Assembly (NCBI GenBank): GCA_029432795.1
Contig: JARNMJ010000037.1
Coordinates: forward strand, 1 to 42,519
DNA: 42,519 nucleotides
From: Pontiellaceae bacterium B12219
GTDB taxonomy: Bacteria; Verrucomicrobiota; Kiritimatiellia; Kiritimatiellales; Pontiellaceae
Direction of reading: 5' to 3'
The position numbers were made by a program, and so were the translations under genes. Numbering within the stretch: the first letter of the stretch is position 1; each line of letters starts with the position of its first letter. Under the pieces are notes generated by a model that was given only the letters and a program-made list of their open reading frames with translations, did not search any database and was not told the DNA's origin. Shown here in pieces: positions 1 to 42,519 of this stretch.

Positions 1-72
1 ACCTCAAAGCAACCGGGCAGTCTTGAGTTGATTTAGCGAAAGAATTATATGCCATCCGGTTGACATCCCCCA

Positions 73-177
73 TAGAAGGGCTGAAATGGCTGAGGAACGA
101 TGCCTTTCAGCCGATCGGCGGGCAGAGATTACTCGTATTCCTCGTAATCACATTCCTCAATCGTGCTCGCCCTACAA
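73..177 (+). repeat. dispersed TTGTAGGG/CCCTACAA repeat, copy 1
   Basis: The segment starts near AGAAGGG and ends in CGCCCTACAA. It contains a hairpin of the form GGCTG..AGG..CCT..CAGCC. Its first ~46 bases match, in reverse complement, the start of the segment at 17955-18038 with only scattered substitutions, and both copies end in CGCCCTACAA. The interiors differ in length (105 versus 84 bases). No convincing protein is encoded here. It is probably a MITE- or REP-like element. Confidence 0.6.
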
Positions 178-257
178 AAACAAAAACGACATTTCATTCG
201 CGAAACGCTCTATCCCGGATGATTTTGTCCATATGATTCCTCATCGAAAGGTATATC

Positions 258-305
258 GTCCCGCCTTCAGGCGGCCATACCGGAGGAGCCGCCTAAAGGC
301 GGGAC
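258..305. repeat. 17-base inverted repeat, each arm itself palindromic
   Basis: The arms GTCCCGCCTTCAGGCGG (258-274) and CCGCCTAAAGGCGGGAC (289-305) are complementary except for one base and enclose a 14-base loop. Each arm can also fold on itself (CCGCCT..AGGCGG). It lies about 80 bases upstream of holA. It could be a terminator of an upstream gene or a small transposable repeat. There is no T-run after it, so the repeat reading is preferred. Confidence 0.6.
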
Positions 306-354
306 TACGAGCTTTTCGTGTTTTCAGTTTCAAAGGCTGAGATTAAATCATATC

Positions 355-369
355 TTCCAAGGATTGGAA
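355..369. repeat. TTCCA-N5-TGGAA palindrome (holA leader)
   Basis: An exact copy of the window-wide palindrome (N5 = AGGAT) whose right half runs into the purine-rich ribosome-binding region of holA. Confidence 0.85.
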
Positions 370-382
370 GAGGAACAAGTGC

Positions 383-1483
383 ATGGCGGATAACGTATAT
401 TTTTATTGTGGGAACGATGAATACCTGGTGGGGCTGAATGCCCGCAAGAAGGTGGATCAGCTTTGCCCGGAAGCGGAGCGGTCGCTCTCGCTGGAAATCA
501 TCGATGGCGGGGCCTCCAAAATCGAGGAGGCCGTTGCGGCGATTGATCAGTGTGTGGCGGGGTTCCGGACGCTGGGTTTGTTTGGCGGAAAAAAGGTGGT
601 TTGGTTTCGGGAAGTCTCCTTTTTCAAGAATGCTGTTATTATGGGCAACGTGGATGTGAAGCGTTTGCTGGGCGAACTTTCAAAAGATTTGAAGGCGGGA
701 TTGGCTGAGGATCAGTATCTGGTGGTTTCGGCTCCGGGCATTGATAAACGTTCTGCTTTTTATAAATCCCTGAAGGGGGTAACCGAGATTCAGGAATACA
801 ATATTCCTGAACGCGACTACGAAGCCCGGCCGGTGGCGCTGAAGCGGGCCATTTCATTGTTCAAACGCGAAGGCCTTTCCATTGATTCCAATGCGGCCGA
901 TCTCTTTATTGACCGAACGGGATTTGAAACCCGCCAGATTATGAACGAAGTGGAAAAGCTGGTGCTGTTTAAGGGGGAAGATAAAAAAATTGTGCTGGCT
1001 GATGTGCAGTTGATGACCTCGATTTCGGGCGAAGCGGTGGCCTGGGATTTCACCGATGCGATTGCGGAACGAAAGCTGGGTGATGCCATTCGTATTTTCC
1101 GGCAGCTGCTGTTTCAGAAGCAGACGGCGATCGGGCTGATTATTCAGGTTGAAAGCCTGTTTCAGAATCTGCTGCGGTTTCGGGAATATATGGAAGCGGG
1201 CTGGCTGCGGATGAATGGAAACCGGATTCAATGGAGTTCGGAGCAGGAGATTGATGACTATTTTTCGGCGATGTCGGACGATCCGCGTAAGATGCATTGG
1301 TTTCGGGCTTCGAAATTTGCGAATCAGGCTGCGCCTTATTCTGTTGCCCGGCTGGCGGCGAGTAAGCGGCTGGTGGTGGATACGCACGAACGTATGCTTT
1401 CCGGCGGTTCCATTCCGCATGAGCTGATGTTCGAAACGCTGCTCGCCAAACTCTGCGCTCCGGCCGCGCGTCGCCGGGCTTAG
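383..1483 (+). CDS. holA: DNA polymerase III subunit delta (clamp loader)
   Basis: The 366-residue product matches the HolA/delta family in length and layout. It has an N-terminal YFYCGNDEYL segment, a middle region with IPERDYEARP and LFIDRTGFETRQIMNEVEKL (the delta AAA+ region), and a C-terminal helical part with LFQKQTAIGLIIQVES. Delta opens the sliding clamp within the replicative clamp-loader complex in the cytoplasm. The ATG follows a GAAGAGGA ribosome-binding site overlapping a palindromic repeat. It is followed by a convergent terminator, so it is transcribed alone or with genes left of the window. Weak sequence conservation is normal for delta; I rely on the overall pattern. Confidence 0.85.
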   Translation: MADNVYFYCGNDEYLVGLNARKKVDQLCPEAERSLSLEIIDGGASKIEEAVAAIDQCVAGFRTLGLFGGKKVVWFREVSFFKNAVIMGNVDVKRLLGELSKDLKAGLAEDQYLVVSAPGIDKRSAFYKSLKGVTEIQEYNIPERDYEARPVALKRAISLFKREGLSIDSNAADLFIDRTGFETRQIMNEVEKLVLFKGEDKKIVLADVQLMTSISGEAVAWDFTDAIAERKLGDAIRIFRQLLFQKQTAIGLIIQVESLFQNLLRFREYMEAGWLRMNGNRIQWSSEQEIDDYFSAMSDDPRKMHWFRASKFANQAAPYSVARLAASKRLVVDTHERMLSGGSIPHELMFETLLAKLCAPAARRRA

Positions 1484-1569
1484 GTTTTCCAAATTTGGGG
1501 CAGGGCCGGTTCGACGAACCTGCTGATCGGCTTTCGTCGAAAGCGCCCTGCCGATTGCTATAGAAACAA

Positions 1570-1597
1570 AAAAGCCGCGGGTTGAACCGCGGCTTTT
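1570..1597. terminator. bidirectional rho-independent terminator
   Basis: A perfect 11-base stem (AAAAGCCGCGG / CCGCGGCTTTT) with a six-base loop lies between convergent holA and the VNY-repeat gene. A-tract and T-tract flanks allow it to work on both strands. Confidence 0.85.
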
Positions 1598-1618
1598 ATC
1601 AATCAAATGTAGCTCAGC

Positions 1619-2182
1619 TTATTTGTCGCCGAAGCTCCAGTTGACAATCACGAAACCTTTAGCTAGGTCATTCGGGAAGTCGCTGAACCAGTTGTTGTCA
1701 GCCATGATGTTGACGAGGCCGAGCTGGAACAGGTTGTGCGTGGTTTCAGCATAGTTCACGAGGCCCCACTGGAAGCCGCCGTCTACTTTGGTTGCAATGT
1801 TGGCTACGCCCCACTGCACACCGGTCAGGTTGCCGGCGATATTAACCGCTCCCAACTGTGCTCCAACAAAGTCGCCAGAAGCATAGTTAACAATACCCCA
1901 GGATAAGCCGGTGAAGTTTTCAGCATAGTTGTAAATGGTCGGAAGGAATACGAACCATTTAACACCCACGCTGTCGCCGGTTGATCCGTTGACAAAACCC
2001 AGCTGCCACTGGAATTTTGAACTTGGGTTTTCGTTCCAGACACCAAGTGAAGCTCCTGTGATATTTGTATCGCGATCCTGGATCGCAATATCAGGAGTTA
2101 GTGAAAGCTGGAAACCAGCATCCTTAGCGTAGGATCCTACTGCGGTGGCTGCGACTAATGCGGCAATCATTAATTTTTTCAT
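1619..2182 (-). CDS. secreted VNY-repeat (LA_2272-like) surface protein
   Basis: The 187-residue product begins MKKLMIAALVAATAVGSYA, a clear Sec signal peptide. The mature part carries repeats of the type G-x-x-x-G-x-V-N-Y/I: SWGIVNYASGDF, QLGAVNIAGNL, QWGVANIATKV, QWGLVNYAETT and QLGLVNIMADN. This pattern is typical of LA_2272-type surface repeat proteins, which are predicted to form small outer-membrane beta structures. Their biochemical role is unknown. The start at 2182 is chosen because AAGGAGA lies 8-14 bases upstream and the signal peptide begins there; the frame stays open further upstream. It is transcribed alone, convergent with holA and divergent from yggS. Confidence 0.75.
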   Translation of the reverse strand: MKKLMIAALVAATAVGSYAKDAGFQLSLTPDIAIQDRDTNITGASLGVWNENPSSKFQWQLGFVNGSTGDSVGVKWFVFLPTIYNYAENFTGLSWGIVNYASGDFVGAQLGAVNIAGNLTGVQWGVANIATKVDGGFQWGLVNYAETTHNLFQLGLVNIMADNNWFSDFPNDLAKGFVIVNWSFGDK

Positions 2183-2454
2183 ACACTCTTCTCCTTGGTT
2201 ATGGTGTGTAATGAACTTAGGAGACATATTAGGTACTACTTTTCGGCAAGACAACTCAAAATATGCTAAGAAATCAAGGGTTTTGATTCGTTGTAATGTA
2301 TGGAAATCAGTTGCAAGCACTTGCGGAAGACGGTTTCCGGAAAGGACTTTTTCAGCAGGGTCTGTCAGGAGTTTGAACGCTTTCATTCTTTAACCTTAAG
2401 CGGAATGCGGGTATGTCTTCAGACCGTGCAATAACCCAGAGAAGAAGCGAAATA

Positions 2455-3129
2455 ATGAGTACTATTTTTTCAGAACGATTGGACGCTGTGGAACGGCGTA
2501 TTGCTGTGGCGTGTGAAAAGGCCGGCCGCGAACGTAACAGCGTTACCTTACTGGCGGTATCAAAAACCAAGCCGCCGGAAGCAGTGCGTGAAGCCGTTGA
2601 TTGCGGGCTTCGGCTCTTTGGTGAAAACAAGGTGCAGGAAACGCAGTCGAAAGTTTCCATGTGTCCGGCAGGACTGGAGTGGCATTTGATCGGGCATCTG
2701 CAAAGCAACAAAGCCAAGATTGCCGCCAACCTGTTTCAGATGGTCCATACGGTCGATTCGCTTAAAATTCTCCAGGCATTGGAAAAGCATGCCCATTCAA
2801 CGCTGCCCGTTTTACTGCAGGTCAATATCGCGGGTGAAGCCGGAAAGTATGGGATGAAACCGGAAGAGGTGGCCGGCGTTATTGAAGCGGCAAACACGAT
2901 GAGCAAGTGCGAGGTACACGGGCTGATGGTCATTCCGCCGTTTTCGCCCGATCCGGAAAAAACGCGGATTCATTTTTCCAACCTTCGGAAGCTGCGCGAT
3001 CAGCTGCAGGACGAAACCGGAACGCCGTTGCCGGAACTTTCGATGGGTATGTCGCACGACTTGGAAGTGGCCATTGAAGAGGGCAGCACCTGGGTGCGGA
3101 TCGGAACGGATTTATTTGGAAAAAGATAG
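2455..3129 (+). CDS. yggS: YggS-family pyridoxal phosphate homeostasis protein
   Basis: The 224-residue single-domain alanine-racemase-like barrel contains LLAVSKTKP, with the PLP-binding lysine at residue 37 (36 in E. coli YggS), then FGENKVQE, WHLIGHLQSNKAK, VHTVDS, VNIAGEAGKYG, GLMVIPP and SMGMSHDLEVAIEEGSTWVRIGTDLFG. These are the family blocks in order. The protein binds PLP and buffers its free pool. It sits 63 bases upstream of proC, a common bacterial pairing. An in-frame ATG at 2413 also exists, but family alignment favours 2455. Confidence 0.93.
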   Translation: MSTIFSERLDAVERRIAVACEKAGRERNSVTLLAVSKTKPPEAVREAVDCGLRLFGENKVQETQSKVSMCPAGLEWHLIGHLQSNKAKIAANLFQMVHTVDSLKILQALEKHAHSTLPVLLQVNIAGEAGKYGMKPEEVAGVIEAANTMSKCEVHGLMVIPPFSPDPEKTRIHFSNLRKLRDQLQDETGTPLPELSMGMSHDLEVAIEEGSTWVRIGTDLFGKR

Positions 3130-3192
3130 GCATTAGGCAATTGGCACGAGTGAACTGAAAACTTAACACCTAACCATTTAAGGCTGACTATT

Positions 3193-3990
3193 ATGAAAAT
3201 TACATTTATCGGAGCGGGCAACATGGCAGAGGCCATCATTGCCGGGATTGTTGGAAACGAAGTTGTTTCTGTTGATGATGTCTGCGTAAGCGATATTTCT
3301 GAAGAACGCCTTGAGCACTTTGAATCGGGATTCGGGATACAGACTTCCACAAGCAATGCCTCCGCTGTTGCGGGGGCCGATGTGGTTGTTCTGTCGGTCA
3401 AGCCGCAGGTGTTTCCATCGGTTTGGCCCGAAATTGAAGCGGCACTCAAGCCCGAAGCGCTCGTGGTCAGCATTATGGCCGGAATTCCATCGGCGAAAAT
3501 TGCCGGGGATAAACCGATTCGCGTGGTGCGGGTGATGCCCAACACGCCGTCGCTCGTCGGCATAGGAGCTGCGGGAATTGCCGCCGGAGAATACGCCACG
3601 GAACATGATGTTCAGATTGCCTGCAGTCTGCTCGGAGCGGTCGGCGTGGCGAAGATTGTGACGGAAGAGGAGATTGATGCGGTAACGGCGCTCAGCGGCT
3701 CCGGCCCGGCGTACGTTTTTTATCTGCTTGAAAGCATGCTCGAAGCAGCTGACCAGATGGGCCTTGAAGCGGGGGTTTCCCGCGAACTGGCTCTGGCCAC
3801 GGTGGTCGGTGCGGCGAGTCTGATGCAGGCCACCGGCGAGTCTGCCGCGGAGCTGCGCGCCAAGGTCACCTCCAAAGGCGGAACCACCCATGCGGCCATC
3901 TCCTCGCTTGAAGAAAGCGGGGTTAAAGCCTCCATCATTGCGGCCCTGAAAGCTGCTCAAGCAAGGTCAATTGAACTGGCGAATGGCTAA
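3193..3990 (+). CDS. proC: pyrroline-5-carboxylate reductase
   Basis: The 265-residue product has the N-terminal dinucleotide-binding motif FIGAGNMAEAI, the RVMPNTPSLVGIGAAG block, and the P5CR signature SGSGPAYVFYLLE at about 168-180, followed by LRAKVTSKGGTTHAAI. It catalyses NAD(P)H-dependent reduction of pyrroline-5-carboxylate to proline, the last step of proline synthesis. Length is normal. It follows yggS and its stop overlaps the start of the next gene by 8 bases, so the three are probably one transcript. Confidence 0.96.
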   Translation: MKITFIGAGNMAEAIIAGIVGNEVVSVDDVCVSDISEERLEHFESGFGIQTSTSNASAVAGADVVVLSVKPQVFPSVWPEIEAALKPEALVVSIMAGIPSAKIAGDKPIRVVRVMPNTPSLVGIGAAGIAAGEYATEHDVQIACSLLGAVGVAKIVTEEEIDAVTALSGSGPAYVFYLLESMLEAADQMGLEAGVSRELALATVVGAASLMQATGESAAELRAKVTSKGGTTHAAISSLEESGVKASIIAALKAAQARSIELANG

Positions 3991-4807
3991 GAAATCATCC
4001 GCGCCGAAAAAAAGCCTATGGCAGCGCTGGAAGCGCAATGCCATTACCACCCTGATTGTGTTGCTCATCATCTACATCGGAGGGCATGTGCTGTCGCGGC
4101 TGGAGGGAACGCGGCAGGCGGTTGCGGATAAACTTTCCAATGGAATGCGACAGCAGATTTCCATTGAGAAGTGCAGCATGACCCTGCTGATGGGCCTGCA
4201 TATCGAAGGCCTGCGTTTCCAGGGGGTGGAAATGCCCGATGTGAAAATGTCGTTCAATTGGCTTTCGTTTCTTTCGAAAGAAGCCCCTTTCATCAAAGAG
4301 CTTCGAATCAAAGAAATGGAAATTCAATTTCGCCGAATTCCTGCGACAGGGAATTGGGAGCCGTTGGTTCTGCATGGGGTCGGAAGCCGACTGGGCGCGG
4401 TGCTCGGGCTTAATCCCTCAAAGATGGGCGAAGGCGAGTCGCTGCCAACATTTCCAGCCTGGGTGATTAATGCAAAAACGCTGCTGCAGCTCGAACGCGC
4501 GAAAGTGGTTTGGAAGGATGGAACCGGGAAGGAGATTGCTTACATCACTGAAGTTGATCTCCGCCTTAAGTCGGGGGGCTTCGTTAAACGAAAGGTTATA
4601 CAGACGATCCTGAAATGCGGGCATATGAAGCTGGCTTCCGGCCGCGCTCTTCGTGAATTCAAACTTGAGGCTTTTTGTATTCAAGGTTCGCCGATTGTGA
4701 TTGTGCTGGATATGGCCGACAGCGATGGGCAATACGATGAGTTTGCCAGTGCCACATTATGGGAAGATTTGAATCTCCATTTAAATGCGCTTTCCAAGGT
4801 GCAGTAA
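3983..4807 (+). CDS. AsmA-like single-pass membrane protein (hypothetical)
   Basis: The 274-residue product has a basic N-terminus (KKSSAPKKSLWQRWKR), one membrane segment (AITTLIVLLIIYIGGHVL), and a soluble beta-rich region with LLMGLHIEGLRFQGVEMPDV, NWLSFLSKEAPFIKELRIKEMEI. This pattern resembles the N-terminal part of AsmA/YhdP-type envelope proteins, but it is short and I cannot assign it firmly. ATG 3983 is preferred over TTG 3971. It overlaps proC by 8 bases, so translation is probably coupled. Function is unknown; a role in envelope assembly is only suggested by the fold resemblance. Confidence 0.7.
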   Translation: MAKKSSAPKKSLWQRWKRNAITTLIVLLIIYIGGHVLSRLEGTRQAVADKLSNGMRQQISIEKCSMTLLMGLHIEGLRFQGVEMPDVKMSFNWLSFLSKEAPFIKELRIKEMEIQFRRIPATGNWEPLVLHGVGSRLGAVLGLNPSKMGEGESLPTFPAWVINAKTLLQLERAKVVWKDGTGKEIAYITEVDLRLKSGGFVKRKVIQTILKCGHMKLASGRALREFKLEAFCIQGSPIVIVLDMADSDGQYDEFASATLWEDLNLHLNALSKVQ

Positions 4808-4906
4808 TTTGGTGCAGTACGGCTGGATATGATTTAACCTCTTTTTTCTTTTTAAAGCGGTCTGTCAGTTGCAAGCTTTCCAGTTCCTGAAAAAAGGACC
4901 AATGCA

Positions 4907-6307
4907 TTGAAAACGGAACGAATTATAGCACTGGATATTGGAGCAGACGGCGTCCGCATGGCGGTGCTGGATCGGACTGCATCCGGCGTTGTGCATTCGG
5001 CTGATTCCGGATATTGCGAATATGTTTCGGGGCTTCCGGCTGAACTTCCGCGTGAAGCGGTTGTTGCGATGACCTTGAAGCAATTGCTGGAAGGGCGTTC
5101 GCTTAACTCCAGACGGGTGCATCTTTCGGTCGATGGTCAGTCGGTTTTTTCGCGGATCGTAAAACTTCCAATGGTTGGAAAGGATCAGCTGCAGAAAACA
5201 ATCCGGCATGAAGCCGTGCAGCATATCCCTTTTCCGATTGATGAGGTGGTGTGGGACGCTCATGTGTTTGATGAGAATGCGGATGAGCCGGACGTTTTAT
5301 TGGTGGCGGTTAAAGCCGACGTGATTGAAGGGCTGGTTCATTCGGTTACAGCAAATGGACTGAGCGTTGAGCATATTTCCGTGGCTCCGGTGGCGCTGGC
5401 GAATGCGGTTCGTTCTTCCGAGAAAACGGATGAGCCGCTGTTGGTTGTTGATGTGGGCCGTGCAGGATCGAACCTGGTGTTTCTGGATGGGAATCGGATT
5501 TTTTTCAGGACGTTGCCCGTTGGTGGAAATCAGCTGGATCGACTGGTGCAGGAAATCGAGCGTTCGATTACCTTCTACAAGGGGCAGCAGCAGGGTAATC
5601 CGCCTCGCCGAATCAGTGTTTGCGGGGGGGCTGAAGCGGTGGAGTTGCTGCAGGCGCATTTGTCGGTTCCGGTTGTTCCGAGTTTGATTGAACCGGGTTC
5701 AGCCGTTTGCATGGGGCTTGCGGTTGCACAATCCGTATCGATCGATCTGATTCCGGAATCGCTGCAACGTCAGCGGGATCTGCAGAAGCGCCAGCCGGTA
5801 TGGCTGGCCTGCATGACTGTTCTCATGGTAATTGGTGCGGTTTGGATTTATAATCTCAACGTGCGGACAAAAGCGGCGGAGCATTCAGCTGGCGCAGCAG
5901 CGGAGAACGTTGAGGCGCTGCGTACAGTTGAGCGGCAGATGCTGCCGCTGGAGGATCAGATTGCGCTGCTGGTTCGTACGTCGGATGTATATGCCACAGC
6001 GCTGAAGCAGCGTACATTCTGGTTGGAAACCCTGTCGGAAATCAGTCGATTGCTGCCGGATGGAATGTTTCTGCTGGCCAGTGAACCGATTCATTCAATG
6101 GAGCAGCTGACCGGCGTGCGTATTTCTGTGGTCAGCTATCTGGATAAAGAGGCCGAAGGGCAGGATGTGGTTAAGCAATTGCGTGATACGCTTCGGAACA
6201 GTCATCGTTTTGATGAAAAGACCCGGGTGTTCAGTCGCCCTTCGAAAAAGAAATTTGCTCGGGAATTCGTATTGGATGTTTCTTTTGCGGAGGGGGCGGA
6301 ATGGTAA
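4907..6307 (+). CDS. PilM-PilN-like pilus platform protein (Amuc_1101-like)
   Basis: The 466-residue protein has an FtsA/PilM-type ATPase fold: IIALDIGADGVRMAVLD (phosphate 1), LLVVDVGRAGSNLVFLDG (phosphate 2) and ISVCGGAEAVELL (adenosine loop), covering about 1-280. A membrane segment follows at about 298-317 (VWLACMTVLMVIGAVWIYNL), then a PilN-like periplasmic coiled/ferredoxin-like part. In type IV pili PilM is cytoplasmic and PilN is a separate bitopic protein, so this is a PilM-PilN fusion as in Verrucomicrobia. The start is TTG 4907, after AAGGA; the nearby ATG runs into a stop. It overlaps the next gene by 7 bases. Confidence 0.8.
   Translation: MKTERIIALDIGADGVRMAVLDRTASGVVHSADSGYCEYVSGLPAELPREAVVAMTLKQLLEGRSLNSRRVHLSVDGQSVFSRIVKLPMVGKDQLQKTIRHEAVQHIPFPIDEVVWDAHVFDENADEPDVLLVAVKADVIEGLVHSVTANGLSVEHISVAPVALANAVRSSEKTDEPLLVVDVGRAGSNLVFLDGNRIFFRTLPVGGNQLDRLVQEIERSITFYKGQQQGNPPRRISVCGGAEAVELLQAHLSVPVVPSLIEPGSAVCMGLAVAQSVSIDLIPESLQRQRDLQKRQPVWLACMTVLMVIGAVWIYNLNVRTKAAEHSAGAAAENVEALRTVERQMLPLEDQIALLVRTSDVYATALKQRTFWLETLSEISRLLPDGMFLLASEPIHSMEQLTGVRISVVSYLDKEAEGQDVVKQLRDTLRNSHRFDEKTRVFSRPSKKKFAREFVLDVSFAEGAEW
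5166..5180. repeat. TTCCA-N5-TGGAA palindrome inside pilM-like gene
   Basis: An exact copy (N5 = ATGGT) within the coding sequence, read as L-P-M-V-G-K. Confidence 0.85.
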
Positions 6308-7275
6308 ACCTTCGCATAAATCGGATGCATCTGGCCGTCTGGGTTTTCTGTGGATTGGTTCTGCTGGCAGAGTGTGTTGTGCTGCTGGTTGGCGGCGTGA
6401 AAATGACGAGTGCAAAAAAGGCACTTATCCACGAGCAGCAAAAGCTTTCGCGGTTGTTAAACCGGAGTCCGTATCCCTCGGAAAAAAATGTCCAGATTCT
6501 GGAGTGTAATCTGGATGAACTGAATTACCGGATTGGTGAACTGGCAGCTGAATTGAGTCGTGATCCTTTTCCGATGGAGTCCGTGGAGGCTGCTGAATTC
6601 TCTGCCCGTGCTCAGGGTGTGATTGAACGCTTCCGTCAGCGGGCAGAGCGCGCGGGTATGCAGTTGCCGGAGTCGCTGGAAGCGGGCTTTGCTCAATATG
6701 CGAGCGGTGGTGCTGTACCGGAGCCGGAGCATGTTCCGCGTCTTTCCCGCCAGCTGTATTCGGTGGAACGGGTGGCCAATGTGCTGGTTCAAAGCGGTGT
6801 AACCTCGATTGACAGTTTGTCCCGGGAGGACTTTGAAAATCGGGACGAAGCAGAACCGATGCGCAGGCGTCGGCCCGGCGGTGATGCGGCAGCTGCGAGG
6901 AAAGAAAAACCGCGACCGCTTATGGCTTCAGAGGTTGGAAAGGATCAGCTGTATTTTATCGAGCGCATCGGGGTTTCATTTACGGCAAGAGAAGCTGAAG
7001 TCTGGCGTGTGCTGGACCTGTTTGCTTCGGACGATCACTTTATGGTGGTGTCGGAGTTTTCCCATCAAACGGCGAACGATATTCTTGCGTATAATCCGGA
7101 TGCACTGAAAAACGGGAATGCCACGGATGATGAAACGCTGCGGTACCTGGCAGAAGGAATACTGGTGGGCGAAAAAGCTCTGTCGCGTCCGGAGCGGATT
7201 ATTTCGGGTGATGAGCTTGTTGAAGTCCGGATGACCATCGATGTGTATAACTTTGATCCGAAGGTGGTGCAGTAA
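6301..7275 (+). CDS. Amuc_1100-like (PilO-like) pilus protein
   Basis: The 324-residue bitopic protein has an N-terminal membrane segment (MHLAVWVFCGLVLLAECVVLLVGG, about 9-33), then a coiled coil (SAKKALIHEQQKLSRLL) and a periplasmic domain. Position and topology match PilO and the Amuc_1100 family of Akkermansia, whose protein is surface-exposed and immunologically active. The assignment rests on order (PilM-like, this gene, TSP3 protein, secretin) plus topology, because sequence similarity in this family is low. It starts 7 bases inside the PilM-like gene and ends in TAATG, shared with the next gene. Confidence 0.72.
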   Translation: MVNLRINRMHLAVWVFCGLVLLAECVVLLVGGVKMTSAKKALIHEQQKLSRLLNRSPYPSEKNVQILECNLDELNYRIGELAAELSRDPFPMESVEAAEFSARAQGVIERFRQRAERAGMQLPESLEAGFAQYASGGAVPEPEHVPRLSRQLYSVERVANVLVQSGVTSIDSLSREDFENRDEAEPMRRRRPGGDAAAARKEKPRPLMASEVGKDQLYFIERIGVSFTAREAEVWRVLDLFASDDHFMVVSEFSHQTANDILAYNPDALKNGNATDDETLRYLAEGILVGEKALSRPERIISGDELVEVRMTIDVYNFDPKVVQ

Positions 7276-8234
7276 TGAGCGCATTCGGAACCGGAAAAAT
7301 CCGCCCGGAGTTTTTTGCGTTGGCTGTTCTGATTGCAGTCTTGCTGATTTCAATCGCGATGACCGTTTCAGTGTTGCGTGCCGAGCAGGGAATGCCCCGG
7401 TCCGCGACTGCCGCGAACGAAGCCGAGCCCATGAATTTCCAGCGGTTGGAAAATCTATCAAAGCAGGCCGCCGATCCGGTGGTTTCAAATCCTGATCTGC
7501 ATGATCTTTTAGTAGGAGAACTTCGTGTGATCGCCATTGGCAGTGCCTATCCGATTCCATACGAGGCGGAGGTTTGTCCTTTTTCAAATATTGAGCAGCC
7601 TGCCATGAATCAGCTGGACCGCGATGGGGATGGGATTACGGATGATTGGGAGCTCGCCTACAGTTTTGACAAATACGATGCTGCCGATGCAGCGCTGGAT
7701 TCCGATGGCGATGGCTTTACCAATCTGGAAGAGTTTATCGCTAAAACCGATCCGCGGGCAGTCAGTTCTCACCCGCCCTTTGCAGAAAAACTTCGATTTA
7801 TTGCACGCATGGATATTTCTTTTTTTCTGGTCTTTCAGGGATTCACCGAGCTTTCGGACGGCAGGGTTGTTTTTCAGCTTAATAATCCGGCTACAGGTAA
7901 GTCTCATTTTGTTGAAGTGGGGGAGAGTGTGGAAAATGTTGTTATTCAACGCTTTGAGAATTCTGAAAATGGAAGGCCGGCACGCCTCTTTGTGGAGCGG
8001 GACGGTGTGGAAATCGAATTAGTGCGCGGTGAAACTGCGCTTGATCCAGAAAGTAAAGCTGAGTTGATTAATATACTTGATCGATCCCCGATAATAGTTA
8101 CTATGGGCGCGTTATTATCTTTGCATAGTGATGAGTACACGGTTCTGGGTGTGCACGCAGATAGGGTGATCCTAAAGGACATGCGGACCGGAAAAGTTTA
8201 CGATATTGTCGGTTTAGCCGATGGAGAACGGTAA
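7275..8234 (+). CDS. Amuc_1099-like pilus-system protein with calcium-type repeats
   Basis: The 319-residue product has an N-terminal membrane segment (FFALAVLIAVLLISIAMTVSVL). It has two thrombospondin type-3/EF-like acidic loops: DRDGDGITDDWE near 115-126 and DSDGDGFTNLEEF near 135-147, which normally bind calcium. A C-terminal region with repeated short beta segments (VVFQLNNPATGKSHFVEVGE, EYTVLGVHADRVILKD) resembles PilP-type pilotin domains. Between the PilO-like protein and the secretin it fits the PilP position, linking the inner-membrane platform to the secretin. Its ATG overlaps the previous stop by one base. A palindromic repeat lies in the coding sequence at 7437. Confidence 0.68.
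   Translation: MSAFGTGKIRPEFFALAVLIAVLLISIAMTVSVLRAEQGMPRSATAANEAEPMNFQRLENLSKQAADPVVSNPDLHDLLVGELRVIAIGSAYPIPYEAEVCPFSNIEQPAMNQLDRDGDGITDDWELAYSFDKYDAADAALDSDGDGFTNLEEFIAKTDPRAVSSHPPFAEKLRFIARMDISFFLVFQGFTELSDGRVVFQLNNPATGKSHFVEVGESVENVVIQRFENSENGRPARLFVERDGVEIELVRGETALDPESKAELINILDRSPIIVTMGALLSLHSDEYTVLGVHADRVILKDMRTGKVYDIVGLADGER
7437..7451. repeat. TTCCA-N5-TGGAA palindrome
   Basis: An exact copy (N5 = GCGGT) inside the Amuc_1099-like gene, read as F-Q-R-L-E. Confidence 0.85.
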
Positions 8235-8355
8235 GTTGTTTTCCGGAGGATTTATACTATAGGGTGATTGTTGTTGGTGAATGCCTGTTCGTGGACCCTG
8301 GTGAACGCACGAGTTAAATGGCATTTTAAATATGAGAAGTAGAGGGGAAGGAAAA

Positions 8356-10533
8356 ATGAATAAAACCTATATCTCGTCTCTATTGGTTGTGCTGATTGGA
8401 GCACAAACAATCCGAGCCCAGGAAAGTCTGGATGATGTATTCGCACAGTTGGATGCAGCTCAAGGCGGTACTGAACAAGCAGCTCCAGCATCTGTTGCTC
8501 CCGTAGCAGCTCCTGCTCCCGCTGCAGTACAAACCACGCAACCTGCGCAAGTTGACGCGAAAGCTGTCGCTGCAATGCCGGCTGCCGAGGTTCCGCAAGC
8601 CGCGGACACGGATCTGATGACCCGTGGCCTTGAATATTATAACGCCGGCGAACTGGTTAAAGCAGAGGCCGTATTTGAAGCGGTGCTTGCTGAAGACCCG
8701 TACAATCGTCGTGCAATGGAATTTCTGAAGCGTACTGCTCAGAAGACATCTGCCAATGAAATTGCTCTTCAGCGCGCCAGCCGTGCAAAAGCAATGGCTG
8801 ATGCAGATGCTGCATGGAATCCGGATGCTGTTGTTGTAGCACTTCCCGTTGATTCTGCCGAAGGAGCTAAAAAAACTCCGGCTGAGCTCGCCATCGAAGC
8901 CATGACTGCTCGTTTGCAGACCATCATGATCCCCAGCCTCGACTTCCGCGATGCCAACATCAAAGACGTTGTGCTTTTCCTCACTGAAACCTGCCGTCGT
9001 CAGGATCCCACCAAGCAGGGTGTAAACATTCTTCTGCTTGGCATGGATGATTCCATGACTGCGAGTCAGAATAACATCACCATCTCTATCCGCGACATGA
9101 GCCTCTATGAAGCGCTGCAGTACATCGTGGAAATGGCCTCCCTGAAATTTGACGTTCAGGCCAAGGCTGTGGCTGTTATGCCGATTGGATATGTTCCGCC
9201 GACAGATCTGAAACTCATCTCTTATGATGTGATTCCAGAAGTGGGTGCTGAACTCGAATCCATGTCCGACGGTGGCGGCGGCGGCGGTGTTGACGACCTG
9301 TTCGGCGATGCTTCTGCTTCAACCAGTTCCGGCGGACCGACAGACGTTGCTGGATTCTTCTCCATCGTAGATTGGCCGGACGGTTCTTCTGCGATCTATC
9401 AGCCGAACTTCCACAAGCTTTTCGTGAAGAATACTCCGAAAAACCTGAAAGCGGTTGAAGATATCCTGGATGACCTCGAAGATGAAGCCATCAAAAAACG
9501 TTCACAGCAGGTTGAGATTGAAGCCAAATTCGTTGAATACAACGAAGGGGCTCTCGAAGAACTCGGCTTTGACTGGACGCTGTACGACGATGGTTCGTTT
9601 GCTGGTTTGAGCCTTGCTGATTCTGATACGAAAAACTTCTATCAGCCAGGACAGGGACTGACTTCCTCGACTACGCTTCCGGGCGGCGGCACCCTCTATA
9701 GCAACCCGACTACAGGTTATACGCAGATTACTTCGGATACAGGTACAGGCCAGAGCCTCTTTGGTTCAGGTAACCGGAATAACTCAACTGCATTTGACAC
9801 TCTGCAGACCGGCATCCTTGCCACAATGGGTGGAGCTCCTGCTGAAATGATCCTGAGTAACACAAGCAGCTTCCCGTTCGATCTGGCTATTACCGCCCTG
9901 GAACAGGAAGGAACAGCCGACGTTCTTTCCGCTCCGAAAGTAACTACCAAATCCGGAAACGAAGCGATCATCCGCGTTGTGGAAGTTCACCGTTATCCGC
10001 AGGATTATGATGTGGAAACCGGTCAGCGTACTGCTCCGGTTGTAAAACCGCAGGACTGGGAAGATTACGACTTGGGTGTAGTTCTGAAGGTTACTCCGGT
10101 GGTTGACGCCGAAAGCAACACCATTGACCTCGATCTCCAGCCGGAAATCAACAAGTTCAAAGGTTTCGATAGCTACATTGCCGGTTACAATGCATATGAG
10201 TCCGGTGGCGACAACTCTTCCGAATTGTTCGGTAACAGTGCTCCGCTCCTGATTCTAATGCCATACTTCGAAACCCGCGCTATTCAGACGCAGGTTACCA
10301 TTGCTGATGGATCTACCATTGTCATGGGTGGTCTGGTTGACGAACGCACTGAAACCTTCCGCGATCAGGTTCCTTTCCTGGGCGATATTCCTTACATCGG
10401 ACGTTTGTTCCGCAGCGAAGGCTCCCGCCAAGAAAAGAAAAACCTCGTGATCTCTGTGAAAGCTACACAGGTTGATGACCGTGGAATGACTCGCGATCAG
10501 CGTGAACTGGCCCGTCAGGCTGCTGCTAACTAA
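8356..10533 (+). CDS. secretin, Amuc_1098-like pilus outer-membrane channel
   Basis: The 725-residue protein has a signal peptide (MNKTYISSLLVVLIGAQTIRAQ), an Ala/Pro-rich linker, a short TPR-like segment (GLEYYNAGELVKAEAVFEAVL), secretin N-domains with LFVKNTPKNLKAVEDILDDL, a glycine-rich spacer (near 304), and a C-terminal secretin domain ending with the family signature VPFLGDIPYIGRLF at about 672-685. Secretins form the outer-membrane gate of type IV pili and type II secretion. It is the last gene of the pilus operon and is followed by a strong terminator. ATG 8356 after GGGGAAGG is chosen because it gives a clean signal peptide. Confidence 0.92.
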   Translation: MNKTYISSLLVVLIGAQTIRAQESLDDVFAQLDAAQGGTEQAAPASVAPVAAPAPAAVQTTQPAQVDAKAVAAMPAAEVPQAADTDLMTRGLEYYNAGELVKAEAVFEAVLAEDPYNRRAMEFLKRTAQKTSANEIALQRASRAKAMADADAAWNPDAVVVALPVDSAEGAKKTPAELAIEAMTARLQTIMIPSLDFRDANIKDVVLFLTETCRRQDPTKQGVNILLLGMDDSMTASQNNITISIRDMSLYEALQYIVEMASLKFDVQAKAVAVMPIGYVPPTDLKLISYDVIPEVGAELESMSDGGGGGGVDDLFGDASASTSSGGPTDVAGFFSIVDWPDGSSAIYQPNFHKLFVKNTPKNLKAVEDILDDLEDEAIKKRSQQVEIEAKFVEYNEGALEELGFDWTLYDDGSFAGLSLADSDTKNFYQPGQGLTSSTTLPGGGTLYSNPTTGYTQITSDTGTGQSLFGSGNRNNSTAFDTLQTGILATMGGAPAEMILSNTSSFPFDLAITALEQEGTADVLSAPKVTTKSGNEAIIRVVEVHRYPQDYDVETGQRTAPVVKPQDWEDYDLGVVLKVTPVVDAESNTIDLDLQPEINKFKGFDSYIAGYNAYESGGDNSSELFGNSAPLLILMPYFETRAIQTQVTIADGSTIVMGGLVDERTETFRDQVPFLGDIPYIGRLFRSEGSRQEKKNLVISVKATQVDDRGMTRDQRELARQAAAN

Positions 10534-10554
10534 GCAACGCCTTTAAGGTCTCAG

Positions 10555-10588
10555 AAAAACCCGTCCGATTCGTTGGGCGGGTTTTTTT
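10555..10588 (+). terminator. rho-independent terminator after the secretin gene
   Basis: The stem AAAAACCCGTCC / GGGCGGGTTTTT, with two G-U pairs and an eight-base loop, runs into seven T residues and ends the pilus operon. Confidence 0.88.
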
Positions 10589-10638
10589 ATTCCCCTTTTA
10601 GTTCGCCTGAAAAGCACACATCATTTAATTGTAGTAGC

Positions 10639-11250
10639 ATGAAATTTGTAGCATTTGATTTAGAAACGACGGGCACAAAGCCGACAGAAGACATGATTGT
10701 TGAAGTCGGAGCGGTGTTATTCGATGGAGATAGAGCAGTTAAAGGATACGGGTCCTTGGTAGATCCGGGTATTTCAATTCCGGCCGAGGCATCAGCGGTG
10801 AATGGAATTACCGATGAAATGTTACGCGGCAAACCGAAGATTACAGACGTAATGGTTGAGTTTGCCGAGTTCTGCGGTGATCTTCCGCTGGTTGCGCATA
10901 ATGCGCCCTTTGATTATAAATTCCTGTTGGAAGACGTAAAATTGCATAATGCAGTGGCTCCAAGCGGAGTCGTATTGGATACCTTGCCGCTGGCTCGCAA
11001 AGTTTTCCCGGGACTTCCCAATTACAAACTTTGGACGTTGACCCGCCATTTTAACTTTCCGAGCGGCACCTTCCACCGGGCGGAAGAGGACAGCTCCTAT
11101 TGCGGGCTGCTGTTTGCCAAAATTGTGGAAACGCTTGAGATGCGCGGTGAACCCTGCGATGAGCAGGCGCTGGTGCAGCTCATGGGGGGAAAAGAAGAAA
11201 TGCGATTCCCGCAGCTTAAACCGCAACCCGATCAGCTTGACCTCTTTTAA
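10639..11250 (+). CDS. DEDDh 3'-5' exonuclease (DnaQ/epsilon-like)
   Basis: The 203-residue single exonuclease domain has FDLETTG (Exo I, residues 6-12), LVAHNAPFDYKFL (Exo II) and HRAEEDSSYCG (Exo III, His..Asp), the DEDDh catalytic set. It trims 3' ends of DNA, as in polymerase III proofreading or repair. The C-terminus is QLDLF (199-203), an exact match to the bacterial sliding-clamp binding consensus QL[S/D]LF, which suggests direct recruitment to the clamp. ATG 10639 is chosen because MKFVAFDLETTG is the normal family start; no clear ribosome-binding site precedes it. Confidence 0.88.
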   Translation: MKFVAFDLETTGTKPTEDMIVEVGAVLFDGDRAVKGYGSLVDPGISIPAEASAVNGITDEMLRGKPKITDVMVEFAEFCGDLPLVAHNAPFDYKFLLEDVKLHNAVAPSGVVLDTLPLARKVFPGLPNYKLWTLTRHFNFPSGTFHRAEEDSSYCGLLFAKIVETLEMRGEPCDEQALVQLMGGKEEMRFPQLKPQPDQLDLF

Positions 11251-11283
11251 GCACGATCATTGATCCCTCCGGAAAGGCGCTTT

Positions 11284-11595
11284 TCAGTCTTCCGGCGGGG
11301 ATTCATTTTCCAGTTCCCGCATGATGAGCTCGGCCGGGGTCAGAAATTTTTTATCGTTATTGCATTCTTTGCAGCAGGGTACGCAGTTGCTTTTCGTACT
11401 TTTTCCGCCGCGTACCACCGGAAGCACATGATCCATTGTGAGTTCCGATGGCTGGAACCTCTCTCCGCAGTAATGGCAAACTCCCTTGGCCTGCTGCTGC
11501 CTCCACCATGCGCTCTTTCGGAGTTCCTTGGCTTTTGCCCGTTCACGTTTCACGTGGACGGGGTCTTTTTTAATGTCGATCCAGTCTTCGTTCAT
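11284..11595 (-). CDS. HNH endonuclease family protein
   Basis: The 103-residue protein has CHYCG, then LTMDHVLPVVRGGKSTKSN and CKECNNDKK, the zinc-bound HNH layout with CxxC pairs flanking the D-H-x-x-P core. The N-terminal MNEDWIDIKKDPVHVKRERAKAKELRKS is typical of small stand-alone HNH proteins. It is presumably a metal-dependent DNA nuclease; its biological role is unknown. The frame stays open upstream to 11667, but family starts support 11595. The upstream stretch holds palindromic repeats at 11608 and 11658. Confidence 0.83.
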   Translation of the reverse strand: MNEDWIDIKKDPVHVKRERAKAKELRKSAWWRQQQAKGVCHYCGERFQPSELTMDHVLPVVRGGKSTKSNCVPCCKECNNDKKFLTPAELIMRELENESPPED

Positions 11596-11607
11596 AAAAA
11601 GTCTCGT

Positions 11608-11622
11608 TTCCAATGACTGGAA
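11608..11622. repeat. TTCCA-N5-TGGAA palindrome
   Basis: An exact copy (N5 = ATGAC) upstream of the HNH gene. A one-mismatch copy follows at 11658-11672 and another lies inside the gene at 11443-11457. Confidence 0.85.
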
Positions 11623-11739
11623 ACTAAATCCGGCGAGTTCAGGAATCAACTCAAAGCTTCCGATCATTGGAAGAACAAAGGTTGTTTTCAGATTGAACAG
11701 AAATTAGACTGTTTCGGTCTTTGATTCGGAGGCAGCAAA

Positions 11740-12234
11740 ATGAGATTACAAATTATTGCATTAGGTATGGCCGCGAGCGTTTTTACGGCATGTGCAAAAG
11801 AGGAGGAAAAATCCATGGAAACGAATAAAGTGGTAAAGACCGATGCGGAGTGGCGGGAGCAGCTGGATGGCATGCAATATCAAGTTACGCGCAAAAAGGG
11901 AACCGAGCGTCCCTTTACCGGGAAATACTGGGACCATAAAGAGCTGGGCGTTTATTCCTGTGTCTGTTGCGGAACCGACCTTTTTCTTTCTGATACCAAA
12001 TTTGATGCGGGTTGCGGATGGCCGAGTTATTTTAAGCCGGTTAATGATGACGTTATCACCGAGCATCGCGATACGACCGCCGGTATGATCCGCACCGAAG
12101 TGGTCTGCACCAAATGCGATGCACATCTGGGGCACGTATTTCCCGATGGTCCGCCGCCAACCGGCCTGCGTTACTGCATCAATTCCGCTTCGATAACCTT
12201 CCGCAAGGCGGATGCCGCTTCTGCATCGGATTGA
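11740..12234 (+). CDS. msrB: peptide-methionine (R)-S-oxide reductase, lipoprotein form
   Basis: The 164-residue product has an N-terminal lipoprotein signal ([14 protein letters not shown], lipobox cysteine at 18) followed by a complete MsrB domain. This has two CxxC zinc pairs (CVCCGTDLF and [12 protein letters not shown]), [10 protein letters not shown], and catalytic cysteine in LRYCINSAS. MsrB repairs methionine-R-sulfoxide; the lipobox places this copy in the envelope. AGGAGGCAG-like Shine-Dalgarno bases precede ATG 11740. It lies just upstream of the sigma-factor operon, but the predicted sigma promoter begins after its stop codon. Confidence 0.94.
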
Positions 12235-12286
12235 TTGTGACAGCTGGAGTCATTCGTTTGAAATTTTCCCCTGGCGTGAAATTCAA

Positions 12287-12314
12287 TGTAAGGATTCTCA
12301 TTTCCGGACGACTA
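12287..12314 (+). promoter_or_regulatory. ECF-type promoter, site 1 (radical SAM operon)
   Basis: TGTAAGG (12287-12293) and CGACTA (12309-12314) are separated by 15 bases, with 19 bases between the second box and the ATG. The same two boxes with the same spacer occur upstream of three other genes in the window. Because this operon contains an ECF sigma factor gene, the site predicts autoregulation. Confidence 0.75.
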
Positions 12315-12333
12315 CCGGTTGAAAGGAAATAAT

Positions 12334-13254
12334 ATGAATGAAACGACAGTGGAAAAAATGGAAGAAGGACCGTCCGTGAATACGGCTCCTGCAAGAGGAT
12401 ATATTCAGCCCAAGGGATTGAAAGAGCTGTGGTTCCATACAGGAACGGTATGTAATCTACGCTGTTCCTTTTGTCTGGAAGGTTCGAAACCGGGCGACAA
12501 TCGGCTGAATGCCATTTCGCTGGAGGAGGTCAAACCTTTCATGCAGGAGGCGGTGAAACTGGGAACCGAACAGTTTTCATTTACGGGAGGCGAACCGTTT
12601 GTCATTTCGGAAATGGTTGCCATTCTGGATTATGCACTCGAACTGAATCCCTGTTTGGTGCTGACCAATGCCACGGAACCGTTGCTGAATAAGCTGCATC
12701 AGGTGGGTGCACTGGCCGATAAAAAACATTCACTGAGTTTTCGGGTGAGTCTGGATTTTCCCGATCCTGAAAAACATGATACTGAGCGTGGAAAAGGAAA
12801 TTTTTATCTTTCACTTAAAACCATGTCCGAGCTGCATCGGCTGGGATTCAGTGTCTCGATTGCGCGGCAGAGTGCTGTTGGCGAGGATGTGGATGCCGTA
12901 AACCGAAACTATCTTCCCTACTTTGAAAAAGCCGGACTTCCGGCCGATACGCATATTGTGGTTTTCCCGGAGTTTGATGTGCCGAACTCCAACCCTGATG
13001 TGCCCTACATCACTGAATCCTGCATGACGACCTACAAGACTGAAGCGCAACGTGATGGATTTATGTGCAGTTTCAGCAAGATGGTCGTGAAAAAGGGCGG
13101 GCGTATGAGGGTTTATGCCTGCACGCTGGTGGACGATGACGAGGAGTATGATCAGGGCGGCAGTCTTGCCGAGGCGCTGGAGACCCGCGTGATGATGAAG
13201 CATCATCGGTGTTATACCTGCTTTGCCAATGGGGCAAGCTGCAGTGAACTTTAA
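12334..13254 (+). CDS. radical SAM protein with C-terminal cysteine cluster
   Basis: The 306-residue protein has the radical SAM motif CNLRCSFC (C40, C44, C47), the SAM-binding FTGGEPF motif, and a C-terminal YACTLVDDDEE..CYTCFANGASC region that could bind an auxiliary iron-sulfur cluster. The ending CxxCxAxGxSC resembles the tail of ArsS-type radical SAM proteins that make arsenosugars, but the N-terminal half lacks the usual ArsS blocks, so orthology is not established. It is immediately followed by arsM, which favours a role in modifying methylated arsenic. ATG 12334 follows GAAAGGAAAT. Confidence 0.8.
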   Translation: MNETTVEKMEEGPSVNTAPARGYIQPKGLKELWFHTGTVCNLRCSFCLEGSKPGDNRLNAISLEEVKPFMQEAVKLGTEQFSFTGGEPFVISEMVAILDYALELNPCLVLTNATEPLLNKLHQVGALADKKHSLSFRVSLDFPDPEKHDTERGKGNFYLSLKTMSELHRLGFSVSIARQSAVGEDVDAVNRNYLPYFEKAGLPADTHIVVFPEFDVPNSNPDVPYITESCMTTYKTEAQRDGFMCSFSKMVVKKGGRMRVYACTLVDDDEEYDQGGSLAEALETRVMMKHHRCYTCFANGASCSEL

Positions 13255-13267
13255 GGAAATGGAAATT

Positions 13268-14065
13268 ATGGAAACCCTGAATAAAACCGATAAACACGAA
13301 GCCGTCAGCGCATACTACGGTTCGACGCTTGAAAAATCAGAAGATCTCAAAACCAATGCCTGTTGTACGGTTAAGCGGTATCCCGCTCCCATTCAGAAAG
13401 CCATGGATCTGATTCATGACGAGGTACTGGAAAAATATTACGGCTGCGGCTTAACCATTCCCGACGGACTTGAAGGGAAGCGCGTGCTGGACCTGGGGTC
13501 CGGCTCCGGGCGTGATTGTTATATTGCTTCCTATTTGGTGGGACCGCAGGGGGCTGTGGTGGGCATTGATATGACGGATGAGCAGCTTGCTGTTGCCCGC
13601 CGCCACATTGACTACCATGCGAAGCAGTTTGGTTATGCACAACCGAATGTTGAATTTCATAAAGGATTGATTGAAAAACTGGATGAAGTCGGTCTTGAGA
13701 CGGATTCGTTCGACGTGGCTATTTCAAATTGTGTCATCAATCTTTGCCCGGATAAGCCCGCTGCGCTGCGCGAAATTTTTCGGGTGCTGAAACCGGGCGG
13801 CCAGTTCTATTTTTCCGATGTCTATTCCGATCAGCCGGTTCCGGCCCATCTGGTAGACGATCCGGTGCTTTATGGCGAATGCCTCAGCGGTGCGCTGGCC
13901 GAGCAGGATTTTATCCGTTTAGCGGTTGAAGCAGGCTTCCGGACACCGATCGAAATCGAGCGGTCGGAAATCACCATCGATAATGAAGAAGTACAAAAGA
14001 AGGTGGGCGGACTTCGGTTCGACTCCATCACATTTAATGTCATCAAACCCGGAGAACTCACATGA
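13268..14065 (+). CDS. arsM: arsenite methyltransferase
   Basis: The 265-residue class I methyltransferase has [16 protein letters not shown] (SAM motif I), [10 protein letters not shown] and the arsenic-binding cysteines expected of ArsM: NACC (C32/C33), SNCVINL (C155) and YGECLSGAL (C205). The last two are 50 residues apart, as in characterised ArsM enzymes. It transfers methyl groups from SAM to As(III) in the cytoplasm, for detoxification or as the first step to arsenosugars. Its start lies 13 bases after the radical SAM gene and its end overlaps the peroxiredoxin gene by 4 bases. ATG 13268 is favoured over 13259 by Shine-Dalgarno spacing. Confidence 0.93.
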
Positions 14066-14649
14066 AAATTCTAATCCTGATGGCTGCCTTGTCAGCCGCT
14101 TTTGCATCAACAGCTGAAATTAAACCCTTAACGAGCGGGGAGACGATTCCTGCCGCGACGTTGAAAACGGCTGACGGGGCCGACTTCGATCTGCAGACCG
14201 CAATTGCGGAGCAGCCGACCATCTTAATTTTTTATCGCGGCGGCTGGTGTCCGTATTGCAACCGTCATCTGGCGGCCCTGCAGGATCTGGATCCCCAGCT
14301 TCGCGAGTTGGGGTATCAGATTATTGCCATCAGCCCGGATCAGCCTTCGGAGTTGGCAAAAAGTGCGGAAGGCGGACACCTGTCGTATACGTTGTTGTCT
14401 GATTCCAAGGTGGAAGCGGCAACGGCTTTCGGGCTCGTCTTCACCGTGGATGATGCGACGATTGAAAAATATAAAAAGTACGATATCGACCTGGAAGCAT
14501 CCTCGGGTGAATCGCATCACATGCTTCCGGTTCCGGCCGTATTCATTGTGGGTACCGACGGGGTAATTGACTTTGCCCATGCCGATGCGGACTACAAAAA
14601 GCGGATCGAATCAGAGGTCCTGCTGAATGCTGCTAAAGCGGCCCGGTAA
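14062..14649 (+). CDS. secreted AhpC/TSA-type peroxiredoxin-like thiol protein
   Basis: The 195-residue product has a signal peptide ([18 protein letters not shown]) and an AhpC/TSA thioredoxin fold with FYRGGWCPYCNRHLAALQ. The CPYC pair (C63, C66) sits at the thioredoxin-like active site; IIAISPDQP and VPAVFIVGTDGVI complete the fold. It probably reduces peroxides or disulfides in the periplasm. It overlaps arsM by ATGA and shares TAATG with the sigma gene, so it is translationally coupled to both. Confidence 0.88.
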   Translation: MKILILMAALSAAFASTAEIKPLTSGETIPAATLKTADGADFDLQTAIAEQPTILIFYRGGWCPYCNRHLAALQDLDPQLRELGYQIIAISPDQPSELAKSAEGGHLSYTLLSDSKVEAATAFGLVFTVDDATIEKYKKYDIDLEASSGESHHMLPVPAVFIVGTDGVIDFAHADADYKKRIESEVLLNAAKAAR

Positions 14650-15227
14650 TGGCTGAAGTATCGCCTACTGAATTAGACCCGGAAGTCTGGGTGGATGAGC
14701 ACGGTGATGCGCTATACAGTTATGCGCTGAGCCGTTTGAATAATCCTGCTTCCGCCGAAGATGTCGTGCAGGAAACCTTGCTGGCAGCGCTGAAATCCGG
14801 GAAATCCTTTTCGGGCCGATCTTCTGCCCGCACCTGGCTCATCGGTATCCTCAGGCACAAGATCGTGGATCTCATCCGTAAGGAAAGTCGTGAGCAGCCC
14901 CATGAGGAGATCGAAACAGCAGAATCGCCGGAAGAGGAGTTTTTTGATCGCAAGGGGCGTTGGGGCATCAAGCCTGTTGAATGGCAGGTGAATCCCGGAA
15001 AAATCCTGGAGCAGAAGGAATTCATGGCTGTGCTTTTCCAATGTATGGAACATCTGCCGGACCGGCTGCACCGCCTGTTTGTGCTGCGCGAACTTGAAGA
15101 TCAGGATTCTGATTTTGTCTGTAAGGAACTGGGGATCACCCCGACCAATCTATGGGTTATGCTTCACCGGGCGCGGATGCGCCTGCGCGGTTGCCTGACC
15201 GAAAACTGGTTTGGAGCGAACGAATAA
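14649..15227 (+). CDS. ECF RNA polymerase sigma factor
   Basis: The 192-residue sigma-70 family protein shows region 2 (LYSYALSRLNNPASAEDVVQET, then RTWLIGILRHKIVDLIRKE) and region 4 (LPDRLHRLFVLRELEDQDSDFVCKELGITPTNLWVMLHRARMRLR), with no regions 1 or 3. It directs RNA polymerase to dedicated promoters. The next gene encodes a zinc anti-sigma protein. Four TGTAAGG-N15-CGACTA sites in the window, one at the head of this operon, are its probable targets; this link is inferred from co-location. Confidence 0.95.
   Translation: MAEVSPTELDPEVWVDEHGDALYSYALSRLNNPASAEDVVQETLLAALKSGKSFSGRSSARTWLIGILRHKIVDLIRKESREQPHEEIETAESPEEEFFDRKGRWGIKPVEWQVNPGKILEQKEFMAVLFQCMEHLPDRLHRLFVLRELEDQDSDFVCKELGITPTNLWVMLHRARMRLRGCLTENWFGANE
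15036..15050. repeat. TTCCA-N5-TGGAA palindrome
   Basis: An exact copy (N5 = ATGTA) inside the sigma factor gene, read with the frame F-Q-C-M-E. Confidence 0.85.
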
Positions 15228-15228
15228 A

Positions 15229-15474
15229 ATGCGCACGTGCAAAGAAATTTCAAAGCTGGTATCGGAGTCACTGGATCGGGAACTTCCGCTCCGCGAGCGA
15301 ATGGCGATGCGGTTGCATTTAATGATGTGTTCCCTCTGCCGCACCTATAGCCACCAGATGCGGCAGCTTCGCTCCGTCCTGAAGAAGGCCTCGGATGTTG
15401 AGACCCCCACGGAACAAACGCTTTCCGAAGAAGCCCGCTTGCGCATCAAACAGGCGCTCAAAAAGGAAGAATAG
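15229..15474 (+). CDS. zinc-finger anti-sigma factor (ZAS type)
   Basis: The 81-residue protein has C4, then H30-x3-C34-x2-C37 (LHLMMCSLC), the H-x3-C-x2-C zinc site of ZAS anti-sigma factors that hold ECF sigmas inactive. Zinc release on thiol oxidation or metal binding is the usual trigger in this class. There is no transmembrane segment, so it would be a cytoplasmic sensor. It starts one base after the sigma stop codon. The thiol and arsenic context makes oxidants or arsenic plausible signals, which is inference. Confidence 0.85.
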   Translation: MRTCKEISKLVSESLDRELPLRERMAMRLHLMMCSLCRTYSHQMRQLRSVLKKASDVETPTEQTLSEEARLRIKQALKKEE

Positions 15475-15555
15475 CAACCGGAATAGTTCCTGCGCTTCGC
15501 ACATCAGGATTCACGTTTTATAGATACGGCGGCTAAATAGTGTGATATTGCCACA

Positions 15556-15643
15556 CAATTGAGAATCAATTGCGCACTGAAGAAACACAAAGACCTGACT
15601 TGCTGAGTTTTCGTGCCTTTTGCGCCTTTTTGTGGCCATCAAT
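15556..15643. repeat. hairpin plus degenerate cargo-less GxxExxY-type element
   Basis: CAATTGA-GAA-TCAATTG (15556-15572) forms a perfect hairpin. Next come GCACTGAAGAAACACAAAGAC on the left and CGTGCC..GCGCC..TGTGGCC on the right (about 15574-15640). These resemble the two inverted ends of the GxxExxY elements at 29120-29225 and 31411-31930, with nothing between them. It lies between the anti-sigma gene and the next secreted protein. Confidence 0.5.
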
Positions 15644-15710
15644 CCGATGCATAGGAATCTCTTTAATCGCCGGAGCAATAAAATGGAACGGGTCTCCAAG
15701 GAGTTTCACC

Positions 15711-16676
15711 ATGTTCAAAACAATATTCTCGTCGTGCTTGGCTGCCATCGCACTGGCCATGGGCCCGGTGGTTGCATTTGCCCAGCAGCCTTCCTTCACG
15801 CAGGGGGAAGCTCAAACCGATATTTCCACGCTCTTCGATTGGAAGGGGGCGAACCCGCGGACGGCAAACGTCGGCACCATCAAATCGTCCGATGGTCGGG
15901 AATGGACGGTACCCGCGAAAACGCATTTCCAGTCCGGCCCGAAGGCTGCTGATCTATACAACGAAGCCAACGATTTTGAGCCTGCCGGATGGACGGAGAT
16001 TGATCTGGAAAAGGTTCCGGTGTTCGATGCGGGCGGAGACGAAATTTTTACGGCCTGTGTTTTCGGCGACAACTATTTCGAGTTCTTCGTGAATGGCCAA
16101 CTGCTCGCGGTCGATCCCGCTCCGATGACGCCGTTCAACAGCAGCATCATTCGCTTTAAAGCACAGCGGCCCTTTACGATCGGTGTGATGGGCGTCGATT
16201 GGGAAGAACACCTCGGCTTGGGCTTTGAAAATTTTCGCGGGGCCCCATTTCATCAGGGCGATGCCGGGTTGGTGGCAGTCATCAAAGACGCCTCCGGAGA
16301 AACCGTTGCCGTGACTGATGAAAATTGGAAAGCACAGACCTTCTATATCGCCCCCCTCAAAACCAAAGAATGTCTGATTATAAACGGGAACCGCCGCGAC
16401 AGTTCAAACTGCAGCACCGACGATGTTGCCGATGGATCGGCCTGGTTTGCCGCGCACTGGCCGATTCCTGAAAACTGGTCCGCCACCGACTTTAACGATC
16501 AGGATTGGCCAAACGCCGTCACCTTCAGCAACGATTACGTTGGCGTCGACAACAAGCCCGCCTACTCGAACTTCACCGACCTGTTTGATGACCCCGCCGC
16601 CGATGCCCAATTCATCTGGTCGTCCAGCCTGGTGCATGACAATCTGGTGCTGATGCGAACCACGATCGGCAAGTAA
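15711..16676 (+). CDS. secreted protein of unknown function
   Basis: The 321-residue product has a signal peptide (MFKTIFSSCLAAIALAMGPVVAFAQQ) and a soluble beta-rich mature domain with many aromatic and acidic residues: FGDNYFEFFVNGQLLAVDP, FTIGVMGVDWEEHLGLGFENF and LIINGNRRDSSNCSTDDVADG. The segment WFAAHWPIPENWSATDFNDQDWP resembles the sugar-binding jelly-roll modules of glycoside hydrolases (D-x-x-W), so carbohydrate binding is possible. I do not recognise the family. ATG 15711 follows AAGGAG; the frame stays open upstream through the repeat element. It is probably monocistronic. Confidence 0.75.
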   Translation: MFKTIFSSCLAAIALAMGPVVAFAQQPSFTQGEAQTDISTLFDWKGANPRTANVGTIKSSDGREWTVPAKTHFQSGPKAADLYNEANDFEPAGWTEIDLEKVPVFDAGGDEIFTACVFGDNYFEFFVNGQLLAVDPAPMTPFNSSIIRFKAQRPFTIGVMGVDWEEHLGLGFENFRGAPFHQGDAGLVAVIKDASGETVAVTDENWKAQTFYIAPLKTKECLIINGNRRDSSNCSTDDVADGSAWFAAHWPIPENWSATDFNDQDWPNAVTFSNDYVGVDNKPAYSNFTDLFDDPAADAQFIWSSSLVHDNLVLMRTTIGK

Positions 16677-16707
16677 TACGAAGCCAGAGCATTTAACGGT
16701 TTGGAGG

Positions 16708-16725
16708 GTCGAGTTCCACCTCGAC
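16708..16725. other. hairpin-rich intergenic stretch
   Basis: GTCGAG-TTCCAC-CTCGAC is a perfect small stem. Further weak hairpins follow to 16848 (including GACTGAACTTCAGTC) with T-runs near 16798 and 16818. These may jointly end transcription from both sides. Confidence 0.4.
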
Positions 16726-16857
16726 TAAACCCGCTCGAGCAGAAGACCGGGAGGAACCGGTCCCCTCGGGTTCGGTCGTTAAGGTCCTTTTTCAAAGATG
16801 AAAAAAAATGGGTCTAATTTTTTTTGCCTGGTTGACTGAACTTCAGTCATATGAACG

Positions 16858-17469
16858 TTACGGGTGATCCTGAGTGGATTGTGGTTCAACTTTATCGACC
16901 GGCGTTGTCACGATAGGGTCCACCTGCTGGTTGGGAATGTTTGCGCATGTTGTAGTCTGGGGATGTTCAGTTAGTGTGGTGGTAATTTTTTCCAAAGAGG
17001 CCGAGTGCTTAGGGAGATCTTCAGGCTTTGTATTTGGTACTGGTGTTAAATTCAAAATTCCAAACAAAGTTAGAGAAACAATGGCTGAGACAAAAACCCA
17101 TGGAGTAATTTGACCACATATTCGGTATTTATTAGGTATTGAAACGGAGCCTGCTCCTTTGTCCATTCCGCTTTTTACTGCGTTAAGACAATCTTGTGCT
17201 GTGTGAAATAGAAGAATGTGCTGACCTTGCAAAGCGAATAGTGACAGGACGATTGAAGCTGCAAATAGAAACCAAGATATTTGCAATATGATTGAGGCCT
17301 GCGGGATGCCTGGTGCAATTTGATTTCGTAAACCGATTAGAATTGTCAAGCTACCAACGGATAAGGTCAAAATTTGTTTTATCCACGTAAAATATGCCAA
17401 AGTACCCTCGTCAATTAACTGACTGTATTGGATTAGGGCACTTTCTGAAATTGGTGTGTTTTCATTCAT
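16858..17469 (-). CDS. three-pass membrane protein of unknown function
   Basis: The 203-residue product has membrane segments at ILTLSVGSLTILIGL, ASIILQISWFLFAASIVLSLFAL and ITPWVFVSAIVSLTLFGILNL, then a Thr/Pro/Gln-rich tail. No catalytic motif is visible and I do not recognise the family. The base composition is clearly more A/T-rich than its neighbours and the ribosome-binding site is weak, which suggests horizontal acquisition. It is flanked by repeat-rich DNA upstream. The start at 17469 is chosen because the first membrane segment is then about 30 residues in; the frame extends to 17565. Confidence 0.65.
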   Translation of the reverse strand: MNENTPISESALIQYSQLIDEGTLAYFTWIKQILTLSVGSLTILIGLRNQIAPGIPQASIILQISWFLFAASIVLSLFALQGQHILLFHTAQDCLNAVKSGMDKGAGSVSIPNKYRICGQITPWVFVSAIVSLTLFGILNLTPVPNTKPEDLPKHSASLEKITTTLTEHPQTTTCANIPNQQVDPIVTTPVDKVEPQSTQDHP

Positions 17470-17644
17470 ATTTTGTTTTCCCAACATATTATTGATCAGC
17501 AAAATTGCCTGATATCCGAATATTGAAGGGGTAAGCGGGCAAGCCTGCCTGTTCCCAATCTTCAATATTGGTATCCTTTATATTGGAAAGACATAGTGGT
17601 TTCGAGGGATTCTTATGGCAAGTAAATAGAAGGGCATTAGCTTT

Positions 17645-17834
17645 TTCCAATGATTGGAACGATGGCGCTTCATTCTATGCCCAATCCGACGCTTTCATTT
17701 TGCCGCGTTGCAGGTGTAGAGACCGCTTACCCGAAGCATGAGGGAAGCGGTGGCGTCGCAGATAAGCCGGCTGCGGAGATCTTCGTTTCCTTCGTTCCTC
17801 AGGTAAACGAACGCTACACGGAAGGGGATTCATG
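17645..17834 (+). repeat. 190-base direct repeat, copy A
   Basis: It begins with the palindrome TTCCAATGATTGGAA and ends GGGGATTCATG. It matches copy B (18094-18280) along its whole length with scattered substitutions and short indels. It includes CGTTTCC..GGTAAACG, a hairpin that also occurs at 20759-20789. Confidence 0.85.
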
Positions 17835-17897
17835 CTCGCTATTCAGTCCAAAATATCATCAATCAACGCTGACGCTTTTAAGGAAGAGTCATCCGAC

Positions 17898-17912
17898 TTC
17901 CAATGATTGGAA
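17898..17912. repeat. TTCCA-N5-TGGAA palindrome
   Basis: An exact TTCCAATGATTGGAA between the two direct repeats, just outside the nested inverted-repeat element. Confidence 0.85.
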
Positions 17913-17921
17913 AATAAACCT

Positions 17922-18061
17922 CCCCGCTACAAGCAGACGGGGTATCCTTTTTTCTTGTAGGGCGGAAACGGTTGACGAAGGAGACCTTGCCGCCGCTCGG
18001 CTGGAAGGCATCGTGCCTCAGCCATTCCATCCCTACAAATTACACGCTGCAAGTAGCGGGG
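17922..18061. repeat. nested inverted-repeat element with TTGTAGGG core (copy 2)
   Basis: The outer arms CCCCGCTACAAGCAG (17922-17936) and CTGCAAGTAGCGGGG (18047-18061) pair at 13 of 15 positions. Inside, 17955-18038 starts TTGTAGGG and ends CCCTACAA and is a reverse-strand relative of the repeat at 73-177. No coding potential is seen. Confidence 0.65.
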
Positions 18062-18093
18062 TATTAAACCCTCGGCTTCGCAAAAAACAGCTT

Positions 18094-18280
18094 TTCCAAT
18101 GATTGGAACGATAGCGATTCGTTCTACGTCCAATCCGATGCTTTCATTTGCCGCGTTGCAGGTGTAGAGACCGCTTACCCGAAATGAGGGAAGCGGTGGC
18201 GCCGCAGAGATACCGGCCGCCGGGATCCACGTTTCCTTCGTTCCTCAGGTAAACGAACGCTACACGAAAGGGGATTCATG
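18094..18280 (+). repeat. 190-base direct repeat, copy B
   Basis: It begins with TTCCAATGATTGGAA and ends GGGGATTCATG exactly one base before the TGTAAGG promoter box of the DUF547 gene. Copy A has no such box after it. Confidence 0.85.
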
Positions 18281-18308
18281 TGTAAGGATTCCGCAACACG
18301 CCCGACTA
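18281..18308 (+). promoter_or_regulatory. ECF-type promoter, site 2 (DUF547 gene)
   Basis: TGTAAGG (18281-18287), 15-base spacer, CGACTA (18303-18308), 46 bases before the ATG. The surrounding bases TTCAT..TGTAAGGATT..CCCGACTACTGG are also shared with site 3. Confidence 0.75.
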
Positions 18309-18354
18309 CTGGATGTCGGGCGGTGAGCGTTCGAATGCATGAAGGAGAGAATCC

Positions 18355-19053
18355 ATGAAAAAACTCATTTTATTTGCAATCGCCCTCGGGGCCGGACTGG
18401 TGGCATCCGCGCAGGATTTCGATGCCTTGCTTAAACAGCATGTGGTGAACGGGCGCGTGGATTACGCGGCATTGAAGGCCAACCCGATTCCATTAAGAAC
18501 CTATCTCGATCTGGCGGGCGCGGTTTCGGAAACCGAGTTCAATTCGTGGGACGAAACGAAGCAGTTAGCCTTTTTGATCAATCTCTATAACGCCGCAACG
18601 CTCCAGCTGATCGTCGATCATTATCCGGTGAAGAGCATTAAGGATATCGGCAGCTTTTTCAAAGGCCCGTGGGATCAACCGGCCGTTCCACTGTTTGGAA
18701 AAACCATTACGCTCAACACGCTGGAGCATAAAATTATTCGCCCGAACTATCACGATCCGCGCGTTCACATGGCGCTGGTTTGTGCCGCCAAAGGCTGCCC
18801 CGTTCTCCGTGGTGAGGCTTATGTCGCGGATCAATTGGATGCTCAGCTCGACGACCAGTCGCGGCAATATCTCGCCACTCCGGCGGGGCTGGTGATCGAT
18901 CGTAAAAAAGGCACGGCGTCCATCTCCGCGATTTTTAAATGGTACGGCGATGACTTTGAATCCGTTCCGGCTTTCATCGAGAAATTCAGTGGAGAACGTA
19001 TTGGGGGGTTGAAGATTAAATACCTTTCCTACGACTGGTCGCTGAATAAATAA
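18355..19053 (+). CDS. secreted DUF547 protein
   Basis: The 232-residue product has a signal peptide (MKKLILFAIALGAGLVASAQ) and a full DUF547 domain: WDETKQLAFLINLYNAATLQLIVDHYPVKSI, LNTLEHKIIRPNYHDPRVHMALVCAAKGCP and AIFKWYGDDF. The conserved N-x-Y-N, E-H and C-A-x-x-C-P residues suggest a cysteine-histidine active site, but no activity is established for the family. It is first in a set of predicted sigma-controlled genes and often co-occurs with TVP38 and MerA-like proteins. The start follows AAGGAGAG. Confidence 0.92.
   Translation: MKKLILFAIALGAGLVASAQDFDALLKQHVVNGRVDYAALKANPIPLRTYLDLAGAVSETEFNSWDETKQLAFLINLYNAATLQLIVDHYPVKSIKDIGSFFKGPWDQPAVPLFGKTITLNTLEHKIIRPNYHDPRVHMALVCAAKGCPVLRGEAYVADQLDAQLDDQSRQYLATPAGLVIDRKKGTASISAIFKWYGDDFESVPAFIEKFSGERIGGLKIKYLSYDWSLNK
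18686..18700. repeat. TTCCA-N5-TGGAA palindrome
   Basis: An exact copy (N5 = CTGTT) inside the DUF547 gene, read as V-P-L-F-G-K. Confidence 0.85.
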
Positions 19054-19156
19054 GAGCTGAAATAGGCCGGGAGATAAGCAGTAGATATCTCTTTGGGCTT
19101 ACTCGGTTCCATGTCATCCTTTCCTCAAACCAAATCAATGTTGAGGGAGTGTGGGA

Positions 19157-19972
19157 ATGGCCGATTTTTTCATGCAGTTCCATCCGGTAGTCCAGGCGCT
19201 GATTGCTACGCTTTTCACCTGGGGCGTCACTGCACTGGGTGCGGCACTGGTTTTTATGCCGGGTATGGTGAAGCCGAAATTCATGGATTGTATGCTGGGT
19301 TTTGCCGCCGGCGTAATGATTGCCGCGAGTTTCTGGTCACTGCTTGCGCCGGGCATCCAGATGGCGGAAAATTTGGGGCATACGCCCTGGCTCACGGCTG
19401 TCGTTGGTTTCATGGGCGGTGGCATTTTCATGCGGCTGACCGATAAGTTTTTACCGCATCTGCATCCGGGACTTTCGATAGAAAAGAGCGAAGGGGTGAA
19501 GACCTCCTGGCAACGCAGCACGCTGCTGGTGCTGGCAATCACATTGCATAATATTCCGGAAGGGCTCGCGGTGGGGGTGGCTTTTGGCGCGGTTGCGGCA
19601 GGACTGCCTTCCGCCACAATCGGCGGGGCAATTGCGCTGGCTATCGGGATCGGCATTCAGAATTTTCCCGAAGGTACGGCAGTGGCTATGCCACTGCGGC
19701 GTGAAGGCATGAGCAAATGGAAAAGTTTCATGTATGGACAGGCTTCCGGAATTGTGGAGCCCATTGCCGGCGTCATCGGTGCGGCATTTGTGATGAACAT
19801 GCAGAATATTCTGCCCTATGCGCTGTGCTTTGCCGCCGGCGCAATGATTTTTGTGGTGGTGGAAGAACTCATTCCTGAATCGCAGCGAAACGAAAAGAAC
19901 ATTGATATTGTCACCATGTCGACGATGGCCGGCTTTTCGGTAATGATGATTCTGGATGTCGCGCTGGGATAG
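19157..19972 (+). CDS. ZIP-family divalent metal transporter
   Basis: The 271-residue inner-membrane protein has about eight hydrophobic segments and the ZIP metal-site helices: [19 protein letters not shown] (TM4, H-N-x-P-E-G) and [18 protein letters not shown] (TM5), with VVEELIPES near the end. It belongs to the GufA/ZupT-like branch and should import zinc or other divalent cations. It has no sigma-type promoter of its own, so it is probably read through from the DUF547 gene. ATG 19157 is preferred over GTG 19151 on Shine-Dalgarno spacing. Confidence 0.93.
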
Positions 19973-19984
19973 GTGCTTTCATTC

Positions 19985-20012
19985 TGTAAGGTTTGATTCC
20001 CTCTCCCGACTA
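19985..20012 (+). promoter_or_regulatory. ECF-type promoter, site 3 (TVP38 gene)
   Basis: TGTAAGG (19985-19991), 15-base spacer, CGACTA (20007-20012), 18 bases before the ATG. The following GGTGGAGG serves as ribosome-binding site. Confidence 0.75.
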
Positions 20013-20030
20013 CTGGGTGGAGGCTATAAA

Positions 20031-20741
20031 ATGAAAAATTTAAAATGGATCAAACCCCTGTTGATCATCGTAATCGTTGGGACTGTGCTGGTGGTCGGCG
20101 GAAAACAGCTGAATCTGCAGGAACACATAAACAATGCATTGGTATGGATTAAGGAGCTGGGTCCAACCGGGATGGGTGTATTTGCTCTGTTGTATATTGT
20201 GGCCTGCGTCTTCTTCATTCCGGGTTCCCTGCTCACGTTGGGGGCCGGAACGATTTACGGGGTGGTGACCGGTTCCATTCTGGTTTCAATTTCATCGGTG
20301 TTGGGAGCAACCACGGCTTTTCTCGTCGGGCGTTATTTTGCGCGCGGCTTTATTTCTAAAAAGATCGAGGGCAATGCCCGCTTCAGTGCAATCGACAATG
20401 CCGTGGCGGCCGAAGGGTGGAAGATTGTCGGGCTCACACGTTTATCACCGGTTTTCTCGTTCAACCTGCTGAACTATGCGTACGGGCTGACCCGGGTTTC
20501 CCTGAAGGAATATGTCCTCGCCTCATGGATCGGTATGCTGCCCGGAACGGTCATGTATGTGTATATCGGCTCGCTGGCCGGTGATCTCGCCAGTTTGGGG
20601 GCTGAAACGGCCCAGGCACCGTCCGGAGCCCGGTGGATCATCAATATTGTCGCCTTCCTCGCGACGGTTCTCGTGACGGTTTACGTCACGAAGATTGCAA
20701 AGAAAGCCTTGGGAGCGCGCATTACCGACGGGGGAGAATAG
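20031..20741 (+). CDS. TVP38/TMEM64 (VTT-domain) membrane protein
   Basis: The 236-residue protein has about six hydrophobic segments and VTT/SNARE-associated motifs: FALLYIVACVFFIPGSLLTLGAGTIYG, ATTAFLVGRYFAR, LTRLSPVFSFNLLNYAYGLTRV and SWIGMLPGTVMYVYIG. The family is linked to lipid movement or small-solute transport in the inner membrane. Neighbouring MerA-like flavoprotein genes are frequent in other bacteria, sometimes as fusions. It has its own predicted sigma-type promoter. Confidence 0.93.
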   Translation: MKNLKWIKPLLIIVIVGTVLVVGGKQLNLQEHINNALVWIKELGPTGMGVFALLYIVACVFFIPGSLLTLGAGTIYGVVTGSILVSISSVLGATTAFLVGRYFARGFISKKIEGNARFSAIDNAVAAEGWKIVGLTRLSPVFSFNLLNYAYGLTRVSLKEYVLASWIGMLPGTVMYVYIGSLAGDLASLGAETAQAPSGARWIINIVAFLATVLVTVYVTKIAKKALGARITDGGE

Positions 20742-20758
20742 AACGTATGTATCGGGCA

Positions 20759-20789
20759 ACGTTTCCTTCGTTCCTCAGGTAAACGTTCT
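20759..20789 (+). repeat. partial third copy of the CGTTTCC..GGTAAACG hairpin
   Basis: The ~26-base core (CGTTTCC, then CCTCAGGTAAACG) is identical to part of the direct repeats at 17645 and 18094. It forms a small hairpin between the TVP38 and MerA-like genes. Confidence 0.75.
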
Positions 20790-20863
20790 CTATACCGCGA
20801 TAGGAATTCTTCCGGGCGAGCTTCGTCAGTCGGGAGATGCAATTGGAATTTTCAGTCCTTTCA

Positions 20864-20891
20864 TGTAAGGATAGCCACGCTGGCCCGACTA
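20864..20891 (+). promoter_or_regulatory. ECF-type promoter, site 4 (MerA-like gene)
   Basis: TGTAAGG (20864-20870), 15-base spacer, CGACTA (20886-20891), 20 bases before the ATG. Confidence 0.75.
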
Positions 20892-20911
20892 CGTTGTACA
20901 ATGAGAAATTT

Positions 20912-22438
20912 ATGACTGAAGAATGGAACGTACAACCTGCACCGATGGATGAGCACAATCAACGACTGGTCGATAACGTGCATCCCAATGATTGGAAAAA
21001 TCCGACGCCCGACGGCATCTATAACCTCGTCGCGATCGGCGCCGGAACCGCCGGACTGATCTCCGCCATCGGCACGGCCGGGCTTGGCGGAAAAGTGGCG
21101 CTGATTGAGCGGCATCTGATGGGCGGTGACTGCCTGAACGTCGGCTGCGTACCTTCCAAGGCACTGATTGCGCCCTCGCATCTCGCTTCAAAAATGCGTC
21201 GTGCCGCAGCATTTGGTTTGACCGCTTCTGAAACTTCGGCGGCCGATTTTCCGAAAGTGATGGAGCGGCTCCGTAAAATCCGCGCCGACATCAGCGTCAA
21301 CGATTCCGCACAGCGTTACATGGATAAGGGCGTGGATCTGTTTATTGGCGAAGGCAAATTCACCGGCCGCAATACGATTGAAGTGGGAGGTCAGACCATC
21401 AGGTTTAAGAAAGCGGTCATCACCACCGGCGCCCGGGCACTGCACCCCGATATCCAGGGATTGGAAGAAGCGGGATTTCTGACGAACGAAACGGTGTTCA
21501 ATTTGACTGAACGGCCGGATCATTTGGTCGTGCTCGGGGGCGGTCCGATTGGCTGTGAACTGGCGCAGGCTTTCAGGCGGCTGGGCTCGAAGGTCACCAT
21601 TATTGAGCGGTCGCGCTTTCTGCCGCGCGAGGATCCCGAAGCTTCGGCGATTCTGGCGGAATCTTTCAAGCGCGATGGAATTGAAGTGCTGCTGGAATCC
21701 ACGGTGGAAAAAGTTTCGGCCGATGGTGGAATCAAAAAAGTGCATATTGCTCAAAATGGAAAAGCCATCACCCTGGAAGGCGATCAGATCCTGATTGGTA
21801 TGGGCCGGGTTCCGAATGTTGGAAATCTGGGGCTCGAAGAAGCGGGCGTTGAATACGATGCCCGCACCGGAATTACCGTGAATGACAACCTGCGGACCAC
21901 GAATAAAAATATCTTTGCGGCGGGCGATTGCTGTATGCAGTGGAAGTTTACCCACGCCGCCGATGTCGCCGCGCAGATTGTGATCCAGAATGCGCTGTTC
22001 GGAGGGAAGAAAAAACTTTCGGATGTCAACATGTCGTGGTGCACCTATACCGATCCGGAAATCGCCCACGTCGGAATGTATGAACATCAGGCGAAAGAGC
22101 AGGGGATTGAAACCGATGCCTATAAATTTGAGATGGCCGAAAACGATCGGGCGCAGGCCGAAGGCGAAACCGGGGGTTTTGTGAAAGTGATTGTGAAAAA
22201 AGGGACTGATAAAATCCTCGGTGCCACCATTGTTGCCTCACATGCCGGGGAAATGATTAATGAAATCTCCGTTGCAATGGCCGCGAAGATGGGCCTTGGC
22301 AAAATCGGCGGGGTCATCCATCCCTATCCAACCCGGTCCGAAGCGATCAAACGCACCGCCGGCCTCTACAATCAAACCCGCCTCACGCCCACCGTCGCCA
22401 AGCTCATGGAAGGATGGTTAAGATTTCGACGTCGATGA
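20912..22438 (+). CDS. MerA-like FAD-dependent disulfide oxidoreductase
   Basis: The 508-residue protein has an FAD-binding motif (AIGAGTAGLISA), the redox disulfide in GGDCLNVGCVPSK (C74, C79), a NAD(P)H-binding motif (VLGGGPIGCELAQAFRRLG), NIFAAGDCC and the C-terminal HPYPTRSEA. An N-terminal extension of about 35 residues precedes the FAD domain. It lacks the C-terminal vicinal cysteine pair of mercuric reductase, so the substrate is probably another metal, metalloid or thiol. It overlaps the next gene by 4 bases (ATGA). One-mismatch copies of the palindrome lie at 20983, 21452 and 21810. Confidence 0.9.
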   Translation: MTEEWNVQPAPMDEHNQRLVDNVHPNDWKNPTPDGIYNLVAIGAGTAGLISAIGTAGLGGKVALIERHLMGGDCLNVGCVPSKALIAPSHLASKMRRAAAFGLTASETSAADFPKVMERLRKIRADISVNDSAQRYMDKGVDLFIGEGKFTGRNTIEVGGQTIRFKKAVITTGARALHPDIQGLEEAGFLTNETVFNLTERPDHLVVLGGGPIGCELAQAFRRLGSKVTIIERSRFLPREDPEASAILAESFKRDGIEVLLESTVEKVSADGGIKKVHIAQNGKAITLEGDQILIGMGRVPNVGNLGLEEAGVEYDARTGITVNDNLRTTNKNIFAAGDCCMQWKFTHAADVAAQIVIQNALFGGKKKLSDVNMSWCTYTDPEIAHVGMYEHQAKEQGIETDAYKFEMAENDRAQAEGETGGFVKVIVKKGTDKILGATIVASHAGEMINEISVAMAAKMGLGKIGGVIHPYPTRSEAIKRTAGLYNQTRLTPTVAKLMEGWLRFRRR

Positions 22439-23673
22439 AAAACCGACTCATCATTTTTACGCGTTATCCTGTGCCGGGAAAAACAAAGACGCGTCTGATT
22501 CCAAGCCTTGGAAAAGGTGCTGCGGCAGCGCTGCAACGTGAGATGACGGAGCATACGGTTCGGCAGGCCCGCAGCACCGGGGCGGACCTTGAGGTTCGCT
22601 ATACCGGCGGAACGGTGGAGCAGATGCGCGATTGGCTGGGTACTGATCTGATCTATGCGGAGCAGGGCGAGGGCGATCTGGGAGAACGGATGCAGCGCGC
22701 CTGCGAAGATGCTTTTTCCAAGGGTTGGAAGAAAGCGCTCCTCGTTGGTTCGGACTGTCCTTCCAATGATTGGAAGAATCTTACTGAGGCATTTCAAGAG
22801 CTGGACTCCCATGACGTGGTGATCGGCCCGGCAAGTGATGGCGGCTATTATCTGATCGGATTGGGCAGGGCGGTTTCGACGAAACCGCTATTTGAAAACA
22901 TCGACTGGGGCGGGGAACGCGTTTTCGAGCAGACGATGCAGGCGGCATCCGGTTTGTCGGTTCATCAGCTTCCGAAACGGCATGATGTCGATTTGGTCGA
23001 AGATATTCCGCCGAAGATTTCCGTTATTGTTCCAACGCTGAACGAAGAGGGGCACCTTTTCCAAACTCTGGAAAAAGTTCGTGAGGGGTTCGGTGTGGAA
23101 ATTATTGTGGTGGACGGCGGCAGTTCAGATGGCACGCGATCCATCTTTCCGAATGCTCTCGAATGCAAGAACGGGCGGGCCGCCCAGCAGAATCTCGGAG
23201 CGGAAAAAGCGTCCGGTGAGATCCTGTTATTCCTGCATGCCGATACGATCCTGCCTGACGCATGGGATAGGCTGGTGCGGGAAACCCTGGCGGATGAATC
23301 GGTTGCGGTCGGAGCCTTCCGCTTCAAAGTCGGGGAAGCCTTTTGCGGACAAAAATTTATTGAAGACACGGCGAACTGGCGCTCCATTAGGGGCGGGCTT
23401 CCTTACGGGGATCAGGGATTATTTCTGCGAAAAGAGGTCTTCGAAGCGGCCGGCGGATTTCCGTATCTACCCATCATGGAAGACTATGCTTTTGTGCGCA
23501 CGCTTCGTCATTTTGGAACGGTGGTCACGCGGCCGGAGGCGGCGATCACCTCCGGCCGGCGCTGGCAGCAGCACGGCGTTGTGAAAGTAACTCTGGTCAA
23601 TAAGCTGATGATTCTCGGCTATCAACTGGGCATTTCTCCGGAACGGCTGGCGCGGTTTTATCGTGGCAGATAA
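22435..23673 (+). CDS. fused TIGR04282-TIGR04283 glycosyltransferase
   Basis: The 412-residue protein joins two enzymes. Residues 1 to ~190 are DUF2064/TIGR04282-like: LIIFTRYPVPGKTKTRLIP, GSDCPSNDW and GPASDGGYYLIGL. From ~195 it is a family 2 glycosyltransferase of TIGR04283 type: ISVIVPTLNEEGHL, VVDGGSSDGT, LLFLHADTILP (metal-binding H-A-D) and PYGDQGLFLRKEVF. Both families are named as arsenosugar-biosynthesis glycosyltransferases and are usually separate neighbouring genes. ATG 22435 overlaps the MerA-like stop and gives the usual family start; 22414 is possible. Four palindromes lie inside. Confidence 0.9.
   Translation: MKNRLIIFTRYPVPGKTKTRLIPSLGKGAAAALQREMTEHTVRQARSTGADLEVRYTGGTVEQMRDWLGTDLIYAEQGEGDLGERMQRACEDAFSKGWKKALLVGSDCPSNDWKNLTEAFQELDSHDVVIGPASDGGYYLIGLGRAVSTKPLFENIDWGGERVFEQTMQAASGLSVHQLPKRHDVDLVEDIPPKISVIVPTLNEEGHLFQTLEKVREGFGVEIIVVDGGSSDGTRSIFPNALECKNGRAAQQNLGAEKASGEILLFLHADTILPDAWDRLVRETLADESVAVGAFRFKVGEAFCGQKFIEDTANWRSIRGGLPYGDQGLFLRKEVFEAAGGFPYLPIMEDYAFVRTLRHFGTVVTRPEAAITSGRRWQQHGVVKVTLVNKLMILGYQLGISPERLARFYRGR
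22499..23073. repeat. four TTCCA-N5-TGGAA palindromes in the glycosyltransferase gene
   Basis: Exact copies at 22499-22513 (AGCCT), 22716-22730 (AGGGT), 22761-22775 (ATGAT) and 23059-23073 (AACTC). They are read in three different frames: P-S-L-G, S-K-G-W-K, S-N-D-W-K and F-Q-T-L-E. Confidence 0.9.
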
Positions 23674-23694
23674 AAGGGTCGATTCGGCGTTTGG

Positions 23695-24793
23695 CTAGTG
23701 CTTATCCAGAGCGGCCTGCCATTTGATCCAAAGGGATTGCAGTTCTTTGGGATTTTCGAGCCCGATGTCATGTATGGCAGATTTAAACAATCCTTTTTCG
23801 GGATGGCTGAAACCGGGATTTTTTTCGAGAACTTTTGAGGAGAGATCGGCATTTTCGGAGGCCGCTTTGTTTCCGAATAGAAGGTTTTTTCCTTTGATAT
23901 CGATATCGGGCTCACGGCCTTTTTCAGAAGAAAAACCAACGATCCCAGTTTCATTGTCCGCGATAATGTTGTTTTCGATTTTCAGTTTTGCGGTGTCGGC
24001 GATGGCCAGTCCTGCGTAGCCGGAACGGATAATGACGTTATGATCAATTTCCAGCTTTGAGTTGGCAAAGACGTTGATTCCGGTGGCGTTATCGACGATT
24101 AGATTGTTGCTGATTTCGCCGATGGCCGAGCGGTTGCCGATGTAAAATCCACGGTTCTTGTTCCGGATCACAAGATTGGAGTCGGCTTCAATTTCACCGC
24201 CGGTGCATCGGATACCGTGATAGCGCGAGCCGGTGATGATATTGCGAGAGTTCAGCGCTGGACTCGTTTCCAATTGTAATTCCGCAATGCCCCGGATTCA
24301 TGATGATACAGTCTTCAATGTCGCCTTCGGCGCCGTTCCAGAACTGAATTGTATATTCAAAGCCGTTGAACCGGCAGTTGCTGATTTCCACCTCTGGTTT
24401 ATCCTGTGCAGAAACCGCCCCGGGTGATGCGGCTCCGTCGCCCAGTGCGTCGAAGGTGCAGTCTTTAATTTCAACGTCTCCATTTCGGATCAATACAGCG
24501 TAAGGGGTATCGCCCTTCTGCGGTTTGTTTTCCGTTTTGTATTTGATGGTCAACCCTTTGAGCAGCACGGTTTTGTAGGAATCAATCAGGATGGCCGGTT
24601 GGTTGGATTCCACTTCGAGCACTGCGTTTTCACCTGAGAGGGTCAACCCTTGTTTGATGGAGAGCGGGGTTCGATAGGTACCCGCCGGAATGGAAATAAC
24701 GCTGCCTGATTTTGCGGAGTCGATGGCTTCCTGAATATTGAATTCAGCATAGGATGTTGCTGCGCCGAGAAGCGCGAGGCATATGAATTTCAT
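23695..24793 (-). pseudogene. secreted right-handed beta-helix (NosD-like) protein, frameshifted
   Basis: The gene opens at 24793 with a signal peptide (MKFICLALLGAATSYA) and a pectate-lyase-like N-terminus (FNIQEAIDSAKSGSVISIPAGTYRTPLSI). Beta-helix repeats follow (VEISNCRFNGFEYTIQFWNGA, DIEDCIIMNPGHCGITIGNES). Near 24245-24256 the repeat pattern moves to another frame (NIITGSRYHGIRC, NLVIRNKNRGFYIGN, NNLIVDNATGINVFAN) and continues to 23695. Removing one C in GCTGAACTCTCGC would restore one frame of about 365 codons. It is a recent inactivation, a phase-variable site or a base-calling error. Such proteins usually bind or cleave polysaccharides. Confidence 0.75.
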
Positions 24794-24795
24794 GA

Positions 24796-26214
24796 TTAAT
24801 CCTCTGGTTTTGTTTTAAATTGTCCGCTCTTTAGTTTGGCCATGTATTTTTGGGTTTCGGCAACGACCATACCGGAGAGCAGAATCAGGCCGATCAGATT
24901 GGGTATGGCCATCAGGGCGTTGGAAATGTCGGCGAGGATCCAAATCACACGCAGTCCGCCAACGGCTCCTATGGTAATTGCGATGATGAAGATCCAGCGA
25001 TAAATCGGAATGGCTTTGGGACCGAAGAGGTATTCTGCGCAGCGGTCGCCATAGTAGGACCAGCCGAGAATGGTGGAATAGGCAAAAAATGCGAGGCCGA
25101 TGCCAACGAGATAATGCCCCCATCCGAAGAGGCCGGTTTTAAAGGCGTGGGCTGTGAGTGCCCCGCCATCGTATGTTTCGTTGTTCGCGCCGGTCACGAG
25201 AATCACCAACGCCGTCATGCTGCAAATGATGATGGTGTCGATGAACGGGCCGAGCATGGCGACGGTTCCCTCGCGCACGGGTTCGTCGGTTTTCACTGCT
25301 GCGTGGGCAATCGGTGCGGAACCCAATCCGGATTCATTGGAGAAAACGCCGCGCGCCACGCCATAGCGGATCGTTGCGCCGATAGCGCCTCCGGCGGCGG
25401 CATGGGGGGTGAAGGCATATTTAAAAATCAGGGCAAAGGCGGCGGGAATGGCATCGGCGTGCAGAATTAAAATGATGACGGCGCCGATGACATAAAAGGT
25501 ACACATGAAAGGCACGATGATGCCAGCCACATTGGCAATGCGTTTGATGCCGCCGAGGATGACAATGCCGGTCAGAAAGGAAAGTGAAAGTCCGGCAATC
25601 AGCCCCAGCCAGGAAACGGTGAATCCATCCCAGAGCGTAAAGCCACCGGTCTGGGCGGTTTCGGGGAGCAGATAGCTCAGGCCGCCTACCACGGAGTTGG
25701 CCTGCACCATATTGCCGATACCGAAAGAGGCCACAATGCCGAAGAAGGCAAAGGCTCCGCCGAAAAAGGCCCCCAGTTTTTTATTTTTTAAGCCGTATTT
25801 CAGATAATACATCGGCCCGCCGCTGGCGGATCCGTCTGCGTGAATGACCCGATATTTTACGGCGAGAGTGCATGACGTGAATTTGGTGGCCATGCCAACG
25901 AGCGCGGTCACCCACATCCAGAAAACAGAACCGGGGCCTCCGGCGGCAATGGCGGTGGCCACGCCGGCAATGTTTCCGGTGCCGATGGTGGCGGAAAGAG
26001 CGGTGGCGAGGGCTTTGAAGTGCGAGACATCACCGGCCTCATCGGGCTTGTCGTATTTTCCGAAAACGCAGGCGATGGCGTGTCCGAGGTGACGGATTTG
26101 AATGAAAACGAGGCGGACGGTGAGATAGAGTCCGGTGCCGACCAATAGAGCAATCATGCTCCATCCCCACACAAAATGATCGATCTTATTCAGCCACTCG
26201 CTCAACAACTCCAT
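24796..26214 (-). CDS. AGCS-family sodium:alanine/glycine symporter
   Basis: The 472-residue inner-membrane protein has about eleven hydrophobic segments and family blocks: ATALSATIGTGNIAGVATAIAAGGPGSVFWMW, ADGSASGGPMYYLKYGL and RGVFSNESGLGSAPIAHAA. It couples sodium entry to uptake of alanine or glycine. It is transcribed ahead of the beta-helix gene, whose start is three bases beyond its stop. The start at 26214 follows GGGAG; the frame extends upstream to 26277. Confidence 0.94.
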   Translation of the reverse strand: MELLSEWLNKIDHFVWGWSMIALLVGTGLYLTVRLVFIQIRHLGHAIACVFGKYDKPDEAGDVSHFKALATALSATIGTGNIAGVATAIAAGGPGSVFWMWVTALVGMATKFTSCTLAVKYRVIHADGSASGGPMYYLKYGLKNKKLGAFFGGAFAFFGIVASFGIGNMVQANSVVGGLSYLLPETAQTGGFTLWDGFTVSWLGLIAGLSLSFLTGIVILGGIKRIANVAGIIVPFMCTFYVIGAVIILILHADAIPAAFALIFKYAFTPHAAAGGAIGATIRYGVARGVFSNESGLGSAPIAHAAVKTDEPVREGTVAMLGPFIDTIIICSMTALVILVTGANNETYDGGALTAHAFKTGLFGWGHYLVGIGLAFFAYSTILGWSYYGDRCAEYLFGPKAIPIYRWIFIIAITIGAVGGLRVIWILADISNALMAIPNLIGLILLSGMVVAETQKYMAKLKSGQFKTKPED

Positions 26215-26317
26215 GAAAACTCCCATTAAATGTATGCAGGTTAAGTACTGTGCGAAGGCTTTGCAATCTTTCCGCATCGAAGCCTCAGAACAGAGACACC
26301 TTCAAGAGACGTTCTTA

Positions 26318-26334
26318 TTTCTATAAATAAGTAT
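26318..26334. other. small AT-rich hairpin in divergent intergenic region
   Basis: CTTATTT-CTA-TAAATAAG is palindromic and lies between the divergent symporter and TPR genes. It could be an operator; no regulator is identified. Confidence 0.3.
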
Positions 26335-26459
26335 TGTTCTGCTCGGGTGGTTAATGGGATTGCGCGTTTGCCGGCCTCTGAATTACGGCTGGATTTCTAC
26401 GGAAAGGGCAGCGCGAATTGTTGGAAAATCAAATAAGCCCCTGAAATTTAAAACGATAA

Positions 26460-26487
26460 TTGACGATTATTGTAAGACTGATATTCT
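26460..26487 (+). promoter_or_regulatory. candidate sigma-70 promoter, possibly giving a leaderless transcript
   Basis: TTGACG (26460-26465) and TATTCT (26482-26487) have a 16-base spacer. The ATG at 26494 is six bases after the second box, and no Shine-Dalgarno sequence is visible. Confidence 0.45.
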
Positions 26488-26493
26488 GTTTCA

Positions 26494-28488
26494 ATGATTT
26501 TCCGGATGCTCATGATTTTGTTGCTGATCGGCACCTTCTGTCAGGCACAGACGTATGAGCTATATTCGGAGGCACTGAAAACAGCAACAGATCAAAATAG
26601 CACACATCGGTTGAAAGCGCAGATCGCGGATGCCGCCATCCAGCGTTTGGAAACGGAAGAGCTTTCAAAAACAGCTGTCAAAAAACTTCGGGAAGAAATA
26701 CAGGCCCACTGTGCGGATGTGCAATTGGGTGCGATGGATCTGTGGTATGGCAATTCCGTGGTCACGTGGGCGCGTTTAATGGTCCTCGATGGAAAATGGA
26801 AAGAGGCGCGGTCGATGCTGTGGGATCAGGCGGAGGTGCTGCAGAATATCGAAAAGAATCTGACGGCGAATGATATTCCCGTTTCATCAATCAGCCCGGT
26901 GGCGGGATGCCGGTATCTGCTCGGTGAAACCTATCGGATGGAATACGAGGAGTTCCAAACATTGGAACCGGCCGCCGAAGCGCTTAGGCACTTTTACAAC
27001 GTCTACATTAAATATGGCGACAGCCCATGGGGCGAGCGGGCCGGAGAACAGGCCGAAGCGGCGCAGGCTTTTCTGGAAAGCAACGGCAAGCAGGTTCGTA
27101 TCGATTTAGGCCCGCACCGCGATGCCTTTATCGCTAATAAATTTCAGTTAGGCGCCCGGCTGATGGCCGACGAGCGCTATGCCGATGCTATTGAGCCGAT
27201 TGAAACCGCAATCAATTTTTTTCCAGAGACGGGGAGGTCAGTGGAGGCCCTGCGTAATCTGGCGCTTTGTCAGCTGAATCTCGGGCACGATGAACAGGTT
27301 ACTCTGATTTCAGAATATCTATGCGAGCGATTTCAGTCCGACACCAATGCACCGCTGGCCCTGCTGGGCATCGGGCGGAATTACATTGAAGGAGGCAATG
27401 AATCCAATGGTGAGCAAATCTTTGATCTCTATTTAGCCGCCTTTTCTGACGATTCGCACCGCGCTGATATCATTTCCTATTTTGCGTGGAAGGCCTACAA
27501 AGCCGAGCGGTGGGAGGAAGCCGTAGGCCGTTTCCAAGCCTTGGAAACTCTGCTTCGTGAAAAAGAACAGCACGGATTGGAGCTGGAAAAAGCGGTTTAT
27601 ATTCAAGCCACGCATCCGGCCGACCCCGTAAAGCTGGATGCTTTTATGGACGAGTTTCCGGAGTCGGAATTTCTGGCATCGGCGTTGAATAAAAAGGCGC
27701 AGTCCCTGTTGGTGGCGGGCGATTTTGATGCGGCCTTCCAAACCTTGGAAACCTTGCAGGAACAATTCCCCGAAGCGGCGGCCACAAGATCCGCGCTCTC
27801 CGGTTTGATTGTGGCGGCGGTGGATGCAGAGCGATTCGATGTTGCCGAGCAGGTGCTCGACCGGATGCTCGAAGATCAGGAATCCTATGGATACGACGTT
27901 TACCTTTCAACCGGCGATGGGTTGCTCGCGTCCGGCCGTTTTGCTTTAGCCGAAAAAGCATTCAGCGCGGTTCCGATGACGGCCAAGCGAGCGTTTGCGG
28001 AGCGGGCGCTGTTCGGAAGGGGCGCCTGTCAATTCGGGCGTGAACTGTTTGATGTCAGTTTCCAAACGCTGGAAAACCTGCTGAGCCAATTTCCAACCAC
28101 TGGAACGTTTTATGATGCACGATTAATGCAGGCCCGCAGTCTGGTTCAGCTGGGCCGAATCGATGAAGCGGCTGCGGCCTACGCGGAAGTGGTTGCCGCA
28201 AAGCAGGATTACGCGATTACGTTTGAAATGGCCGCAGTGCTTGCGGAACCGGAAGAACAGCTGGCGGCGTATCAGCGCATCGCATTGCTGGCCGACCCGA
28301 CTGTGAAAGAAAACCGGGAGCTGATCGCCGACAGTATTTTAACGAGTCTACCGCTCTGCATGGAGCTGCAGAAATATGAGCTGGTCCTGAGTTCCTGCGA
28401 TCAATTTGAAGATCTCTTTCCGGAACACGAACAACTTCCAACCCTTGGAACATTCCGAAAGGAGGCCGAACGTGCGTTGGTTCAGTAG
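26494..28488 (+). CDS. secreted tetratricopeptide-repeat protein
   Basis: The 664-residue product has a signal peptide (MIFRMLMILLLIGTFCQAQ) followed by many TPR-like helical pairs, such as RHFYNVYIKYGDSPWGERAGEQAEAA, RYADAIEPIETAINFFPETG and RLMQARSLVQLGRIDEAAAAYAEV-like units. BamD/YbgF-style repeats of this kind organise envelope complexes in the periplasm. It heads an operon with a second TPR protein, ExbB and two ExbD, so it probably works with the proton-driven motor. Six exact palindromic repeats lie inside it, giving the recurring peptide FQTLE or its frame-shifted readings. Confidence 0.82.
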   Translation: MIFRMLMILLLIGTFCQAQTYELYSEALKTATDQNSTHRLKAQIADAAIQRLETEELSKTAVKKLREEIQAHCADVQLGAMDLWYGNSVVTWARLMVLDGKWKEARSMLWDQAEVLQNIEKNLTANDIPVSSISPVAGCRYLLGETYRMEYEEFQTLEPAAEALRHFYNVYIKYGDSPWGERAGEQAEAAQAFLESNGKQVRIDLGPHRDAFIANKFQLGARLMADERYADAIEPIETAINFFPETGRSVEALRNLALCQLNLGHDEQVTLISEYLCERFQSDTNAPLALLGIGRNYIEGGNESNGEQIFDLYLAAFSDDSHRADIISYFAWKAYKAERWEEAVGRFQALETLLREKEQHGLELEKAVYIQATHPADPVKLDAFMDEFPESEFLASALNKKAQSLLVAGDFDAAFQTLETLQEQFPEAAATRSALSGLIVAAVDAERFDVAEQVLDRMLEDQESYGYDVYLSTGDGLLASGRFALAEKAFSAVPMTAKRAFAERALFGRGACQFGRELFDVSFQTLENLLSQFPTTGTFYDARLMQARSLVQLGRIDEAAAAYAEVVAAKQDYAITFEMAAVLAEPEEQLAAYQRIALLADPTVKENRELIADSILTSLPLCMELQKYELVLSSCDQFEDLFPEHEQLPTLGTFRKEAERALVQ

Positions 28489-28861
28489 TTTTCTAATTCT
28501 ATTGGCGGTTGCTTCGGTCGATGCCGCCTATGTGGTGAATAACGCGGGGCGTCAGATTAACGGTACGATGATTTCTGCGAGTGAAGACGGGGCCGTCACG
28601 TTAACGACCTCCTCCGGCCAAACCATGACCTTTCAAAAAGGGCAGTATCGTTCTGCCGCCGCCGATCGCCCAGCTGCGTTGAATAAAGCCGAGCAGTTAT
28701 TAGAGAGCGGACAAGGGCAGCAGGCAGTTCCGCTCTTAAAGCAGGTGAAGGCAGAGTGCCGGTTTCTGGCGTGGGACCAGACGGCGATTCAGTTACTGGC
28801 GGACTACTATTTATCATCCGGCCAATATGGCGAAGCCGTCAGTGAGTTCCAGACCTTGGAA
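26953..28861. repeat. cluster of seven TTCCA-N5-TGGAA palindromes
   Basis: Exact copies at 26953, 27532, 27736, 28060, 28091 and 28436 in the first TPR gene and 28847 in the second (15 bases each). This is the densest stretch in the window. Five read F-Q-x-L-E; 28091 (P-T-T-G) and 28436 (P-T-L-G) use another frame. Confidence 0.92.
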
Positions 28862-29188
28862 GATCAGAGCGATCCTGAAACGCAACGCAAAGTGCGCGAG
28901 GCGATGCTGAAGAGCGGGGCGTCCGATTCCGTATTGCTGGTTTTGAATCAAGACATTGCAACCGGCTCCCGGGAAGCGGCGGCGCAGGCCTATTTGTTGC
29001 GCGGTGACCTGAACGCTTCAAACGGCGATCTTGAAGGCGCGCGCCGTGATTGGCTCAAAGTCGCCACATTCTTTAAAGCACAGAAAGAACTCGCTCTGGA
29101 GGCTGAGCAAAAACTGGATAACCACAAAGAAGCACATGGCGCCGCCGAAAAGAAGGCGGCTGCGCAAAGACCAGATCCTCCGAATTAA
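28472..29188 (+). CDS. secreted TPR-like protein of the Ton/Tol operon
   Basis: The 238-residue product has a signal peptide (RWFSSFLILLAVASVDA), a short beta region (YVVNNAGRQINGTMISASED) like SLA1/SH3-type domains, and a TPR-like part (AIQLLADYYLSSGQYGEAVSEFQTLED). GTG 28472 follows AAAGGAGG and overlaps the upstream gene by 17 bases, so translation is coupled. The last ~22 residues (HKEAHGAAEKKAAAQRPDPPN) are encoded by an inverted-repeat element that ends beyond the stop codon, so the original C-terminus has been replaced. Confidence 0.8.
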   Translation: MRWFSSFLILLAVASVDAAYVVNNAGRQINGTMISASEDGAVTLTTSSGQTMTFQKGQYRSAAADRPAALNKAEQLLESGQGQQAVPLLKQVKAECRFLAWDQTAIQLLADYYLSSGQYGEAVSEFQTLEDQSDPETQRKVREAMLKSGASDSVLLVLNQDIATGSREAAAQAYLLRGDLNASNGDLEGARRDWLKVATFFKAQKELALEAEQKLDNHKEAHGAAEKKAAAQRPDPPN

Positions 29189-29225
29189 TTTTGTCTTCGT
29201 ATTTCTTGCGCCTCTTCGTGGCCAT
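29120..29225 (-). mobile_element. cargo-less GxxExxY-type inverted-repeat element
   Basis: The reverse complement of this ~105-base segment matches both ends of the full element at 31411-31930: first CCACGAAGAGGCGCAAGAA..CGAAGACAAAA, then GTCTTTGCGCAGCCGCCTTC..GGCGGCGCCATGTGC..TTTGTGG. The gene between the ends is absent, leaving only a CGGAGGAT remnant like the full element's ribosome-binding site. It is in the opposite orientation to the full copy. A possible ATA duplication flanks it. Confidence 0.8.
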
Positions 29226-29249
29226 AAAAATTTAGAAGGAGAAGTAGGT

Positions 29250-30008
29250 ATGAAACGACTAATGATGGGTTTATTGATGTTGCTTTTAGTGGTGCCTGTA
29301 TTGGCGCAGGAAGCGGAGATTGTGAAGAGCGAGTCGGTGCAGGCGGCGGAAGCGGCGCCGGAGGAGGTTTCCGGTTTCTTGGATGTGGTCAAGGGTGGCG
29401 GGGCGTTCGGTATGGCGCTCTGGCTCGGGCTCGCCGGACTCTCGCTGGCGGCGGGCGCGCTGATTGTGGATTCGGTGCTGAATATCCGGACCTCGAAAAT
29501 TATTCCGAAGACGCTGGTGTCGCTGGTTCGCGAAGCCATTGAAGACGGCAGCGTGAAAAAGGCGGCGCAGCGCTGCAAGGATGTGCCGGGGCCCTATTCC
29601 AATATTCTGCTGGCGGGTTTTGAAAATGTGGAGGACGGCTTTGATTCAGCGCAGGAAGCCATCGGCATTGCGGCCGACATGGAGAGCGAAAAAATGCTGC
29701 AACGCGTGAACTACCTCAACGTGGTTGGAAACCTCGCGCCGATGCTCGGCCTGCTCGGAACGGTGCAGGGAATGATTCTGGCTTTCGCCACATTGGGCAC
29801 CACTTCCGGTGCGGCGAAGAACGCGCTGCTTGCCATCAATATTTCGCAGGCACTTTATACGACGGCCGCCGGGCTGGTGATCGCTGTCCCGGCGATCGGC
29901 TCCTACTTCTTTTTCCGCAACCGTGCTGCCAAGGTGATCCTCACCATGGAAGGTCTGACGATGGAAGTGATGAAGGGGCTGAAGAAAAAAGGGGAGTCGA
30001 ACGTCTGA
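29250..30008 (+). CDS. exbB: ExbB/TolQ-type proton channel protein
   Basis: The 252-residue protein has an N-terminal hydrophobic signal-like segment (MKRLMMGLLMLLLVVPVLAQ) and three membrane segments typical of MotA/TolQ/ExbB: AFGMALWLGLAGLSLAAGALIVDSVL, LNVVGNLAPMLGLLGTVQGMILAF and ALYTTAAGLVIAVPAIGSYFFF. It forms the inner-membrane proton channel that, with ExbD, energises outer-membrane processes. The cleavable-looking N-terminus is common in planctomycete and verrucomicrobial ExbB. The stop codon TGA lies at the first bases of an inverted-repeat element. Confidence 0.93.
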   Translation: MKRLMMGLLMLLLVVPVLAQEAEIVKSESVQAAEAAPEEVSGFLDVVKGGGAFGMALWLGLAGLSLAAGALIVDSVLNIRTSKIIPKTLVSLVREAIEDGSVKKAAQRCKDVPGPYSNILLAGFENVEDGFDSAQEAIGIAADMESEKMLQRVNYLNVVGNLAPMLGLLGTVQGMILAFATLGTTSGAAKNALLAINISQALYTTAAGLVIAVPAIGSYFFFRNRAAKVILTMEGLTMEVMKGLKKKGESNV

Positions 30009-30070
30009 AGGTCGAAGGTCTGAAAGTCGGGAATAGCTGACTTACGACTTTTGACTTTACGACTTTTGAC
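30003..30070. mobile_element. cargo-less four-helix-bundle-type element, copy 1
   Basis: The left arm (30003-30028, GTCTGAAGGTCGAAGG..GAAAGTC) and right arm (30039-30070, GACTTACGACTTTTGAC..GACTTTTGAC) are inverted relatives with a short GGGAATAGCT-type centre. The same arm types flank the four-helix-bundle gene at 30518-30964. The exbB stop codon is inside the left arm. Confidence 0.75.
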
Positions 30071-30079
30071 TGATTTATC

Positions 30080-30517
30080 ATGAAACGAAATTTCCAGAAA
30101 GGCGGTAGCGGCGGGATTAATATGACGCCGATGATCGACGTTGTGTTTCAGATGATCATTTTCTTTGTCTGTACCGCACAGCTGGAGCGGGAACAGTTTT
30201 CGGAATGGATTACATTGCCGGATTCGCCGAATGCCCCGCAGATGGCGCAGGAAAAAGACCCGTGCACGATCACCATCGAAGTGGATGAAAAAGGGAAGGT
30301 TTTCATCGGCCGCACGCCGCTGAGTATTTCCAAACTTCGGAAGGTCCTCACGAAGACCGTCGCCGATTACGGAGTATACGGACCATCGATTCCCATACAG
30401 ATTCGAGCAGATTCTTCAGTCCCTCACTCATTTGTGCGGCAGACTATGGATATCTGTACGGAATCGGGATTGTATAAAATTGCGTTTATTGCGGTGAAGG
30501 ATTCGGTGAGTGACTGA
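30080..30517 (+). CDS. exbD: ExbD/TolR-type protein 1
   Basis: The 145-residue bitopic protein has INMTPMIDVVFQMIIFFVCTAQ with the proton-relay aspartate at residue 20, then a periplasmic domain ending AFIAVKD. It is the partner of ExbB in the proton-driven motor. It is separated from exbB by one inverted-repeat element and from the second exbD by another that carries a gene. Confidence 0.94.
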   Translation: MKRNFQKGGSGGINMTPMIDVVFQMIIFFVCTAQLEREQFSEWITLPDSPNAPQMAQEKDPCTITIEVDEKGKVFIGRTPLSISKLRKVLTKTVADYGVYGPSIPIQIRADSSVPHSFVRQTMDICTESGLYKIAFIAVKDSVSD

Positions 30518-30964
30518 GGTGGTCGAAGGTCGGAATGTCCAAGGTCGAAAGTCAATAGCTTGTAGCTTAAGGAGGAACACGTGAATCGAGTGGAGAGTTT
30601 TGAAGATCTGCGAATTTGGAAAGAGGCCAGAGAACTGGTGAAACATATCTATTCTGATCTTAAGGCCAATCGGGATTATGGATTCTGCGATCAAATACAG
30701 CGGGCAGGGGTGTCTATCATGAATAACATTACAGAAGGTTTTGAACGACATTCCGATACCGAGTTTGCCCGGTTTTTGAATATTGCCAAAGGTTCGGCAG
30801 GAGAGGTTCGTAGCATGTATTACGCAGCAGAGGACTTAAGCTATGTTTCAGGACACGTGGCTACCGAGAGGCGCAAATTTTTGAAAAGCATTTCAAAAGG
30901 GATTGGCTCCCTCGAAGGGTATCTTCGCAAGTGACCTTCGACCTTCGACTTTAAGACCTTTGAC
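30518..30964 (+). mobile_element. four-helix-bundle gene cassette with inverted ends (full copy)
   Basis: The left end (30522-30554, GGTCGAAGGTC..AAGGTCGAAAGTC) and right end (30932-30964, GACCTTCGACC..GACCTTTGACG) are inverted repeats matching at about 26 of 33 positions. They enclose the four-helix-bundle gene with its own ribosome-binding site. The element fills the whole gap between the two exbD genes. Confidence 0.75.
30581..30934 (+). CDS. four-helix-bundle (S23/IVS-type) protein
   Basis: The 117-residue protein has the family pattern: FEDLRIWKEARELVKHIY, FCDQIQRAGVSIMNNITEGFER, FARFLNIAKGSAGEVRSMYYAAEDLSYV. This is the small four-helix bundle encoded in 23S rRNA intervening sequences of Leptospira and Coxiella and scattered through many genomes; its function is unknown. 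GTG 30581 follows AAGGAGG. Its position between two exbD genes, inside inverted repeats, suggests it is cargo rather than a motor component. Confidence 0.93.
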   Translation: MNRVESFEDLRIWKEARELVKHIYSDLKANRDYGFCDQIQRAGVSIMNNITEGFERHSDTEFARFLNIAKGSAGEVRSMYYAAEDLSYVSGHVATERRKFLKSISKGIGSLEGYLRK

Positions 30965-30985
30965 GACGAAATCGAATGAATTGAT

Positions 30986-31405
30986 ATGAGAAGGAATAAA
31001 AACAGACGCTTTGCCAATACCAACGACGAAATCGAGTTGTCGATGACGCCGATGATTGATGTGGTGTTCCAGCTGCTGATCTATTTTCTGGTGACGTTCA
31101 GCACGGCGGATGTGCTGGCGTTGTTGGATATTTCGCGTCCGGCTCCGGATGCGGCGCAGTCGCAGCAGACGCCGCCGGCGGACATGATTCGGGTGGCGGT
31201 GTTGAAAGAGGGATTTGCGATTAACGGGCGAGCGGTTTCAGTTGAAGAGCTGGATGCGCTGTTGAAGAAGCTGGCGCAGATCAGCACCAAGCAGACGGTG
31301 ATGGTGAACTGCGATGATCAATCGCTGCACGGAAAACTCATTCAGGCCCTGGATATGTGCGCCTCGCACGGATTGACGCAGATTGCGGTGATGTCGGGGA
31401 AATAG
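30986..31405 (+). CDS. exbD: ExbD/TolR-type protein 2
   Basis: The 139-residue bitopic protein has LSMTPMIDVVFQLLIYFLVTF with the key aspartate at residue 25, then a periplasmic domain (FAINGRAVSVEELDALLKKL) ending HGLTQIAVMSGK. Two different ExbD proteins per ExbB are usual in this kind of operon. The stop is six bases before the GxxExxY element. Confidence 0.94.
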   Translation: MRRNKNRRFANTNDEIELSMTPMIDVVFQLLIYFLVTFSTADVLALLDISRPAPDAAQSQQTPPADMIRVAVLKEGFAINGRAVSVEELDALLKKLAQISTKQTVMVNCDDQSLHGKLIQALDMCASHGLTQIAVMSGK

Positions 31406-31410
31406 GGGAT

Positions 31411-31930
31411 CGCCACGAAGAGGCACAAGAAGCACGAAGACAAAACCGGAGAGGGATATGGAATGGAAAACTATTAATGAATTGTGTGATGCGGTTCGTA
31501 AGACGAGTTTAGACATACATCAGTATCATCGATCCGGCCATTTGGAGAAGATATACGAAAATGCACTGGCTCACAGGCTGAGAAAGTTAGGGTTGGATGT
31601 GAAACAACAATATCAACTAACTGTTTATGATGAGGACGGAACTGAGTTGGGAGAATATTTTGCAGATCTGCTTATTGAAGGCCAGCTGATTATAGAATTG
31701 AAAGCATGTAAGTCGGTCTCTGATGAACATGTTGCTCAAATCCTGGGTTACCTTCGTTCATCCGGCATAGAGCACGGTTTGTTAATCAATTTCGGTGCTC
31801 CCAAACTATTCATCAAAAAATACATCCTCAATAATAACCCTCGATTAGGTAGTAGTTCCCTCAAGAGTCTACTTCTGAGTCTTTGTGCAGCCGCCTTCTT
31901 TTCGGCGGCGCCATGTGCCTCTTTGTGGCT
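31411..31930 (+). mobile_element. GxxExxY gene cassette with inverted ends (full copy)
   Basis: It begins CGCCACGAAGAGGCACAAG..CGAAGACAAAAC and ends CTTTGTGCAGCCGCCTTC..GCGGCGCCATGTGCC..TTTGTGGCT. The outermost bases are inverted (CCACGAAGAGGCAC / GTGCCTCTTTGTGG). The ~50-base right end is nearly identical, in reverse complement, to 29122-29170, and the left end to 29191-29225. The cargo gene sits between. Confidence 0.8.
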
Positions 31931-31949
31931 AATTATCCACCAGCAATGA
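31458..31949 (+). CDS. GxxExxY protein (PD-(D/E)xK superfamily)
   Basis: The 163-residue protein has the name-giving motif G27-H-L-E30-K-I-Y33, then a PD-(D/E)xK-like core: F-A-D70-LLIEGQLIIE80-L-K82 and HVAQILGYLRSSGIEHGLLINFG. The fold is nuclease-like, but no activity is established. ATG 31458 follows GGAGAGGG. The last ~25 residues (SLCAAAFFSAAPCASLWLIIHQQ) are encoded by the terminal repeat of the element and are hydrophobic, so they are probably not part of the ancestral protein. Its stop overlaps the next start (ATGA). Confidence 0.92.
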   Translation: MEWKTINELCDAVRKTSLDIHQYHRSGHLEKIYENALAHRLRKLGLDVKQQYQLTVYDEDGTELGEYFADLLIEGQLIIELKACKSVSDEHVAQILGYLRSSGIEHGLLINFGAPKLFIKKYILNNNPRLGSSSLKSLLLSLCAAAFFSAAPCASLWLIIHQQ

Positions 31950-33442
31950 AATCCAGTAGTAACAATTTAATCAGCAGAGTCAGTGGGCCGGCGGTTTCGG
32001 TCGTTGTTCATGTTGGAATTGTCATCCTTTTGCTGAAGGTGCTGGTGTTCCGGACGCCGGAAAAAGAGACGGCGATTGATGTGCAGGTGGTGGAAGAGCA
32101 GATTCGGGAGCTCGATAAAGTAGAAGAGCAGGAACCGCAACAGGAGCAAACGGCTGAAGAAGCGTTGGAAGCGCCGAATGAGTTAGCCGATGAATTGCCG
32201 GCAGATAATTTACTACCCGATTCCATGTTGGATTCAGAACTGGATCTGAGCGGGCTGGATGCCGTGGCGAATATTGAAAGTCCGTTGGTGATGAAAGGGC
32301 TGATGGTCGGCCGGTCAGAGAGCGGACGGAAAAAATTATTGCGCGAGTTCGGCGGGCGCTATGGCGGGCAGGCGGAAAAGGCCGTATTGAAAGGGCTCGA
32401 TTGGCTGCAATCGGTTCAGGATGAAAACGGTTCGTGGGGTGTGGGTAAGAGCAGGAGTATGACGGCGAGGCAGGAGCGGGCGCGGCTGACAGGGCTGGCC
32501 TTGCTTTGTTATCTGGCGCATGGGGAAACCTCGCAGTCGGAGGTCTATGGCGAAACCGTCCAGCGGGCGATTCAATATTTGCTGGATGAGCAGAATGACA
32601 AAACAGGAAGCTTTGTTCCGTTTTCAAAAACAGTCGGCTCGCACGACGATATTGGCGTTTATGGCCACGCGATTGCGACCTATGCGTTGTGCGAAGCGTA
32701 TGGGATGACGCGTATGCCTTTGCTGAAGGAGCCCGTAGAAAAGGCTGTGCAGGTTATTATTGACGGGCAGCAGAAATCCGGCGGTTGGGATCACCGCTAT
32801 CAGCATGAAAAGTGGAGTGACCTTTCGGTGGGGGGTTGGCAGGTACAGGCGTTGCGGGCGGCACAGGCGGCTGAGGTTCAGGTGGATGGAATTTTGCAGG
32901 CCTTGGAAGATTCGGTTTCGTTTGTGCAGGGCATGTATGCGGGGGAAGGGAAGTTTTATTATCGTCTCGGAAACAAAACGCCGAACGGGGACCTGGATTA
33001 TATGACGGGTGTGGCGGTGCTGTGTATGCAGCTGGCGGGCAGCAATCAGGAGGATGAAGTGAAATCGGGATTGGATTATTTAAAGGATGTTGAATGCTCG
33101 GATTGGGACGAGGGCTGGGAAAAGACTGGTAAGAACAAGAGCTTCAATATTGCCTATGAGTGGTATTACAACACGCAGGCGATTTTTCAGAAGGGCGGTT
33201 CAAAATGGTCGAGCTGGAATAAAAAATTTGCACCGATGCTGATCGAAGCGCAGGACTCTTCCGGAGCCTGGAAACCGCCGAGTGAAATGGATGAAGCCGT
33301 TTCCAAAGACATTATTTACACGACCAGCTTCTGCACGCTTTCCCTGCAGGTCTACTATCGTATTCTGCCTTCATTCAAAAAGGCCGATCGTAATGATCGG
33401 CCTTTCGAATTCGATAACGATGTGAAGATCGTTGTCTATTAG
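31946..33442 (+). CDS. TonB-like N-terminus with alpha-toroid (prenyltransferase/squalene-oxidase-like) domain
   Basis: The 498-residue protein has one membrane segment (AVSVVVHVGIVILLLKVLVF, about 15-35) and an acidic Glu/Gln-rich stretch (ELDKVEEQEPQQEQTAEEAL) like TonB. From about residue 140 it has alpha-alpha toroid repeats with QDENGSWG, TGSFVP, QKSGGWDHRY, EGKFYYR and QDSSGAW. No terpene-cyclase DxDD motif is seen, so it is likely a binding module. It would transmit ExbB/ExbD energy to an envelope partner. ATG 31946 overlaps the GxxExxY stop and lacks a Shine-Dalgarno sequence; the upstream bases belong to the inserted element. Confidence 0.82.
   Translation: MKSSSNNLISRVSGPAVSVVVHVGIVILLLKVLVFRTPEKETAIDVQVVEEQIRELDKVEEQEPQQEQTAEEALEAPNELADELPADNLLPDSMLDSELDLSGLDAVANIESPLVMKGLMVGRSESGRKKLLREFGGRYGGQAEKAVLKGLDWLQSVQDENGSWGVGKSRSMTARQERARLTGLALLCYLAHGETSQSEVYGETVQRAIQYLLDEQNDKTGSFVPFSKTVGSHDDIGVYGHAIATYALCEAYGMTRMPLLKEPVEKAVQVIIDGQQKSGGWDHRYQHEKWSDLSVGGWQVQALRAAQAAEVQVDGILQALEDSVSFVQGMYAGEGKFYYRLGNKTPNGDLDYMTGVAVLCMQLAGSNQEDEVKSGLDYLKDVECSDWDEGWEKTGKNKSFNIAYEWYYNTQAIFQKGGSKWSSWNKKFAPMLIEAQDSSGAWKPPSEMDEAVSKDIIYTTSFCTLSLQVYYRILPSFKKADRNDRPFEFDNDVKIVVY
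33379..33405 (+). terminator. terminator-like hairpin inside the 3' end of the toroid gene
   Basis: AAAGGCCGATC-GTAAT-GATCGGCCTTT is a perfect 11-base stem located 37 bases before the stop codon. It encodes K-A-D-R-N-D-R-P-F. Only three T residues follow, so termination would be weak. Confidence 0.5.
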
Positions 33443-33469
33443 TTCCTTCCGTTGTCACTTGGGTGTCAT

Positions 33470-33543
33470 AAAGTCAAAGGTCTGAAGGTCGAAAGTCCCG
33501 TACGTCCGGACAGGCAGCCCTTAGACTTTTGACGTTAAGACTG
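33470..33543. mobile_element. cargo-less four-helix-bundle-type element, copy 2
   Basis: The left arm (33471-33497, AAGTCAAAGGTCTGAAGGTC.. to AAAGTC) and right arm (33523-33543, AGACTTTTGACGTTAAGACTG) are inverted relatives of the arms at 30003-30070 and 30518-30964. The centre is 25 bases. It lies between the convergent toroid and permease genes. Confidence 0.7.
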
Positions 33544-33554
33544 TTGCTGCCGCC

Positions 33555-34844
33555 TCAGATGCTGATGATCAGGTTGATGGCGGAAAGCAGACCGACGACC
33601 CACATGACCGGTGAGATCTTTTTGAAATCGCCCGAGCATACTGCAATCAGAATGTAGGAAAGGAAGCCAACGGTCAGGCCGGTGGCAATGCTGAAAGTCA
33701 GCGGCATCAGGATCATGGTAAGGAAGGCCGGAACGCCGATTTTAAGATCCTTAAAGTCAATTTCCTTGATGTTGCGGAACATGTAGACACCCACAATGAT
33801 GAGGGCCGGGGCAGTGGCGAAAGCCGGAACCACGCCGATCATCGGTGCCAGGAAAAGGCCGAGCAGGAACAGGATGCCGGTAACCACTGAGGCGAGGCCG
33901 GTGCGGGCGCCGTCGCCAATGCCGGAGGCGGACTCGATGTAGGTGGTTGTGGTGCTGGTGCCCAGCAGTGAGCCGGCAATGGTGGCGACCGCATCGGCTT
34001 CGAGCACTTTATCGATTTTCTTGATCGTTCCGTCGGGCTTCACATAGCCGGCTTCGTAGGAACAGGCGACGATGGTGCCGATGGAGTCGAAGAGGTCGAC
34101 AAACATGAAGGAGAAGATGGCTCCGACGAGTCCCCACTGCAAGGCGGCCATGATATCCAGTTTGAAGGCAATCGGTGCGATGCTCGGCGGAGCCGATACC
34201 CAGGTTTCAGGCATGCTGACTTCACCGAAAATGACGCCCAGAACGGTGGCGATCAGAATACCGATGAGAATGGAGCCTTTAATTTTTCGTGCTTCCAGAA
34301 CCGTAATGATGATGAGGGATGCCAGACCGATCAGTACGGGCGTGGTTAATTTACCGATGGATACCAGTGTGGCGGGATTATCGACAATGAGCCCGAGGTT
34401 TTTCATTCCGATGAACGTAATGAACAATCCGATCCCGGCAGCGGTGGCAATTCGCAAGCCGACCGGTATGGCGGTGACCACCTTTTCCCGAATCCCGATC
34501 ACCGTCAGAATCAGAAAGGCGACGCCCGAGACGAAGACCACGCCGAGCGCCGTCTGCCAGCTCAGGCCCTGACCCATGACAAGGGTGTAGGTGAAAAAGG
34601 CATTCAGTCCCATACCCGGTGCCATGGCAAAAGGCACGTTGGCCCAGAGGCCGACGAGCAGCGTGCCGAGGGCTGCCGCCAGGCAGGTGACGGCAATCAG
34701 CGCGGGCTTATCCATGCCGGCTTCGCTCAGAATCATGGGGTTCACGAAAATGATATAGGCCATCGTCAGGAAGGTGGTGATCCCGCCGATGATTTCGGTT
34801 TTAACATCGGTTCCGTGTTCTTTGAGTTTAAAAAAGCCGAGCAT
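33555..34844 (-). CDS. NCS2-family purine permease (AzgA-like)
   Basis: The 429-residue protein has about twelve hydrophobic segments and AzgA-type blocks: TEIIGGITTFLTMAYIIFVNP, FAMAPGMGLNAFF, FMFVDLFDSIGTIVACS and LLGTSTTTTYIESASGIGDGARTGLASV. This branch takes up hypoxanthine, guanine or adenine with protons. The next gene upstream on the same strand is a Tsx-like nucleoside channel, so the pair probably forms a purine-uptake route across both membranes. No purine riboswitch is visible. Confidence 0.93.
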   Translation of the reverse strand: MLGFFKLKEHGTDVKTEIIGGITTFLTMAYIIFVNPMILSEAGMDKPALIAVTCLAAALGTLLVGLWANVPFAMAPGMGLNAFFTYTLVMGQGLSWQTALGVVFVSGVAFLILTVIGIREKVVTAIPVGLRIATAAGIGLFITFIGMKNLGLIVDNPATLVSIGKLTTPVLIGLASLIIITVLEARKIKGSILIGILIATVLGVIFGEVSMPETWVSAPPSIAPIAFKLDIMAALQWGLVGAIFSFMFVDLFDSIGTIVACSYEAGYVKPDGTIKKIDKVLEADAVATIAGSLLGTSTTTTYIESASGIGDGARTGLASVVTGILFLLGLFLAPMIGVVPAFATAPALIIVGVYMFRNIKEIDFKDLKIGVPAFLTMILMPLTFSIATGLTVGFLSYILIAVCSGDFKKISPVMWVVGLLSAINLIISI

Positions 34845-34872
34845 GGTTTTCTCCCGTTAGCGTTTGGCTGGA

Positions 34873-35652
34873 TTAGAAATGATACTGAACGATGCCGCTG
34901 ATGGCATTCTGATCGGTGTCTAAACCGAAGTTACCGTCTTTAATACCGTATTTATTTTTCCAGTAATCATATTCCACACCGGCGAGCAGCTTGCCGCCTT
35001 CCATATTGCAGAGCGCGCCGATATCAAATTTGAGCTGCGGGCAGATGTGCAGGTTCTTTTCATAACTGCCATCGCTGTTCATTACCCAGTCGATGAAGCC
35101 ATCGAAGATGAAAGTGGACTTCGCAACGGGAGTGGAATATTTCCATACGGCCGTCAACTGAAGGGATTCTCCGTTGTCGCCTTTAAGGTCGAAGCGCTGA
35201 TAAAGATTGAGTTGTACAAAGTCAAAGGCGGGCACATCGAGATCAACACCGGCACCGACAAGAAGGTTATGACCGTAATCATCCCCATTAACTCCGTGAC
35301 CATATTCATAGCAGGTAGCGATCAGCCAATCTTTTACAAAGGCTACGGAGAGGTCTTTACCCGTCATCTTATTGAAGCTGAAGCGTGGTGCAATTTCTCC
35401 ATAGTATGATGTTTTATTCCCAAAACCGTTTTCGTCTCCATTGAAGTAGACTAGGTCATTGAACCAGAAAAAATCACCCCATTTCCACCCGTTAGCATAT
35501 TCAATGGTTAGTGTCTCCTGGGTTTCGGGATCGACTTCAAAGCCCGTCCCGTAAAGCCCGGTTAGGCTGGTGTCCTGCCATTGAATGAAATCACCGGCAA
35601 AAGAGAGTGTGGTTGCTGAGCATAATAATACAGAAAGTAGTGTCCGATTCAT
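34873..35652 (-). CDS. Tsx-like nucleoside-specific outer-membrane channel
   Basis: The 259-residue product has a signal peptide (MNRTLLSVLLCSATTLSFA) then FIQWQDTSLTGLYGTGFEVDPETQETLTIEY and alternating beta-strand pattern with GDFFWFNDLVYF, ending in aromatic YHF as outer-membrane barrels do. The N-terminal WQ-D-x-S and the whole layout fit the Tsx/OmpK family. It would admit nucleosides to the periplasm, feeding the neighbouring permease. The start at 35652 follows GGGGAA at a usable spacing; 35655 is an alternative. Confidence 0.82.
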   Translation of the reverse strand: MNRTLLSVLLCSATTLSFAGDFIQWQDTSLTGLYGTGFEVDPETQETLTIEYANGWKWGDFFWFNDLVYFNGDENGFGNKTSYYGEIAPRFSFNKMTGKDLSVAFVKDWLIATCYEYGHGVNGDDYGHNLLVGAGVDLDVPAFDFVQLNLYQRFDLKGDNGESLQLTAVWKYSTPVAKSTFIFDGFIDWVMNSDGSYEKNLHICPQLKFDIGALCNMEGGKLLAGVEYDYWKNKYGIKDGNFGLDTDQNAISGIVQYHF

Positions 35653-35854
35653 CATTTCCCCTGAGTTGTACCGCACCTAAATTGTACGGTTTAATTAAAA
35701 CTAATTTTCATAGGCGGGGCACTATGCGTATATTTTTTAGATGGCCAAAGCCTAATTTAAAAAAACCTAATTCAGGAAACTGCGATAATATTAACCGTAA
35801 TTTAATATCTGGCATATGTGACTTTTACGGAAGGGAGCAGGGAAAAGGCTTATT

Positions 35855-36673
35855 TTAGAATCGGCGGGTAAGACCGATGATCATGGTGTCGTCCGGTTGC
35901 AGATTAAGTTCCATATGCAGATCGTCGGGGGAGTCGACGCCGAGAAAAGCATCATTAATGAACGCCCCGAAAAAGTTTCCGAGGGCGATGCCCGCCAGCA
36001 CATCCGATGGATAATGCCGCCCTCCCTCAATGCGTGCCCAGCCGGTGGCATAGGGCAGTATATAGAGTCCGGTTTTAAGGGTGGTTTTACTCCAGCCGGG
36101 AATCAGAAGCGAATCTGTATTCTTAATTGCCAGCATGCTGTTGACCGCTGCTGAAGATGAGTGGCCGGATGGAAAACTTTCATTGTCGTCCATGTTCGGA
36201 CGGGTGCGGTTGCTTGCGGATTTTAATAATTCCGTGGTTCCTAATGTGAGCAGGGGAGCCGTTAACTGAATGCCCGTTCCCCTTAGTTTTGCGGAGGTCC
36301 ACTCTTCGGAATCAGAACCACTGGGTGTTGCCAGCGCGGTAATACCGAACATCACCATTGAAAAGCCATCCAGTGCGTTGCTGGCATCGGTGGCTTTCCG
36401 GTGGGTGCTGAAAACGGGGGTGTTTTCATAGGCCCAGTCCGAGATGGATTGATCCGCACCGTCAATCTGCAACAGCAGTGCCGTCCCAACGGGAGCCCAG
36501 ACGTTCGGGGAGGATGCCGCGTTCCAGGCCGCATGCCGGACGCGGTCCCAACCGGGAGCGAGGGTGGCATGCTGTCCCCACCGCTGCCCGTTCGGCAAGG
36601 TGCCGCACCCGGAGAGCATGCAGAGGCCGATGAGTGACAAGCCCTGCAGAGCTACAGAGAAAATTATCGCCAT
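35855..36673 (-). CDS. PAP2-superfamily lipoprotein phosphatase
   Basis: The 272-residue product has a lipoprotein signal (LSLIGLCMLSGC, lipobox cysteine at 23) and the three PAP2 motifs: KSASNRTRP, SFPSGHSSSAA and RIEGGRHYPSDVLAG. These supply the catalytic histidines and phosphate-binding arginines. It should dephosphorylate a lipid or small phosphate in the periplasm. The C-terminus (MIIGLTRRF) looks like a membrane-associated beta end. It starts 17 bases after the large fusion gene. A TTG at 36703 would overlap that gene and is less likely. Confidence 0.9.
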   Translation of the reverse strand: MAIIFSVALQGLSLIGLCMLSGCGTLPNGQRWGQHATLAPGWDRVRHAAWNAASSPNVWAPVGTALLLQIDGADQSISDWAYENTPVFSTHRKATDASNALDGFSMVMFGITALATPSGSDSEEWTSAKLRGTGIQLTAPLLTLGTTELLKSASNRTRPNMDDNESFPSGHSSSAAVNSMLAIKNTDSLLIPGWSKTTLKTGLYILPYATGWARIEGGRHYPSDVLAGIALGNFFGAFINDAFLGVDSPDDLHMELNLQPDDTMIIGLTRRF

Positions 36674-36689
36674 TGCACGGCCGGTTGAA

Positions 36690-39600
36690 TCAGACCTTCT
36701 CAATCACTGCGGCTCCGAAAGTGAAGCCGCCACCAAAGGCAGTAAGGCCGACCTTCGTTTCATTTCCAACGGTTGGAACAAGTTCGCACAATGCAATCGG
36801 AATGGTGTTCGACGACGTGTTTCCGTATTTCCGGATGTGGTTGAACATCTTTTCCTTCGGATATTTGATCGTCTTGCGAATGGCCTCAATGATTCGTTCA
36901 TTCGCCTGATGCGGAACAATGAAATCTAATGAATCCACGGAAATGCCGCGTTCCTGACAAGCACTGTCGAGCACATCAATCATTTTACGCACGGCCAGTT
37001 TAAAGACGGTCAGGCCTTCCATTTCGATGACTTCGCCGCTTCCCATGTTTGGAACATAGAGCACTTTTTGATCTACGCCGGTGGCGGAGAGGAACGGGCG
37101 GTTCAGTTTCACACCGATATTGCCCGGCCGTTTTTCACAGCTCACCAGAGAGGCGGTTGCCGCATCGCCGAAAAGGGCCATCGTTTTCTGGTCGTCGTGA
37201 TTCACCATCGGCGAAAGGGTTTCGGCGGTGATGACAATCACCTTTTTGTCCGGTGCATTTGTGAGAAAGTCGTAGGCCGACTGAAGGGCATACATGTAGC
37301 CGGAGCAGGCGGCATTCACATCGTGCGCCTGCATGAGAACTTCTCCTTTGGCCGGGCTGAGTTCGTGCAGTACCTGGCAGGCAAGCGAGGGAGTCATGGT
37401 CATCGGCGTTCCGGTGGAGCAGATGATGGCGCCGATATCCGAGATGGTCAGATTTTCTTTTTCCAACAGCTGTTTGGTGGCATCAACGGCGAGCGTCAGT
37501 ACATTTTCATCGCCATCAATCCAGTAGCGGTTTTCGATGCCGGTCCGTTTGCGGATCGCTTCCGAATCCCACTCGCCGTGGCCCTGAAGCAGCTCGTCGT
37601 TGGTGAGATGCCGGGAACCCATTACGGTGGTGATGTTGGAAATATAAATCGGTTTATGTTCAACCACGTTACCGACCTGCACTTCCTCAACCTGCGATAT
37701 ACGCCGACGCTCCATGATCGGTGTGCCGGGATCTTCTTTGGTGAGCGGCTTCAGCTGAGCGGCTTCGTTGGAAGCGATTTTCAGCATCGGGGTGCCGACG
37801 GTGAGCGTGTCGCCTTCGTCCACCAGAATGTCGGAAATTGTTCCAGACACCGGAGAGGTGATGTCCATCGACGCTTTATCCGCTTCGACCGATGCAATCA
37901 GATCGCCTTCAGCAATCTCCTGACCGACGCCGACCAGCAGGCTCGCCACATTAATGGTTTCATCGGATGGGCTCGAACCGATGGCTTTCACCGTAACGGT
38001 TCCGGCTTCTTCTTCAACCGGCATTTCCCAATGCAGATCAATATCGAGCAGTTCGCAGCACTTTTCGAGGGTGCGTTTGAACGAAGGCAGGACTTCAATC
38101 TGGCAGGAAAAATCGTATGGAATATACGTATCCGGCCGTGTAACGCGGGCCAGCTGAACTTCAGCACCGGCTTTTTCGGCAATGGCCGCGGCAATTTCGC
38201 CGCCCATTCCGGCGGTCTGATTGTCTTCGTGGACAATGACCAGTTTTCCGGTTTTCCGGGCGGAGGTCAGTACGGTTTCCTCGTCCCATGGGAAGATAGA
38301 GCGCAGATCAATGACTTCGGCATTCAGGCCGATTTCTTTCAGGGCATCGGCGGTACGTTCAACCACCGGCATGGAGCCGCCCCAGCTGAGCAGGGTGATG
38401 TCCTGGCCGACGCGCGTCACGCGCGCTTTACCAATCGGCACATAGTGCTTGGCAATATCAGCCGAGGTGGTATTGCTCCGGTCGTTGATCAGACTTTTCG
38501 GGAAAAGGAAAACGGAGGGGCGTCCGGATTCTGCGATGGCATTGAGCAGTCCGGCGGCATCGGCGGCGGTGGACGGCATAAAGACGTCCACGCCGGGCAC
38601 GTGCGCGCAGATCGATTCCATGGTCTGGGCGTGGTACGGGCCGAGGCCCGGACGGTAGCCGCCGGAAATGGACATGATCAGCACGGGGGTTTCCCATTGG
38701 CCGTTCGTGCGCCAATACATGGCTCCGATTTCGGAAAGAATGTGGTTATAGGCCACCGGCATAAAGTCGGCGAACTGCATAAAGGCGACCGGTTTTGCAC
38801 CGGCGAGGGCCTGTCCGGTTGCCATGCCGAGAATCGTATTTTCGGCAAGCGGGGCATTGCTCACCTGCGATGGGCATTGTTGGGAAAGCCCGCGGGTCAG
38901 TCCGAAAACATCGCCTTTCGGATCTTCAATATCCTGTCCGTGCAGGATGGTTTTCCGATCATTGGAAATTCGAATTTTGAGCGCCTCGCGCATGGCTTCG
39001 AGCATGCTGAGGGTGCGGTCTTCAGCCGTGCCGAGATATTCTTCGCGCGGTTCCGGAAGCGGTTTTTTTGCGGTAAGCACGGCTTTCGGCGTGGTTCCTT
39101 TGCGGGCGGTCTGGAAGGCGGCATCGACGTTGGCTTTTACGTCATCCTCCACGGTTTTGATGGCGGCGGCATCCACGCTGTTGGCGAGCATGTAGTCGCG
39201 CATCTTGGCGCAGGGATCCGCATTTTCCATGGCGTTTTTAAGATCGGCCTCGGTGCGGTACATCGATTGATCGTCGGCATTGGTGTGGCTTTCGAGTCGT
39301 TCAACATTGAATACCACAATCTGCGGGCCGCGGGTTTTCCGGAGTTCGGAAACCACTTCGCCGAATTTTCCAAAGGCTGGAACCGGTTCGGAACCGTCGA
39401 CCCGGTGAATCGGCAGGCCGTAAAAAGTATCTGTATCGCCATGAGGCAATGAATAGAAGGTGTTGCCTTTCGTGACGGTGGAGAGTGCAAAGCGGTTGTC
39501 TTCGATCAGGAAAAGGACTGGCAGATTGGAGCGGACGGCTTCAGCTACGGCTTCATAGAATTCGCCCTGCTGTGTGGCTCCGTCGCCCACGGAAACGAGC

Positions 39601-40013
39601 ACAAACGGGTTTCCGTCGTCGTCCTTAATGGCGGATGCAACGCCGACGGCCTGCAGCACATTGCTGCCGACGAGGGTGGGGGTGCTCATGATGTTCAGCG
39701 AGGGGTCGCTCGGAAATGCGGGCATACGGCGCCCGGCGGAATTGGATTCAGCTTTGCTGAACAGACCGTAAAAAACGGTTTCATAGGTTACGCCGCGGGC
39801 ATAGGCCAGGGCGCGGTCGCGGTAGTGGAGGTGCAACCAATCGCTCTCGATCAGATGCGGCGCCAGCGTGGCTGAGGCCTCATGACCGGACGATGGGATA
39901 TAAAAGAAAACTTCTCCACGTTGCGCGGCAGCCGACTGAAGTTGGTCGGTGTAACGCGATGCAACCATGGGACGGTAAAGTTCGAGCAGCTGTTCTGCAG
40001 TAGGTTTATTCAT
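36690..40013 (-). CDS. fusion of 2-oxoacid dehydrogenase E1alpha, E1beta, lipoyl domain and KASIII
   Basis: The 1107-residue protein has four parts. E1alpha (~1-320) has the thiamine-diphosphate motif GDGATQQGEFYEAV (G143 on) and IEDNRFALST. E1beta (~332-660) has HGQDIEDPKGDVFGLTRGL and a transketolase-C part. A lipoyl domain (~672-748) has VEADKASMD with attachment lysine K713. KASIII/FabH (~787-1107) has C903 (NAACSGYMYAL), H1035 (PHQANERI) and N1065 (GNTSSNTIP). Triad spacings of 132 and 30 equal those of E. coli FabH. No E2 acyltransferase or E3 domain is present. It probably oxidatively decarboxylates a branched 2-oxoacid and primes fatty-acid or polyketide synthesis. AGAAGG precedes ATG 40013. 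Confidence 0.92.
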   Translation of the reverse strand: MNKPTAEQLLELYRPMVASRYTDQLQSAAAQRGEVFFYIPSSGHEASATLAPHLIESDWLHLHYRDRALAYARGVTYETVFYGLFSKAESNSAGRRMPAFPSDPSLNIMSTPTLVGSNVLQAVGVASAIKDDDGNPFVLVSVGDGATQQGEFYEAVAEAVRSNLPVLFLIEDNRFALSTVTKGNTFYSLPHGDTDTFYGLPIHRVDGSEPVPAFGKFGEVVSELRKTRGPQIVVFNVERLESHTNADDQSMYRTEADLKNAMENADPCAKMRDYMLANSVDAAAIKTVEDDVKANVDAAFQTARKGTTPKAVLTAKKPLPEPREEYLGTAEDRTLSMLEAMREALKIRISNDRKTILHGQDIEDPKGDVFGLTRGLSQQCPSQVSNAPLAENTILGMATGQALAGAKPVAFMQFADFMPVAYNHILSEIGAMYWRTNGQWETPVLIMSISGGYRPGLGPYHAQTMESICAHVPGVDVFMPSTAADAAGLLNAIAESGRPSVFLFPKSLINDRSNTTSADIAKHYVPIGKARVTRVGQDITLLSWGGSMPVVERTADALKEIGLNAEVIDLRSIFPWDEETVLTSARKTGKLVIVHEDNQTAGMGGEIAAAIAEKAGAEVQLARVTRPDTYIPYDFSCQIEVLPSFKRTLEKCCELLDIDLHWEMPVEEEAGTVTVKAIGSSPSDETINVASLLVGVGQEIAEGDLIASVEADKASMDITSPVSGTISDILVDEGDTLTVGTPMLKIASNEAAQLKPLTKEDPGTPIMERRRISQVEEVQVGNVVEHKPIYISNITTVMGSRHLTNDELLQGHGEWDSEAIRKRTGIENRYWIDGDENVLTLAVDATKQLLEKENLTISDIGAIICSTGTPMTMTPSLACQVLHELSPAKGEVLMQAHDVNAACSGYMYALQSAYDFLTNAPDKKVIVITAETLSPMVNHDDQKTMALFGDAATASLVSCEKRPGNIGVKLNRPFLSATGVDQKVLYVPNMGSGEVIEMEGLTVFKLAVRKMIDVLDSACQERGISVDSLDFIVPHQANERIIEAIRKTIKYPKEKMFNHIRKYGNTSSNTIPIALCELVPTVGNETKVGLTAFGGGFTFGAAVIEKV
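36764..36778. repeat. TTCCA-N5-TGGAA palindrome
   Basis: An exact copy (N5 = ACGGT) inside the KASIII part of the fusion gene. A one-mismatch copy lies at 38953-38967. Confidence 0.85.
39368..39382. repeat. TTCCA-N5-TGGAA palindrome
   Basis: An exact copy (N5 = AAGGC) inside the E1alpha part of the fusion gene. Confidence 0.85.
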
Positions 40014-40096
40014 TAAATTCTAGCCTTCTAATTGAACGAAAATAGTACGTAAGGCCGTCGGGAAGGTCGATTCGTAAATTGGATAATCTCTAAACT

Positions 40097-40125
40097 TTGA
40101 CTATCGACAGAATGCCCGATATGTT
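40097..40125 (+). promoter_or_regulatory. candidate sigma-70 promoter of the PtsP-like gene
   Basis: TTGACT (40097-40102), 17-base spacer, TATGTT (40120-40125), 28 bases before the ATG. No Shine-Dalgarno sequence is evident in the leader. Confidence 0.5.
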
Positions 40126-40153
40126 GTCCTCTATAACCGTTTGTTATTAAACT

Positions 40154-42430
40154 ATGAAAAAGAGAAATGTAGATCTTGTTTGCGACATCGCTGAGCTGAT
40201 TTCGCTGGCTGAAGGGGGCCGTGACCGTAAGGAGTTACTCCAGAAGGTGGTCACGTCTGTGGCGATGCATATGCATGCGGATGTTTGCTCGATCTATATT
40301 TATGACGAGGATGAAAAAGTTCTGACGCTACGTGCGACGCAGGGACTTGATAACAGCGCCATCGGTCAGGTGAAGCTGAGGCTTGACGAAGGCATAACCG
40401 GTCGGGCGGTGCGTGAATTACGGCCGATCTGCGTTGGAAAAGCCTCGGATAACGCCGCATATAAATTTTTCCCGGGTATTCATGAGGAAGATTATGAAGC
40501 CTTTCTGGCGGTTCCGATTCTGCGCGGGTTGCGTCGGATTGGTGCATTGGTGGTGCAGGCCCGCGAAGCGAACTATTTTACGCCGAACGATGTGAAGGCC
40601 CTGAGGGCCATTGCGGCCCAGCTGGCCACCATGATCGAAAACGTGCAGTTGCTGAGTGATGCGCGTGCGGAAGCTGTGCGGTTAACGCAGCCTGCTCCGA
40701 AAAAGGTCACAGCCGATTCGCTGATCCGTGGCCGTTCTGCCAGCACCGGCACGGCTCGCGGAAAAGCATTTACACTCGATTCTGCCAAAGCTGCGGTCTG
40801 TGCTCTGCCGGATCCGGACGCTGCGCCCTATACTGTGGACGATTTTTCGATGGCCGTTGAAAAAACGGTGGATCAGATTGTGCAGCTTCAGCGACAGACC
40901 AGTGAGGCGCTTGCAGATGTGGCGGTTCTGATTTTCAGTGCCCACCTTCTGATTCTTGAAGACGATCAGTTTGCCGGTCGCATTTCCCGGTTGATCAGTG
41001 AAGGTACGGACGCAGTTAAAGCGATTGCCATCGTGGTGAATGATTATGTTGAGGTGTTTTCGAAAAGCAAGATGCCGCTCATTCGTGAAAAAGTGCTCGA
41101 TGTTAAAGACCTCGGCAACCGGCTCACCCGCAATCTGCTGAATGAAACTGCCGATGAATACGATTACCGCGGTCAGATTATTATTTCCCATGAATTGCTG
41201 CCGTCCGACATTCTGAAACTTTCGGCGGAAAATGTGGAAGGTTTCATTGTCAGCAGTGGTGTAACTTCGCATAACGCCATTATCTCGCGTTCGCTCGGCA
41301 TTCCCATGATTGCTATCAGCCGGGAGCAGGCTGACAGTATTGCAGATGGTGAAGAAATGCTGATGGATGCGGCGCAGGGGATCATTTATCTGCGTCCCGG
41401 AGCGGAGGTCTACCGAAAATATCAGGAGCTGGATAATGCATGGAAGATGATGCATAACGCTTCGGATATGAAGGAAGAGACCTTCACGAAATGTGGCGAG
41501 CGTGTTCACATTTATGCCAATATAAACCTTTTAAGTGATGTGCATCTCGCCCGCGAGTTCAAAGCGGAAGGGGTGGGCCTTTACCGGTCGGAATTCCCGT
41601 TTATTGTGCGCAACGATTTCCCGACGGAGGAAGAGCAGTACATCATCTATAAAAAACTCGTCGATCAGATGGATGGCCGAATGGTCACCTTCCGGACACT
41701 GGATATCGGCGGCGACAAAATGCTTTCGTATTATTCAAGCGTGAGCGAAGCCAACCCGTTTCTCGGGATGCGGGCGATTCGCTTCTCGTTGCAGAATAAG
41801 GATATTTTCACCCAGCAGTTGCGGGCTTTTCTGCGGGCGGGTGCCGATGCGAATACGCGTATTATGTTTCCGCTGGTTGCATCGGTGGATGATTTCATTG
41901 CGGCTCGGGACATTGTGTATGAGTGCATGCGCAGTCTGGATAAGGAAGGCATTGCCTATAATCCGGATACCCAGCTGGGCGTGATGATGGAGCTTCCTTC
42001 GGCGGTGGAGGTGGTGGATGAACTGGCGATGGAAGCGGACTTTCTTTCGATCGGTTCGAATGACCTGATTCAGTACATGCTGGCGGTGGACCGGACCAAT
42101 GAAATGGTTTCGAAACTTTATCTTGCGCATCACCCGGCCATTCTTCGGGCCATGAACCGTATTGTTTCCGCGGCATTGACCCAGAATAAAGATGTATCGA
42201 TCTGCGGAGATCTTTCGGCGGATCCGCGCATGCTGCCTTTCCTGCTGGGAATCGGACTGAAAAAATTCAGCGTGGATAGCGTGAATGCGCCGAATGTGCA
42301 GCGCTTGGTGAGTGCCACGAACCTGTGTGATGCAGAGGAAATTGCCAATTGCATGCTGGATCTTGGCCGGATATCCGAAGTTGAAGCATTTTTGGTCGAC
42401 CGGAATATGGCTCCCGAAATTGAGGTCTAG
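40154..42430 (+). CDS. ptsP: GAF-domain PTS enzyme I (PtsP-like phosphotransferase)
   Basis: The 758-residue protein starts with a GAF sensor domain (about 1-170, VVTSVAMHMHADVCSIYIYDEDEKVL, VPILRGLRRIGALVVQ). An enzyme I part follows: VSSGVTSHNAIISRSLGIPM with the phosphorylated histidine at 373, GVGLYRSEFPF, TFRTLDIGGDKML, NPFLGMRAIRF, GVMMELPSAVEVVDEL, FLSIGSNDLIQYMLAVDRTN and SICGDLSADP with the catalytic cysteine. It takes phosphate from phosphoenolpyruvate and passes it to an HPr/NPr protein, normally for regulation. No HPr gene is in the window. It diverges from the E1-KASIII gene. Confidence 0.93.
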   Translation: MKKRNVDLVCDIAELISLAEGGRDRKELLQKVVTSVAMHMHADVCSIYIYDEDEKVLTLRATQGLDNSAIGQVKLRLDEGITGRAVRELRPICVGKASDNAAYKFFPGIHEEDYEAFLAVPILRGLRRIGALVVQAREANYFTPNDVKALRAIAAQLATMIENVQLLSDARAEAVRLTQPAPKKVTADSLIRGRSASTGTARGKAFTLDSAKAAVCALPDPDAAPYTVDDFSMAVEKTVDQIVQLQRQTSEALADVAVLIFSAHLLILEDDQFAGRISRLISEGTDAVKAIAIVVNDYVEVFSKSKMPLIREKVLDVKDLGNRLTRNLLNETADEYDYRGQIIISHELLPSDILKLSAENVEGFIVSSGVTSHNAIISRSLGIPMIAISREQADSIADGEEMLMDAAQGIIYLRPGAEVYRKYQELDNAWKMMHNASDMKEETFTKCGERVHIYANINLLSDVHLAREFKAEGVGLYRSEFPFIVRNDFPTEEEQYIIYKKLVDQMDGRMVTFRTLDIGGDKMLSYYSSVSEANPFLGMRAIRFSLQNKDIFTQQLRAFLRAGADANTRIMFPLVASVDDFIAARDIVYECMRSLDKEGIAYNPDTQLGVMMELPSAVEVVDELAMEADFLSIGSNDLIQYMLAVDRTNEMVSKLYLAHHPAILRAMNRIVSAALTQNKDVSICGDLSADPRMLPFLLGIGLKKFSVDSVNAPNVQRLVSATNLCDAEEIANCMLDLGRISEVEAFLVDRNMAPEIEV

Positions 42431-42519
42431 TGTCCTGATTCATAAATAGGTTTATTTAACTTCGTTCTGGCCCGATTGATTTTTTCCAAGATGTCTTTGC
42501 CTTTGGCAACCCAGCGATA
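42427..42519 (-). CDS. C-terminal end of an IS630-like transposase (partial, runs off the window)
   Basis: Thirty codons are visible, reading YRWVAKGKDILEKINRAR and ending in ESGH and a stop. The W-x-x-x-G-K-D-I-L-x-K-I-x-R-A-R pattern resembles the extreme C-terminus of IS630-family transposases. Its TAG overlaps the TAG of the convergent ptsP-like gene by two bases. Only the end is present, so the family call is tentative. Confidence 0.5.
   Translation of the reverse strand, partial: YRWVAKGKDILEKINRARTKLNKPIYESGH

What the first reader, a model, noticed from the sequence alone, without database searches (positions are those of the whole stretch)
30003..33543. Four-helix-bundle gene sits in its own inverted-repeat cassette, with two cargo-less copies in the same operon
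The gene at 30581 is bounded by 33-base inverted arms of the GGTCGAAGGTC/GACCTTCGACC type. The same arms without a gene occur at 30003-30070 and 33470-33543. Four-helix-bundle proteins are known from 23S rRNA intervening sequences, which also have complementary ends that pair and are cut out by RNase III. The arms here would pair in the polycistronic mRNA, so these could be intervening-sequence-like elements acting in an mRNA.
Basis: partly seen in the sequence, partly recalled or inferred. Interest (0 to 1): 0.8.

Follow-up and report, generated by a model that had tools for sequence, protein, structure and literature searches.

The report
Mobile gene cassette with seven-base arms
Across bacteria, genes for a small four-helix-bundle protein of unknown function sit inside mobile DNA cassettes whose two ends are mirror-image arrays of a seven-base repeat, with gene-less copies scattered nearby, which links long-known orphan seven-base repeats to a protein and to a previously unrecognised kind of small mobile element.

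Summary
The gene at 30581 (PF05635/TIGR02436, the '23S rRNA intervening-sequence protein' family) lies between imperfect inverted arms, and gene-less hairpins of the same type lie at 30003-30070 and 33470-33543.
The pattern is general. In 107 such genes from relatives, 61% have inverted arms (controls 1.9%). In 71 from many phyla, 73% do (controls 2.1%). The arms are 7-nt tandem repeats whose sequence differs between elements; GxxExxY arms have a 9-10-nt period.
The cassettes are mobile DNA. Empty sites exist in genus relatives and on Nostocales plasmids whose flanks are up to 98-99% identical, with 5-bp target duplications (GTAAT, TTCTA) at two sites. Similar cassettes (75% or more protein identity) at unrelated sites usually share the heptad; different proteins have different heptads.
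IVS membership is not supported: this genome's 23S rRNA has no insert, no widely sampled locus is in 23S rRNA, and the arms show no sense-strand RNA-pairing signature.
Best reading: a small insertion element whose protein probably recognises its heptad arms, as RAYT does REP, with hairpins as gene-less derivatives. Mobilising enzyme and RNA processing are unknown.

The parts
30519..30559 (.). left arm of the four-helix-bundle cassette, heptad repeats of GTCGAAG type
   Evidence: I3/I1; score 37 vs shuffle max 24; period 7 in this class
30581..30934 (+). four-helix-bundle gene (PF05635 / TIGR02436), 117 aa, GTG start
   Evidence: (PF05635 E 2.7e-30); solved relative 2GSC, 5 chains
30927..30967 (.). 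right arm of the same cassette; the stop codon of the gene lies at its start
30003..30070 (.). gene-less GTCGAAG hairpin between ExbB and ExbD1; holds the ExbB stop codon
   Evidence: folding z -6.5; the same slot holds the same hairpin type in G001, G016 and G023, another type in G005 and none in G024
33470..33543 (.). gene-less GTCGAAG hairpin after the last gene of the operon, between convergent genes
   Evidence: folding z -4.7
31409..31445 (.). left arm of the GxxExxY cassette (CACGAAG type, 9-10-nt period)
   Evidence: I2, I14; class period
31458..31949 (+). GxxExxY protein gene (PF13366 PDDEXK_3 / TIGR04256), 163 aa; its stop codon overlaps the start of the next gene (ATGA)
   Evidence: E 3.5e-29
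31879..31931 (.). right arm of the GxxExxY cassette, with an internal GCCGCC...GGCGGC hairpin
   Evidence: I1
29119..29225 (.). gene-less, reversed copy of the GxxExxY cassette ends, before ExbB
   Evidence: I1 94% over 53 nt, I2 89% over 37 nt; folding z -2.6
29250..30008 (+). host operon: MotA/TolQ/ExbB proton channel gene
30080..30517 (+). host operon: ExbD/TolR gene 1, upstream neighbour of the cassette
30986..31405 (+). host operon: ExbD/TolR gene 2, downstream neighbour; overlaps ExbD1 by ATGA in G016, where the cassette is absent
31946..33442 (+). host operon: prenyltransferase/squalene-cyclase-like repeat protein
   Evidence: (PF13243)

Best explanation
The gene and its two arms form one small mobile DNA element of about 450 bp. 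Its ends are inverted arrays of a degenerate 7-nt repeat whose sequence is particular to each element type. SHOWN: the gene+arm architecture is a rule across bacteria; cassettes insert at gene junctions and leave related empty sites; two insertions carry 5-bp target duplications; similar genes at unrelated sites usually keep the same heptad; gene-less copies with the same arms are scattered in the same genomes. INFERRED: the four-helix-bundle protein (a ring of five in solved relatives) binds the heptads of its own ends, and of the gene-less copies, and directs their movement or maintenance together with a host or trans-acting DNA-cutting enzyme; the hairpins at 30003 and 33470 are non-autonomous derivatives of the cassette. 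The GxxExxY cassette is a parallel element with 9-10-nt repeats and a nuclease-fold protein. The cassette has no obvious promoter of its own and probably rides on read-through from the upstream gene; RNA hairpins in the operon mRNA are a possible by-product. Split of confidence: mobile cassette about 0.9; protein specifically recognises the arms about 0.55.
For: Arms: 61% of 107 genes in order-level relatives vs 1.9% of 377 control ORFs; 73% of 71 genes across phyla vs 2.1% of 469 controls, p 8e-28. Period 7: lag-7 matches 1.6-1.7x (relatives) and 2.3-2.4x (wide set) over expectation, lag 14 alike, no other lag; 7-nt arrays before 54 of 71 genes, 0-3 for any other unit of 5-11 nt. Empty sites: ExbD1|ExbD2 junction empty in G016, G024, G005, filled in G000, G001, G021, G023. 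On plasmids, Trichormus/Scytonema filled vs Nostoc linckia/Tolypothrix empty at 98-99% flank identity with GTAAT duplicated, and three Nostoc plasmids filled vs three empty with TTCTA duplicated. Unit mobility: pairs at non-homologous sites with at least 75% protein identity share the heptad in 6 of 8; below 40% identity in 0.9%. Gene-less copies: 83 places on 42 plasmid records for one type (L355 and L356 read); AGGCTTT repeats concentrate in genomes with an AGGC-type gene, p 0.001 after removing own arms. GxxExxY: 73% of 41 have arms, period 9-10.
Against: No transposase, integrase or known catalytic residues in the four-helix-bundle protein, and no experiment. The heptad-protein coupling could be plain linkage in a cassette moved by an enzyme acting in trans. 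TSDs are readable at only two of five plasmid sites and not in the window's own genus, where flanks have diverged. At the window's own slot the genes of G001, G023 and G021 may be vertically inherited orthologues. About 27-39% of the genes have no detectable arms, perhaps decayed. G021 has an orthologous gene at the same site with a different heptad, which needs concerted change or replacement. The fetched-gene lists behind the genome-level heptad test are incomplete, and GTCGAAG repeats also occur in genomes where no such gene was fetched.
Confidence: 0.7

Rival explanations
1. Intervening-sequence-like RNA element: the arms pair in the polycistronic mRNA, RNase III excises or cuts the insert, and the protein acts on that RNA.
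For: Same protein family as 23S rRNA IVS ORFs (PMC4990558). The gene is in the sense direction behind an upstream gene in 102 of 107 and 61 of 70 cases, against 83 of 115 in the background. Gene-less hairpins in the window fold very stably as RNA. GxxExxY arms lean to sense-strand pairing, 17 of 26, p 0.02.
Against: No 23S insert in this genome; none of 80 wide loci lies beside 23S rRNA. Arms of four-helix-bundle cassettes show G.U 146 vs A.C 138 in relatives, and the opposite of the expectation in the wide set. Sense vs antisense folding is 28:28 in relatives, and the wide set favours the antisense strand. Own-genome gene-less hairpins: 4 sense, 5 antisense.
Confidence: 0.15
2. Passive cargo: the arms belong to MITE-like elements moved by an unrelated transposase in trans, and the four-helix-bundle or GxxExxY gene is only a passenger.
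For: 5-bp target duplications resemble those of DDE transposases (general knowledge); many gene-less copies exist; the element encodes no known recombinase.
Against: The same two protein families are found with two repeat classes (7-nt and 9-10-nt) in unrelated element types, and the heptad changes with the protein subtype; one trans enzyme would be expected to fix one end sequence.
Confidence: 0.25
3. REPtron/REPIN system: the repeats are REP-type palindromes moved by a RAYT (Y1, HUH) transposase of the genome.
For: Same overall plan: gene between inverted repeats and dispersed gene-less pairs; Y1_Tnp genes are present in 39 of 43 relatives.
Against: The Y1 genes have their own, different ends (GGGGTCAGTCC, CCCCGGAGGGG) with no 7-nt period, and the cassettes carry no Y1 gene.
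Confidence: 0.04
4. Ordinary operon hairpins: mRNA-stability or attenuation structures that happen to flank a small gene.
For: They lie at gene junctions in an operon and fold well.
Against: Presence and absence between close relatives with otherwise intact junctions, target duplications, the same units at unrelated loci, no T-run at the ends.
Confidence: 0.03

Closest known systems
23S rRNA intervening sequences (IVS) with S23p/IVP ORF, e.g. Coxiella burnetii (PMC4990558)
   Same: same protein family (PF05635); complementary ends; forms without the ORF exist; patchy distribution
   Different: not in rRNA; heptad arrays as ends; many dispersed copies per genome; DNA-level empty sites with target duplications; no sense-strand pairing signature
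REPIN / RAYT (REPtron) systems (PMC3116915, PMC8266576)
   Same: one gene between inverted repeats, many gene-less inverted pairs, repeat type coupled to protein subtype
   Different: protein is a four-helix bundle, not a Y1 HUH nuclease; ends are 7-nt tandem arrays; 5-bp duplications at two sites
Orphan heptanucleotide repeats: cyanobacterial heptanucleotide repeats (cited in PMC4692102), GGGAATC repeats of Xanthomonas with 70-75 inverted pairs per genome (PMC4692102), TAACTGA repeats (PMC4679880)
   Same: same unit length, intergenic, often inverted pairs; the arms of a Xanthomonas arboricola cassette (L317) are GGGAATC heptads, and Nostoc cassettes carry heptads too
   Different: described without a gene, a mobile unit or insertion sites; PMC4692102 found no general association with mobile elements
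MITEs
   Same: short gene-less inverted-repeat elements with short target duplications
   Different: no parent transposase known; degenerate tandem arms; the parent form carries a PF05635 or GxxExxY gene
Avd of diversity-generating retroelements
   Same: homologous fold, five-subunit ring (PMC10053308; 2GSC and 2RLD have 5 chains each)
   Different: no reverse transcriptase, template or variable repeat was seen around the window cassette

Membership tests
PF05635 / TIGR02436 four-helix-bundle protein | profile match above the curated cut-off | tested here: met
   PF05635 105.1 bits, cut-off 33.8; TIGR02436 93.9 bits, cut-off 24
23S rRNA intervening sequence | insertion inside an rRNA gene | tested here: not met
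   insert lies between two ExbD genes; own 23S has no insert
23S rRNA intervening sequence | complementary ends | tested here: met
23S rRNA intervening sequence | excision by RNase III from the transcript | not testable with these tools
   no RNA data; indirect test for RNA-pairing selection negative
REPIN/RAYT system | Y1 (HUH) transposase gene with REP ends | tested here: not met
   cassettes encode PF05635 or PF13366; Y1 genes of the order have other ends
REPIN/RAYT system | dispersed gene-less inverted pairs of the same repeat | tested here: met
Inverted-repeat mobile element (generic) | precise empty sites in relatives | tested here: met
Inverted-repeat mobile element (generic) | target-site duplication | tested here: met
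   GTAAT and TTCTA at two plasmid sites; not readable at three others nor in the window
Inverted-repeat mobile element (generic) | encoded or identified transposase | tested here: not met
   only PF05635 or PF13366 between the arms
Diversity-generating retroelement accessory protein | adjacent reverse transcriptase with template and variable repeat | tested here: not met
   none among the genes of the operon; rest of the genome not searched for RT

The most novel reading that the evidence does not exclude
A bacteria-wide class of mobile elements without a transposase, in which a ring-forming four-helix-bundle protein reads a 7-nt repeat, one repeat per subunit, at its own inverted ends and at many gene-less copies, with the repeat and protein co-evolving; 23S rRNA intervening sequences would then be members of this class that landed in rRNA, and the orphan heptanucleotide repeats of cyanobacteria and Xanthomonas would be its gene-less copies.
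Probability: 0.4. Interest if true: 0.92.

Novelty: categorically new. Interest (0 to 1): 0.82.

Why it matters
PF05635 proteins are widespread, have solved structures and no known function; heptanucleotide repeats have been described as orphans for decades. Joining the two gives a function to test (binding of a heptad by the cognate ring), a source for the repeats, and a class of mobile elements that annotation does not see. It also offers a DNA-level origin for rRNA intervening sequences. The literature check was limited to open-access papers: four hold the family's names and no search returned a paper on cassettes or arms. The gene+repeat link therefore appears undescribed there, but a description elsewhere cannot be excluded.

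Tried and rejected
Searches assumed that genome-search loci are turned to the match strand; they are not, so gene-end distances in those two calls are unreliable for minus-strand matches; strand-aware repeats are. One search built its first profile from seeds that included three wrongly oriented ones; hits were still found on both strands, and the independent wide set, with a profile from correctly oriented proteins, gives the same result. RNA-pairing selection was tested three ways (G.U vs A.C counts, per-element sign, sense vs antisense folding) and not found for the four-helix-bundle arms. RAYT as mobiliser: rejected from ends and period. Rfam: no hit in window 28000-36000 and nothing above gathering score in the gene-less Nostoc elements. 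Phage collection: no match. Empty sites for two gene-less plasmid elements were sought and not found. Whole-genome hairpin scan of 440 kb was too strict for degenerate arms and finds mixed hairpin types.
Full report
OBSERVATION. The sequence at 29.0-33.6 kb is an operon: a 260-aa gene, MotA/ExbB, ExbD1, ExbD2 and a squalene-cyclase-like repeat protein. Between ExbD1 and ExbD2 lies a 117-aa PF05635 gene flanked by arms 30519-30559 and 30927-30967, 41 nt and 78% complementary. The inverted score is 37, against a maximum of 24 in 200 shuffles. Gene-less hairpins of the same repeat lie at 30003-30070 and 33470-33543; as RNA they fold with z -6.5 and -4.7. The second of these lies after the last gene, between convergent genes. 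A second cassette was overlooked: a GxxExxY (PF13366) gene at 31458-31949 with arms 31409-31445 and 31879-31931, of which 29119-29225 is a reversed gene-less copy. So one operon holds two gene-bearing cassettes of two repeat classes and gene-less copies of both.

GENERALITY. The own genome has nine TIGR02436 and five TIGR04256 genes. In order-level relatives 107 unique TIGR02436 genes with flanks were examined: 61% have inverted arms (score 26 or more) against 1.9% of 377 control ORFs in the same loci, p 4e-31. The arms differ between elements (GTCGAAG, TTGGTGC, AGGCTTT, GTTGTTG, GAATGAA and others) but share a 7-nt period: lag-7 identity 1.56 and 1.71 times expectation, lag 14 1.44 and 1.60, no other lag above 1.11. 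An independent set from a GTDB scan over many phyla gave 71 usable genes: 73% with arms against 2.1% of 469 controls, p 8e-28, lag 7 at 2.31 and 2.38, lag 14 at 2.31 and 2.42. Arrays of 7-nt units precede 54 of 71 genes; any other unit of 5-11 nt precedes 0-3; most arms have 4-5 units. The 5' arm has more G than C in 63 of 65 and 47 of 52 cases. GxxExxY genes have arms in 73% of 41 cases, with a 9-10-nt period (CACGAATCA, CACAGAGAA, CGCAAAGAC, AACAGGATT). Y1/RAYT genes of the same genomes have other ends and no 7-nt period.

MOBILITY. In the window's genus the same operon is found with the four-helix-bundle slot filled (G000, G001, G023, G021) or empty (G016, where ExbD1 and ExbD2 overlap by ATGA; G024; G005), and with the GxxExxY slot filled (G000, G016, G023) or without the gene (G001, G021, G024, G005). 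The ExbB-ExbD1 junction holds a GTCGAAG hairpin in four genomes, another hairpin type in G005 and none in G024. On plasmids, PF05635 genes are mostly cyanobacterial. For the Trichormus variabilis and Scytonema cassettes, Nostoc linckia and Tolypothrix plasmids have the empty site at 98-99% flank identity; GTAAT is on both sides of the insert. For a cassette of three Nostoc plasmids, three other Nostoc plasmids are empty and TTCTA flanks the insert. In one strain (Nostoc sp. ATCC 53789) two homologous plasmids each carry a different cassette at neighbouring junctions, each empty in the other. At three further sites the insertion is clear but the duplication is not readable. For pairs of cassettes at non-homologous sites, 6 of 8 with at least 75% protein identity share the arm motif, against 0.9% below 40% identity. 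Gene-less elements with the same arms are common: 83 places on 42 plasmid records for the AGTCAGG type. AGGCTTT repeats concentrate in genomes with an AGGC-type gene in two families, p 0.001 after removing the genes' own arms, though the list of genes fetched per genome is incomplete.

RNA OR DNA. The gene usually follows an upstream gene in the same direction (102 of 107; 61 of 70; background 83 of 115), so it is probably transcribed by read-through. If pairing in that RNA were selected, G.U should be preferred to A.C in the arms and the sense strand should fold better. Neither holds: 146 vs 138 and 37 vs 80; folding 28:28 in relatives and in favour of the antisense strand in the wide set. 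GxxExxY arms lean weakly the other way (17 of 26, p 0.02), so an RNA role for that class is not excluded. The genome's 23S rRNA has no insert, and none of the 80 wide loci matches 23S rRNA. The IVS reading is therefore not supported as membership; RNA cutting of the hairpins remains untested.

MECHANISM. The matching of two arms 400 bp apart, across many different heptads that follow the protein subtype, is best explained if something specific to each element reads the heptad. The only such product is the protein. Solved relatives 2GSC and 2RLD have five chains each, PMC4990558 describes the former as a pentameric ring, and PMC10053308 notes homology to Avd. A ring that binds one heptad per subunit is inference. 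The DNA-cutting step is unknown: the protein has no known catalytic motif. The window hairpins are read as gene-less derivatives.

RELATION TO WHAT IS KNOWN. Heptameric GGGAATC repeats of Xanthomonas, with 70-75 inverted pairs per genome, were described without association to mobile elements (PMC4692102); the arms of the Xanthomonas arboricola cassette (L317) are GGGAATC heptads. TAACTGA heptamers of Beggiatoaceae and cyanobacteria (PMC4679880) may belong here, which was not tested. Four open-access papers hold the family names searched; none of the literature searches returned a description of such cassettes. The overall plan resembles REPIN/RAYT, but the defining Y1 enzyme is absent.

LIMITS. 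No experiment; TSDs at two sites only; the window's own insertion cannot be resolved to the base; orthologous copies within the genus may be vertically inherited. The closest named relative in the order is annotated Pontiellaceae (100% match to a protein of G030), so the genome is probably Kiritimatiellota.

Noticed in passing
window, e.g. 17645, 17898, 18094, 22761, 28060, 28436, 28847: The palindrome TTCCAN5TGGAA occurs about 24 times in 42.5 kb (Markov expectation 0.5), within and between genes, with the spacer nearly always 5 nt.
   Followed up: partly
L355:391-583, L356:397-585 and 83 places on 42 Nostocales plasmids: Gene-less AGTCAGG-type elements share a core of about 100 nt with hairpins whose stems change together between copies (CAATCAGTCG..CGACTGATTG vs CAATCAGTGG..CCACTGATTG); no Rfam family at gathering score.
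   Followed up: partly
L332 (Anabaena sp. 90 plasmid pANA02): A four-helix-bundle cassette sits between cas6 and cas4 of a type I-D CRISPR locus.
   Followed up: no
L094 from about 6300 (G016): A reading frame that looks like a RAYT gene follows the squalene-cyclase-like gene, where the window has the gene-less hairpin 33470-33543 (resemblance by eye only).
   Followed up: no
L102:3970-4310 (G029): Truncated GxxExxY gene remnant between ExbD1 and ExbD2, with repeat remains: a decaying cassette.
   Followed up: no
wide set: Arms of four-helix-bundle cassettes pair slightly better on the antisense strand (29 vs 14 elements, p 0.006); unexplained.
   Followed up: partly
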